A stretch of 43,162 nucleotides of DNA from Nitrospira sp. (GTDB taxonomy: Bacteria; Nitrospirota; Nitrospiria; Nitrospirales; Nitrospiraceae), in assembly GCA_005239475.1 (NCBI GenBank), contig SPAX01000051.1, positions 1 to 43,162 of the forward strand, in the 5' to 3' direction. Both the position numbers and the translations under genes were made by a program. Position 1 is the stretch's first letter. Every line of letters starts with the position of its first letter. Below the pieces are notes generated by a model, which searched no databases, had not been told where the DNA came from, and saw nothing but the letters and a program-made list of their open reading frames with translations. Below, piece after piece: positions 1 to 43,162 of the stretch.

Positions 1-634
1 GGATCATCGGTCTTGATCACATGAAGGGTATTGGCCTTTTCCGGGAGCTGAATTGCTAATTCATATTGTCGTCTCCCAACCGCGTTTGTCCTCCCGATCT
101 TATAGTGACGTCCAGACTTCATAAGATACATGGAACCAACAGCTTCCTGATCCCAGGATTCCTTCTCCTTCGTTACTATTTTCGTGTTGGTTTTCAGCAC
201 ATCTTCACAAGCCGCTATTACGTCCTCAAAACCGCTCCGTGCTCGACAGTGTTCAAGAATAGCTGCGGCCATTTGACTCTTTCCTCCAAATTTCTGACGA
301 AAGGCATTTGCATGAGGAAAATCAGGGGTCCTCTTTTTCTCAACAAGCATCTCTCCCTCTACAGGAAACCGTATCTTGTCCCCGTCTTTCGTTCTGCGGA
401 TGAGTCTATGAGTTTTTCAATGAGGAGGTCTTTTCCGAAGGCCTCCTGAAATCTATTCCTGGAAAAACCAGCCTCTTCCTGAGCATCACCCCATCGTACC
501 CAATAATGCGGGAACCAGTCGTACTTGTTAATTCCTGTCTCGTTCTTGAATTCATTTTGGCCAGGAGGCTTTCCCTCACTAGCCTTAGCAATTCGTCGGA
601 TCTCATCAAGAATGTGCTGCTTATCGATTGCCAT
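1..634 (-). pseudogene. GIY-YIG (T5orf172/MUG113-like) nuclease gene, frameshifted and cut by the window edge
   Basis: The intact first frame runs from the ATG at 634 to a stop at 359-361. It encodes about 90 residues with a helical DNA-binding-like segment (EIRRIAKASEGKPPG, then WVRWGDAQEEAGF). Reading the minus strand on in the neighbouring frame gives an open, protein-like sequence to base 1. It includes DKIRFPVEGEML, HANAFRQKFGGKSQM, and then YLMKSGRHYKIGRT and GRRQYELAIQLPEKANTLHV, which is the start of a GIY-YIG fold of the T5orf172/MUG113 type. The two frames join near 375-395, around a GGGG run, and a single missing base would explain the shift. The catalytic half lies outside the window. 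Either the gene is decayed or the assembly has a one-base error. The family is associated with DNA cleavage, but the cellular role here is unknown. Confidence 0.72.
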
Positions 635-1009
635 CGCTACTACACCTTAATCCTGAAGCATGGCACGAAATCAGTCGTTGGACCCTAGCGAGAAGCCCGT
701 GACATGTCAACGGCTTCATAGCTTGACGGGTGCGACCTCTTTTTCCACGACGGTTCGTGGCGAAATCGCAAAGCCGCGTCGCGAGACCGACGCGCGGAGG
801 CGTGCAGGACCGAGGAGGTACATACCGCACTTCGTGTGAGCCGTTCGCCCCTTTGATGAGTCCTGGCGAACGGATAAACACCGCCAGCATTCGCCGGCCT
901 GAAGATCCTTCTCAAGGTTGAGGGACTAAGCGACGAGCCCGTCGGCCTGGCCACGCTCGGCAGTGGCCAGGCTTGTCGCAGCAGCGGATCTGCGATTGCA
1001 GCAGAACCG
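635..1009. other. GC-rich intergenic stretch with no recognised gene
   Basis: This 375-bp gap separates the start of the GIY-YIG gene from the end of the transporter gene. I read both strands and recognised no protein family, tRNA or known structured RNA. The open frames here are GC-driven and have no convincing start site. The only clear structure is the hairpin at 944-973. Confidence 0.5.
944..973 (-). terminator. Hairpin downstream of the transporter gene, terminator-like without a T tract
   Basis: Ten-base-pair arms (GCCTGGCCAC and GTGGCCAGGC) flank an 8-nt loop, about 37 nt past the transporter stop codon. No run of T follows on the minus strand. It could therefore be a 3'-end stabiliser rather than a true intrinsic terminator. 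Confidence 0.35.
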
Positions 1010-2644
1010 TCACGCGCTTTTGAAGCGGGTCACCTTCGCAAACACAATCGCGGCAAAGGGAAGCGCCAACCCCAGAACTAACTGCGCGATGAGGAGCGAG
1101 CCGAGTTGGCTATAGTCGGCAGGCATTTGAACGACGCCGGAAACCTGGTCACGGACTTCCCGACTGATCACATAGATTTCGTTCATGTACTTAGTACCGA
1201 GTTGGCTCAACGACAAGGCCAGATTCGTAAATGAAGCCATCACGGCAAAGAAGGTGGCTTTCAAGTTCGCGGGCGCGGAGTTGGCAATCCAGGCCAGCAT
1301 CGGAATCATGGAAATCTGACCGAGCGGCGATTCTAATGCCGTATCGATCAGCGCAATGAATCGTGCATCGACAATACCCCCTGTAATTCTTGCCGTCCAT
1401 TCGTGCAAACCGTAGAACATGCTCACGATCGGAAGGGTCAAAATGGTTCCGATCACCGTGAGAAACCCCACGACATAGGCAATCGACCGCTCGGCCATGA
1501 AGCGGCGAAAGACGAACATCCCCGCCAGGGTCAACGTGCTGCCGATCAGCGAGAGGACAGAGAGAAACTGCTGATCGAACTTCAGCTGGTCGATCATCCA
1601 CCACGTCGTCCCTGACCCGGTACCGGGAATAGCGCGGAAGATAAAGACCACGACCGCTGTCCCGACCAGGGTGAAACGCTTGTCAGGCTCCAGTTCTCGT
1701 ACCAGCCGGGCCATCAAAAACAAGACGATTGTCATCGAGCCGACAAAGACAATCTCTTCGCTATAAGAGAAGCCGCCTAATCCGACGGTTAGGATGAACA
1801 GCACGAAGGCGAGACTCCCGCCAAGAATCCACCAATTGGGCCTGGTCGCCTCCACCAGGCTTCCCCGTTCACGTACCATCTCGTTGATCTGCGCCCGCGT
1901 GAACCCCTGCTGTCGAAGCTGCCGCATGTGACGTTGTTGCAGAAACCAGGCAACCCCCACCCCAAGCACCGAGACAAACGGGATCACGAGCGCCACGAGG
2001 TAAACCTGCTTGTAGAGCCAAACGATCTCTGCCTGTGGGAGTCCTTCGACTCCTGAGAAGACATACACGTTGATCATCGCCACCAGAATCCCGCCGCCGA
2101 CGATGGCTACACGACCGAGCGTCTGCATGGTGGTGTGCATGAGCTTGAGTGTCGGCTGGTCGAACGGCTGCCCCCGCTCATCCACCCGTGGCACGGCATC
2201 GACCGTCATCGCATCCGCGACCGCGTCTTGCACGACGTAGCCGATCGGTCCAAGTAATGTACTGATCACATACCAGACTTCCGCGGGCAGGATGGAGGTC
2301 ATCACTTCCCGACTCCCGATCAATGCCGCCATGATCCCAAGACTGGCGGCCAGCAGCCCGGCTCCAAGGCCCACGAGCCAGCCTTTCCAGCGCCACAAGA
2401 GATCGACGAGATGTCCGATCGGCATCTTGAGTGCCCAAGGAATGCCGGCCCAAAATCCCAGCGCCGCAAGAAACGCGGCGGAGAGGCCGAGGTAGTCCTT
2501 GACGAAGAAGGTGCCGACGATCCCGGTAAGACCGGAGATACCGTAGGCCATGTAGACCATCAGGGGCGGCAGATATGATAGCCGCATCTCGCGGCTAAGA
2601 GAGAGAATGTTAAGATCAATCCACTGGGCGAGGCGCGTGAACAT
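1010..2644 (-). CDS. MFS-type multi-span transporter, BT1 (folate/biopterin)-like
   Basis: The 544-residue protein has about a dozen hydrophobic segments across its length and no periplasmic domain, so it is an inner-membrane carrier. The stretch around residues 130-165 (LLGPIGYVVQDAVADAMTVD) resembles the conserved acidic helix of BT1-family folate/biopterin transporters, which also keep DxxADA-type residues there. A charged cytoplasmic loop near residues 235-270 separates the two halves. Its ATG begins two bases after the stop of the upstream ferredoxin/lactamase gene and has no clear Shine-Dalgarno sequence, so translation is probably coupled. Substrate is not known. Another MFS subfamily is possible; the transporter assignment itself is secure. 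Confidence 0.75.
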   Translation of the reverse strand: MFTRLAQWIDLNILSLSREMRLSYLPPLMVYMAYGISGLTGIVGTFFVKDYLGLSAAFLAALGFWAGIPWALKMPIGHLVDLLWRWKGWLVGLGAGLLAASLGIMAALIGSREVMTSILPAEVWYVISTLLGPIGYVVQDAVADAMTVDAVPRVDERGQPFDQPTLKLMHTTMQTLGRVAIVGGGILVAMINVYVFSGVEGLPQAEIVWLYKQVYLVALVIPFVSVLGVGVAWFLQQRHMRQLRQQGFTRAQINEMVRERGSLVEATRPNWWILGGSLAFVLFILTVGLGGFSYSEEIVFVGSMTIVLFLMARLVRELEPDKRFTLVGTAVVVFIFRAIPGTGSGTTWWMIDQLKFDQQFLSVLSLIGSTLTLAGMFVFRRFMAERSIAYVVGFLTVIGTILTLPIVSMFYGLHEWTARITGGIVDARFIALIDTALESPLGQISMIPMLAWIANSAPANLKATFFAVMASFTNLALSLSQLGTKYMNEIYVISREVRDQVSGVVQMPADYSQLGSLLIAQLVLGLALPFAAIVFAKVTRFKSA

Positions 2645-2646
2645 CG

Positions 2647-3528
2647 CTATGGCATTACGTTGCCGGGTTGGCGACGCACGACCAGCGCCTGCAGCTGGGC
2701 GCGCATCTCGTCAGCCGGCAAACGCGTCCGATCCCCATGCCCGGCCAGCACCCATTCGAAGGAGTAGTCGAGGAGTTTCTGGATGGAGTCCATCAGGACA
2801 TGCTTCCTCCAAACCAGCCGGCTCGGAGCACCGAGCTTCTTCTGCGCGGAGTCCCACCAGAGATGATCCCCCGTAAAGAGGAACGTATTTTTGTAGAGAA
2901 GGGCCATGCTGCCCGCCGTGTGGCCCGGCACAGGAATAATCCTAAACTGCGGCATGACTTGTATACTGTCACCCCCCTCAATGATCCATTCTGAATCCGG
3001 AGCCGCTTCGACGTCCGCCCGATGAATCACCCGTTTCGCGGAGAAGTGTGCGGCATACTTCTCCGCATCGGCCACATCGTCTTTATGCGTGAGAAAAATG
3101 TACGCGATGCCGCCCTTTTGTTCAAAGGCCTCGACGAGATGTTTGAGATACCGCGGAGAATCGACGAGCCAGTTGCCGTCCGGATGTTCGATGAAGAAGC
3201 TATTCGCACCGAACGACTTTTCCGAATTAAAGCCGCAGTAAGACACCTCATCTTCAAGTTGGAGCGGAAAACTCGCCATGGCTTCTTTCATCCGCAACTT
3301 GTCACTCTGCTCGGTGCCTATCGAGCCGACCGGGCAGGCGAGGAGCGCGTGATAGGCCTGTTGAATATGCCCCTCATCGATCGGCTGTTGAGTGACCGCG
3401 GAAAAATTACCGACCTCCTCAAAACTCGTCGGCGCCAACTGCCGGCAGGTATCGCAATTAATGCAGGTCGCATCGACAAAAAAATTGCCTGCGACATTGG
3501 AGTCGAGTCGTTTTTTCTCATCAGCCAT
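2647..3528 (-). CDS. Ferredoxin domain fused to a metallo-beta-lactamase-fold hydrolase
   Basis: The 293-residue protein starts with a 4Fe-4S ferredoxin-like domain: Cys22, Cys25 and Cys28 in CINCDTC, and Cys65 in ACPVGSI. A metallo-beta-lactamase fold follows from about residue 95. The usual THxHxDH metal site is changed to THKDDVAD (His148, Asp150, Asp151, Asp154). Later ligands look normal: His203 (PGHTAG), Asp221 (FTGDHLW) and His264 (LAGHGDR). This domain pairing is known in bacteria and plants, but its substrate is not established. No signal peptide is present, so it is probably cytoplasmic. It precedes the transporter gene by two bases, forming a two-gene operon. A redox-linked hydrolase role is inference. 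Confidence 0.82.
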   Translation of the reverse strand: MADEKKRLDSNVAGNFFVDATCINCDTCRQLAPTSFEEVGNFSAVTQQPIDEGHIQQAYHALLACPVGSIGTEQSDKLRMKEAMASFPLQLEDEVSYCGFNSEKSFGANSFFIEHPDGNWLVDSPRYLKHLVEAFEQKGGIAYIFLTHKDDVADAEKYAAHFSAKRVIHRADVEAAPDSEWIIEGGDSIQVMPQFRIIPVPGHTAGSMALLYKNTFLFTGDHLWWDSAQKKLGAPSRLVWRKHVLMDSIQKLLDYSFEWVLAGHGDRTRLPADEMRAQLQALVVRRQPGNVMP

Positions 3529-3554
3529 GGCAGAATCTCTTATGCATTCAGGCC

Positions 3555-3665
3555 CAGCAGGATGCTGAAAAAGTCCGCCAGCACAAGAAGGTTGAGGTTC
3601 AGGCTAAGGCTGAGATATAGAGAGCCCGGTATTCACTCAACCTTGACCTCGACCTCAGCCTGCTA
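3555..3665. repeat. Dispersed imperfect palindrome, copy A
   Basis: The left part holds CAGCAGGATGCTGAAAAAG followed by TCCGCC, the unit also found at 40611 and, inverted, at 23080-23101. It is followed by imperfect inverted arms of about 25 bp (GGTTGAGGTTCAGGCTAAG... against CTCAACCTTGACCTCGACC...). The right arm reaches into the upstream gene and supplies its last two residues and TGA stop at 3655-3657. The motif TAGCAGGCTGAGG at this end recurs at 22899-22911. Confidence 0.7.
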
Positions 3666-4299
3666 ACGCCTTCTTGGCTTCCTTCGCTTGATCGGCCGCT
3701 CGCCAGAGATACCAGGCTGCGGCGGTGCGGTAGGGCTTCCAGCGCTCCCCGAATCGTAGCACCTCTTTCGGCATCGGCATCGAACGCCGACCATAGGCGA
3801 TGCGGAACCCGTTGCGCACACCGAAGTCGTCAACCGGCAGAACGTCAGGCCGCCCCAGTTGGAAGATCAGCAGCATTTCGACCGTCCAACGGCCGATTCC
3901 ACGGACCGCAATAAGCCGCTCAATGATCGCCTCGTCGTCGAGCTTCCGAACGATGGCGCCTGTCGGTACGGTACCATCGAGTGTCTTGGCAGCCAGATCG
4001 CGAAGCGCCGCGACCTTGGCTTGTGAAAAACCAGCGCCGTGAATCGCCTGCTCGTTCATCGCGAGCAAATCATCTGGTTGAGGGAAACGTCGTGCCGGAA
4101 ACAAGGCCACGAACCGGCGCAATATACTCTCCGCCGCTTTCTCGTGCAATTGTTGATAGGCAATCGCTCGTGCCAACGATTCAAACGGCGACCGCTTCGA
4201 TCGGGGAGTCAAGGTGAAGGGGCCCACCTCACGAATCAACCGACGCATGACCGGATCCGTCTTGGACAGATGCCTGAGCTCTGGTGCCTGTAGATCCAT
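3655..4299 (-). CDS. HhH-GPD DNA glycosylase, AlkA/3-methyladenine glycosylase II type
   Basis: The protein of about 214 residues would remove alkylated bases in base excision repair. The helix-hairpin-helix is LIAVRGIGRWTVEM at residues 129-142, followed by the catalytic-aspartate region LPVDDFGVRNGF (Asp157/158). WKPYRTAAAWYLW near residue 190 matches the conserved C-terminal helix of AlkA-like enzymes. The E. coli AlkA N-terminal domain is absent, as in many short bacterial homologues. I use the ATG at 4299 instead of a TTG two codons upstream. It is the last gene of an SDR-RidA-glycosylase run, 21 bp after RidA. Ada, another alkylation-repair gene, lies at 21.4 kb. The stop codon lies within repeat copy A. 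Confidence 0.88.
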   Translation of the reverse strand: MDLQAPELRHLSKTDPVMRRLIREVGPFTLTPRSKRSPFESLARAIAYQQLHEKAAESILRRFVALFPARRFPQPDDLLAMNEQAIHGAGFSQAKVAALRDLAAKTLDGTVPTGAIVRKLDDEAIIERLIAVRGIGRWTVEMLLIFQLGRPDVLPVDDFGVRNGFRIAYGRRSMPMPKEVLRFGERWKPYRTAAAWYLWRAADQAKEAKKALAG

Positions 4300-4320
4300 C
4301 TGCAACCCGTACGCCTGGCC

Positions 4321-4716
4321 CTATGATTTCCCCTCGGTCAGAATGGCATCGACCTCGATCTCGACCAACATGTCCGGATCAATCAGCCGTGTGACCTCCA
4401 CCATCGTCGTCGCAGGCCTGATAGCCCCGAAGACTTCGCCATGGGCCCGGCCAATGTCCTGCCATTGATCAATGTTCACCACGTAAATGCGCGTTCGGAC
4501 CACATCGGCAAGCGAGGCGCCAGCCTGCTGGAGCGCCGATTCAATCTTCTTCAACGTCTGAATCGTCTGTGCATAGGGATCCCCCTTGCCGACCATGCCA
4601 GAGGAAGTCATGGCCGTCGAGCCAGATACGTATATAGAGGCACCGACTCGTACCGCTCGCGAGTACCCAAGTTTGCCCTCCCAAGGACCACCTGTGGAAA
4701 TATTCTGTCGCCCCAT
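4321..4716 (-). CDS. RidA/YjgF/UK114 family protein
   Basis: The 131-residue protein matches the RidA family, whose best-known members deaminate reactive enamine/imine intermediates. The signature strands are [20 protein letters not shown] and [12 protein letters not shown], and the last keeps the substrate-carboxylate-binding arginine. I chose the ATG at 4716 because TAGGAGAGA lies 8-9 nt upstream. This SD overlaps the stop codon of the SDR gene, so the two are likely translationally coupled. An ATG at 4737 is in frame but would lie inside the SDR gene. Deaminase activity is inferred from the conserved arginine; the subfamily is not resolved. Confidence 0.88.
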
Positions 4717-4726
4717 CTGTTCTCTC

Positions 4727-5458
4727 CTACATGACAACGCCGCCGCCGGCGTGAATATTTTGGCCCGTCAACCACCGCGCCTCCTCACTGACGACGAACG
4801 CCACCACGTCGGCAATATCCTTGGGGAGACCAAGCCGTTTCAACGGCGACATTTCGATGCCGATCTGGCGGAACTGGTCTGTCATCATGCCCGTCTCGGT
4901 AAAACCTGGCGAGACCGTATTGACCGTAATGCCCCGAGAGGCCAGCTCTTGTGCGAGGCCTTTCGTATACTGTTCTAGCGCGCCTTTGCTGCCAAGATAA
5001 GCCGTCGCACCGGGAAAACTCAAATGGGTTCCATCGGTAGAAATGTTCACGATGCGGCCGCCCTCTTTGAGCACATTGGCCGCTTCCTGCATCGCGAAGT
5101 AGGGACCCTTGGCGTTCAAGGCGATGATCTGATCAAAGTCTGCCTCGGTCGTCTCCAGGAGTAGCTTGGGCATAAACCGTCCGGCATTGTTCACGAGAAT
5201 ATCCAGTCGGCTGAACTGCTTTACCGTCTCGATGACGAGCCGGCGCGCCTCCGCCACCTGGCTCATATCGGATTGAACGGCGACAGCCTTCCCGCCCTTG
5301 GCCTGAATGCCCGTAACGACTTGCTGAGCTTTCTCCGCACTCGTTCCGTAATTCACCACCACGATCGCCCCGTCTTCGGCCAATCGCTCTGCGATCGCCC
5401 GTCCAATCCCGCTGGACGATCCGGTGACGATCGCGACTTTTCCACTGAGTGACGCCAT
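4727..5458 (-). CDS. Short-chain dehydrogenase/reductase, FabG-like classical SDR
   Basis: The 243-residue length is typical of classical SDRs. The NAD(P)-binding motif is VTGSSSGIG at residues 11-19 and the NNAG motif is at 90-93. The catalytic residues are around Ser140, Tyr154 and Lys158 (YLGSK), with Asn115. The C-terminal [11 protein letters not shown] matches the usual LTGQ...DGG ending. Acidic residues typical of NAD preference are not obvious after the first strand, so cofactor choice is open. It heads the SDR-RidA-glycosylase run, with a purine-rich leader (AAAGGAAAC) before the ATG. The substrate cannot be predicted; FabG itself usually sits with acyl-carrier genes, which are absent here. 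Confidence 0.87.
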
Positions 5459-5643
5459 GATGTTTCCTTTGCCTTTCCTCTGTGTGACTGTTGCGTGCCC
5501 TTATTTTAACCTGCCATCACCTACGGCCAGCGGTGAGGCCCCTGTTGTCGAGCCGGCCTGCAGAACCAGCCCTCTTCTCAAACCTCTGTATGGTAGTCGA
5601 AGCGCAATCGACTATATCCTTGGAAAGTGACGAAATTCATCCC

Positions 5644-6243
5644 TTATCGGAGAAGGGGCGACGGTTGCTCCCAGGTTGCTGAGTACACGAATTCTGTCAA
5701 TGGCTTGCGGACTCTTAGTTGAGTTTCCCGTGCTCTCAAGTGGTCCGACAGCAGGGCAGGATCACCCGGATAACCGACCGCCATCATAGCCACCGGCTCA
5801 TAGCCCTCCGGGATCTGACAGTCCGCTCGCGCCTGATCGATTCGAAAGCCCGCCATTTGATGGGCAACAAGCCTAAGCGCCGTGGCCTGGACGACGAGAT
5901 GTTCTGCCGCCATGCCCGTGTCATGGAGCGCATGGCGATTCGGCGAGCCATCTTCGAACAGAAGTTTCGCCACGGACAGCAGCAGCACCGGTGCACGATA
6001 TGCCCATTTCTGATTGCCTTCGACCAGGCAGTTGAATAACCGATCATACTCAATCTTATTCTCTTTAGTGGCGACCAGGAATCGCCAGGGCTGCCCGTTA
6101 TTCGATGAGGGCGCCCACCGTGCCGCTTCGAAGAGACTCCGCATCAGCTCCGCCTCGATAGGCCGATCGTCAAAGGCGCGCGGACTCCAACGTCGACGCA
6201 ACAAGTCGTGGATCGGGTACTGGGTGTCCGCCGGTTTATCCAT
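5644..6243 (-). CDS. Nitroreductase-family flavoprotein
   Basis: The 199-residue protein belongs to the FMN-dependent nitroreductase family. The N-terminal RRRWSPRAFDDRPI and AARWAPSSNNGQPWRF hold the conserved FMN-phosphate-binding Arg/Ser/Asn residues. MMAVGYPGDP near residue 155 is the usual glycine-rich segment. Such enzymes reduce nitro compounds or quinones with NAD(P)H. The gene starts 8 bp after the outer membrane factor gene, with GGAGG just before the ATG, so it is the last gene of the efflux operon. Joint expression with a pump suggests detoxification of the exported compounds (inference). An unusual natural substrate is equally possible. Confidence 0.86.
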   Translation of the reverse strand: MDKPADTQYPIHDLLRRRWSPRAFDDRPIEAELMRSLFEAARWAPSSNNGQPWRFLVATKENKIEYDRLFNCLVEGNQKWAYRAPVLLLSVAKLLFEDGSPNRHALHDTGMAAEHLVVQATALRLVAHQMAGFRIDQARADCQIPEGYEPVAMMAVGYPGDPALLSDHLRARETQLRVRKPLTEFVYSATWEQPSPLLR

Positions 6244-6251
6244 GGCCTCCG

Positions 6252-7664
6252 TTATCCTTTGCTGTTGCCCTTGGGTCGGTCCATCTCGGGAGACCAGCCA
6301 CCGCCAAGGGCCTTATAGAGTTGGACCACTGACACCAGATGGAGACGACGGGTGGCGGCGAGTGCCAGTTCCGCCTCAAAAAGACTCCGCTGCGCTATGA
6401 GGACATCCAAATAGTTCGCCAGGCCACCTTTGTATCGCAAAGTGGCAAGGTGCAACGCCGACCGCAGGGCATTGACCTGCCTTTCTTGTGCGTCCGCCTG
6501 TTCATGGGCCGTGCTGACCCCCACCAGCGCGTCTTCAACCTCTCTGAACGCGACGAGAATTGTTTGTTCGTACTGGGCCACAGCCTGTTTGGCTTGGGCT
6601 TCTGCGGCCCGCTGTTGATACCCTAACGTTTGGGCATTCAGCAAGGGCCCGGTCAGTACCGGGGCAAGGACTCCGAAACTGGTTGCCGGCGACACAAAAT
6701 CCGTAAGGCGCGGGCTTGCCACACCGAGGATTCCCGTGAGCGACAGCTTGGGAAACCGTTCGGCCTTCGCCACCCCGATCCTGGCGGTGGCTGCAACGAG
6801 CTCTTGCTCCGCCTGCACAATGTCCGGACGGCGTTGGAGCAGTTCAGAGGGAAGACCGGCAGGCACCACGGGCGGCATCATTTGTTCGGTAAGCGATCGC
6901 CCTCTGGCGATCTGACTGGGATTCCTTCCCAGCAGCACGCTGAGCTCGTTTTCTTTCTGAATCATATGACGCTTCAGCTCCGCAATACGAGCAGCGGCAT
7001 TTTCCCGCTCCGCTTCAAATTGGTCGACATCCAGCCTGTTGATCATTCCCTGCCGGAGCCGTGCTTGACCGATTCTCACTGACTCCTCCCATGCCAGCAA
7101 AGTGCGCTTGGCGATCTCCAACTGCATGTCGAATTGCCGAAGATCGAAATACGCCTGCGCCACTCCGCCCACGATTTGCAGAGTGACCGCTCGTTGGTTC
7201 TCCTCCCGAGCCAAGAGATCCGCCAGACCAGCCTCATTCGCCCTGCGGATTCGTCCCCAGATATCCAGCTCCCAGGCCAGTGATCCTTGCCCATAATGGC
7301 TAAAGGGACTGGGAAAACCGGGAAAAGTAACGCCGCCCAGGCGAGCGACGGGAAGATTGCCCGTCATGCTGAATTGAGGGGCAAAGTCCATTCGAGCCGT
7401 GAACAGGCGCGCCTGGAATTCGTCGATACTTGCGACCGCTCGTTTGAGATCTTTGTTCTCTTCGAGTGCGATACGGATCAAATGCTGGAGTTCTTCGTCC
7501 TGGTAGAGTTCCCACCACGGCATATTCGCGAGGGAAGGTAAATCTTTCGATTCCCCAGCCATGCGAAAGGAGTCGGAGGTGGGAATGTCGGGACGAGAAT
7601 AGTCTGGCCCCATAGCGCACGCGAGCAGGAGCAACGAAAAGACTGCGAGGACGAGGCTGCGCAT
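6252..7664 (-). CDS. Outer membrane efflux lipoprotein, NodT/OprM-type TolC-family channel
   Basis: The 470-residue protein is the outer-membrane channel of a three-part efflux pump. A lipoprotein signal peptide ends in LLLLAC with lipidated Cys16, as in OprM. Two long coiled-coil repeats of the TolC fold follow; DIWGRIRRANEAGLADL and LLQRRPDIVQAEQEL are family hallmarks. The length fits OprM homologues. The gene begins one base after the RND pump stop codon, with GGAGAGTGAC as RBS. The upstream pump and fusion protein form the rest of the complex. Substrates cannot be read from this subunit. Confidence 0.92.
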   Translation of the reverse strand: MRSLVLAVFSLLLLACAMGPDYSRPDIPTSDSFRMAGESKDLPSLANMPWWELYQDEELQHLIRIALEENKDLKRAVASIDEFQARLFTARMDFAPQFSMTGNLPVARLGGVTFPGFPSPFSHYGQGSLAWELDIWGRIRRANEAGLADLLAREENQRAVTLQIVGGVAQAYFDLRQFDMQLEIAKRTLLAWEESVRIGQARLRQGMINRLDVDQFEAERENAAARIAELKRHMIQKENELSVLLGRNPSQIARGRSLTEQMMPPVVPAGLPSELLQRRPDIVQAEQELVAATARIGVAKAERFPKLSLTGILGVASPRLTDFVSPATSFGVLAPVLTGPLLNAQTLGYQQRAAEAQAKQAVAQYEQTILVAFREVEDALVGVSTAHEQADAQERQVNALRSALHLATLRYKGGLANYLDVLIAQRSLFEAELALAATRRLHLVSVVQLYKALGGGWSPEMDRPKGNSKG

Positions 7665-7665
7665 G

Positions 7666-10600
7666 TCACTCTCCTTCTTCTATCTCTAACGGAATTGAGC
7701 TTGTCCCAGGGCGGGGAACCGCTTGACCAGCACCAGGCCGACTCAGTTTCCGAACCAGCACAAAAAAGAGCGGCACGAAGAGGATGGCCAGGAACGTAGC
7801 GGCAAGCATGCCGCCAAAGACGCCGGTTCCAATGGAATTGCGGCTGGCTGCGCCTGCGCCGGTTGCGAGGACTAATGGCACCACGCCCAGAATAAAGGCC
7901 AAGGAAGTCATCACGATCGGCCGGAACCGAATTTTGGCGGCTTCCATCGCGGCATCGACCAGGGAGTGTCCGGCTTCATATCGTTTGTTCGCGAACTCGA
8001 CGATCAGAATTGCGTTTTTAGCAGAGAGGCCGATCAGCGTGACCAATCCGATTTGGAAGTAGATATCGTTGGACATCCCCAACAGCCACACAGCGGACAA
8101 GGCTCCGAACACACCAAAGGGCACGGCGAGAAGCACAGCCAAAGGCACAGCCCAACTTTCGTACTGAGCCGCCAGAACAAGAAACACCATCAGCAAACCG
8201 AAGCCAAAGACAAAAAGGGATTGCTGCCCAACCATACGCTCCTGGTAGGAGATTCCGCTCCAGTCGATCCCGTATCCTTGGGGAATCAACACCTCCTGGG
8301 CCACCTGATCCAGCGCATCGAGCACCTGTCCGGAACTATACCCTGGGGCCGCTGCTCCCAAGACCAGGGCCGTATTGTATCCATTGAAGTGGGTGACCGG
8401 ATCCGGTCCGCTGGTGAATTCCGTTGTCACCACTGTATCGAGTGGAATCATGGTAGATCGCTGTCCATTCACGGCACGAACGTAGATCTTTGCGATGTCT
8501 TCTGGCGTGGATCGATATTGCGCCTCGGCCTCGGTCTGTACCCGATAGACGCGCCCGAATTTCAGGAAGTCGTTCACATAGAGATTGCCGAAATAGGCTT
8601 GGAGGGTGTCGAACACTTCGGAAATCGGCACGCCCAACGATTTGGCTCGTTCTCGGTCCACATGGGCAAAGATTCGCGGCGCGCTCACGCGAAAGCTGGA
8701 GCCGATCGCTCCGATTGCCGGGTGCTGTCTGGCTTTGGCAAGAAACTCTTGGGCCACGCCGGCGAACTTGTTGAAATCTCCACTGCTAGGATCTTGAAGC
8801 TGGAGGGAAAACCCGCCCGTAGCCCCGAGTCCTCGGATAGACGGAGCGTTAAAGGCCAAAATCAGCGCTTCAGGAATTTTTGCGAACTCTCCATACGCGG
8901 CGCCGATCAGGGCCTTCACGTGATTCTGCGGTTCCATGCGTTCGTCCCAGTGATGCAAGGGTAGAAACATCGTCGCAGAGTTCGGCCCTCTGGTGCCGAA
9001 AACAAAGTTCTGTCCGACCAACGCATCAGTCGAGTGGATAGCAGGAATGGAGCCAAAGTAGTTTTCAATTTTACTCAGCACCGCATCGGTCCGTTGCTTA
9101 GACGCACCGTCCGGCAGCTGGACGATCGTGATGAAGTAGCCTTGATCTTCCTCCGGTAAGAAACTGGAAGGAATCGTCTTGAATAATCCGACGGCGAAGA
9201 GGCCGATGATCCCAAAAATCACCAGGGATAAGACTGAGCGGTTGAGCATTATCCCCACGACAGTTGTATAGCGAGCCTGCGTCCAACCAAAGAATCGATT
9301 GAAGAGACTGAAAAAACCTCTACGATGACTATGGCCCGGCTTCAGCACCAAGGAACAGAGGGCTGGGCTGAGCGTAAGGGCAACCATCCCGGAAATGATG
9401 ACGGAGATGGCGATGGTGATGGCAAATTGTTTGTAGAGCTCGCCCGTGATACCACCCAAGAAACCCACCGGCACAAATACAGCACAAAGGACAAGCACGA
9501 TCGCGATCACCGGTCCCGTCACCTCATCCATTGCCTTTTTGGCGGCATCCTTCGGCGAGAGTCCCTCTCCCATGTGGCGCTCGACGTTCTCCACCACCAC
9601 GATGGCATCGTCGACCACCATCCCGATCGCAAGGACCATCCCAAAGAGTGTGAGAGTGTTGATCGAGAAGCCGAGTGCCTGCATGCCGGCAAGGGTACCG
9701 ATGAGGGAGACCGGCACGGCTACGCCTGGGATCAGCGTCGCGCGCCAACTTTGGAGGAACAGATATACGACGAGGATCACCAGCACCATCGCTTCCGCCA
9801 GAGTCTTGACCACTTCTTTAATGGACACGTCGATAAATTTGGTTGTGTCGTACGGAATATCGTAGGAGACCCCCTGTGGGAAGCTCTTTGACACCAACTC
9901 CATTTCCTTCCGAACTCGCTTTACCGTGTCGAGGGCATTGGCGCCTGGCGACAGGAAGGTCAAGAGAAACACATTCGGTTTACCGTTCCACCGGCCATCG
10001 AGACCATAGGATTGAGCACCCAGTTCGATCCTGGCTACCTCTTTGAGGCGGATCATCGATCCGTCTGGAAGCGCCCGGACAATCATCTCCTCAAAGTCTT
10101 TCACGTCCGTGAAACGGCCTTGTGTGATCACCGGGATCGTCAGTTCGGTGCCTTTGAGCGCCGGCTCTCGCCCGATCGTGCCGGCTGGAAAGTCTCGATT
10201 TTGTTCACGGACCACATTGGCAATGTCGGTGGGCATGAGGTTGAGTTGCGCCATCCTGGTCGGGTCCAGGATCAGGCGCATCGAATAGTTCTGTCCGCCG
10301 AAAACCACCGCGTCTCCGACGCCGCGCAACCGTTTGAGATTATCGATCACGCGGAGGGTGGCGTAGTTGGAAATATAGACAGGGTCTTTCGTGGGGTCGC
10401 TGGAACTGAGGGCAACGACCGCGAGCAAGTCCGGGGACACCTTCTTGACGCTGATGCCTTGGCGGACAACTTCGGGCGGCAACTGAGGCTCCGCCAGCTT
10501 CTGACGATTCTGGGTCTGTACCTGCGCAATGTCCACGTCCGTCCCGATTTCGAACGTAAGCTTGATGGTCATGTGTCCGTCGTTGGTGCTGGTCGAGTCG

Positions 10601-10836
10601 TAGTACAGCAGGTTATCGATGCCGGGGAGTTGCACTTCGATCGGGCGCGCAACTGAATCCGCGATCACCTCGGCGCTCGCACCGGGATAGTCGGCCTCGA
10701 TCTGCACGACGGGAGGGGTAATTTCAGGAAATTGGGCGATGGGCAAAGTCTGCAAAGACACGAGACCCATCACTACGATGACGATCGAGAGGACCGATGC
10801 GAAAATCGGACGGTCGATGAAAAAGTGTGAGATCAT
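7666..10836 (-). CDS. RND multidrug efflux transporter, HAE1 (AcrB/MexF) family
   Basis: The 1056-residue length fits HAE1 pumps. The N-terminus MISHFFIDRPIFASVLSIVI and PIAQFPEITPPVV match AcrB/MexF. The proton-relay aspartates are paired in TM4 (GMVVDDAIVVVENVERH, near residue 405), and the relay lysine is in GLSAKNAILIVEFA near residue 935. Two large periplasmic porter domains follow TM1 and TM7. The start overlaps the fusion-protein stop (ATGA), a sign of tight coupling. The proton-driven trimer exports drugs, dyes or solvents; the true substrate is unknown. Without a local regulator gene, its control cannot be assigned. Confidence 0.95.
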   Translation of the reverse strand: MISHFFIDRPIFASVLSIVIVVMGLVSLQTLPIAQFPEITPPVVQIEADYPGASAEVIADSVARPIEVQLPGIDNLLYYDSTSTNDGHMTIKLTFEIGTDVDIAQVQTQNRQKLAEPQLPPEVVRQGISVKKVSPDLLAVVALSSSDPTKDPVYISNYATLRVIDNLKRLRGVGDAVVFGGQNYSMRLILDPTRMAQLNLMPTDIANVVREQNRDFPAGTIGREPALKGTELTIPVITQGRFTDVKDFEEMIVRALPDGSMIRLKEVARIELGAQSYGLDGRWNGKPNVFLLTFLSPGANALDTVKRVRKEMELVSKSFPQGVSYDIPYDTTKFIDVSIKEVVKTLAEAMVLVILVVYLFLQSWRATLIPGVAVPVSLIGTLAGMQALGFSINTLTLFGMVLAIGMVVDDAIVVVENVERHMGEGLSPKDAAKKAMDEVTGPVIAIVLVLCAVFVPVGFLGGITGELYKQFAITIAISVIISGMVALTLSPALCSLVLKPGHSHRRGFFSLFNRFFGWTQARYTTVVGIMLNRSVLSLVIFGIIGLFAVGLFKTIPSSFLPEEDQGYFITIVQLPDGASKQRTDAVLSKIENYFGSIPAIHSTDALVGQNFVFGTRGPNSATMFLPLHHWDERMEPQNHVKALIGAAYGEFAKIPEALILAFNAPSIRGLGATGGFSLQLQDPSSGDFNKFAGVAQEFLAKARQHPAIGAIGSSFRVSAPRIFAHVDRERAKSLGVPISEVFDTLQAYFGNLYVNDFLKFGRVYRVQTEAEAQYRSTPEDIAKIYVRAVNGQRSTMIPLDTVVTTEFTSGPDPVTHFNGYNTALVLGAAAPGYSSGQVLDALDQVAQEVLIPQGYGIDWSGISYQERMVGQQSLFVFGFGLLMVFLVLAAQYESWAVPLAVLLAVPFGVFGALSAVWLLGMSNDIYFQIGLVTLIGLSAKNAILIVEFANKRYEAGHSLVDAAMEAAKIRFRPIVMTSLAFILGVVPLVLATGAGAASRNSIGTGVFGGMLAATFLAILFVPLFFVLVRKLSRPGAGQAVPRPGTSSIPLEIEEGE

Positions 10837-12029
10837 TGTGCCTGCTCTGGCTTCGCATCTGCCGGCGAGCCGGGAGCGGCCGGGTCGGATTTTTTATACG
10901 GAACGGCTTTCACAGGCGCGCCAGGCGCGATCATGTGGAATCCCTCCACGATTACCTGTTCTCCCTCATGTAAGCCGTCCTCGATAGACCACTGACCGCC
11001 TCGCCAGGACGTGGCCTGAACAGGGCGGATCTCCACCTTATTGTCCGCTCCCACAACAAAGACAATGGGTCCCTTGGGCCCCTGCTGGACGGCGCTCTGG
11101 GGGACCAGGATGACACCGGTTCTCACGGCACCCAAAATGCGGAGTTTCACGAACTGTCCTGGGAACAGGACACTGTCCGGGTTGGGAAACATCACGCGGA
11201 AGTCTCTGGTGCCGGTGGCCGAACGCACACCGACTTCGAGCAAATCAAATTTGCCTTCATGGGCATAGGTACTGCCGTCCGTAAAGGTGATGACACCGCG
11301 CAGTTCATAGAGTGTCGCGCCTTGGATCCGATTCGTCGCACGGTCCCGGAAGCGTTTGAGGACAAACGTTTCCGGGGCACTTGCGTTTACGTACATGGGA
11401 TCTAACTGATGGATCGTGGTCAGTAGATCGGTCTGGGCGGAAATGAGGCGTCCTTCGTAAAGCCGGCTCCGCTCGATCCGACCGCTGATGGGAGCAATAA
11501 TGAGCGTGTTGTCGAGATCGAATTTGGCCTGCACCAAATCACCCCTGGCTGCTTCCAGTGTCGCTTTCGCTCCTAATTCCTCGGCGACCGCGTCGTCCAC
11601 ATCTTTTTGGCTCACTGCCTGTTCCGCCAACAGCGGCTTCACGCGTGCCAAGTTCTGCTTAGCCTGCACCAAACGGGCCTCCGCCTGCGCCACCCTGGCA
11701 TTGGCACTACTCATGGCTGCTTTGAACGGGATTGGATCGATTTGATAGAGCCGGTCGCCTTTCTTGACGTCGCGTCCCTCCACAAAGAACCGCTCCTTGA
11801 GAAGGCCCGTCACCTGCGAACGGATTTCGACCAGTCGAGACGCTTCGGTCTGACCGATGAACTCCGGTTCGTCCGGCATCGTGCCAGGCGACACCGTGAC
11901 CGCCGACACCTCCGGGATGGGACGAGCTGGCGTGGAAGCCGCTTCCTGTTTGCAGCCGAGCCAGCTGGTTACCAGCACGCTCGCCAGGAAGATGGCAGCA
12001 AATCGACACGTGCGCTCGCTACTGGACAT
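10833..12029 (-). CDS. RND efflux periplasmic adaptor (membrane fusion protein), AcrA/MexE-like
   Basis: This adaptor links the pump to the outer membrane channel. A lipobox WLGC follows a hydrophobic signal, so it is probably a lipid-anchored periplasmic protein. The order is beta-barrel/lipoyl start (VEIRSQVTGLLKERFFVEG), long hairpin (ARLVQAKQNLARVKPLL...), second lipoyl half (TLIIAPISGRIERSRLYEG) and a membrane-proximal domain. I prefer the ATG at 12029, which has ACGGAGA about 9 nt upstream. An ATG at 12080 would extend it by 17 residues without a good RBS and would bury the signal peptide. It is the first gene of the four-gene efflux operon. Confidence 0.92.
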   Translation of the reverse strand: MSSSERTCRFAAIFLASVLVTSWLGCKQEAASTPARPIPEVSAVTVSPGTMPDEPEFIGQTEASRLVEIRSQVTGLLKERFFVEGRDVKKGDRLYQIDPIPFKAAMSSANARVAQAEARLVQAKQNLARVKPLLAEQAVSQKDVDDAVAEELGAKATLEAARGDLVQAKFDLDNTLIIAPISGRIERSRLYEGRLISAQTDLLTTIHQLDPMYVNASAPETFVLKRFRDRATNRIQGATLYELRGVITFTDGSTYAHEGKFDLLEVGVRSATGTRDFRVMFPNPDSVLFPGQFVKLRILGAVRTGVILVPQSAVQQGPKGPIVFVVGADNKVEIRPVQATSWRGGQWSIEDGLHEGEQVIVEGFHMIAPGAPVKAVPYKKSDPAAPGSPADAKPEQAQ

Positions 12030-12098
12030 GGCGGTATTCTCCGTACGAATGGCTGATTCACGCATGATGGATCCTGTCATTACCCTGAGGAACTGGCG

Positions 12099-12128
12099 AT
12101 TCTATCTGTTTAGGATCAAGGTCAACAA
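12099..12128 (-). promoter_or_regulatory. Possible sigma-70 promoter of the efflux operon
   Basis: On the minus strand TTGTTG (12128-12123) and TAGAAT (12104-12099) are separated by 18 bp. A TTGACC with a 15-bp spacer overlaps it. It lies 70 bp before the preferred adaptor start. This is consensus matching only. Confidence 0.3.
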
Positions 12129-12207
12129 GGTCTTTTACCAGCAAGAGTGGAAAAATGACGGCCATGAATACAACCAACCACGACATGAGTCGTGTTCAGC
12201 TCCCCTC

Positions 12208-12522
12208 TCATTTGTCCTTTCGGCTTAAGCGAGACGAACCGACACGGCCGGCTTTCGCAATCTCTTCTATAATGCACCTGGTCAAACAACCAGCCGCACG
12301 AAGGTCTGCGCCTTGTTGCCACAACCTGGTCAACAGTGCTTTGCCGTCTGAATCAATGAACGTCACGCCGGTCAAGTCGATCGCCGTGCAACTCTGTTGG
12401 ATCACAGACATCTGACTCCAATAGGAATTGAGTTCCTCTACCCAAGGACCTGCGAGCTTCCCTTCAAGTATGAGCAATATGGAATCTGGTGATGCATCTC
12501 GCTGTCCCGTAATCTTCAGCAT
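12208..12522 (-). CDS. Small STAS-domain protein (anti-sigma-antagonist-like)
   Basis: The protein of about 104 residues fits a single STAS domain. SILLILEGKLAGPWVEEL is the first strand-helix pair. CTAIDLTGVTFIDSDGKALL is the conserved strand and loop where anti-sigma antagonists carry DSSG; here it reads DSDG, keeping the first serine. I prefer the ATG at 12522, preceded by GAGAGG, over a start 18 codons upstream. It would be cytoplasmic. No partner kinase or anti-sigma factor lies in the window, so a switch role is uncertain and a lone regulatory or scaffold STAS protein is possible. It sits between the methyltransferase and the efflux operon on the same strand. Confidence 0.68.
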   Translation of the reverse strand: MLKITGQRDASPDSILLILEGKLAGPWVEELNSYWSQMSVIQQSCTAIDLTGVTFIDSDGKALLTRLWQQGADLRAAGCLTRCIIEEIAKAGRVGSSRLSRKDK

Positions 12523-12632
12523 TTCCCGTCCCTCTCGCTCGTGGACATCAACACACGCTGTTCCATCGAACAGCAACCAGCGTCCACCATTTCCTCTCGC
12601 CTGAATTCACGTCGATTCCCAGCAAGCCGCAG

Positions 12633-13361
12633 CTACGCTTCGCTGTTCTGCTTCCGAATGATGGAGTAAAACGCCGGGACTTTCGCCACGTCACCCGTCG
12701 GGAGGGTATGCACCGTATGAATATGACTCTTGCCGGTACGAAGCAGCGTGAAACGATTCGGTGGAAACAGCACGTCTAAGTCATTTTCTTTCAACATGCC
12801 CGGCGTAATCGCATGCTGAAATACCCGTGCCAAACCAGGCGGCGACCCATACTGTTTAATCAGTTGAGTCAAGTATGGTTCAGCAGCCGATGACAGTTCG
12901 ATAAAATACAATGTCCCTCTTCTCCCAAGTAGCCGCTCGATACTCTGGATCGCCGTCACCTGATCCGTGGGAGAAAGTTGATGCAACACCCCCCGCATGT
13001 AGACATTCGCGTCGCCAATTTCCTCGTGGAGAGCTTGGGCATCATCCGGAGAAAGCACATCAAGAACCCGGTACGAGACGTTGGGAGCAGCATTCGTCGT
13101 TCGGGCAATCTCAACGGCAGCGGGCGAAATTTCAGTGCCCAGTACCTTTGCAAAATGAGCCGCAAGAAAGCGCGTTTGCGTTCCGTTGCCACACCCCACA
13201 TCGATCATAGTAAGCTGTGGGTCTACATCGCCTCTGAACAGAGCCAAATCCTGTTGGGCCGCATGAGCGGGATCGGCATCCCAAAAGATTTCGCCCGGTG
13301 CTCCGGTCGTGGTACTCCAAAAACCCTCCCAGGATGTCAGATAACGATTCGGTGATGTCAT
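12633..13361 (-). CDS. Class I SAM-dependent methyltransferase
   Basis: The protein of about 242 residues shows motif I as MIDVGCGNGTQT (residues 52-63) and an acidic second strand with VLGTEISP (73-80). A motif II-like NVYMRGVLHQL and motif III-like GRRGTLYFIEL follow. The fold binds S-adenosylmethionine; the acceptor cannot be told from sequence. I chose the ATG at 13361 because AGGAG lies 7 nt upstream; a start 47 codons earlier would overlap the neighbouring gene. It follows the exported-protein gene on the same strand and may share its transcript. Small-molecule methylation is the default inference. Confidence 0.82.
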   Translation of the reverse strand: MTSPNRYLTSWEGFWSTTTGAPGEIFWDADPAHAAQQDLALFRGDVDPQLTMIDVGCGNGTQTRFLAAHFAKVLGTEISPAAVEIARTTNAAPNVSYRVLDVLSPDDAQALHEEIGDANVYMRGVLHQLSPTDQVTAIQSIERLLGRRGTLYFIELSSAAEPYLTQLIKQYGSPPGLARVFQHAITPGMLKENDLDVLFPPNRFTLLRTGKSHIHTVHTLPTGDVAKVPAFYSIIRKQNSEA

Positions 13362-13465
13362 AGGTTTTCTCCTGTGCTGGTTATTGATATCGATATGAGA
13401 ATGACACGCCTGCCCCTTCTCCCATTTTGCAAACCATATAATCGTGGGCCGGAACGCCCGGCTCC

Positions 13466-14053
13466 CTAGGAACAGAAGACGGCCCACCACTTCCGCAGCC
13501 ACGCCGATCGTAGGAGCTTGTACCCCAGCCAGGCCGCGAGCAGCACGGCGAGTAGGGGGACGGCGAGGGTGCGGACCAGCTGCTGATAATCGGTCATATG
13601 GACCCGCAAGAGATACTGCGGGCGTCGCATCAGATTCTGCTTCTCGGCCGCGATGGTGACGGTATACAGGCCCTCATCCAGCCGGACTTCACCTCTCAGT
13701 ACTCCGTCCGGGTGGGTGCTCGGACGAATATCCGCCACAATCTGATCGTTTTCTTCTTTGCTCCCGTTCCCCTTCACGACCCGCATCCCGACCAACTCGC
13801 TGCGCAGCGCCGGGTCCACGAGATCCACGACCAGGAAGGTCTCGCCCTCTTTGGGAATGTCTGTGCAGTACTGATCTTTCAACTGGTATTGGGGCTGATA
13901 GGCGTTGAAATGTATCACCCTCTCTCCGACCTGGCGTATACAGGGGTCGTCTTCTCCGCTGGCTGTTCCATGTGCCGCGGCTACGCCAGGGTGGGACAGT
14001 GCGGCAACAAGAATGAGCGCCGTCGAACATGCCCCTGTTACGTGTTTCATCAT
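13466..14053 (-). CDS. Exported protein with C-terminal membrane anchor, function unknown
   Basis: The 195-residue protein begins with a clear Sec signal peptide (hydrophobic TALILVAALS, then GVAAA before HGTASG, likely cleavage near residue 27). The mature part has two cysteines (DDPCIRQVG and DQYCTDIP), which could form a disulfide. It has beta-rich segments such as GETFLVVDLVDPAL and DEGLYTVTIAAEKQNL. A transmembrane helix near residues 170-188 (LAVPLLAVLLAAWLGYKLL) and a basic tail follow, so the domain should face the periplasm. AGGAGGG lies 7 nt before the tandem ATG at 14053. I do not recognise the family. It is the third gene behind the candidate sigma-54 promoter. Confidence 0.72.
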   Translation of the reverse strand: MMKHVTGACSTALILVAALSHPGVAAAHGTASGEDDPCIRQVGERVIHFNAYQPQYQLKDQYCTDIPKEGETFLVVDLVDPALRSELVGMRVVKGNGSKEENDQIVADIRPSTHPDGVLRGEVRLDEGLYTVTIAAEKQNLMRRPQYLLRVHMTDYQQLVRTLAVPLLAVLLAAWLGYKLLRSAWLRKWWAVFCS

Positions 14054-14133
14054 GGTCGAACCCTCCTGTGCGGGACCTTGCGATGAGCCGCTGCCTTCCC
14101 CCTTCATCTACCTGTTCCATTCGACGATCCAAA

Positions 14134-14271
14134 TCAGAGGCGTTTCCGCAAGCGACGCAACGATACGCCCTGGGCGACGCGCATACGTGCCTTCACCGTT
14201 TTCCATGGCGTGGCACGTAGGCCCCAGCATAGCGCCACCATTGCCAGTACCACCAAGATCATCTGCTCCAT
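14134..14271 (-). CDS. 45-residue membrane micropeptide
   Basis: This reading frame of 46 codons has a very strong ribosome-binding site, AAGGAGG, 5-6 nt before the ATG at 14271. It ends with TGA at 14134-14136. The product starts MEQMILVVLAMVALCWGL, one transmembrane helix. A strongly basic tail follows (KTVKARMRVAQ, then RRLRKRL), which predicts an N-out, C-in inner-membrane peptide. It fills the gap between the zinc-ribbon and exported-protein genes on the same strand. No family is recognised. The strong RBS and the helix-plus-basic-tail design argue that it is real; comparative conservation is not known. Confidence 0.62.
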   Translation of the reverse strand: MEQMILVVLAMVALCWGLRATPWKTVKARMRVAQGVSLRRLRKRL

Positions 14272-14332
14272 GTTGCCCTCCTTGTCGCTTCCGACAGTCC
14301 CCTTCATCCATTCTCGTACCCATCTCTGTGGC

Positions 14333-14602
14333 TCACCGAGTAGACAGGCCCCTCCGGGGTGTAGAGAAGGACCTATCCACCTCTGTCATTCCATACTGCC
14401 GGCGATTCTGCAGGATAACCGGATCGATGACCTCGCCACATTGCACGCAACGCTGAGCGCGGTAGTCCGACAGATCCTCGCACCACTCGGCGACCATGAG
14501 TCCGCTGCAGCGCGGACAACGGTCCGCGCTGTGGATTCTTGTCCAATTTCGAGTCGCAGCCTCAGTCGATTGTTGTTGTGTAACCGCCAGTGCCGTACCC
14601 AT
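14333..14602 (-). CDS. Small zinc-ribbon protein
   Basis: The 89-residue protein carries two CxxC pairs, Cys29/Cys32 (RCPRCSGLM) and Cys52/Cys55 (RCVQCGEVIDP), spaced as in a rubredoxin-like zinc ribbon. An extra Cys41 lies in EWCEDL. The segment ending DPVILQNRR resembles short conserved zinc-ribbon proteins found in several environmental phyla (family memory, not a search). It could bind Zn and act in protein or nucleic-acid contacts; no enzymatic motif is seen. The RBS is strong (GAGGGAGGGATCG before ATG). It is the first gene after the candidate sigma-54 promoter, with a leader of about 50 nt. Confidence 0.75.
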   Translation of the reverse strand: MGTALAVTQQQSTEAATRNWTRIHSADRCPRCSGLMVAEWCEDLSDYRAQRCVQCGEVIDPVILQNRRQYGMTEVDRSFSTPRRGLSTR

Positions 14603-14660
14603 CGATCCCTCCCTCAGCGATCCATCGATTTATCTCACGCCATTCATAACGAGGATGAAT

Positions 14661-14677
14661 GGCAACTCGCGTTCCAG
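14661..14677 (-). promoter_or_regulatory. Sigma-54 (-24/-12) promoter
   Basis: The minus strand reads CTGGAACGCGAGTTGCC. The invariant GG and GC are exactly 10 nt apart, and the flanks fit the consensus TGGMACG-N4-TTGC. Transcription would start near 14651, about 50 nt before the zinc-ribbon gene. A perfect 9-bp hairpin (GCCATTCAT/ATGAATGGC, 14639-14663) overlaps the -12 end and would sit at or just upstream of the start point. A sigma-54 activator gene lies directly upstream. Confidence 0.7.
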
Positions 14678-14771
14678 AATAGTTCTCACACGGCCTGGAT
14701 CATCGATGTCGCTGAAATTATAGGAGGTTGCGCGAGTTTTTTCGGAGGTCTTTGTCGCGGAAAAAACGACG

Positions 14772-14810
14772 TGCCGAGGATAATCTGCCGAAGTGACGGC
14801 ACAGTGCCGA
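14772..14810. promoter_or_regulatory. Candidate upstream activator sites for the sigma-54 promoter
   Basis: A perfect 13-bp palindrome, CGGCACAGTGCCG, lies at 14797-14809. The half-site TGCCGA also occurs at 14772-14777, 14786-14791 and 14805-14810. The palindrome centre is about 140 bp upstream of the -12 element, the usual distance for enhancer-bound sigma-54 activators. Assignment to the adjacent activator is inference. Confidence 0.5.
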
Positions 14811-14864
14811 AAGATCGGCGCTGGCCAGGAGCATTCATGGAGGCTGGGTGAAAAACTTGGCTAA

Positions 14865-17450
14865 CTACGAGGGGCGAGAGATGCCCAACTTCTGCATTTT
14901 GGATTGGAGAGTGGTCCGCTTCATGCCAAGCTTGGCCGCCGCCCCGGCAGGCCCACCGATGGTCCAATTCGTCTTCTGCAGCGCCTTGAGAATATGTTCA
15001 CGCTCGGCATGCTCAAGGGTGGCAGCCCCAGAGTCCGCTGTGTGACCCGTCGTCCGTTTTAATTCTGCGAGCGACACAAATAGATCCGGTCCTTGAGTAA
15101 GAATCACCGCTCGCTCTATGAAATTTTCAAGCTCCCGCACGTTGCCAGGCCAGTGATAGGCTTGAAGCGCTTTCATGGCCTCCGACGGGATCGTCTCGAT
15201 GCGTTTCTTCATCCGTTGGGCAAATTTCTGAGCAAAGTGTCGGACTAACAAGGGAATATCTTCCTGGCGGTCTCGCAGGGGAGGGACCGTGATCGGAAAG
15301 ACCTTGAGTCGGTAATAGAGATCGCTGCGAAACCTCTGCTCTTCCACCATGTGATCTAGATCGCGATTGGTTGCGGCGAGTATGCGAACATTGACGCGTA
15401 TTGTCCTGGTGCTTCCCAATCGCTCAAATTCCTGTTCTTGAAGCACGCGCAGTAGCTTCACTTGTAGCTCCAGGGGAATTTCTCCTACCTCGTCGAGGAA
15501 CAGGGTTCCACGGTCAGCTAGTTCAAACCGGCCGATCTTGGTGGCGATCGCACCGGTAAAGGCGCCTTTTTCATGTCCGAAGAGTTCGCTTTCCAACAGC
15601 CCCGTCGGAATCGCGGCGCAATTGAGCTTGACGAATGTGCGCTCCCGCCTATTGCTGTGATTGTGGAGCGCACGGGCAACCAATTCCTTCCCGCTCCCTG
15701 TTTCGCCCAAGATCAGGACCGTCGAATCGGTCGCCGCCACAGTCTGGACCTCTTTGAGCACCAGTTTAAGAGCGCGGCTGTCCCCGATGATTTCCTCGAA
15801 GTTGTACGAAGTCTGGATTTCCTCCTGCAGGTACAACTTTTCCTTTGCCAGCTTGTCCCTCAACGATGAGATTTCGTGATAGGCCATTGAATTCGCAGCG
15901 GCGAGCGCAACCTGCGCGCCGATCCAGCTGAACAATTTCGCATCGTCGTCGCTGAACGCCTCCGCACGTGTACTGACGACGCTCAGGGTGCCCAGTGCTC
16001 GCCCGTGCGAGATCAGAGGAACGGCGCAACCGGATTTCAGGCCTGCGGCGGCCCCCCGCTTGATGATCTCCGCGGGAAACTCGGTGAGGTTGAGATTTCT
16101 GATCAGCACTGGCTGCTGAGTCGTGAACGCCAACCCTTCCGGGGTTCCTTCCAACGGAATGGGATCTCCCGCTTCGGCAAAGTCTTGATGGTTAGGGAAG
16201 TCCAGCGCATGAGTCTGCAACTGGTGCGTCGCGGGATCATAGAGACAAAACCACGCGAGATCGTGCGGGATCACACGTCCGAGGTAGCCGGAGATCGCTT
16301 TCAGAAGTTTTGGCAATTCGAGGTGCGACACGACGGCGTTGTTGATCTCTAGCACCAGACGTAGCCGATCTCGTTCGTACTCCAGCTGCTGCTGGGCAGA
16401 TTGGGCGCTCGCCGCGTGCAAGACATTGTCCACGGCAACCGCGACCTGATTCGCCACCTGCTGCATGAAGTTGATCTCTGCCTCCTGATAGGTTCTCCGC
16501 TGATAGCTCCCAAACCCCATCGCCCCTAGACGACGCTGCGCCGTTGTGAGAGGCACCACACCGAAGGATTGGACGCCGTTCTCGCGGAGCATGGCCATCA
16601 GCTTCGGAAAGCGTGGCTCTTGCGTGATATCGTTCACGGTCAAAGGCTGTTGGGTTTTCCACACCAGTCCCCCGGGAGACTCATCGATGGATAGCTCCAG
16701 ACCGGGGCTGATCGTGCTGGGTGTCGCGGTCACCAGGAGCCACAGGCGCATGACATCGCGCGCGGGCTCATGCAAGACGGCGTTGATATAATCGAACGGG
16801 ACGATCTGAGGGAGCCGTTGAGCGAGATCGCGAAACAGCTCTTCAAGGTCGCGGTGTGACGCAATGGATTCGGATACCTCCAGCAGGAGACGTAACCGGT
16901 CCTGTCCATGGACCAGGTCTTGATGATGGAGGACATTGTCCACCGCCACAGCGATCTGTTTGGCGACTTGCTGGAGAAATTCCAGGTCCGTTTCACCATA
17001 GGCTTCCTTCTGTACGCTCAAAAATCCCATCGCCCCAAGCCGCCGCACCGCGGTGGTCAAGGGAACGACGCAAAACGAGTTGACGCCGTCCTCGTTCATG
17101 AGTTGAGTGACCTTAGGCCAGCGACGTTCTTCGGCAAGATCGGGAACGAGGACCGGCTGCTGCGTTTGCCAGACCAATCCGTCGGGACTCGCTTCGACCG
17201 GCCCTTCATGGCCGCCCACGAGATCGGCCGGCACGTTCGCCTGAATGGTGTGTAATCGCATCGTGTTTCGAACAGGATCGTGTAAAGACAGGGCGACAAA
17301 ATTCACGTGGACGACCCGAGGCAGGCGCTGGGCGAGGTCTCGAAAGAGTATGTGGAGATCGCGGTGTACGGAGATCGCCTCTGCAACTTCCAGCAGAGCT
17401 TGGTATCGCTCCGCGAGAGTCTCACAGGGAGATGCAGGATGCTCATGCAT
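14865..17450 (-). CDS. Sigma-54-dependent activator with three GAF domains (FhlA-like)
   Basis: The 861-residue regulator has three tandem GAF domains at roughly 15-175, 185-345 and 360-520; the first two are close copies (each with GLVW-TQQP and [15 protein letters not shown]). A sigma-54 AAA+ domain follows from about 555 to 790. It has Walker A GETGSGKE, the sigma-contact loop GAFTGA, Walker [11 protein letters not shown] and the arginine-rich [10 protein letters not shown]. The C-terminal Fis-type helix-turn-helix is [20 protein letters not shown]. It should bind enhancer DNA and drive sigma-54 promoters in response to a GAF ligand, unknown here. The likely target is the promoter just downstream at 14661. 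No RBS is seen, and TACTAA ends 6 nt before the ATG, so the mRNA may be leaderless. Confidence 0.92.
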
Positions 17451-17668
17451 AGGCGCTTAGTATGGCCTATTGAATGTCACTGCTCAAGAGCTTCCCGCAG
17501 CTCCTGTGGCAGACGCATTGGATAAGGATGGTGACGCTCTTGCTCCCTTATGTTCTGAAGGATGTCTCACTTTCTCTCTCAGGGAAAACACCAGCTACTT
17601 CTCAATTTATTCGCAGTATCAACGCCGTCTTGGCAACGGCCACTTCACCCCAGCAGGCGAACAAGAGG

Positions 17669-17691
17669 ATCACCTCCCGCTTTCGGGTGAT
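17669..17691. terminator. Weak hairpin between the CDGSH gene and the sigma-54 activator
   Basis: ATCACC and GGTGAT pair around an inner CCG/CGG stem. No T tract follows on either strand. It lies 38 nt past the CDGSH stop and may mark the end of the redox operon. The rest of 17461-17728 shows no gene. Confidence 0.25.
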
Positions 17692-17728
17692 TTCACCTGC
17701 ACTTTGATCGCTTCGCCTTCCTGCGCAA

Positions 17729-17965
17729 TCAGAGCGTCTTGTGCGTGCCATCGCAGAACGGCGGGGTCTTGGTCTGCTTGCACATGCACAAGGCAACTTC
17801 TTTCGTTTCATTTACTGTAAACTCGACCGGCTCGATCCCGGTTCCTTGGTGAGACCCGTCACAGAACGGTTGGTCCCTCGAGCGTCCACATTGACACCAA
17901 TAGTAAGTTCCCGCTTCCAACGTAAGCACTTCGGGCTGCTTGGCTGCAATGCGCGGTTTCTCCAT
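17729..17965 (-). CDS. Double CDGSH iron-sulfur protein
   Basis: The 78-residue protein has two CDGSH zinc-finger-like motifs, each binding a [2Fe-2S] cluster through three Cys and one His. Motif one uses Cys24, Cys26, Cys35 and His39 (CQCGRSRDQPFCDGSH). Motif two uses Cys60, Cys62, Cys71 and His75 (CMCKQTKTPPFCDGTH). Bacterial two-motif members are soluble electron-transfer or cluster-handling proteins. AAAGGAGG precedes the ATG at 17965. It starts 20 bp after the VOC gene and is last in a run of DUF5069, Rieske-flavoprotein, VOC and CDGSH genes. An electron-carrier role with the Rieske-flavoprotein is inference. Confidence 0.92.
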   Translation of the reverse strand: MEKPRIAAKQPEVLTLEAGTYYWCQCGRSRDQPFCDGSHQGTGIEPVEFTVNETKEVALCMCKQTKTPPFCDGTHKTL

Positions 17966-17985
17966 GAACAGGCCTCCTTTTTAGA

Positions 17986-18432
17986 TTACAACTGTAACGG
18001 CTTGATCGGCGCGAGGACAGCACCGGGGTTATTTTTCCACACTGACTCATCTGTGTCCACATAGAGCTCCACCTCATTGCCGTCAGGATCGCGCAGGTAG
18101 AGGCTTTGACTGACGGTGTGGTCGCTCATGCCGTCGATGGTGACGCCGGCTCGGTCAAGGTCTTTCTTCGCCGCACGCAATTCCTCGAGACTATCTCCGA
18201 CCTTGATGCCGATGTGGTACAAGCCACGCCGCCTTCCAGCTGGAGGCCCAGGCGCGTCACCCACCTGGATCAGCAGGAGTTCGTGGTGGGTCCGTCCGGA
18301 TGTCAGAGCCGCCGCGGTGCCGTTGAAGACCCGGCCCACTTCCTGAAACCCGAGCAGATCACGGTAGAACGCCAGGGAGCGCTGAAGATCCTTCACGTAG
18401 AACACGACGTGACCGAGATAGTGTGCTTTCAT
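17986..18432 (-). CDS. VOC-superfamily (glyoxalase/ring-cleavage dioxygenase-like) protein
   Basis: The 148-residue protein has the two beta-alpha-beta-beta-beta modules of the vicinal oxygen chelate fold: GHVVFYVKDLQRSLAFYRDL, and LYHIGIKVG to YLRDPDGNEVELYVDT. Likely metal ligands are His8, His73 and Glu122, a type-I extradiol dioxygenase or glyoxalase arrangement. I use the ATG at 18432; a TTG 11 codons upstream is less likely. It lies 68 bp after the Rieske-flavoprotein gene and 20 bp before the CDGSH gene. Substrate is unknown; candidates are a methylglyoxal adduct or an aromatic ring. Confidence 0.83.
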   Translation of the reverse strand: MKAHYLGHVVFYVKDLQRSLAFYRDLLGFQEVGRVFNGTAAALTSGRTHHELLLIQVGDAPGPPAGRRRGLYHIGIKVGDSLEELRAAKKDLDRAGVTIDGMSDHTVSQSLYLRDPDGNEVELYVDTDESVWKNNPGAVLAPIKPLQL

Positions 18433-18500
18433 TCCAGCACCCCGCGTTTCATAGATGAGACACAATTCGGCAAAGGAGTTCTCCGGCTCTCAATAAAACG

Positions 18501-19607
18501 TTACCCGGTCGGCTCACTATCGAGCTGATGCGCCTTGCGGCCGCCACGGGCGAGCGGATGCTCAGGAACCTGACCGCCGACCATGAGTTTCGCCATATCT
18601 GCGGCGCGTGCAACGAGCTCCTGCGTCCCTTCACGCAGTTCCCGGCTGTTCTGCACTTCGCTGACATTCCGTTCCATGTCCTCGGCACTCCAACCCCTGG
18701 AATGTGCGATGAACGGGAACTGCGGGAACTGGCAGCCCACTTCGGCGAAAAAGGTCATGAGTTGTCCGGCCACGCCCTGCACGTTGTCTTGCCCGCCCAT
18801 AATGATAAACGCCGCCACCTTGTTCTTGAGCAAATGTTTGTTCGCGATGGTTTCCTGATTTTGGATGCAGTTCATCCGCTCGACCATCTTGTAATACAAG
18901 CTGCTGGCGTTACCCCAGCGGATCGGGGTTGAAATCAGAATGACGTCGGCCCAATGCACGATCGCTTCGTACACGCGATCGAGCTGATCTGTTGGGTCCA
19001 TCTGCGTAATCGAACAGGGCCAGGTGCAGGCCTGCGCCGATTTGGAATAGAAGCCTTCGCACGAACGGAAGTTCAGCTCGCGGAGCTTCATGCATTGTGT
19101 CTCCAGCTTAAGCGCGCTTCGGGCATGGTCCAGCGCCACCTCCAGCATCGCGTCGGAGGTGCTGTACCGTGGATGCTCCGCGGTCATTGCCGTCGTCGAG
19201 ATCCCGACGACGCGGATCGGGCCTGCCTGGCGCAACACCGGACGTGCGAGCGGATGGGGTTTGTGCGGCTGCTTCTTCCGTTTCGTGGCAGACGACAAGT
19301 CTATATAGAGTCGACCGTTCTCGATCTTGGTGGGATAGCTCGGAACCTGATCTTGTTTGTGCCCTGGTTCTCCTTGACCGGTTTGGTGATGAAACTTCCA
19401 GTAATGCCAGGGACAGACGACATAGTCGCCGTCGAGAGTGCCTTCACCTAACGGGCCACCGACATGATTGCAGACCCCAGAGATCGCGGCAAATGAGCCG
19501 TTTTTGTATGTCAGCGCGATTGTCGTCTTCCCGAAAGAGACTTTTTGCAAGGGCTTCTTGATCAGTTCTTCGACACTTCCAACGTCCGTCCATTGTGAGT
19601 TCGGCAT
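18501..19607 (-). CDS. Rieske [2Fe-2S] domain fused to an NAD(P)H-dependent flavodoxin-fold reductase
   Basis: The protein has about 368 residues. Residues 5-105 form a Rieske domain with Cys46-x-His48 (CNH) and Cys65-x2-His68 (CPWH). A basic linker (KRKKQPHKPH) leads to a flavodoxin-like NADPH:FMN reductase domain from about 130, starting PIRVVGIS. That domain keeps a Cys-rich insert (CEGFYSKSAQACTWPC) like those of iron-sulfur flavoproteins, and ISTPIRWGNASSLYYKMVER. The start at 19607 has GAGGGAG as RBS; an upstream start would add 61 uncharacteristic residues. A single chain could carry electrons from NAD(P)H through FMN to the Rieske centre. The acceptor is unknown. It lies in a run with DUF5069, VOC and CDGSH genes. 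Confidence 0.86.
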   Translation of the reverse strand: MPNSQWTDVGSVEELIKKPLQKVSFGKTTIALTYKNGSFAAISGVCNHVGGPLGEGTLDGDYVVCPWHYWKFHHQTGQGEPGHKQDQVPSYPTKIENGRLYIDLSSATKRKKQPHKPHPLARPVLRQAGPIRVVGISTTAMTAEHPRYSTSDAMLEVALDHARSALKLETQCMKLRELNFRSCEGFYSKSAQACTWPCSITQMDPTDQLDRVYEAIVHWADVILISTPIRWGNASSLYYKMVERMNCIQNQETIANKHLLKNKVAAFIIMGGQDNVQGVAGQLMTFFAEVGCQFPQFPFIAHSRGWSAEDMERNVSEVQNSRELREGTQELVARAADMAKLMVGGQVPEHPLARGGRKAHQLDSEPTG

Positions 19608-19722
19608 GAGAGGCTCCCTCGATGATGAGCCAGGTGCTGAAACCGTCCGCCGGAAGCATTCTCGCTTCGATCCAAAAAACCGTGAAACATACGGCGTACA
19701 AGGTGAATTGTGTGACTGCCGA

Positions 19723-20184
19723 TTAGAGCCGCTCTTCCTCAAGATCGTAGACGTCGAACCATACGTAAACCGGGCGATGGTTCGGCACAAACTTAGGAAT
19801 GTACTCCTCCAAGTACTGCTGGGCTTGGAGACTCATGTCGCTGAGCCTGGTATCGCGCATGGTGTTATTCCACTTCAAGATCGCATCCGCGTCCGTGATC
19901 TTTGAGGCGCGCATGATCCATTCGGCAATTTCCTCGTCGGTGGCTCCGGTCGCGATGACGTCTTTCAGTTGATCGGGAGTGATGCCGGTGAACGAAAACC
20001 ATTGGCTGGCTAACGAGCAGGGCCAGTAGTTGTAGTCGCCGTTCATGCCAAGCAACATCGCCCGGCATTTATCTATACAACGAGCTGCGATGACATAGCC
20101 GCCCAGTTTTTTGCGAGGGCTGCGCGGGTAGCCTTTACGGAGATCCTTGGCCAGCTTCTGCACCTTCTCGATATTTGTCTTCAT
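19723..20184 (-). CDS. DUF5069 domain protein
   Basis: The 153-residue protein matches the DUF5069 pattern: YPRSPRKKLGGYVIAARCIDKCRAML near the N-terminus, NGDYNYWPC, and a central IATGATDEEIAEWI. Proteins of this type are small and soluble; no activity is established. AAAGGAG precedes the ATG. It is the first gene of the run that continues, after 115 bp, with the Rieske-flavoprotein. The conserved cysteines (CIDKC, PC) might interest a redox role, but this is speculation. Confidence 0.8.
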   Translation of the reverse strand: MKTNIEKVQKLAKDLRKGYPRSPRKKLGGYVIAARCIDKCRAMLLGMNGDYNYWPCSLASQWFSFTGITPDQLKDVIATGATDEEIAEWIMRASKITDADAILKWNNTMRDTRLSDMSLQAQQYLEEYIPKFVPNHRPVYVWFDVYDLEEERL

Positions 20185-20307
20185 GACCGTCTCCTTTCCC
20201 TGTTTCGCCCGATACTTCAGAATTGAATGCGCCTTCAGTTTCCCAGATACGTGAATCGACGCGCGGCTTGGTCATCACAGAAAGTGTCGGCATTTCGAGC
20301 GACATGG

Positions 20308-20888
20308 CTATTCAGTCATCGCATGTTCAATTCGGCGATCGGGCGCCAGCCACATGATGGCGACGAGGACATAAAGGGCGCAGGCTATCCAAGGCTGCGC
20401 GAAGGAAAGTAGAATCGCCGCCGCGTACGCCGCAAGAGACATTTTGCCCTTCACGTCGCCGCCGATCGATGTGGCTAGAGTTGAGTCGTTTCCATGCCGG
20501 GCGATGAGTGTTTTCGTGAGGATGAAATAGGCGGTTCCCGCGAACAGCAATACCGTTCCGTACAGCGCCACCGGCCAGGGCGCAAAATGATTTTCGCCCA
20601 TCCAGCCGGTGGCAAATGGTATTAGTGAAAGCCAGAACAATAGGTGGAGGTTGGCCCACAGAATTGGCCCGTTGACGTGCCGCGCCGCGTGCATCAGGTG
20701 ATGATGGTTGTTCCAGTAGATGCCGATGTACACGAAGCTCAGGACATAGCTGAGGAAAACCGGAATCAGCGGCTGTAATGCCACAAACCCGGTTCCGTGC
20801 GGCACCTTCATTTCCAACACCATAATGGTGATGATGATGGCGGTACTCCGTCACTAAACGCTTCCAGGCGTACCTTGCCCATCGTCAT
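20308..20888 (-). pseudogene. TMEM175-family (DUF1211) potassium-channel-like gene with N-terminal frameshift
   Basis: The main frame encodes AIIITIMVLEMKVPHG and four or more further transmembrane segments, typical of the six-helix TMEM175 family. The defining N-terminal motif is in another frame. From an ATG at 20888 the minus strand reads MTMGKVRLEAFSDGV and then breaks near 20843-20848. The sequence GGAGTACCGCC lacks one base needed to join FSDGV to AIIITIM. The length, 581 bp, is one short of 194 codons. FSDGV forms part of the pore-lining first helix, so the product would be inactive unless translation starts inside. Decay or a sequencing error are both possible. The family conducts potassium ions. 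Confidence 0.8.
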
Positions 20889-21054
20889 CCGCCGCTCCAT
20901 CCAGACGCCGCGCTGGCCTGAACGAACCGTGCGAATCTATGCCAAAAGTTGCGCAGATGGGTTCGCTGATCGGCTCTCCACACAGCAGCCCCTTCTCATT
21001 GTCTACACATTCCCCATATCATTCACGACGGTTCGTCGCCCACACCAAGGGACG

Positions 21055-21201
21055 TCATGCTAACCCCTTTGTCGGAGGATTGGCATTATCCTGCATCACG
21101 GTATCCTCGTCATAGAACTCATTCATGGCCTCGATGATCTTGCCTTGCCGGATATGGCTGAGAACATCCTATGATCGTTGCTGAAGATTCGCCGTGCTCA
21201 T
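21055..21201 (-). pseudogene. Remnant of a SnoaL-like/NTF2-fold protein gene
   Basis: Behind a perfect AGGAGG RBS, the minus strand from ATG 21201 reads MSTANLQQRS, then an in-frame TAG at 21171-21169. It continues DVLSHIRQGKIIEAMNEFY, DEDTVMQDN and PPTKGLA, ending at TGA 21055-21057. This is the start of a SnoaL-like polyketide-cyclase-type protein, usually about 120-150 residues. Here it is cut to 48 residues with a nonsense codon. I found no continuation further downstream. The intact RBS with a dead reading frame suggests recent loss. It neighbours the frameshifted TMEM175 gene. The rest of 20889-21378 shows no recognised gene. Confidence 0.68.
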
Positions 21202-21378
21202 ACTAGCCTCCTTTCAAACGCGATGTCAGGATGGTTCCGCTGAATAAGTTGAGGCATGGTCTCCCGTGAGTTCCCTGCCTGAAAATCGGCGGCGACGGAT
21301 ACGCCTCCTCCTGTAGAATGGGCGCATGACGGATCGGCCACTACAATCATATCGTTTCAGAAAACAGAGGGGGTATCT

Positions 21379-22455
21379 ATGTCCCAGCCGCTTGGCCTGT
21401 CCACTCTTCCATCCCACAGGCAGATGCTCCGTGCCTTCCTCGCCAGTGATCCCGGTGCCGAAGGCATATTCTACGTGGCAGTGAAGACCACCGGGGTGTT
21501 CTGTCGTCCGACCTGCCGCGCGCGAAAACCGAGTGCGCACAATGTCGAGTTCTTCGCCACAGCGAGCGAGGCGGTTCATGGTGGCTACCGGCCATGCAAT
21601 CGATGTCGCCCCATGGACGTGGTGAGACGCCCGCCTGAACTGGTCGAACGCCTGCGCGAAGCCGTTGAGCGCAACCCTACCGGGCGCTTGACCGATAAGG
21701 ACCTGGCGGCCATGAACGTCGAGCCCTCGACCGCCCGTCGGCAGTTCAAGCGATACGTCGGCATGACATTTCATGCCTATCATCGTGCTCGTCGAATGGG
21801 CCTTGCGCTGCATGACGTCCGTAACGGGCGCAGTCTCATCGATATCCAGCTCGATCGCGGGTTTGAGTCGGGTAGCGCCTTCCGTGAAGCATTCACTAAA
21901 ATGTTTGGTGTTCCGCCCAGCAAAGCGAAGGAGCATGACTGTCTCCTCGCTCGCCAGCTTGAGACTCCGCTCGGCCCCATGTTGGCCCTCGCGAACGATC
22001 AAGGGTTGCACGTTCTCGACTTCATCGATCGGCGAGGGCTGGAGCGCAGAATCCTGACGCTTCGTGCGCGCCTGACCTGTGCGATTGCGCCGGGCAACAA
22101 TGTCCATCTCGACTCCATCGTGACACAACTGCATCAGTATTTCGCCGGCACGCGGGTCACCTTCGATGTGCCGCTCGTCCTTACCGGTTCCCCTTGGGAG
22201 CAACGCGTCTGGCGCCGCTTGTTCACGGTCCCACCTGGCGAAACCGTATCCTATTCACACATGGCCAAGGACTTGGGACAGCCAAACGCCCGCCGCGCCG
22301 TCGGCCGCGCGAATGGCATGAACTATCTGGCCATTGTCGTTCCGTGCCACCGAGTGATTCGCGCTGACGGCTCGCTCTGCGGTTACGGTGGCGGTCTCTG
22401 GCGTAAGCAATGGCTCCTCGACCACGAGCGTCGAAGCCGTTCTCCATCTTCGTAG
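21379..22455 (+). CDS. ada: Ada: methyl-DNA-responsive activator and O6-methylguanine-DNA methyltransferase
   Basis: The 358-residue bifunctional repair protein has an N-terminal zinc/methyl-phosphotriester domain with Cys42, Cys46, Cys73 and Cys76 (FCRPTCRARKP, PCNRCRP). An AraC-type helix-turn-helix follows (ESGSAFREAFTKMFG near 163-177). The C-terminal alkyltransferase domain has its acceptor Cys323 in VPCHRVI and the PWEQRVW and YSHMAKDLG motifs. Methylation of the N-terminal domain turns Ada into an activator of its own gene. GAGGGGG precedes the ATG. It is the only plus-strand gene between 1 and 26 kb. An AlkA-like glycosylase gene is at 3.7 kb, not adjacent. Confidence 0.95.
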   Translation: MSQPLGLSTLPSHRQMLRAFLASDPGAEGIFYVAVKTTGVFCRPTCRARKPSAHNVEFFATASEAVHGGYRPCNRCRPMDVVRRPPELVERLREAVERNPTGRLTDKDLAAMNVEPSTARRQFKRYVGMTFHAYHRARRMGLALHDVRNGRSLIDIQLDRGFESGSAFREAFTKMFGVPPSKAKEHDCLLARQLETPLGPMLALANDQGLHVLDFIDRRGLERRILTLRARLTCAIAPGNNVHLDSIVTQLHQYFAGTRVTFDVPLVLTGSPWEQRVWRRLFTVPPGETVSYSHMAKDLGQPNARRAVGRANGMNYLAIVVPCHRVIRADGSLCGYGGGLWRKQWLLDHERRSRSPSS

Positions 22456-22470
22456 CGGACAGCAGGAGCA

Positions 22471-22881
22471 TTACGAGACAAACTGAATCCCGGCTTTCTG
22501 CACTTCCTGGTAGGGGAGGAGCCAGACGAGCGATTCATCGCTGAGATCGCCGACCTGAATACGGTTTCCCCAGGGATCGCGAAAGTCGCAGCGAAAGCCG
22601 GGCACCAGCTTGAGTTTGTACTTCTGGATGAGCTTCTTCCGCACTTCCTTGATTTGTTTCTCGTCACGAACCATGAGACCGAAATGCTTTGTGCGATCCG
22701 GTTGCAGGGTGTCTACTTCAAAGATCGCCATGAATTGATGCTCCCCCAGCTTGCACCAGGCAGCGCCTTCGCCGCCGCGGAGCATCTTCAGGCCGAACAC
22801 GTCCGAGTAGAACTTCACCGCTTTCTTGGCGTCGGTCACTTCAATGACGATATGGTTACACCCGTAGACTTGAACTGCCAT
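22471..22881 (-). CDS. VOC-superfamily protein
   Basis: The 136-residue protein has the paired modules of the vicinal oxygen chelate fold: CNHIVIEVTDAKKAVKFYSDVFGL at the start and FGLMVRDEKQIKEVRKKL through DFRDPWGNRIQVGDL. His10 and His66 occupy metal-ligand positions, but the final ligand position is Gln instead of Glu, which may alter the metal or activity. AAAAGGAG precedes the ATG. It ends 15 bp from the convergent ada gene. Its upstream side is the repeat-rich gap 22882-23101, so it may be transcribed alone. No substrate can be given. Confidence 0.82.
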   Translation of the reverse strand: MAVQVYGCNHIVIEVTDAKKAVKFYSDVFGLKMLRGGEGAAWCKLGEHQFMAIFEVDTLQPDRTKHFGLMVRDEKQIKEVRKKLIQKYKLKLVPGFRCDFRDPWGNRIQVGDLSDESLVWLLPYQEVQKAGIQFVS

Positions 22882-22977
22882 TTAGGGCTCCTTTTTTCTA
22901 GCAGGCTGAGGAAAAACTCGGCTTTCTGCGCAATACGCTGCTGTGACGATACATAGAGTTATAGCGCCTAATGTAGG

Positions 22978-23101
22978 CAAGATGCTCAAAAAGGCCGTCC
23001 AGCAAGGCCGCAGCGAGTGAAGACCGGAGGCGTACCCTCTGAGGTACGTTGAGGACCTGAACGATGCGAGAACGCTGCCGGCGGGCTTTTTCAGCATCTT
23101 G
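22978..23101. repeat. Dispersed imperfect palindrome, copy B (MITE/REP-like)
   Basis: This 124-bp element has imperfect terminal inverted repeats of about 25 bp. The left end is CAAGATGCTCAAAAAGGCCG and the right end, reversed, is CAAGATGCTGAAAAAGCCCG. An internal hairpin (CGTACC/GGTACG) lies in the middle. It ends on the base before the FrnE stop codon. Its left end matches the reversed right end of the copy at 40611 (GCTGCGGCCTTGCTG). The fragment TAGCAGGCTGAGG shared with copy A lies 66 bp away at 22899. Confidence 0.72.
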
Positions 23102-23734
23102 CTAGGACTCTTTCTTGGCCTGCCGAATGGCAGACACAAAGATATCCGGAGGCTGCGCGCCGGAGATCGAAATGCTATCGTTAATGACGAAATAGGGTAC
23201 CCCGCGAATGCCGATTCGGTGACCGATCGCTTCTTCGGCCTTGACCTCCGTAGTCCCTTGCTCACGTTGGAGAAATGATTCGACGGCCGAATCATCAAGA
23301 CCAGCGTGACCCGCCAGTTGAGTAAGGACCGGCCCCGAGCCGATATCGGCCCCCTCCGTAAAGTACCCCCGGAACAGCGATTCCACGACAGCATCCTGGC
23401 GACCCTGCTGCTCGGCATACCATATCAGTCGATGCGCCATAAAGGTGTTCGGAGTCCGCGCCACCTTCTCAAAGGCAAATAGAATACGCTCCGCTGCTCC
23501 AGCCGCCAGAACATGTTCCTCCATTTGGTGAAACGCATCGAGGCTCCCGAACTTGGCTTCCAGATATGTCGTACGGTCCATACCGTCCTTCGGCATCGTC
23601 GGGTTCAACTGAAAGGGCCGCCAGGTGATGCGCGCCTGTGCAGCGCCGTTCAGTTGATCCAACGCCCGTTCCAGCCGCCGTTTCCCGATGTAGCACCAAG
23701 GACAGACGACGTCGGAGTAAATGTCGATCTGCAT
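23102..23734 (-). CDS. frnE: DsbA-family oxidoreductase, FrnE-like
   Basis: The protein of about 210 residues has a thioredoxin fold with CPWC at Cys11-Cys14 (DVVCPWCYIGKRRLERAL). A helical insert and the cis-proline segment GIRGVPYFVIND near residue 180 follow. No signal peptide is present, so it acts in the cytoplasm, as FrnE proteins do. They catalyse thiol-disulfide exchange and are linked to oxidative-stress tolerance in other bacteria. I prefer the ATG at 23734, with AAGGA 8 nt upstream, to a GTG five codons earlier. It is last in the doxX-htrA-pirin-frnE run, 28 bp after pirin, and its stop abuts repeat copy B. Confidence 0.86.
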   Translation of the reverse strand: MQIDIYSDVVCPWCYIGKRRLERALDQLNGAAQARITWRPFQLNPTMPKDGMDRTTYLEAKFGSLDAFHQMEEHVLAAGAAERILFAFEKVARTPNTFMAHRLIWYAEQQGRQDAVVESLFRGYFTEGADIGSGPVLTQLAGHAGLDDSAVESFLQREQGTTEVKAEEAIGHRIGIRGVPYFVINDSISISGAQPPDIFVSAIRQAKKES

Positions 23735-23762
23735 CGTGTATTCCTTCACATTCTGTTACTGC

Positions 23763-24659
23763 TCAGCCCAAATGACCCATTTTACCTGCCTGATAATCGT
23801 TCACGGCTTGGACCAATTCTGTTTTCGTATTCATTACGAATGGTCCATAACGAGCCACCGGCTCATTGATCGCTTCGCCCGCCATCACCAGAATCGTGGC
23901 ATCCTCCTCTGCAACGATCGTCACCGGCTCTCCTGTCGAGACAAAAACAGCCAGTTCGGCCTCCGATAACCTGTGCGATCCCCCGACGGATGCCTGCCCG
24001 CTGAGGACCAACAGACCGACGTGGTAACCGTTCGGGATCTGCAACGGCATCGAATGCCCCGCGCGCAGACGGAGATCGTACAATTCGATGGGCGTGAACG
24101 TCTTGGCCGGGCCTTTTGCGCCTCCCACCGACCCAGCAATCACACGAAGCGAACCGGCTCCCCCGTCCAACTGCACGACAGGAATCTGATCGTTCACAAT
24201 CGTTTGATAGCCTGGCGCGGACATCTTGGACGATTTGGGCAGATTCACCCACAGTTGAATTGCCTGCAATGTCCCGCCTTGCTTGGCCCATTCCTTCTCG
24301 TGCAATTCTTCGTGCACGATCCCGGAGGCTGCAGTCATCCACTGCACATCACCCGGGCCAATAACGCCGGAATTCCCGGCTGAATCTCGATGCGCCACCA
24401 TGCCCTGATAGACAATCGTGACAGTTTCAAAGCCTCGGTGCGGATGTTCGCCGACCCCTCGTGGGGTGTCCGTCGCCGGATAGAACGTGGGGCCCGCGTA
24501 GTCCAACATGATAAATGGGCTCAACTCACGATCCAGATCGTTGCTTGGAAACAGATTCCGCACGTGAAACCCGTCACCGACGACGTGCTGAGAACCCGGT
24601 TGATAGACCTTCACCTGATCCGTCTTCTCCACGTTGATTGCCGGCATGGTGTCTCTCAT
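23763..24659 (-). CDS. Pirin-family bicupin protein
   Basis: The protein of about 298 residues has the double-cupin fold of pirins. The N-terminal metal site is visible: GEHPHRGFETVTIVYQG and GIVHEELHEKE, giving the usual three His and one Glu. The C-terminal cupin (LYDLRLRAGHSMPLQIPNG) lacks such ligands. Some family members act as quercetinases or as redox-sensing co-regulators. GGGAGG lies 7 nt before the ATG at 24659. The gene lies between htrA and frnE in one direction. Which activity applies is unknown; electrophile or quinone stress is inferred from its neighbours. Confidence 0.9.
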   Translation of the reverse strand: MRDTMPAINVEKTDQVKVYQPGSQHVVGDGFHVRNLFPSNDLDRELSPFIMLDYAGPTFYPATDTPRGVGEHPHRGFETVTIVYQGMVAHRDSAGNSGVIGPGDVQWMTAASGIVHEELHEKEWAKQGGTLQAIQLWVNLPKSSKMSAPGYQTIVNDQIPVVQLDGGAGSLRVIAGSVGGAKGPAKTFTPIELYDLRLRAGHSMPLQIPNGYHVGLLVLSGQASVGGSHRLSEAELAVFVSTGEPVTIVAEEDATILVMAGEAINEPVARYGPFVMNTKTELVQAVNDYQAGKMGHLG

Positions 24660-24734
24660 TGTGAGCCTCCCTTTCTCCGCCTCTCGCCAAATGCAGCCTC
24701 GGCTACCTGGCATTGGGGTTCGTGTTCGCCCTAT

Positions 24735-25802
24735 TTATTGTGGGGCGCTCATCCGATCCTGATCGCGTGATTCTTCTGCGATCACCGAAATCGTCCTCTT
24801 CTCGCCTCGTCGAAGAAACGTCAAGGCCATCGGGATACCGACCTTTTCCTCGACCAACAAACGGTGCAGATCATCGATGTCCCGAACGGTTTGATCGCCG
24901 TAGCCGATGATCACATCGCCTTCTGCGAGACTCGCTCGCTGCGCTGGGCTTGCCGGTTCAACCGCTACGACGAGAATCCCGCTCTCGGTATCCAGGTCAT
25001 GAAAACGGACGACTCGCCTCGGCAGCTCCACGTTCTGGCCCGAGATCCCGAGGAAGCCGCGACGGACTTTCCCATCCTTGATCAGCCGGCCCGCGATGAA
25101 CTTGGCCGTGTTGATGCCGATGGCGAAGCAGATACCTTGGGCCGATCGGATAATGGCCGTGTTGACGCCGATGACTTCCCCGCGCGAGTTGACGAGCGGC
25201 CCGCCCGAGTTGCCCGGATTCAACGCCGCATCCGTCTGAATGACGTTGTCGATCAACCGGCCGGACGTCGAACGCAATGAACGCCCGAGCGCGCTGATCA
25301 CTCCGGCTGTGACCGTGCATTGGAATCCATAGGGATTACCGACCGCGATGGCCAGTTGTCCCACGCGGATCCTGTGCGAGTCGCCAAGCTCTGTGTGGTT
25401 CTGCAGCGGCGCCTCGACCCGAATCACGGCCAGATCCGTATCGGGATCTTCACCGATCAGGTAGGCGGAGTGCCGACGACCATCAGACAAGGTGATATCG
25501 ATCTGATCCGCGCCATGCACGACGTGGCTATTCGTGAGAGCAAAGCCGTCCGGCGTAAAAATGAAGCCGGATCCGCTGCCCGTAACACCCAAGGGTGTCC
25601 TCGGATCCCCGACCGACCTCCCCGATCGATGACGGACTTCGATGTTCACGACCGCCGGACTGACCGCTCCAGAGGCGGTGATCACCGCCTGCGAATAGGC
25701 ATCCAACAGGTCGTCATCGGTTGCCACCGAATGACGTAGGACGCCGCCGGTGATCATGTGTTCATCGTTCGCAACCAACCGAAGTGTTTGTGTCGTAGCC
25801 AT
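24735..25802 (-). CDS. HtrA/Deg-family serine protease with one PDZ domain, no signal peptide
   Basis: The protein of about 355 residues has a trypsin-like domain with His93 (LTNSHVV), Asp123 (DTDLAVI) and Ser199 (LNPGNSGGPLV). One PDZ domain follows from about residue 260 (RGFLGISGQNVELPR, PAQRASLAEGDVIIGYG). Most Deg proteases are periplasmic. Here the 40 residues before the protease domain show neither signal peptide nor membrane helix, so it may be cytoplasmic. I prefer the ATG at 25802 with GGAAGAG upstream; earlier TTG/ATG starts overlap or abut doxX. It follows doxX by 31 bp. Substrate is unknown; damaged-protein removal under the same stress is inference. Confidence 0.88.
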   Translation of the reverse strand: MATTQTLRLVANDEHMITGGVLRHSVATDDDLLDAYSQAVITASGAVSPAVVNIEVRHRSGRSVGDPRTPLGVTGSGSGFIFTPDGFALTNSHVVHGADQIDITLSDGRRHSAYLIGEDPDTDLAVIRVEAPLQNHTELGDSHRIRVGQLAIAVGNPYGFQCTVTAGVISALGRSLRSTSGRLIDNVIQTDAALNPGNSGGPLVNSRGEVIGVNTAIIRSAQGICFAIGINTAKFIAGRLIKDGKVRRGFLGISGQNVELPRRVVRFHDLDTESGILVVAVEPASPAQRASLAEGDVIIGYGDQTVRDIDDLHRLLVEEKVGIPMALTFLRRGEKRTISVIAEESRDQDRMSAPQ

Positions 25803-25833
25803 GTTCTCTTCCGTAAAAATCATTGGACGCGAA

Positions 25834-26283
25834 TCACGCGCGCACCCGCTCCGCAATCACCTTATCAATCGACCACTTCCCCGCGCCAGTGACAAGGAGC
25901 GCGAGGCCGATGCCGATCACCAAGAGATGATACTCGTAACCTTCACCCTGTTGCTTGCCAGACCAATTCATGAAGAATCCGTTTTGGAGATGCGCGGTGA
26001 TGATGGCGCCGAGCATAATCACCATGAAGCTCACCGCCGTGAAACGCGTCAGCAATCCGGCGATCAGTCCTAGACTGCCAAAGAACTCTCCAACGATCAC
26101 CAACAACGCGACGATCCAAGGCAAATGCATCGTCTCCATGAAGAATCCCATGGTCCCGGAGAATCCGAACCCGCCATACCACCCCAGCAACTTCTGGGCT
26201 CCATGCGGGAACATCACCAGCCCCAGAGTGAGCCGCAAAAGCAGGCCGGTCCACGTATCATCAGTTTGGAAGAACGCTTTCAT
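25834..26283 (-). CDS. DoxX-family membrane protein
   Basis: The 149-residue protein has four hydrophobic helices. It shows the family features LLLRLTLGLVMFPHGAQKLLGWYGG at the start and a central EFFGSLGLIAGLLTRF. DoxX proteins are small inner-membrane proteins, often induced by electrophiles or quinones, with roles in quinone redox or thiol homeostasis. GGAGG precedes the ATG at 26283; a start 17 codons earlier is less likely. It is the first gene of a run with htrA, pirin and frnE, behind a strong promoter with a palindromic operator. Confidence 0.88.
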   Translation of the reverse strand: MKAFFQTDDTWTGLLLRLTLGLVMFPHGAQKLLGWYGGFGFSGTMGFFMETMHLPWIVALLVIVGEFFGSLGLIAGLLTRFTAVSFMVIMLGAIITAHLQNGFFMNWSGKQQGEGYEYHLLVIGIGLALLVTGAGKWSIDKVIAERVRA

Positions 26284-26355
26284 ATCACACCCCTCCAGTA
26301 AGAGATTCACTGCGTCGTGAGAATTTGCAACCACACGTTTCCCACACTGACCCCA

Positions 26356-26385
26356 ATATAATAGTTCTAGTTAGAACTAAGTCAA
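26356..26385 (-). promoter_or_regulatory. doxX operon promoter with an operator filling the spacer
   Basis: On the minus strand, -35 TTGACT (26385-26380) and -10 TTATAT (26361-26356) are 18 bp apart. That spacer is exactly an 8-bp-arm palindrome, TAGTTCTAACTAGAACTA (26379-26362). A repressor bound there would block RNA polymerase. MarR- or HxlR-type repressors often control doxX/pirin genes, but no such gene lies in the window. Confidence 0.65.
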
Positions 26386-26436
26386 GTGGGAAATTTCTCG
26401 CTGAGAGGCAGGGGAGACATTTCTTGTTTAACATCG

Positions 26437-26446
26437 TCTAGTTAGA
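26437..26446. promoter_or_regulatory. Second copy of the doxX operator core
   Basis: TCTAGTTAGA repeats the central 10 bases of the operator, found there at 26366-26375. The two copies are 71 bp apart. The outer arm bases are not palindromic here, so this would be a weaker site. The rest of 26284-26645 shows no gene. Confidence 0.4.
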
Positions 26447-26645
26447 GTAAGTGACAAACTTCGACTAGGGGTTGCGACACTAGACCGAAGCCCTTATTAT
26501 GATGTGCCGACATCTTTAGTATCGACGAATAACCAAACGCGCTCCACTCCGGAAAAACATGTCTCTCGTACAAAACGAAGTTAATACCAAATGCTTTAAT
26601 CGGAGTGCCAAATTGCCATTTGGCATCCGCTTGAAGGATTTCGAA

Positions 26646-27168
26646 ATGGCAATGCAGGACGTCTACGATTTTTTCTACGACGTGAATCTTGGCCTTATCG
26701 AACGAGGGCTTCAACGACTTGACGATATGCTACGGCCAGCAATCATGTCCGGAGTTTTGTCGGACATGCTTACGGCAAGTCTGGCAAAACATTCCAGGAG
26801 CCTGACCGTCAATCTTTACCACAACGGTCACCCAGACCTCCTTGTGAATGGGATATACCCGGACAACAAGGTTAAGGCGGGGTCGGAAGGTGTAGAAATC
26901 AAGGCAACTCGGAAGGCTGGTGAGTGCCGTAGACACTCACGGCGCACGCGATCAATGGATGTGCGTGTTTGTCTATGACGTGGATAACTTTTCGGAGCCT
27001 GCTAACGATAGAGCGCCCATGACGGTTACAGAGATCTATCTTGGACATGTCACGAAGGACGACTTTAGAAAGAATCAGCGCGGGGAGCTAGGTACCCGTA
27101 CAGCCACGTTGCATAAGAGCGGTATCGAGAAGCTGAGGAAGAGTTGGGTTTACAAGCTCAAAAGATGA
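26646..27168 (+). pseudogene. Type II restriction endonuclease gene, PD-(D/E)xK type, frameshifted
   Basis: The first frame encodes MAMQDVYDFFYDVN through GHPDLLVNGIYP and EGVEIKATRKAG. Asp64, Glu84 and Lys86 make a PD...ExK nuclease site. The reading frame then breaks near 26918-26928. The next frame continues AVDTHGARDQWMCVFVYDVD to a good C-terminus, EKLRKSWVYKLKR, ending at 27168. One extra base explains the break: 523 bp is 174 codons plus one. I chose the ATG at 26646 (AAGGA 8-9 nt upstream). The 3' end overlaps the convergent methyltransferase gene by 19 bp. As it stands the product would lack the last third, so restriction is probably lost, unless the base is an assembly error. Confidence 0.78.
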
Positions 27169-28316
27169 TTACTGCCGTTCTTGAATACGGCTAACCTGGG
27201 CAGGGCCTTTTTCGCCATTTCAAAGTAATGCGGGTCTTTTTCAATCCCGATACTCTCATACCCCACCGATTCAGCCGCAGCAAGCGTCGACCCTGTTCCA
27301 CAGAATGGGTCGAGCACCACTCCCTGCCCAAGCGGAAGGACGCCACGAACTAACGTGCGCATGAACTGTTGGGGCTTTAAGCTTGGATGTGGTGCAAGGG
27401 CCCTTTCGGATTTATGTGTGGGTGCCGACAGAATCACATCTCCGAAGGGTTTCTCCAAAGAGGGTCTTCGAAAGCCTCCCGTTCCCCACTTGCGTAAATT
27501 ATCCTGTGCTCTTCCCTCTAGGGGCTTACGGAAGAGCAGCCAAGGTTCCCACATGGAGCGCGGCATCACGCTGATATCTGGAAATTCTTCGTGAGCCGCT
27601 TTCGGTCTATCTCCCCCTCGCATGGTCATGACAAGGCGAACGATTTCCCCCCGCCTTTCTAGACCAGCTTTCGCAAGTGCCGCTGAGACCACGTAAGAAA
27701 GCAACGGGTTTGTCGCAACGACGACGTTCGCCCCCGGAACCAAAACAGGAATGAGCGCCTTTGCCCATTCGAGAAAGAATAATTCAAGAGCGCGAAGGTC
27801 TTGCGGGGATAGTACCGTGAACCTGGGAAGTGGGGCACGCTGAACTCCGTCAAAAGAAGGGGGGATGCGCCATACGCCTCCCTTGCCATTCCGCAACTTT
27901 TGCTGTTGCTCGGAGGAGTATTCGAACAGTCCGTAAGGAGGATCGGTGACAACAGCATGAACGGTATTGGGTCCCTGCTCTCGCAACCAGTTCAAGCAGT
28001 CGGCTTCAAGCACGAGAGCTTTGCCGAAAGTGAAACTTCGCCAATAATCGAGGCGAGATTCAGCGGTCTTGCTGGCCCGCACTCTCGTGGTCATTTTTAA
28101 TCCGTAATGACCACGGGCGGTGCGCATGAATGTCGATGGTGTGTTCAGTCGTAGGTAAGATCGTACACTGGATCGCGCCGCGTGGCCGATGAGGTCGGCC
28201 ACGTGTTGCTCGATCGTGCGGAGAGGAGCACCGGCAGGCATGGCCGTAAGAACGGAAAGGATCGCGTCCCTCACTTCACCGGGACGGCGCTTAGTTTGAA
28301 CCGACGGTTTGTACAC
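27150..28316 (-). CDS. DNA methyltransferase (N4/N6, beta-class order) with an N-terminal winged-helix-like domain
   Basis: The 388-residue protein has catalytic motif IV TDPPYGLFEYS (residues 124-134) before the SAM-binding motif I, VVLDPFCGTGST (near 338). That order marks beta-class amino-methyltransferases acting on adenine or cytosine-N4. Residues 10-75 look like a winged helix (VRDAILSVLTAMPAGAPLRT, HYGLKM), as in HARE-HTH/restriction-linked proteins. It pairs with the convergent, frameshifted nuclease, so it may now work as an orphan methylase. The GTG at 28316 lacks an RBS but sits at the predicted transcription start, suggesting a leaderless mRNA; ATG 28241 is the next candidate. The recognition site is unknown. 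Confidence 0.88.
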   Translation of the reverse strand: MYKPSVQTKRRPGEVRDAILSVLTAMPAGAPLRTIEQHVADLIGHAARSSVRSYLRLNTPSTFMRTARGHYGLKMTTRVRASKTAESRLDYWRSFTFGKALVLEADCLNWLREQGPNTVHAVVTDPPYGLFEYSSEQQQKLRNGKGGVWRIPPSFDGVQRAPLPRFTVLSPQDLRALELFFLEWAKALIPVLVPGANVVVATNPLLSYVVSAALAKAGLERRGEIVRLVMTMRGGDRPKAAHEEFPDISVMPRSMWEPWLLFRKPLEGRAQDNLRKWGTGGFRRPSLEKPFGDVILSAPTHKSERALAPHPSLKPQQFMRTLVRGVLPLGQGVVLDPFCGTGSTLAAAESVGYESIGIEKDPHYFEMAKKALPRLAVFKNGSNHLLSL

Positions 28317-28322
28317 AAAGAA

Positions 28323-28351
28323 AGAATATGACGTCTAGACGTCATTGTCAA
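28323..28351 (-). promoter_or_regulatory. Methyltransferase promoter with an 18-bp palindrome in the spacer
   Basis: The minus strand has consensus -35 TTGACA (28351-28346), a 17-bp spacer and -10 TATTCT (28328-28323). The perfect palindrome ATGACGTCTAGACGTCAT covers 28328-28345, that is, the spacer plus one -10 base. The GTG start begins 6 nt after the -10 box. Restriction-modification genes are often autoregulated. The methylase's own winged helix is the obvious candidate binder (inference). Confidence 0.7.
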
Positions 28352-28623
28352 TCTGCCATCTCGAGTCGAAGCGAAGGCGCGATAACGCTACATTTAAAAT
28401 GGATCGGACAAGGATTACTCTTCGCCCTCCTTCCCGGTATGCAACCATACTGCCCTTCGCTGCGCGCATCGAGCGAGCACATTCCGATCGTGCGCGCTGG
28501 CAGACTCCACTCCACCACTCTCGCAGCGAGGCGGCCTAGGATTGCCCCACTGCGCCCGTCGAGCGAGGCCCTTCCGAGGGCGCGCGCTCCGGGAGCACAG
28601 GGCGATCCTAGGCTGCCTCGCTG
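28352..28623. repeat. Repeat-filled gap downstream of smpB, with a 100-bp imperfect palindrome
   Basis: The palindrome at 28524-28623 has 24-bp arms, CAGCGAGGCGGCCTAGGATTGC... and ...CGATCCTAGGCTGCCTCGCTG, with only two mismatches. Its right end is one base before the smpB stop. Inside is CTGCGCCCGTCGAGCGAG with GGGCGCGCG. A related unit (CTGCGCGCATCGAGCGAG...GTGCGCGC) lies at 28460-28500, giving a degenerate tandem. No gene is seen in the gap. Confidence 0.7.
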
Positions 28624-28624
28624 C

Positions 28625-29101
28625 TCACTTTCTTTCTTTCATCGCCCGTTCCACTTCGCGGCTGGCTTCGCGCGTCTTGATTGATTCACGACGGTCATGC
28701 TGCTTCTTGCCTTTGGCTAACCCGAGTTCGACCTTAGCAAGGCCCCGCTTGGAGAAATAGATGCGGAGCGGGATGAGCGTGAGTCCTTGCTGTTGCGTCT
28801 TACCGAGAAGCTTGTTGATCTCCTTGCGGTGGAGGAGCAGTTTCCGAGTACGGAGCGGCTCATGATTCATGATGTTGCCGTGGCTGTAGGGACTGATGTG
28901 GCAGTGGTGGAGAAAGACCTCGCCGCTCTTCACGCTGGCGTAACTATCTTGCAGGTTCACGCGCCCCTCTCGCAGGGATTTGACCTCCGTACCCTGGAGC
29001 ATGATGCCCGCCTCGACCTTGTCTTCAATGAAATAGTCGTGGTAGGCTTTGCGGTTGGTAGCGACGGATTTTTCGCTCTTATCTTTTTGCTGCTGCACCA
29101 T
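28625..29101 (-). CDS. smpB: SmpB, SsrA (tmRNA)-binding protein
   Basis: The protein of about 158 residues is the tmRNA partner that rescues stalled ribosomes. Family features are [64 protein letters not shown] and the basic tail [18 protein letters not shown]. The last is the segment that enters the decoding centre. I use the ATG at 29101; an earlier start adds 12 residues not typical of the family. No ssrA gene was seen in the window. The gene is divergent from dciA and its stop abuts the 100-bp palindrome. Confidence 0.96.
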
Positions 29102-29133
29102 TGGGCCGCCTCGCCCCGGGAGTCTCAACGTCG

Positions 29134-29176
29134 TCAAGTCCTAAAGTCTTCAGGTCTTCAGAGACCTTTGACTTGA
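29134..29176. repeat. Inverted repeat between smpB and dciA
   Basis: TCAAGTC (29134-29140) pairs with GACTTGA (29170-29176), and an inner AGGTCT-TCAG-AGACCT hairpin sits near the centre. It lies between the two divergent gene starts. Its role is unknown; it could be an operator or a repeat remnant. Confidence 0.45.
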
Positions 29177-29202
29177 TGACTTTCAGACTTTCCAACTGGT
29201 TT

Positions 29203-29212
29203 TTGCTATGAT
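29203..29212 (+). promoter_or_regulatory. Extended -10 promoter of dciA, leaderless start predicted
   Basis: TTTGCTATGAT contains an extended -10 (TGC-TATGAT, 29205-29212). No good -35 is seen, as expected for extended -10 promoters. The ATG begins 6 nt after it, with no ribosome-binding site, so the transcript probably starts at the start codon. Confidence 0.45.
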
Positions 29213-29218
29213 GCCGCC

Positions 29219-29707
29219 ATGGGCAGACTGGGTTCCATCGATTCTGTCTCCAGTGTCCTCGAGGGGTTGGCCCGTCGCCTGGGGCTCGAGTCTAAGTTAC
29301 TCGAAAGCCGCTTGCGCCGGGATTGGGTCTCCATCGTCGGAGAACCCATCGCGTCGAATACCTGGCCCGACCAGATTCGCTACAAGAAACTCTATCTCCT
29401 GGTCCACAACAGCGTCTGGCTGCACCAGCTCACGTTCCTCAAGCCGACACTCATTCACAAACTCAACGCAGTAGCCGGCGGGGAACTCATCGCCGACATC
29501 GTGTTGCGGGTAGGAGAACTTCCGAAGGCCGACCACGGGCCCACGTCGCCCGAGGCCCTTCCTGCGACCACTTCACCACCGAGCGACGCACTGCTCGCGG
29601 AAATTTCGTCGCATGTGACCACCATCCATGATCCGCTTCTCCGCGATCGCCTCGCGCAGCTCATGGCGCAGGAGCTGGCTCAGCCGCACGTGCCGAAGAC
29701 CGACTGA
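29219..29707 (+). CDS. dciA: DciA/DUF721-family protein (predicted replicative helicase loader)
   Basis: The 162-residue protein has the DUF721 (DciA) core: LEGLARRLGLESKLLESRLRRDWVSIVGE, then IRYKKLYLLVHNSVWLHQL and LKPTLIHKLN. DciA loads the replicative helicase DnaB in bacteria that lack DnaC/DnaI. A Pro/Ser-rich linker follows near residues 105-125. The proximity to dnaA, dnaN and gyrases fits a replication role. The start codon has no Shine-Dalgarno and lies 6 nt after an extended -10. The 3' end overlaps the convergent membrane-protein gene by 47 bp. Confidence 0.88.
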   Translation: MGRLGSIDSVSSVLEGLARRLGLESKLLESRLRRDWVSIVGEPIASNTWPDQIRYKKLYLLVHNSVWLHQLTFLKPTLIHKLNAVAGGELIADIVLRVGELPKADHGPTSPEALPATTSPPSDALLAEISSHVTTIHDPLLRDRLAQLMAQELAQPHVPKTD

Positions 29708-30269
29708 GCGGTCCCTTGAAGAGCTGGCGGGTATACACTTGCGGCGCTGCCATCTCCGGGCCATCCAGCGGCGGACCAATCCCCCCTTCTTCTTCCGACT
29801 CAGTCAGCTGGTACAACCCCCGCAAGGATCTCCGAAATCCTCCCCGAACAACCCGGTCCTCCCCGGTCAGGTACTTGTGCAGCATATCCGGCTCCGCCCA
29901 GGTATCATCGGAAAAGATATAGATGGTAAGGCGGCGGTAGCGACCCTCCGGATTGTCTGGCGTCGTCGGCCGGACCTTCATCGGTTCGAACTTTCTCGTC
30001 TCGCGACCGACTTTGCGGAAGCGTTCGATCAGCGCTTCGATTTCATCGTCGCTCGTCTCATCGGGAACATGGATCGCGACGGCTGTCTCTTCTTGCGATC
30101 CGATGGTATAGGGAGGGATCGATCGATCGGGGCGACTAAGATACATCCCGCCCCAGATCAGGGCGAAGGACCCGATGAGTACGCCGATAGCCATCTTGAC
30201 GACGGTATCCAGCGGCTTCTTAGGCTTGGGTCCTGGAAGGGGCGTTGGAGAAGAATCCTGCTCATGCAT
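29661..30269 (-). CDS. Single-pass membrane protein with a periplasmic domain, function unknown
   Basis: The 202-residue protein has a short proline-rich cytoplasmic start, one transmembrane helix at about 24-46 (TVVKMAIGVLIGSFALIWGGMYL), and a soluble, presumably periplasmic domain. The segment TSDDEIEALIERFRKVG and the beta-type GRYRRLTIYIFSDDTWAEPDML suggest a small alpha/beta fold. The tail (from about 150) is low-complexity and Ala/Pro-rich. A family cannot be named. The 3' end overlaps dciA by 47 bp on the other strand, yet the overlapping part is only the disordered tail. It follows gyrA by 47 bp on the same strand. Confidence 0.7.
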   Translation of the reverse strand: MHEQDSSPTPLPGPKPKKPLDTVVKMAIGVLIGSFALIWGGMYLSRPDRSIPPYTIGSQEETAVAIHVPDETSDDEIEALIERFRKVGRETRKFEPMKVRPTTPDNPEGRYRRLTIYIFSDDTWAEPDMLHKYLTGEDRVVRGGFRRSLRGLYQLTESEEEGGIGPPLDGPEMAAPQVYTRQLFKGPLSRSSARAAEPAPAP

Positions 30270-30316
30270 GGAAGGCCAGGCTCAACGAACAAGGCGTATA
30301 ATATCGCGCATATCCG

Positions 30317-32779
30317 TTACCCGCCGCCTTCCTCGGGGAGCACCTCGGCACTTTCCGCCAAACGCGCGACAGCCACGACCCGGTCACCCACACCCTCGAG
30401 CTCGAGGATCCGAACCCCCTGGGTGTTACGGCCAATTTCACGGAATTCATCCACCTTACACCGCAGCACCTTGCCGTGAGCGGCCATCAGCATGATCTCA
30501 TCGCCGTCTCGGACTTGAAGAAACCCGACGGCGAGTCCGTTGCGCTCATTGGTCTTCACGCTGATGATGCCCTTCCCCCCGCGTCCCTGGATACGATACT
30601 CGTTCACCGGCGTGCGCTTTCCGTAGCCGCCTTCTGTGACCGTGAGTATTTGGGTGGTGGAGTCGGGGGTGATGGTTTCCATGCCGATGACTTTGTTGCC
30701 TTCCTCGAGCGTAATGCCGCGCACCCCGTGCGCCGTGCGTCCCATAGGACGGACGTCGTCCTCCTTGAAGCGGATCGTGATGCCCTTCTTCGTGCCCAAC
30801 AGGATTTCACGCTGGCCGTCCGTGACATGCACACTGATGAGCCGATCCCCCTTATCCAACGACAGCGCAATGATGCCGCCCTGGCGGGGATTGCCGTAGG
30901 CCGAGAGTTCGGTTTTCTTGATGATGCCCTGCGCGGTCGCCATCACGACGAACCGGTCTTCGCGGAACTCTTTGACCGGCACGGTCGCGGTGACCTTCTC
31001 TTCACCGGAAAGGGCCAGCAGATTCACGAGCGCTTTCCCCTTGGCAGCCCGCCCGGCGTCCGGAATCTCATGGACTTTCAGCCAATAGACCTTCCCGGCG
31101 TCCGTGAAGAACAAGAGCGACTCATGCGTGGATGCGGTGAACAGGGTCACGACAAAATCCTCTTCCTTGACCCCCATCCCGATCTTGCCCTTGCCGCCAC
31201 GCCGCTGCGCCCGATACAGGGTGACCGGATTGCGTTTGATGTAGCCGGCGTGGGAGATCGTGACGACCACTTCTTCGTTCGCGATCATGTCTTCCAGGGT
31301 GATCTCCGCTTCCTCTTTCACGATCTGCGTGCGGCGGTCGTCCTTATAGGCCTCGCGCACTTCGATCAATTCATCCTTGACGATCGTACGAATCAGCGCT
31401 TCGCTGCCCAGGATCGATTTCAGACGCTCGATCTGCTTCAAGACCTCTTTATATTCTTCGATGAGTTTGTTGCGCTCCAATTGCGTGAGCCGCTGGAGCC
31501 GCATCTCCAAAATCGCATTCGACTGGATTTCGCTCAGTTCAAATCTCCGCATCAGGCCGACTCGGGCTTCATCGGGCGATTGCGCCCGTCGAATCAAGGT
31601 AATCACCGCATCCAGGTTATCGAGCGCGATCTTGAGACCCTCGAGGATATGGGCCCGCTCTTCCGCCTTGCGCAGCTCGAAAGCGGTCCGACGGACGATG
31701 ACCTCGCGCCGGTGCTCGATGAAATGATGCAGGATCTGCTTGAGGTTCAACACTTCCGGCCGGTTGTTCACCAGCGCAAGCATAATGACCCCGAAGGTTG
31801 TCTGGAGTTGCGTGAGCTTATACAGATTGTTCAAGGTGATGAGCGGGATTTCCCCGCGCTTGAGCTCGATGACGACGCGGATGCCTTCCCGATCGGACTC
31901 GTCGCGCAGATCAGAAATCCCTTTGATCCGTTCGTCCCGGATCAACTCGGCAATCTTTTCGATCAGCTTGGACTTATTGACCTGATAGGGCAGCTCCGTG
32001 ACGATCAACCGTTCGCGATCCGTGCGTTCATCCGATTCGATCTTCACTTTCGCGCGCAACGTGAGGAGACCCCGTCCGCTCTCGTAGGCGGACTTGATAC
32101 CAGCCGTTCCATAGATAAATCCGGCCGTCGGAAAGTCTGGGCCTGGAATCTTTTTCATCAGCTGGGCAATCGTGATGTTCGGGTTATCCAAGAATAGGAG
32201 GAGCGCCTCGATCACTTCGCCGATATTGTGGGTCGGAATGTTGGTGGCATAACCCACCGCAATACCGCCGGCGCCGTTGACAAGAAGATTCGGGATTTTA
32301 GAGGGGAGCACCAATGGTTCGACCAGCGACTCATCGTAGTTCGGACCGAAATCGACCGTCTCCTTATCGATATCGGCGAGCATGTCCTCGGCAACCTTGG
32401 TCAGGCGGGCTTCGGTATACCGCATGGCCGCCGGCGGATCACCGTCGACCGATCCATAATTGCCCTGACCGTCCACGAGCATATAGCGCATGTTAAAGGG
32501 TTGCGCCATCCGAACGAGCGTGTCGTAGATCGCACTGTCACCATGGGGATGGTAGTTCCCCATGATCTCGCCGACAATCTTGGCGGACTTGCGGTAGGCC
32601 CGGTTCGACGCCAGGCCCATTTCGTTCATGCCGTGGAGAATACGGCGATGGACCGGCTTGAGGCCGTCACGCACGTCGGGGAGCGCCCGGCCTACGATGA
32701 CGCTCATCGCGTAACTCAGGTATGACGAGCGCATCTCGTCTTCGATGGCGATATGTCCTAATCTTTCATCAGGCGGCAT
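30317..32779 (-). CDS. gyrA: DNA gyrase subunit A
   Basis: The 820-residue protein is the cleavage-rejoining subunit of gyrase, which introduces negative supercoils. The winged-helix [19 protein letters not shown] keeps the Ser and Asp whose changes give quinolone resistance, so it looks wild type. The active-site tyrosine is in [11 protein letters not shown]. The long coiled coil ([13 protein letters not shown]) precedes the C-terminal wrapping domain. That domain has the GyrA box QRRGGKG near residue 540 and a second QGRGGKG near 755. It begins 89 bp after gyrB, which supports gyrase over topoisomerase IV. Confidence 0.97.
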
Positions 32780-32802
32780 TTCTTCCCTTTGTCATTAACC
32801 GT

Positions 32803-32868
32803 TAAACGTGAATCGCCATCAACCGCGACGTCTCAACTGGTTCCTCTTCAACTGTTAACGATTTACGT

Positions 32869-32871
<3 letters not shown>
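32803..32871. repeat. Inverted repeat across the gyrB stop codon
   Basis: TAAACGTGAATCG (32803-32815) pairs with CGATTTACGTTTA (32859-32871), with one mismatch in 13. The right arm contains the gyrB TAA stop at 32869-32871. It fills most of the gyrB-gyrA gap. A role in stability of the shared transcript is possible. Confidence 0.6.
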
Positions 32872-35352
<2,481 letters not shown>

Positions 35353-35362
35353 TCACGGGCGT

Positions 35363-35435
35363 GAGGCACGGGGCGAGCGGCAAGGTGTTGGGAGACGTTT
35401 TCTCCTCTAGCCTCGTGCCCCTCGCCCCGTGCCTC
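35363..35435. repeat. Inverted repeat across the dnaN stop codon
   Basis: Perfect 15-bp arms, GAGGCACGGGGCGAG (35363-35377) and CTCGCCCCGTGCCTC (35421-35435), flank 43 nt. A partial direct copy (CCTCGTGCCCCTCG) lies inside. The right arm includes the first two bases of the dnaN stop codon position 35434-35436. It fills the dnaN-gyrB gap, where recF is found in many other bacteria. Confidence 0.7.
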
Positions 35436-36561
35436 AAACCTTAATCGGCATAACCACGCACTTGAACCCGGGACTGTCTGACTCCTGGATCAAACAGGGG
35501 CTCAGTGGATTATCCATTTGCAGAGAGATTGTCTCTCCGTCCATCACCCCGAGGACATCCAGCAAGTAACGGGCGTTGAACCCTGTATTCAACGCCTCCC
35601 CTTCGTACTGTGCCGCAAGTTCTTCGGTCGCTTCCCCAAAATCAGGATTGCTGGAGAACAGCGTCATCTGTCCGGAGACAAACGACACCTTCACCGCGCT
35701 CGCCTTATCACGGGATAACACGGAGACACGCCGGAGCGCACTTTCAAGCTCGCTGCGATTGACCCCGATTTTCCTGCCGCTCTCTTTCGGAATCACTTGC
35801 TGATAATTCGGATAGTTCCCCTCCATGAGCCGCGAGGTCAGCAGCAGCCCGCTCTTCCGGAAAATCATGAGATTTTTGGTGAACCCGATCAAGGGTTCGC
35901 CCTCACCGCCCTCTTCCAGAAGACGCTGCATCTCATGCGCCGCTTTCTTCGGAATGATGGCTTTGATCTCTTGCGGAGCGCCTTTGACGCCGGTCTTTCC
36001 GACCTCCTGCTCGGCAACCGCCAACCGATGTCCATCGGTGCCGACCAGCCGCAAGATCGTTTTCTTCTCCGACGTGATGAGGGTCACCAATAAACCGTTG
36101 AGGATGTAGCGCGCGTCATTGTCTCCGGCAGCGAAGAGAGTCTTCCGAATGAGCTCCAGAAAACCGGCCCCGGCAAGGGGAATGAGCCCTTCCCGTTCGA
36201 TCGTGGGCAACGCGGGATAGTCGGTGCTGGGGAGTCCGACAATCTTAAATTGGCTCTTGCCGGCGTGAATCGTCGTCCAATTATTGTCACCCGAAGTGAT
36301 TTCAATTTCACTGACCGCCAGTTCCTTAATGATCTCGTACAGCTTTCGAGCCGATACCGTGACCCCTCCGGGCTTCTCCACGGTCGCCTTGTAGAGCCCA
36401 CGCATACCGATTTCGAGGTCGGTGGCGACGATTTCCACCCCCTCCTGCTTCGCCTCGATCAAGATATTCGAGAGGATCGGCATCGTGTTGCGCTTCTCGA
36501 CAACACCTTGGACCCGCTGAAGACCCGTCAAGAGTTCAACTCGTCCCATACGCAGTTTCAT
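35434..36561 (-). CDS. dnaN: DNA polymerase III beta subunit (sliding clamp)
   Basis: The 375-residue protein has the three repeated clamp domains, each about 120 residues. Family features are LQRVQGVVEKRNTMPILSNI near the start, LVGTDGHRLAVAE in the middle and LDVLGVMDGETISLQMDNPLSP near the end, with the PMKV-type C-terminus VVMPIKV. The clamp dimer encircles DNA and tethers polymerase. GGGGAAAAGATC precedes the ATG. It follows dnaA by 25 bp, an operon arrangement common to most bacteria, and precedes gyrB by 93 bp. Confidence 0.97.
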   Translation of the reverse strand: MKLRMGRVELLTGLQRVQGVVEKRNTMPILSNILIEAKQEGVEIVATDLEIGMRGLYKATVEKPGGVTVSARKLYEIIKELAVSEIEITSGDNNWTTIHAGKSQFKIVGLPSTDYPALPTIEREGLIPLAGAGFLELIRKTLFAAGDNDARYILNGLLVTLITSEKKTILRLVGTDGHRLAVAEQEVGKTGVKGAPQEIKAIIPKKAAHEMQRLLEEGGEGEPLIGFTKNLMIFRKSGLLLTSRLMEGNYPNYQQVIPKESGRKIGVNRSELESALRRVSVLSRDKASAVKVSFVSGQMTLFSSNPDFGEATEELAAQYEGEALNTGFNARYLLDVLGVMDGETISLQMDNPLSPCLIQESDSPGFKCVVMPIKV

Positions 36562-36586
36562 GATCTTTTCCCCTTGGCGCAGCCCC

Positions 36587-37954
36587 TCACGCTCGCAGGA
36601 TCTGCTCCTTCAAGCTGTCCAATGTGGCACTCAAAGCACCGTCGCTGTCTTTCGCTTTTATGACCTGCTTGCAGGCATGGATAATCGTCGTGTGGTCTTT
36701 GCCTCCGAATTGCCGCCCGATCTCGGGATACGAGGAGTCCGTGAGCTCCCGACAAAGATACATGGCGATCTGTCGCGGGTACACCAGCGTTTTGCTCCGT
36801 CGACGGGATTTCAGGTCGGCGACCTTCACATGGAAGCGCGCGCCCACTGTTTCCTGAATATCATCCATCGACACGATCTTTTTCTTGGTGCCAATCAGAT
36901 CCCGGAGCACGTTCTTCGCCATCTCCAGCGTGATCGTTTGGCCGGTGAGCGAGGCATAGGCGCCTAGGCGCACCAGCGACCCCTCGAGCTCACGGATATT
37001 GCTCTTCATCGTCGTTGCGAGGAACTGGATGACATCTTCCGGCAACGTGACGCCCTCGTCCTCGGACTTTTTCCGCAAGATGGCAATCCGTGTTTCAACG
37101 TCCGGCGGCTGGAGGTCCGCGATGAGTCCCCATTCAAACCGTGACCTCAACCGTTCCTCGATATCCGGCATGTCTTTCGGAAAGCGATCGCTCGAGAGGA
37201 CGAGCTGCTTATGCGCTTCATAGAGGGCATTAAACGTGTGGAAGAATTCCTCCTGCGTGCGTTCCTTGCCAGCCAGGAATTGAATGTCGTCGATCATCAA
37301 CATGTCGATATGACGATACCGTTTCCGCAGATCCATCATTTTGTCGTATCGAATGGAGTTGATGACCTCGTTGGTAAACTGCTCGGTCGTCAAATAGGCA
37401 ATCCGGAGATCGGTCCGTTCAGCCACATAATTCCCAATGGCATTTAAGAGATGCGTTTTCCCCAGCCCGGTCTCCCCGTAGATAAAGAGTGGGTTATAGG
37501 CTTTCGCCGGCTGTTCGGCGACCGCCATACAGGCAGCATGGGCAAATTGATTTCCTGCGCCTACTACGAAATTCTTGAATGTGTACTTTGGGTTGAGCTG
37601 TATTCCCCGTTTCGTCCTTATCCCTGTATTTGGGCGACTAGTCGCAACGGTACTCCCCTTACTCTCAGGCTGCTTTGTTGCTTGTTTATGAAAGATGACA
37701 AACGTGATGGCAGTCTCTTCCCCACCTCGAGCAGCGGAAACGGCTTCGGCCAAGAGCGTCCCGTAATGTTGGCTTAACCAGTCACCAAAAAACTTATTAG
37801 GAACGCCCAGTTGTGCCGTGGAGTCCTCAATCCGTTCGAGGTGAATCGGTGTAAACCATGTATCATAAACTTGTTTTGGCACTTTCCCTTGGATATAAGC
37901 CAAGGCATCCTGCCATTCGGTTGCGATAGTCATAACCCCTGTATCATTCTTCAT
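36587..37954 (-). CDS. dnaA: Chromosomal replication initiator DnaA
   Basis: The 455-residue protein has domain I (WQDALAYIQGKVPKQVYDTWF), a short linker, and an AAA+ domain with Walker A GETGLGKTHLLNAIG and Walker B MLMIDDIQFLAGKERTQEEFFHTF. The C-terminal DNA-binding domain has the signature DLKSRRRSKTLVYPRQIAMYLCRELT and GKDHTTIIHACKQV. It binds DnaA boxes and opens the origin. The ATG at 37933 (MTIATEW) is an alternative start with AGGGG just before it; I keep the longer form. The AT-rich box-bearing gap upstream is the putative oriC. Confidence 0.97.
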   Translation of the reverse strand: MKNDTGVMTIATEWQDALAYIQGKVPKQVYDTWFTPIHLERIEDSTAQLGVPNKFFGDWLSQHYGTLLAEAVSAARGGEETAITFVIFHKQATKQPESKGSTVATSRPNTGIRTKRGIQLNPKYTFKNFVVGAGNQFAHAACMAVAEQPAKAYNPLFIYGETGLGKTHLLNAIGNYVAERTDLRIAYLTTEQFTNEVINSIRYDKMMDLRKRYRHIDMLMIDDIQFLAGKERTQEEFFHTFNALYEAHKQLVLSSDRFPKDMPDIEERLRSRFEWGLIADLQPPDVETRIAILRKKSEDEGVTLPEDVIQFLATTMKSNIRELEGSLVRLGAYASLTGQTITLEMAKNVLRDLIGTKKKIVSMDDIQETVGARFHVKVADLKSRRRSKTLVYPRQIAMYLCRELTDSSYPEIGRQFGGKDHTTIIHACKQVIKAKDSDGALSATLDSLKEQILRA

Positions 37955-38267
37955 ACACAGACTTATTCACACCTGTTGATAACCTGGTTCTTCACACACT
38001 CTTTCCTTTTTAAAATCGAGCATTATCAGACTTTGACAGAAACAGGGTAGTAGCCCACTCCTACATCATCACAGATTATGAACTCTGCATGCAGGGGTTA
38101 TCCAGAGTCAACCCCCAACTCTCTCCACAAAGACAGCATTAGAAGAAACCAAAAAAATCAATTATTTAATATCTACCCACAATATCCACAATACCTACTC
38201 TTACTCCTACTCCGACGATGACTTCATTCTTCTACATAAAACATTCGGAGAAGAGCCCGCACAACAG
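37955..38267. other. Putative origin of replication (oriC)
   Basis: This gene-free gap lies directly upstream of dnaA. DnaA-box-like sites are TTATTCACA at 37963-37971 (fits TTATNCACA), TGTTGATAA at 37974-37982 (reverse, one mismatch), TTCTTCACA at 37988-37996, TTATCCAGA at 38098-38106 and ATATCCACA at 38182-38190. An AT-rich tract (AAAAAAATCAATTATTTAAT) near 38152-38172 could be the unwinding element. A perfect TTATCCACA (reverse) lies outside at 39184-39192. dnaA promoters should also lie here but none is clear. Confidence 0.65.
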
Positions 38268-38510
38268 CTATAGCACCACTATATGTTCCGATAGAAAAAT
38301 CTTCTCGATCAGATCATCATAAGTTAAGGTCGGATGCAAATAATCAGCCACCATCCCTTCGACAGCTACCACCACTCCCTTCACGGAGGAAGAGGCCCTC
38401 GATGCTGCCTCCTCAATGAATACAATTTCCATCTCTTCATCCTGGGCGTGAAAGAGTGAGGAAGAGATACGGTCCGGTGGTTGTCGAAGAAGATAAAGCG
38501 TCGTTCCCAT
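38268..38510 (-). CDS. DsrH/TusB-like protein
   Basis: The protein of about 80 residues is small enough for the DsrH/TusB family (about 95). It starts GTTLYLLRQPPDR and ends with LTYDDLIEKIFLSEHIVVL, which resembles the family's Tyr-Asp-(D/E)-Leu-V/I ending. It contains no cysteine, so it would be a structural subunit. I use the ATG at 38510; a GTG one codon earlier is possible. It is third in the DsrE-F-H order, 17 bp after the DsrF-like gene. Assignment rests mostly on position and size. Confidence 0.65.
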   Translation of the reverse strand: MGTTLYLLRQPPDRISSSLFHAQDEEMEIVFIEEAASRASSSVKGVVVAVEGMVADYLHPTLTYDDLIEKIFLSEHIVVL

Positions 38511-38527
38511 CACAAAGACCGCATTCT

Positions 38528-38869
38528 TTAAAACACGAGACTTCTATCAGCCGTTCTAATGAACTGTCTGATTTCATCGGCCGTTCGAATCGTCACAGAA
38601 AAATCATCAGACCAAGCATCCATCACCGTCCCTGGCTCGACGATAAAGGGAATAGATAAGTGTTGAAAGGAAGGAAGATATTTTTCAAGAACATCGACAT
38701 CGACTATTTCGTCTGTGTCCTCCATGAGGAGAAGGGGAGCGCGGCCTAGGAGGACAACGGTCGTCTCATGATCTCCAGCACAGAGTCCCAGGGCAATACG
38801 AAGGGCTTCAACAGGACGAGCCGTTATACAAGGATCTTCTGAAATCACCACAGCGACGTGTTTCGACAT
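38528..38869 (-). CDS. DsrF/TusC-like protein
   Basis: The protein of about 113 residues fits DsrE/F-fold proteins: KHVAVVISEDPCITARPVEALRIALGL followed by a strand TTVVLLGRAPLLL, as in DsrF/TusC. The order DsrE-DsrF-DsrH is that of sulfur-relay operons, where the trio forms a ring that passes persulfide sulfur to DsrC/TusE. I use the ATG at 38869; a TTG two codons earlier also exists. The RBS is weak. DsrC/TusE and dissimilatory sulfite reductase genes are absent from the window. Confidence 0.7.
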   Translation of the reverse strand: MSKHVAVVISEDPCITARPVEALRIALGLCAGDHETTVVLLGRAPLLLMEDTDEIVDVDVLEKYLPSFQHLSIPFIVEPGTVMDAWSDDFSVTIRTADEIRQFIRTADRSLVF

Positions 38870-38898
38870 AGACAACCGATCGCAGTAACAATAATTTC

Positions 38899-39219
38899 TT
38901 ATGTAAAAGCAAGAAAGCGGTCACAACCATCAATAATTCCAGACAGGACGACCAGCCCTGACAATGAGACTCTTGAATCGACAGTGGTTGTGAGAACACC
39001 ATATTGATGACAGCCATAGGCACAGACAGACATCTTCGCCCCGACATCGATCAGCCTAAGATAGCGTTGGTCCGTAACGGTTTTTACCCCTTCATCAATG
39101 AGATAAAGATAGACCTCAACGCCTCGGCGCAAGGCAGCCTGAGCCAACTGAACGACGGTCTCAACACTTGGATGAGAAGGGGGTGTGGATAACAAGAGAC
39201 CCAACTTGCGAGAGGCCAT
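38899..39219 (-). CDS. DsrE/TusD-like sulfur-relay protein
   Basis: The 106-residue protein has the DsrE fold: LGLLLSTPPSHPSVETVVQLAQAALRRGVEV, IDEGVKTVTDQRY and the cysteine loop MSVCAYGCHQYGV (Cys66, Cys70). The single active Cys of DsrE/TusD carries persulfide; which of the two serves here is open. It starts the DsrE-F-H run, with an AT-rich upstream region (39220-39323) that also holds the end of hisS. The coding sequence contains a perfect DnaA box at 39184-39192. The role in tRNA thiolation or sulfur metabolism is inference. Confidence 0.72.
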   Translation of the reverse strand: MASRKLGLLLSTPPSHPSVETVVQLAQAALRRGVEVYLYLIDEGVKTVTDQRYLRLIDVGAKMSVCAYGCHQYGVLTTTVDSRVSLSGLVVLSGIIDGCDRFLAFT

Positions 39220-39323
39220 AGAAATAAACCAAAGATATCAATTTAATCAATTATTTATGAAATATATTATGGGCGAGCCTACGAGGTTTTTTTTATAAAG
39301 TCAATATCAAAAATTGAGTTTAT

Positions 39324-40589
39324 TTATGAAGGAAAAGGACGATTTTTCAGGAGCGCAGTGAGACCAGCCAGAGGGAGTTCTTCTTGAGCCTTCGACGCGA
39401 GGTTACGAAGGATGATGGAGCCACGAGCGGCCTCATCATCACCTAAGAGAATGGCGTAACAGCACTTCGATCGATCGGCTTGGCGAAGGTGCGCTTTGAG
39501 TGTGGTGGCGCGATAGTCACAGTGGGCCGAAAGTCCGACTCTGCGGAGTTCATCGAGAAGTACGAGCCCACGCTTTATCCCTTCCTCTCCAAAAGCCGCG
39601 ACATAATAGAGACAGTCCTGTAGCGAGGACGAGGATGTCTCCGGGAGCATCAACGACATGCGTTCAAGCCCGACCGCGAATCCGACGGCCGGAACAGAGG
39701 GGCCGCCGAGCGTTTCCACCAAACCGTCGTAGCGGCCACCGGCGCCCACCGCGTTCTGAGCTCCTAAATGAGTCGACGTAATTTCAAAACTCGTCAAACA
39801 ATAGTAATCGAGCCCCCGCACCAAACGAGGATTGAGTCGATAGGGAACCCCAATGGCAGCGAGACCTGCAAGGACCTGATCGAAATGTGCACGGGCTTCA
39901 GGAGAGAGATGATCGGTCAGCCGCGGCGCCAACTCGGTCGCGGCGCGACAGTCCGGCACCTTGCAATCCAGCACCCGCAAGGGATTCGTGTCCATACGTC
40001 GCCGACAGTTTGCGCAGAGGAGGGATTCCTGCTGTGCGAGGAAGGAGCGCAAGAGAGGCTTGTAGGCCGCGCGGTCGCCGGAGCTTCCCAGGCTATTGAT
40101 CTCTAGCGTCAGGTCGGGCAGGGCCAGATCAGACAGCAGGCGCCACAGCAGCGCAATGACCTCGATGTCTGCACGAGGGTCCGCTGTGCCAAAGGATTCG
40201 ACACCGAATTGATGGAACTGGCGAAGACGCCCTGCCTGTGGCCGTTCATGGCGGAACATCGGCCCGATGTAGAAATATTTCTGTGGGAGCGGGTCGGCCG
40301 CCCGATTGTGTTCGATGAAGGCCCGCACCGTGCCCGCCGTGCCTTCAGGACGTAAGGTCAACGAGGTCCCGTCCCGGTCGGGAAAGGTGTACATCTCCTT
40401 CTCGACGATGTCCGTTGTTGAACCGATACTTCGGGCAAAGAGCGCGGTGAGTTCGAAGATGGGGATACGGATCTCCTGATACCCGTAGCAGAGCGCCCAG
40501 CGCCTCGCCGCATTCTCAATCAGGCGCCACCGCGGCGTCTCCTCCGGAAGGATATCCTTGACGCCCTTGATGCCCTTGATCGTGTCCAT
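39324..40589 (-). CDS. hisS: Histidyl-tRNA synthetase
   Basis: The 421-residue class II synthetase charges tRNA-His. Motifs are present: IRIPIFELTALFARSIG (motif 1 region), PRPEG-type TLRPEGTAGTVRA, MFRHERPQAGRLRQFHQFG (motif 2), the His-specific RGLDYY, and GGRYDGLVETLGG with GFAVGLERM (motif 3). The anticodon-binding domain is C-terminal. I use the ATG at 40589 (MDTIKGIKG); a longer frame would read through repeat copy C and is not a real extension. No RBS is obvious before this ATG. It is transcribed toward the DsrE-F-H genes. Confidence 0.96.
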   Translation of the reverse strand: MDTIKGIKGVKDILPEETPRWRLIENAARRWALCYGYQEIRIPIFELTALFARSIGSTTDIVEKEMYTFPDRDGTSLTLRPEGTAGTVRAFIEHNRAADPLPQKYFYIGPMFRHERPQAGRLRQFHQFGVESFGTADPRADIEVIALLWRLLSDLALPDLTLEINSLGSSGDRAAYKPLLRSFLAQQESLLCANCRRRMDTNPLRVLDCKVPDCRAATELAPRLTDHLSPEARAHFDQVLAGLAAIGVPYRLNPRLVRGLDYYCLTSFEITSTHLGAQNAVGAGGRYDGLVETLGGPSVPAVGFAVGLERMSLMLPETSSSSLQDCLYYVAAFGEEGIKRGLVLLDELRRVGLSAHCDYRATTLKAHLRQADRSKCCYAILLGDDEAARGSIILRNLASKAQEELPLAGLTALLKNRPFPS

Positions 40590-41109
40590 ATTATTCAGCG
40601 ATCGTCTACCAGGATGCTGAAAAAGTCCGCCAACAGGGGGGGATGGCCCGGTGAGTCCCCTGTGCTCGCGCAACGCGCGGTCTCAGAAGACCCTCGTTGG
40701 ATGCGCGCAGTGGGGGACTCATCCGAGCCATCTTAGGGATAACGTAAGCGAGCAAGCTTGGAATAATCATATTTGGTTACTCGCTGCGGCCTTGCTGACC
40801 GCCTTGTTGAGCATCCTGCGTAGCATTTTCCTATTGTCCTAGAAAAAGGGGACAATTGAAATTTCATCATGCCACAACAGTTTTTCCGCAGACTCCTAGA
40901 AAGATTTGGGACTATAACGACGGGTTGCAGGCAAGTCAACGCAGGCCGAAGGCAGTCGCTCGTCAACCGTGAAGCGTCGTTCGCAAGACCGCACGTTCGG
41001 AGGTTTTGCCGCTTCATCAGCAATGTTCGATGAAGGGCACCGCGCCTTCTTGCGCCGACCGGCGCGCGGGCGTATAGTTCGCCGCTCACGTGCTGTCAGG
41101 GGATGATGC
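40590..41109. other. hisS-thyX gap with divergent starts; no gene recognised
   Basis: The left part is repeat copy C (40611-40817). The right part, 40818-41109, separates the repeat from the thyX start. It contains a hairpin (CTTCATC/GATGAAG, near 41010-41033) and AGGGGATGATGC as RBS for thyX. A small plus-strand frame from 40868 resembles no known protein. Confidence 0.45.
40611..40817. repeat. Dispersed imperfect palindrome, copy C (nested)
   Basis: The ends are AGGATGCTGAAAAAGTCCGCC and, reversed, AGGATGCTCAACAAGGCGGT, so the 207-bp unit is a long inverted repeat. A second palindrome is nested inside (GATGGCCCGGTGAGTCCCC at 40642 against GGGGGACTCATCCGAGCCATC ending at 40732). It starts 21 bp upstream of hisS. 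It matches copy A at the left and copy B at the right. Confidence 0.72.
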
Positions 41110-42597
41110 ATGAGTATAGATCAACCTACCCGCCGCGTCATTGCGCTCGCACCGATGCCGCCCGAGAAATCCGCCTACGCGCTGGCCCGCTACAGCCGCT
41201 CGCCCGACTCTATCGAGAGCAGCCTCCGCTGGGTGCATGGACATTCTTCTGAAAAGTTCTGGGATCAGTTCTACTTCGACTACGGCCATGCGTCGATCGC
41301 CGATTTGGGCCATGTCATCATCTGTTTCGAGGACATCTCCGAACTCGCCGCAATTCGACTCGAGGATGAGCCTTTATGGGATGGCCAGGCGAAATCGAGC
41401 CGGTATCAGAACTTTGCGTCCGGCGGGTGGTTCGTGCCGGATTCCATTCGAGGGTCGGAGACGGAAGGCACCTACCAGGGCATTCTCCGTAGCCTCGCCG
41501 AGATCTATCGGCTCTTACACCAACCCGTAACACAATTTATTTCGGAGCGTGAGCCGCGCCCCGAGTCGATGAAACCGGTCGATTACCAACGAACGATTGC
41601 CGCGCGCGCATTCGATGTGACGCGGTATCTCCTGCCCCTCTCGGCGCGGACGAACGTCGGGCAAGTCGTGAGTATCCGGACGTTGGAGAAGCAAATCACC
41701 AGACTGTTGTCGTCCCAACTACCAGAGTTGCGCGCGATCGGAGACGAACTCAAGGATGCCTGCCAACGGTCACCAGTAAACCTCTGGGGCGAGCTCTGTG
41801 GTCAGGCAGCTGGAGCACATGAACCCCTCGCGCCGACGCTCGCTCGCCATGCCAAGTCGAACGACTATCAAGCCTCGGTCTACCAGGACCTTGCCAGATA
41901 CGCCAAGGAGGCGCTCCGGGGAACCGGATTAGATCAACCAACGTCCTGGGGTGTGCCGGAGCCGGTGGACCTCATCGACCCCCACAATCCATTGGACGAA
42001 ATCGTCACCACCTTGCTGTACCGGGTCTCCCATGCGCCCTATCGGAGCCTCCTCGCGGTCGTCCGCACCTGGACGGAGAAACAGAAACAGGAGGCCGTCG
42101 ACGTGGCGATGAGCACACGAGGACCTTACGACGAACTCATCAAAGAATTCCGCAGCGGCTACGCCTTCACGTTCGATGTGCTGATGGATATCGGAGGCTG
42201 GCGCGACATGCATCGGCATCGACGCTGTCAACAGATTCAGCAGAACTTTACGACGGTACACGGGTACGAGGTCCCCACGCCGCTCGTGCAAGCGGGATTG
42301 GATCAGGAGTACCGACAGGCGATGGACGCGGTCCGTTCGGACATCGAGCAGCTCAAGAAAACGAGCGCGGAGGGATCGCTCTATGCGACACCGTTCGGAT
42401 TCAAGGTGCGGTGCCTCTTCAAAATGGACTATGCCGAAGCCGAGTATATCGCGAGACTTCGCTCCGGTGTGAAAGGCCACTGGTCATACAGAACTGTGGC
42501 CTGGTTGATGAAACAAAAACTTGCGGCGCGCTATCCTTCACTCGGGGATCGCATTCAGGCCACCCCGCCGGACATTGAGGATACCCTTACCAGATAA
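41110..42597 (+). CDS. Double-domain ThyX-like (FAD-dependent thymidylate synthase family) protein
   Basis: The 495-residue protein is about twice a normal ThyX (220-250). The first half has YGHASIADLGHVIICFEDISELAAIRL, the ThyX core helix region, followed by QAKSSRYQNF where other enzymes have the RHRxxS motif. The second half has GGWRDMHRHRRCQQIQQNF (His368-Arg371), close to the flavin- and dUMP-binding RHR motif. The two halves look like a tandem of diverged ThyX domains. ThyX makes dTMP from dUMP using FAD and methylenetetrahydrofolate. Whether this form is a working synthase is uncertain. AGGGGA precedes the ATG. Confidence 0.82.
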   Translation: MSIDQPTRRVIALAPMPPEKSAYALARYSRSPDSIESSLRWVHGHSSEKFWDQFYFDYGHASIADLGHVIICFEDISELAAIRLEDEPLWDGQAKSSRYQNFASGGWFVPDSIRGSETEGTYQGILRSLAEIYRLLHQPVTQFISEREPRPESMKPVDYQRTIAARAFDVTRYLLPLSARTNVGQVVSIRTLEKQITRLLSSQLPELRAIGDELKDACQRSPVNLWGELCGQAAGAHEPLAPTLARHAKSNDYQASVYQDLARYAKEALRGTGLDQPTSWGVPEPVDLIDPHNPLDEIVTTLLYRVSHAPYRSLLAVVRTWTEKQKQEAVDVAMSTRGPYDELIKEFRSGYAFTFDVLMDIGGWRDMHRHRRCQQIQQNFTTVHGYEVPTPLVQAGLDQEYRQAMDAVRSDIEQLKKTSAEGSLYATPFGFKVRCLFKMDYAEAEYIARLRSGVKGHWSYRTVAWLMKQKLAARYPSLGDRIQATPPDIEDTLTR

Positions 42598-42615
42598 TCC
42601 ATACGACCGACTCCG

Positions 42616-43162
42616 ATGGCCGACTATCAGGCACTTTGTGAAGCGACCCTGTTGGAAGGCCAATGGGATCAGGCGCAGCAGGCTGCACTAGCCTGGGCCC
42701 GCCACCCACCCACCGGCACAGACCGGGATCCTCGGCCCCATTTTGCCCTGAACGTGATCCATCTGCTCCGGGGGGAGTTCGCCGAAGCCTGGAATACTCA
42801 CCCGAAGTGTTTGCAAGAATCCAACGACATTGCCCAGGTCAAAGAGTGGATCGAAGGATTCGTCGCGCGACAGTCCGAGCAGGCTCACGCCCATCTCGTG
42901 ATGGGCCTGTTCCTGGCCCAATCAGGCCAATCCGAACAGTCAGTCGCGTCCTACAAGGAATCGGCCAAACTCGCGCCCCAGTCCGCCTACCCCCATTATT
43001 TTCTCGCGCAGATTCATGAGCGGGCCAACCATCTCGAAATGGCCATCAAGGAATACCGCGAAGCCGTCCGACTGGATCCTTCCTATGCGCCGGCGCGGAC
43101 CAATCTGGGCGTGGCCTATCAAGAGCAGGGCCGGTTGGAGATGGCCATCCCCCAATATCGCG
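42616..43162 (+). CDS. TPR-repeat protein, partial (right edge)
   Basis: The reading frame starts at ATG 42616, 18 bp after the ThyX stop, and stays open to the window edge (182 codons). Tetratricopeptide repeats are clear from about residue 95 on: QAHAHLVMGLFLAQSGQSEQSVASYKESAKLAP, then YPHYFLAQIHERANHLEMAIKEYREAVRLDP, then YAPARTNLGVAYQEQGRLEMAI. No signal peptide is seen. TPR proteins act as binding scaffolds; nothing specific can be said. It probably shares a transcript with the ThyX-like gene. Confidence 0.82.
   Translation, partial: MADYQALCEATLLEGQWDQAQQAALAWARHPPTGTDRDPRPHFALNVIHLLRGEFAEAWNTHPKCLQESNDIAQVKEWIEGFVARQSEQAHAHLVMGLFLAQSGQSEQSVASYKESAKLAPQSAYPHYFLAQIHERANHLEMAIKEYREAVRLDPSYAPARTNLGVAYQEQGRLEMAIPQYR

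Follow-up and report, generated by a model that had tools for sequence, protein, structure and literature searches.

A restriction-modification (R-M) system is lethal to a new host if cutting begins before the DNA is methylated, and the timing of methylase synthesis is therefore a central question. M.EcoRII, M.SsoII, M.Ecl18kI, M.ScrFI and M.MspI are 5-methylcytosine enzymes. In methylases of the M.EcoRII, M.SsoII and M.Ecl18kI type the N-terminal domain binds an operator over the promoter of the enzyme and represses its own gene, in EcoRII and Ecl18kI via a helix-turn-helix (PMC3874152, PMC12707154). Repression that hinges on whether the substrate sites of the enzyme are methylated has a precedent in M.EcoRII (PMC12707154). 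Leaderless mRNAs are common among R-M regulator genes, those of C-protein systems included (PMC4824078, PMC5333194). The methylase gene considered here is from Nitrospira sp. and is located in a stretch of 43,162 nucleotides (contig SPAX01000051.1), the whole of which is called the window.

The gene is on the minus strand (27,150..28,316) and encodes a DNA amino-methyltransferase of 388 aa (PF01555, E 5e-17; PADLOC MTase_II PDLC03215, E 5e-111). DPPY ahead of FxGxG marks the beta class, and PF01555 comprises the N6/N4 family. Structural neighbours are CcrM, TTHA0409, M.PvuII and M.RsrI. At the N-terminus a winged-helix domain is predicted (residues 12-74; 28,095..28,283, minus strand), which is putatively operator-binding. 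In the AlphaFold model residues 12-73 form three helices (12-25, 32-43, 47-58) followed by two strands with a pLDDT of about 80, which bears out an earlier suspicion of a winged-helix-like N-terminal region. Winged-helix repressors such as TtgV (Z 9.4) and MecI (Z 8.1) are among the fold matches, as are numerous further winged helices; other nearest solved folds are Fur, the delta subunit of RNA polymerase and the winged helices of SAMD1 and KAT6A. The modelled domain thus matches as a generic winged helix. No Pfam model scored above its cut-off. DUF7669 and HARE-HTH (PF05066) gave weak matches to some members of the family, the latter with E 0.0035 in one of 17 members, i.e., below the curated cut-off, and the window protein had no PF05066 match. 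A PDB sequence search with the domain profile returned no credible natural relative, the best match being a designed protein.

The promoter region is compact. The -35 hexamer TTGACA (28,346..28,351) and the -10 hexamer TATTCT (28,323..28,328), both consensus matches as are the hexamers of all other loci, are separated by 17 nt. This spacer is filled by the perfect 18-bp palindrome ATGACGTCTAGACGTCAT (28,328..28,345), the last base of which is the first T of the -10 hexamer. The GTG start codon (28,314..28,316) follows 6 nt past the -10, is predicted to be leaderless, and is preceded by CATATTCTTTCTTT, in which no Shine-Dalgarno-like sequence is evident. The original prediction had described precisely this arrangement, i.e., hexamers, spacing, palindrome, the position of the GTG and the absent ribosome-binding site, and it is confirmed on the minus strand (28,351-28,323 for the promoter, 28,316-28,314 for the GTG). 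The palindrome is assigned as an operator by its sequence and by the conservation of its core GACGTCNNGACGTC (28,330-28,343), which is common to the relatives. The exact 18-mer occurs a single time in the 3.56-Mb genome. Rarity as such is weak evidence: two perfect palindromes of 18 bp or more are seen in the window against 0.15 expected, and the second one, AGGCGGTGATCACCGCCT at 25,673-25,690, is within a gene for a trypsin-like protease. Chance is excluded because the operator is conserved among relatives, not because palindromes are rare.

This conservation is profound. The first 20 homologous loci with the domain were gathered by protein similarity alone, and all 20 have GACGTCNNGACGTC upstream, one copy each. 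The set was then expanded by plasmid relatives (Gordonia, Microvirga, small plasmids of Klebsiella/Raoultella/Citrobacter, Pseudomonas and Rhizobium), by three further loci from viral contigs, and, beyond the locus of the window, by twelve from 198 Nitrospirota genomes searched with a profile. The exact core precedes 44 of these 45 winged-helix relatives, plasmids and viral contigs included. In the sole exception (L083) the domain is kept, one operator half is intact in the same place and the other half is degenerate. Operator loci are present in nine phyla, i.e., Nitrospirota, Pseudomonadota, Verrucomicrobiota, Kiritimatiellota, Acidobacteriota, Hydrogenedentota, Tectimicrobiota, Chloroflexota and Actinomycetota. 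From the 44 operator-bearing loci we selected 25 non-redundant ones that are less than 80% identical in the catalytic domain. In their alignment the 12 core bases are invariant, and none of the other columns (94 in total) exceeds 1 bit. The 2-nt centre is mostly YN and the flanks are A/T-rich. Chance predicts about 0.0005 tandem sites within 100 bp upstream of these 25 loci, versus 25 seen, the loci having been chosen from operator-bearing ones. Among the Nitrospirota the tandem site is present in 13/13 genomes with the domain versus 19/185 without it, the latter level being about that of a reversed-pattern control. One extra site (G185) was dismissed as it falls within what looks like an open coding frame, where no remnant of the system was seen; the second site of another genome (G155) belongs to a decayed copy of the R-M system. 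In the Klebsiella plasmid locus L030 (1378-1413) one more GACGTC, unpaired, lies 22 bp ahead of the tandem operator, as it does in the L031/L039 variant. The E. coli genome collection contained nothing that closely matches the Klebsiella version.

A different picture emerges when relatives of the methylase without the winged helix are inspected. None of 18 such loci (L021-L023, L036, L037, L046-L058) has a tandem site upstream, not even L021, which has neither domain nor site and is still 72% identical over its best segment; a different small gene is in front of its methylase. In the genomes of L021 and L023 the domain was not found anywhere. The search for the palindrome before homologous methylase genes, which the original prediction had proposed as a check, thus recovered the core in 44 of 45 loci where the domain is present and in none where it is absent. 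Further to this point, three actinobacterial plasmids, those of Gordonia (L033), Iamia (L034) and M. avium (L035), encode the domain in a gene of its own (71-74 aa), the end of which overlaps or abuts the methylase start. There it is the separate winged-helix gene that has the operator in front of it; L033 and L034 repeat the 17-nt spacing, and their start codons follow 6-7 nt past the -10. In a tree of the catalytic domains the domain-bearing loci form approximately one group with a single nested joint loss (L021); the split loci are near the base of this group at a position that the tree does not resolve, and their basal placement is compatible with a standalone regulator which was later fused to the methylase. 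The correlation of domain and operator is strong in counts and amounts to about two independent events, too few changes for significance in a phylogenetically independent test; the evidence for selection is the base-by-base conservation. The Microvirga plasmid locus L029 has a second, standalone winged helix (1593-1808, minus strand), divergent from the methylase, with one operator in the shared intergenic region. When searched for on other enzymes, the domain was seen only with the present methylase family and with XamI-type operons; weak Pseudomonadota matches (L084, L085) were not accepted as members.

The operator is inside the -35/-10 spacer in 31 of 44 loci (30 by script and L005 by hand). 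In nearly all of these the start codon is 6-8 nt past the -10 (the script assigned 26, and L005, L065 and L071 join them if the GTG closest to the -10 is used; L008 is an exception), an arrangement which recurs across phyla. In about 11 loci the operator is positioned over the -35 (TTGACGTC) with a leader of 20-50 nt, and in L028 at the predicted transcription start; L044 and L045 show no clear -10. That the operator varies in position yet stays over the core promoter is more in keeping with steric repression than with activation. In the genome of the window and in most relatives the transcript is predicted to begin at or beside the start codon, so that operator, promoter and translation start would be packed into about 40 bp.

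The neighbouring restriction endonuclease-like gene (26,559..27,168, plus strand) is convergent with the methylase gene. It has a frameshift near 26,917 and reads as 26,559-26,978 plus 26,920-27,168. In close Nitrospira relatives it is intact, and in most relatives a PD-(D/E)XK-like gene of roughly 200 residues is convergent with the methylase. The system in the window may have been reduced to its methylase, or the frameshift may stem from an assembly error. Pfam and NCBIfam gave no match to the gene, and the PADLOC match was weak. Neither in the window nor in the relatives is a tandem operator present at the endonuclease gene or its 5' end, and direct control therefore appears to be confined to the methylase. 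In several Nitrospira genomes the cassette adjoins smpB (28,625-29,137 in the window; L001-L003), and in L129 a decayed copy beside smpB consists of the operator and an endonuclease fragment, the methylase being gone. The smpB neighbourhood is likely an insertion hot spot for the cassette. A different family of endonuclease-like genes, co-oriented with the methylase, accompanies the same methylase family in L019 (2213-2836), L020 (1392-1988) and L023 (1323 onward).

With considerable confidence we propose that the palindrome is the methylase operator and that the winged helix binds its core and represses its own, mostly leaderless gene. The self-repression by a leaderless methylase which was originally suggested is thus supported by the comparison with relatives; from sequence comparisons we infer binding, dimerisation, repression rather than activation, and the 5' end of a leaderless mRNA. 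The winged helix would bind GACGTCNNGACGTC, probably as a dimer that occupies both halves; the two-half operator form GACGTCTAGACGTC is the candidate site of the N-terminal domain. Once bound, inside or over the core promoter, it would block RNA polymerase. Upon entry into a new cell or upon dilution the methylase would be made at a high rate, and with enough methylase present the gene would be shut down.

Does the operator also contain the target of the enzyme? The same winged-helix family is present as a standalone gene before XamI-type operons, which comprise an Eco57I/N6_Mtase-like methylase and RE_XamI. The hosts are M. kansasii, Rhodococcus pNC500, and Gordonia and Micrococcus plasmids (winged helix at L040 2450-2701, L041 2450-2707, L042 2430-2704 and L059 2435-2704). 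The XamI target is GTCGAC. All four XamI-type loci with the winged helix have this hexamer no more than 50 bp from the start of the regulator gene, two of them as a pair, and GACGTC pairs are absent from these loci. In Massilia, a XamI-type system whose small regulator is unrelated (L096, about 1640-1680) has GTCGACNNGTCGAC / TTGACAGTATGTCGACAAGTCGACATACTG / GTCGACAAGTCGAC between -35 and -10, a layout that resembles that of GACGTCNNGACGTC. Further XamI systems, whose regulators are of the Xre type or of other kinds, showed no comparable pair; L093, L094, L095 and L097 are XamI-type systems with HigA-like or other small regulators at the same position. The regulator of XamI-type R-M systems seems to have been swapped repeatedly. 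By analogy this suggests GACGTC as a candidate target of the present methylase and a regulator that may read methylation. N6-methyladenine can be sensed by winged helices (PMC11037411). The full proposal, i.e., an operator in which two target sites of the R-M system itself (GACGTC in the present family, GTCGAC in the XamI-type systems that share the regulator family) are paired at a constant distance and have their methylation state read by the winged helix, is tentative and on balance we regard it as rather unlikely. The avoidance of GACGTC in the genome is uninformative on the target (1041 sites versus 961 for the reversed pattern). When the literature was searched for a methylome that would link the methylase with GACGTC, the sole result was a haloarchaeal m5C GACGTC motif, which is assigned to another enzyme.

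Another variant takes the two GACGTC copies as the methylase's own targets, with promoter methylation alone modulating RNA polymerase and the winged helix dispensable. Control by promoter methylation is known for CfrBI, LlaDII and AhdI (PMC12707154), and both the GTCGAC hexamers near the regulator starts and the GTCGACNNGTCGAC of Massilia, which goes with an unrelated regulator, speak for it. Yet close relatives without the winged helix are also without the sites, and methylation alone necessitates neither pairing nor a strict 2-nt spacing; we consider this variant improbable. Even less can be said for the domain as an activator in the manner of a C protein at low concentration. Palindromes close to their own promoters are bound by C proteins, which can act as activators (PMC12707154), but the present operator takes up the spacer, covers part of the -35 or sits at the start and is not upstream of the -35; moreover, spacer-type promoters have good -35 hexamers and the convergent endonuclease gene is not co-transcribed, which makes activation very doubtful. 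That the palindrome acts as a DNA or RNA structure, i.e., a cruciform, terminator or mRNA hairpin, is scarcely credible: a consensus scan does list it as terminator-like on the minus strand, but the exact bases are conserved rather than the pairing, the centre varies and is often non-palindromic (TG, CA, CC, CT, TC), and the element is upstream of the start of the predicted transcript.

Repression by the winged helix remains the preferred reading, and it describes a compact control module that crosses phyla, with a precisely defined operator and a regulator of 70 aa, fused or alone; for these reasons the module is easy to test. The operator may predict the target of the present methylase family. 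Should the winged helix tell a methylated operator from one that is not, it would act as a natural sensor of methylation which drives transcription. The gene would then be controlled by how protected the cell is, rather than by the amount of enzyme alone, and the domain would represent a swappable family of target-reading regulators, fused or standalone, across R-M types.

How does this compare with known systems? Autorepression has its precedent in m5C methylases such as EcoRII and Ecl18kI (PMC3874152, PMC12707154), and the principle is equally established for SsoII. As in M.EcoRII, M.SsoII, M.Ecl18kI, M.ScrFI and M.MspI, a DNA-binding domain, here a predicted one, is at the methylase N-terminus; as in the EcoRII/SsoII/Ecl18kI type, the operator, here deduced from conservation, overlaps the methylase promoter. 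In contrast to that type the present enzyme has no 5-methylcytosine catalytic domain and is a beta-class amino-methyltransferase, its winged helix is below Pfam cut-offs, the endonuclease gene is convergent, the start is predicted to be leaderless, and the domain also occurs as a separate gene. With C proteins it shares a small DNA-binding R-M regulator at its own promoter. C proteins, however, activate and repress a C-R operon, whereas the present system has neither an operator at the endonuclease gene nor cotranscription with it, and its regulator is a winged helix usually fused to the methylase, standing alone beside this methylase mainly in actinobacterial plasmids. The originally predicted departure from usual C-protein control therefore holds, the regulator being fused and no tandem operator being near the endonuclease gene. 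By analogy with the XamI-type loci the methylase promoter may hold its own target sites, as in CfrBI, LlaDII and AhdI, but the occurrence of the present operator follows that of the winged helix and not that of the catalytic domain. HARE-HTH (PF05066) and other proposed readers of DNA modification are similar in fold and sequence pattern; the present domain differs in scoring below the curated cut-off and in its context. What we infer to be new is a beta-class amino-methyltransferase in an autorepression-type layout, with an unclassified winged helix, fused and alone (XamI-type systems use it alone), a compact, presumably leaderless promoter and a deeply conserved operator.
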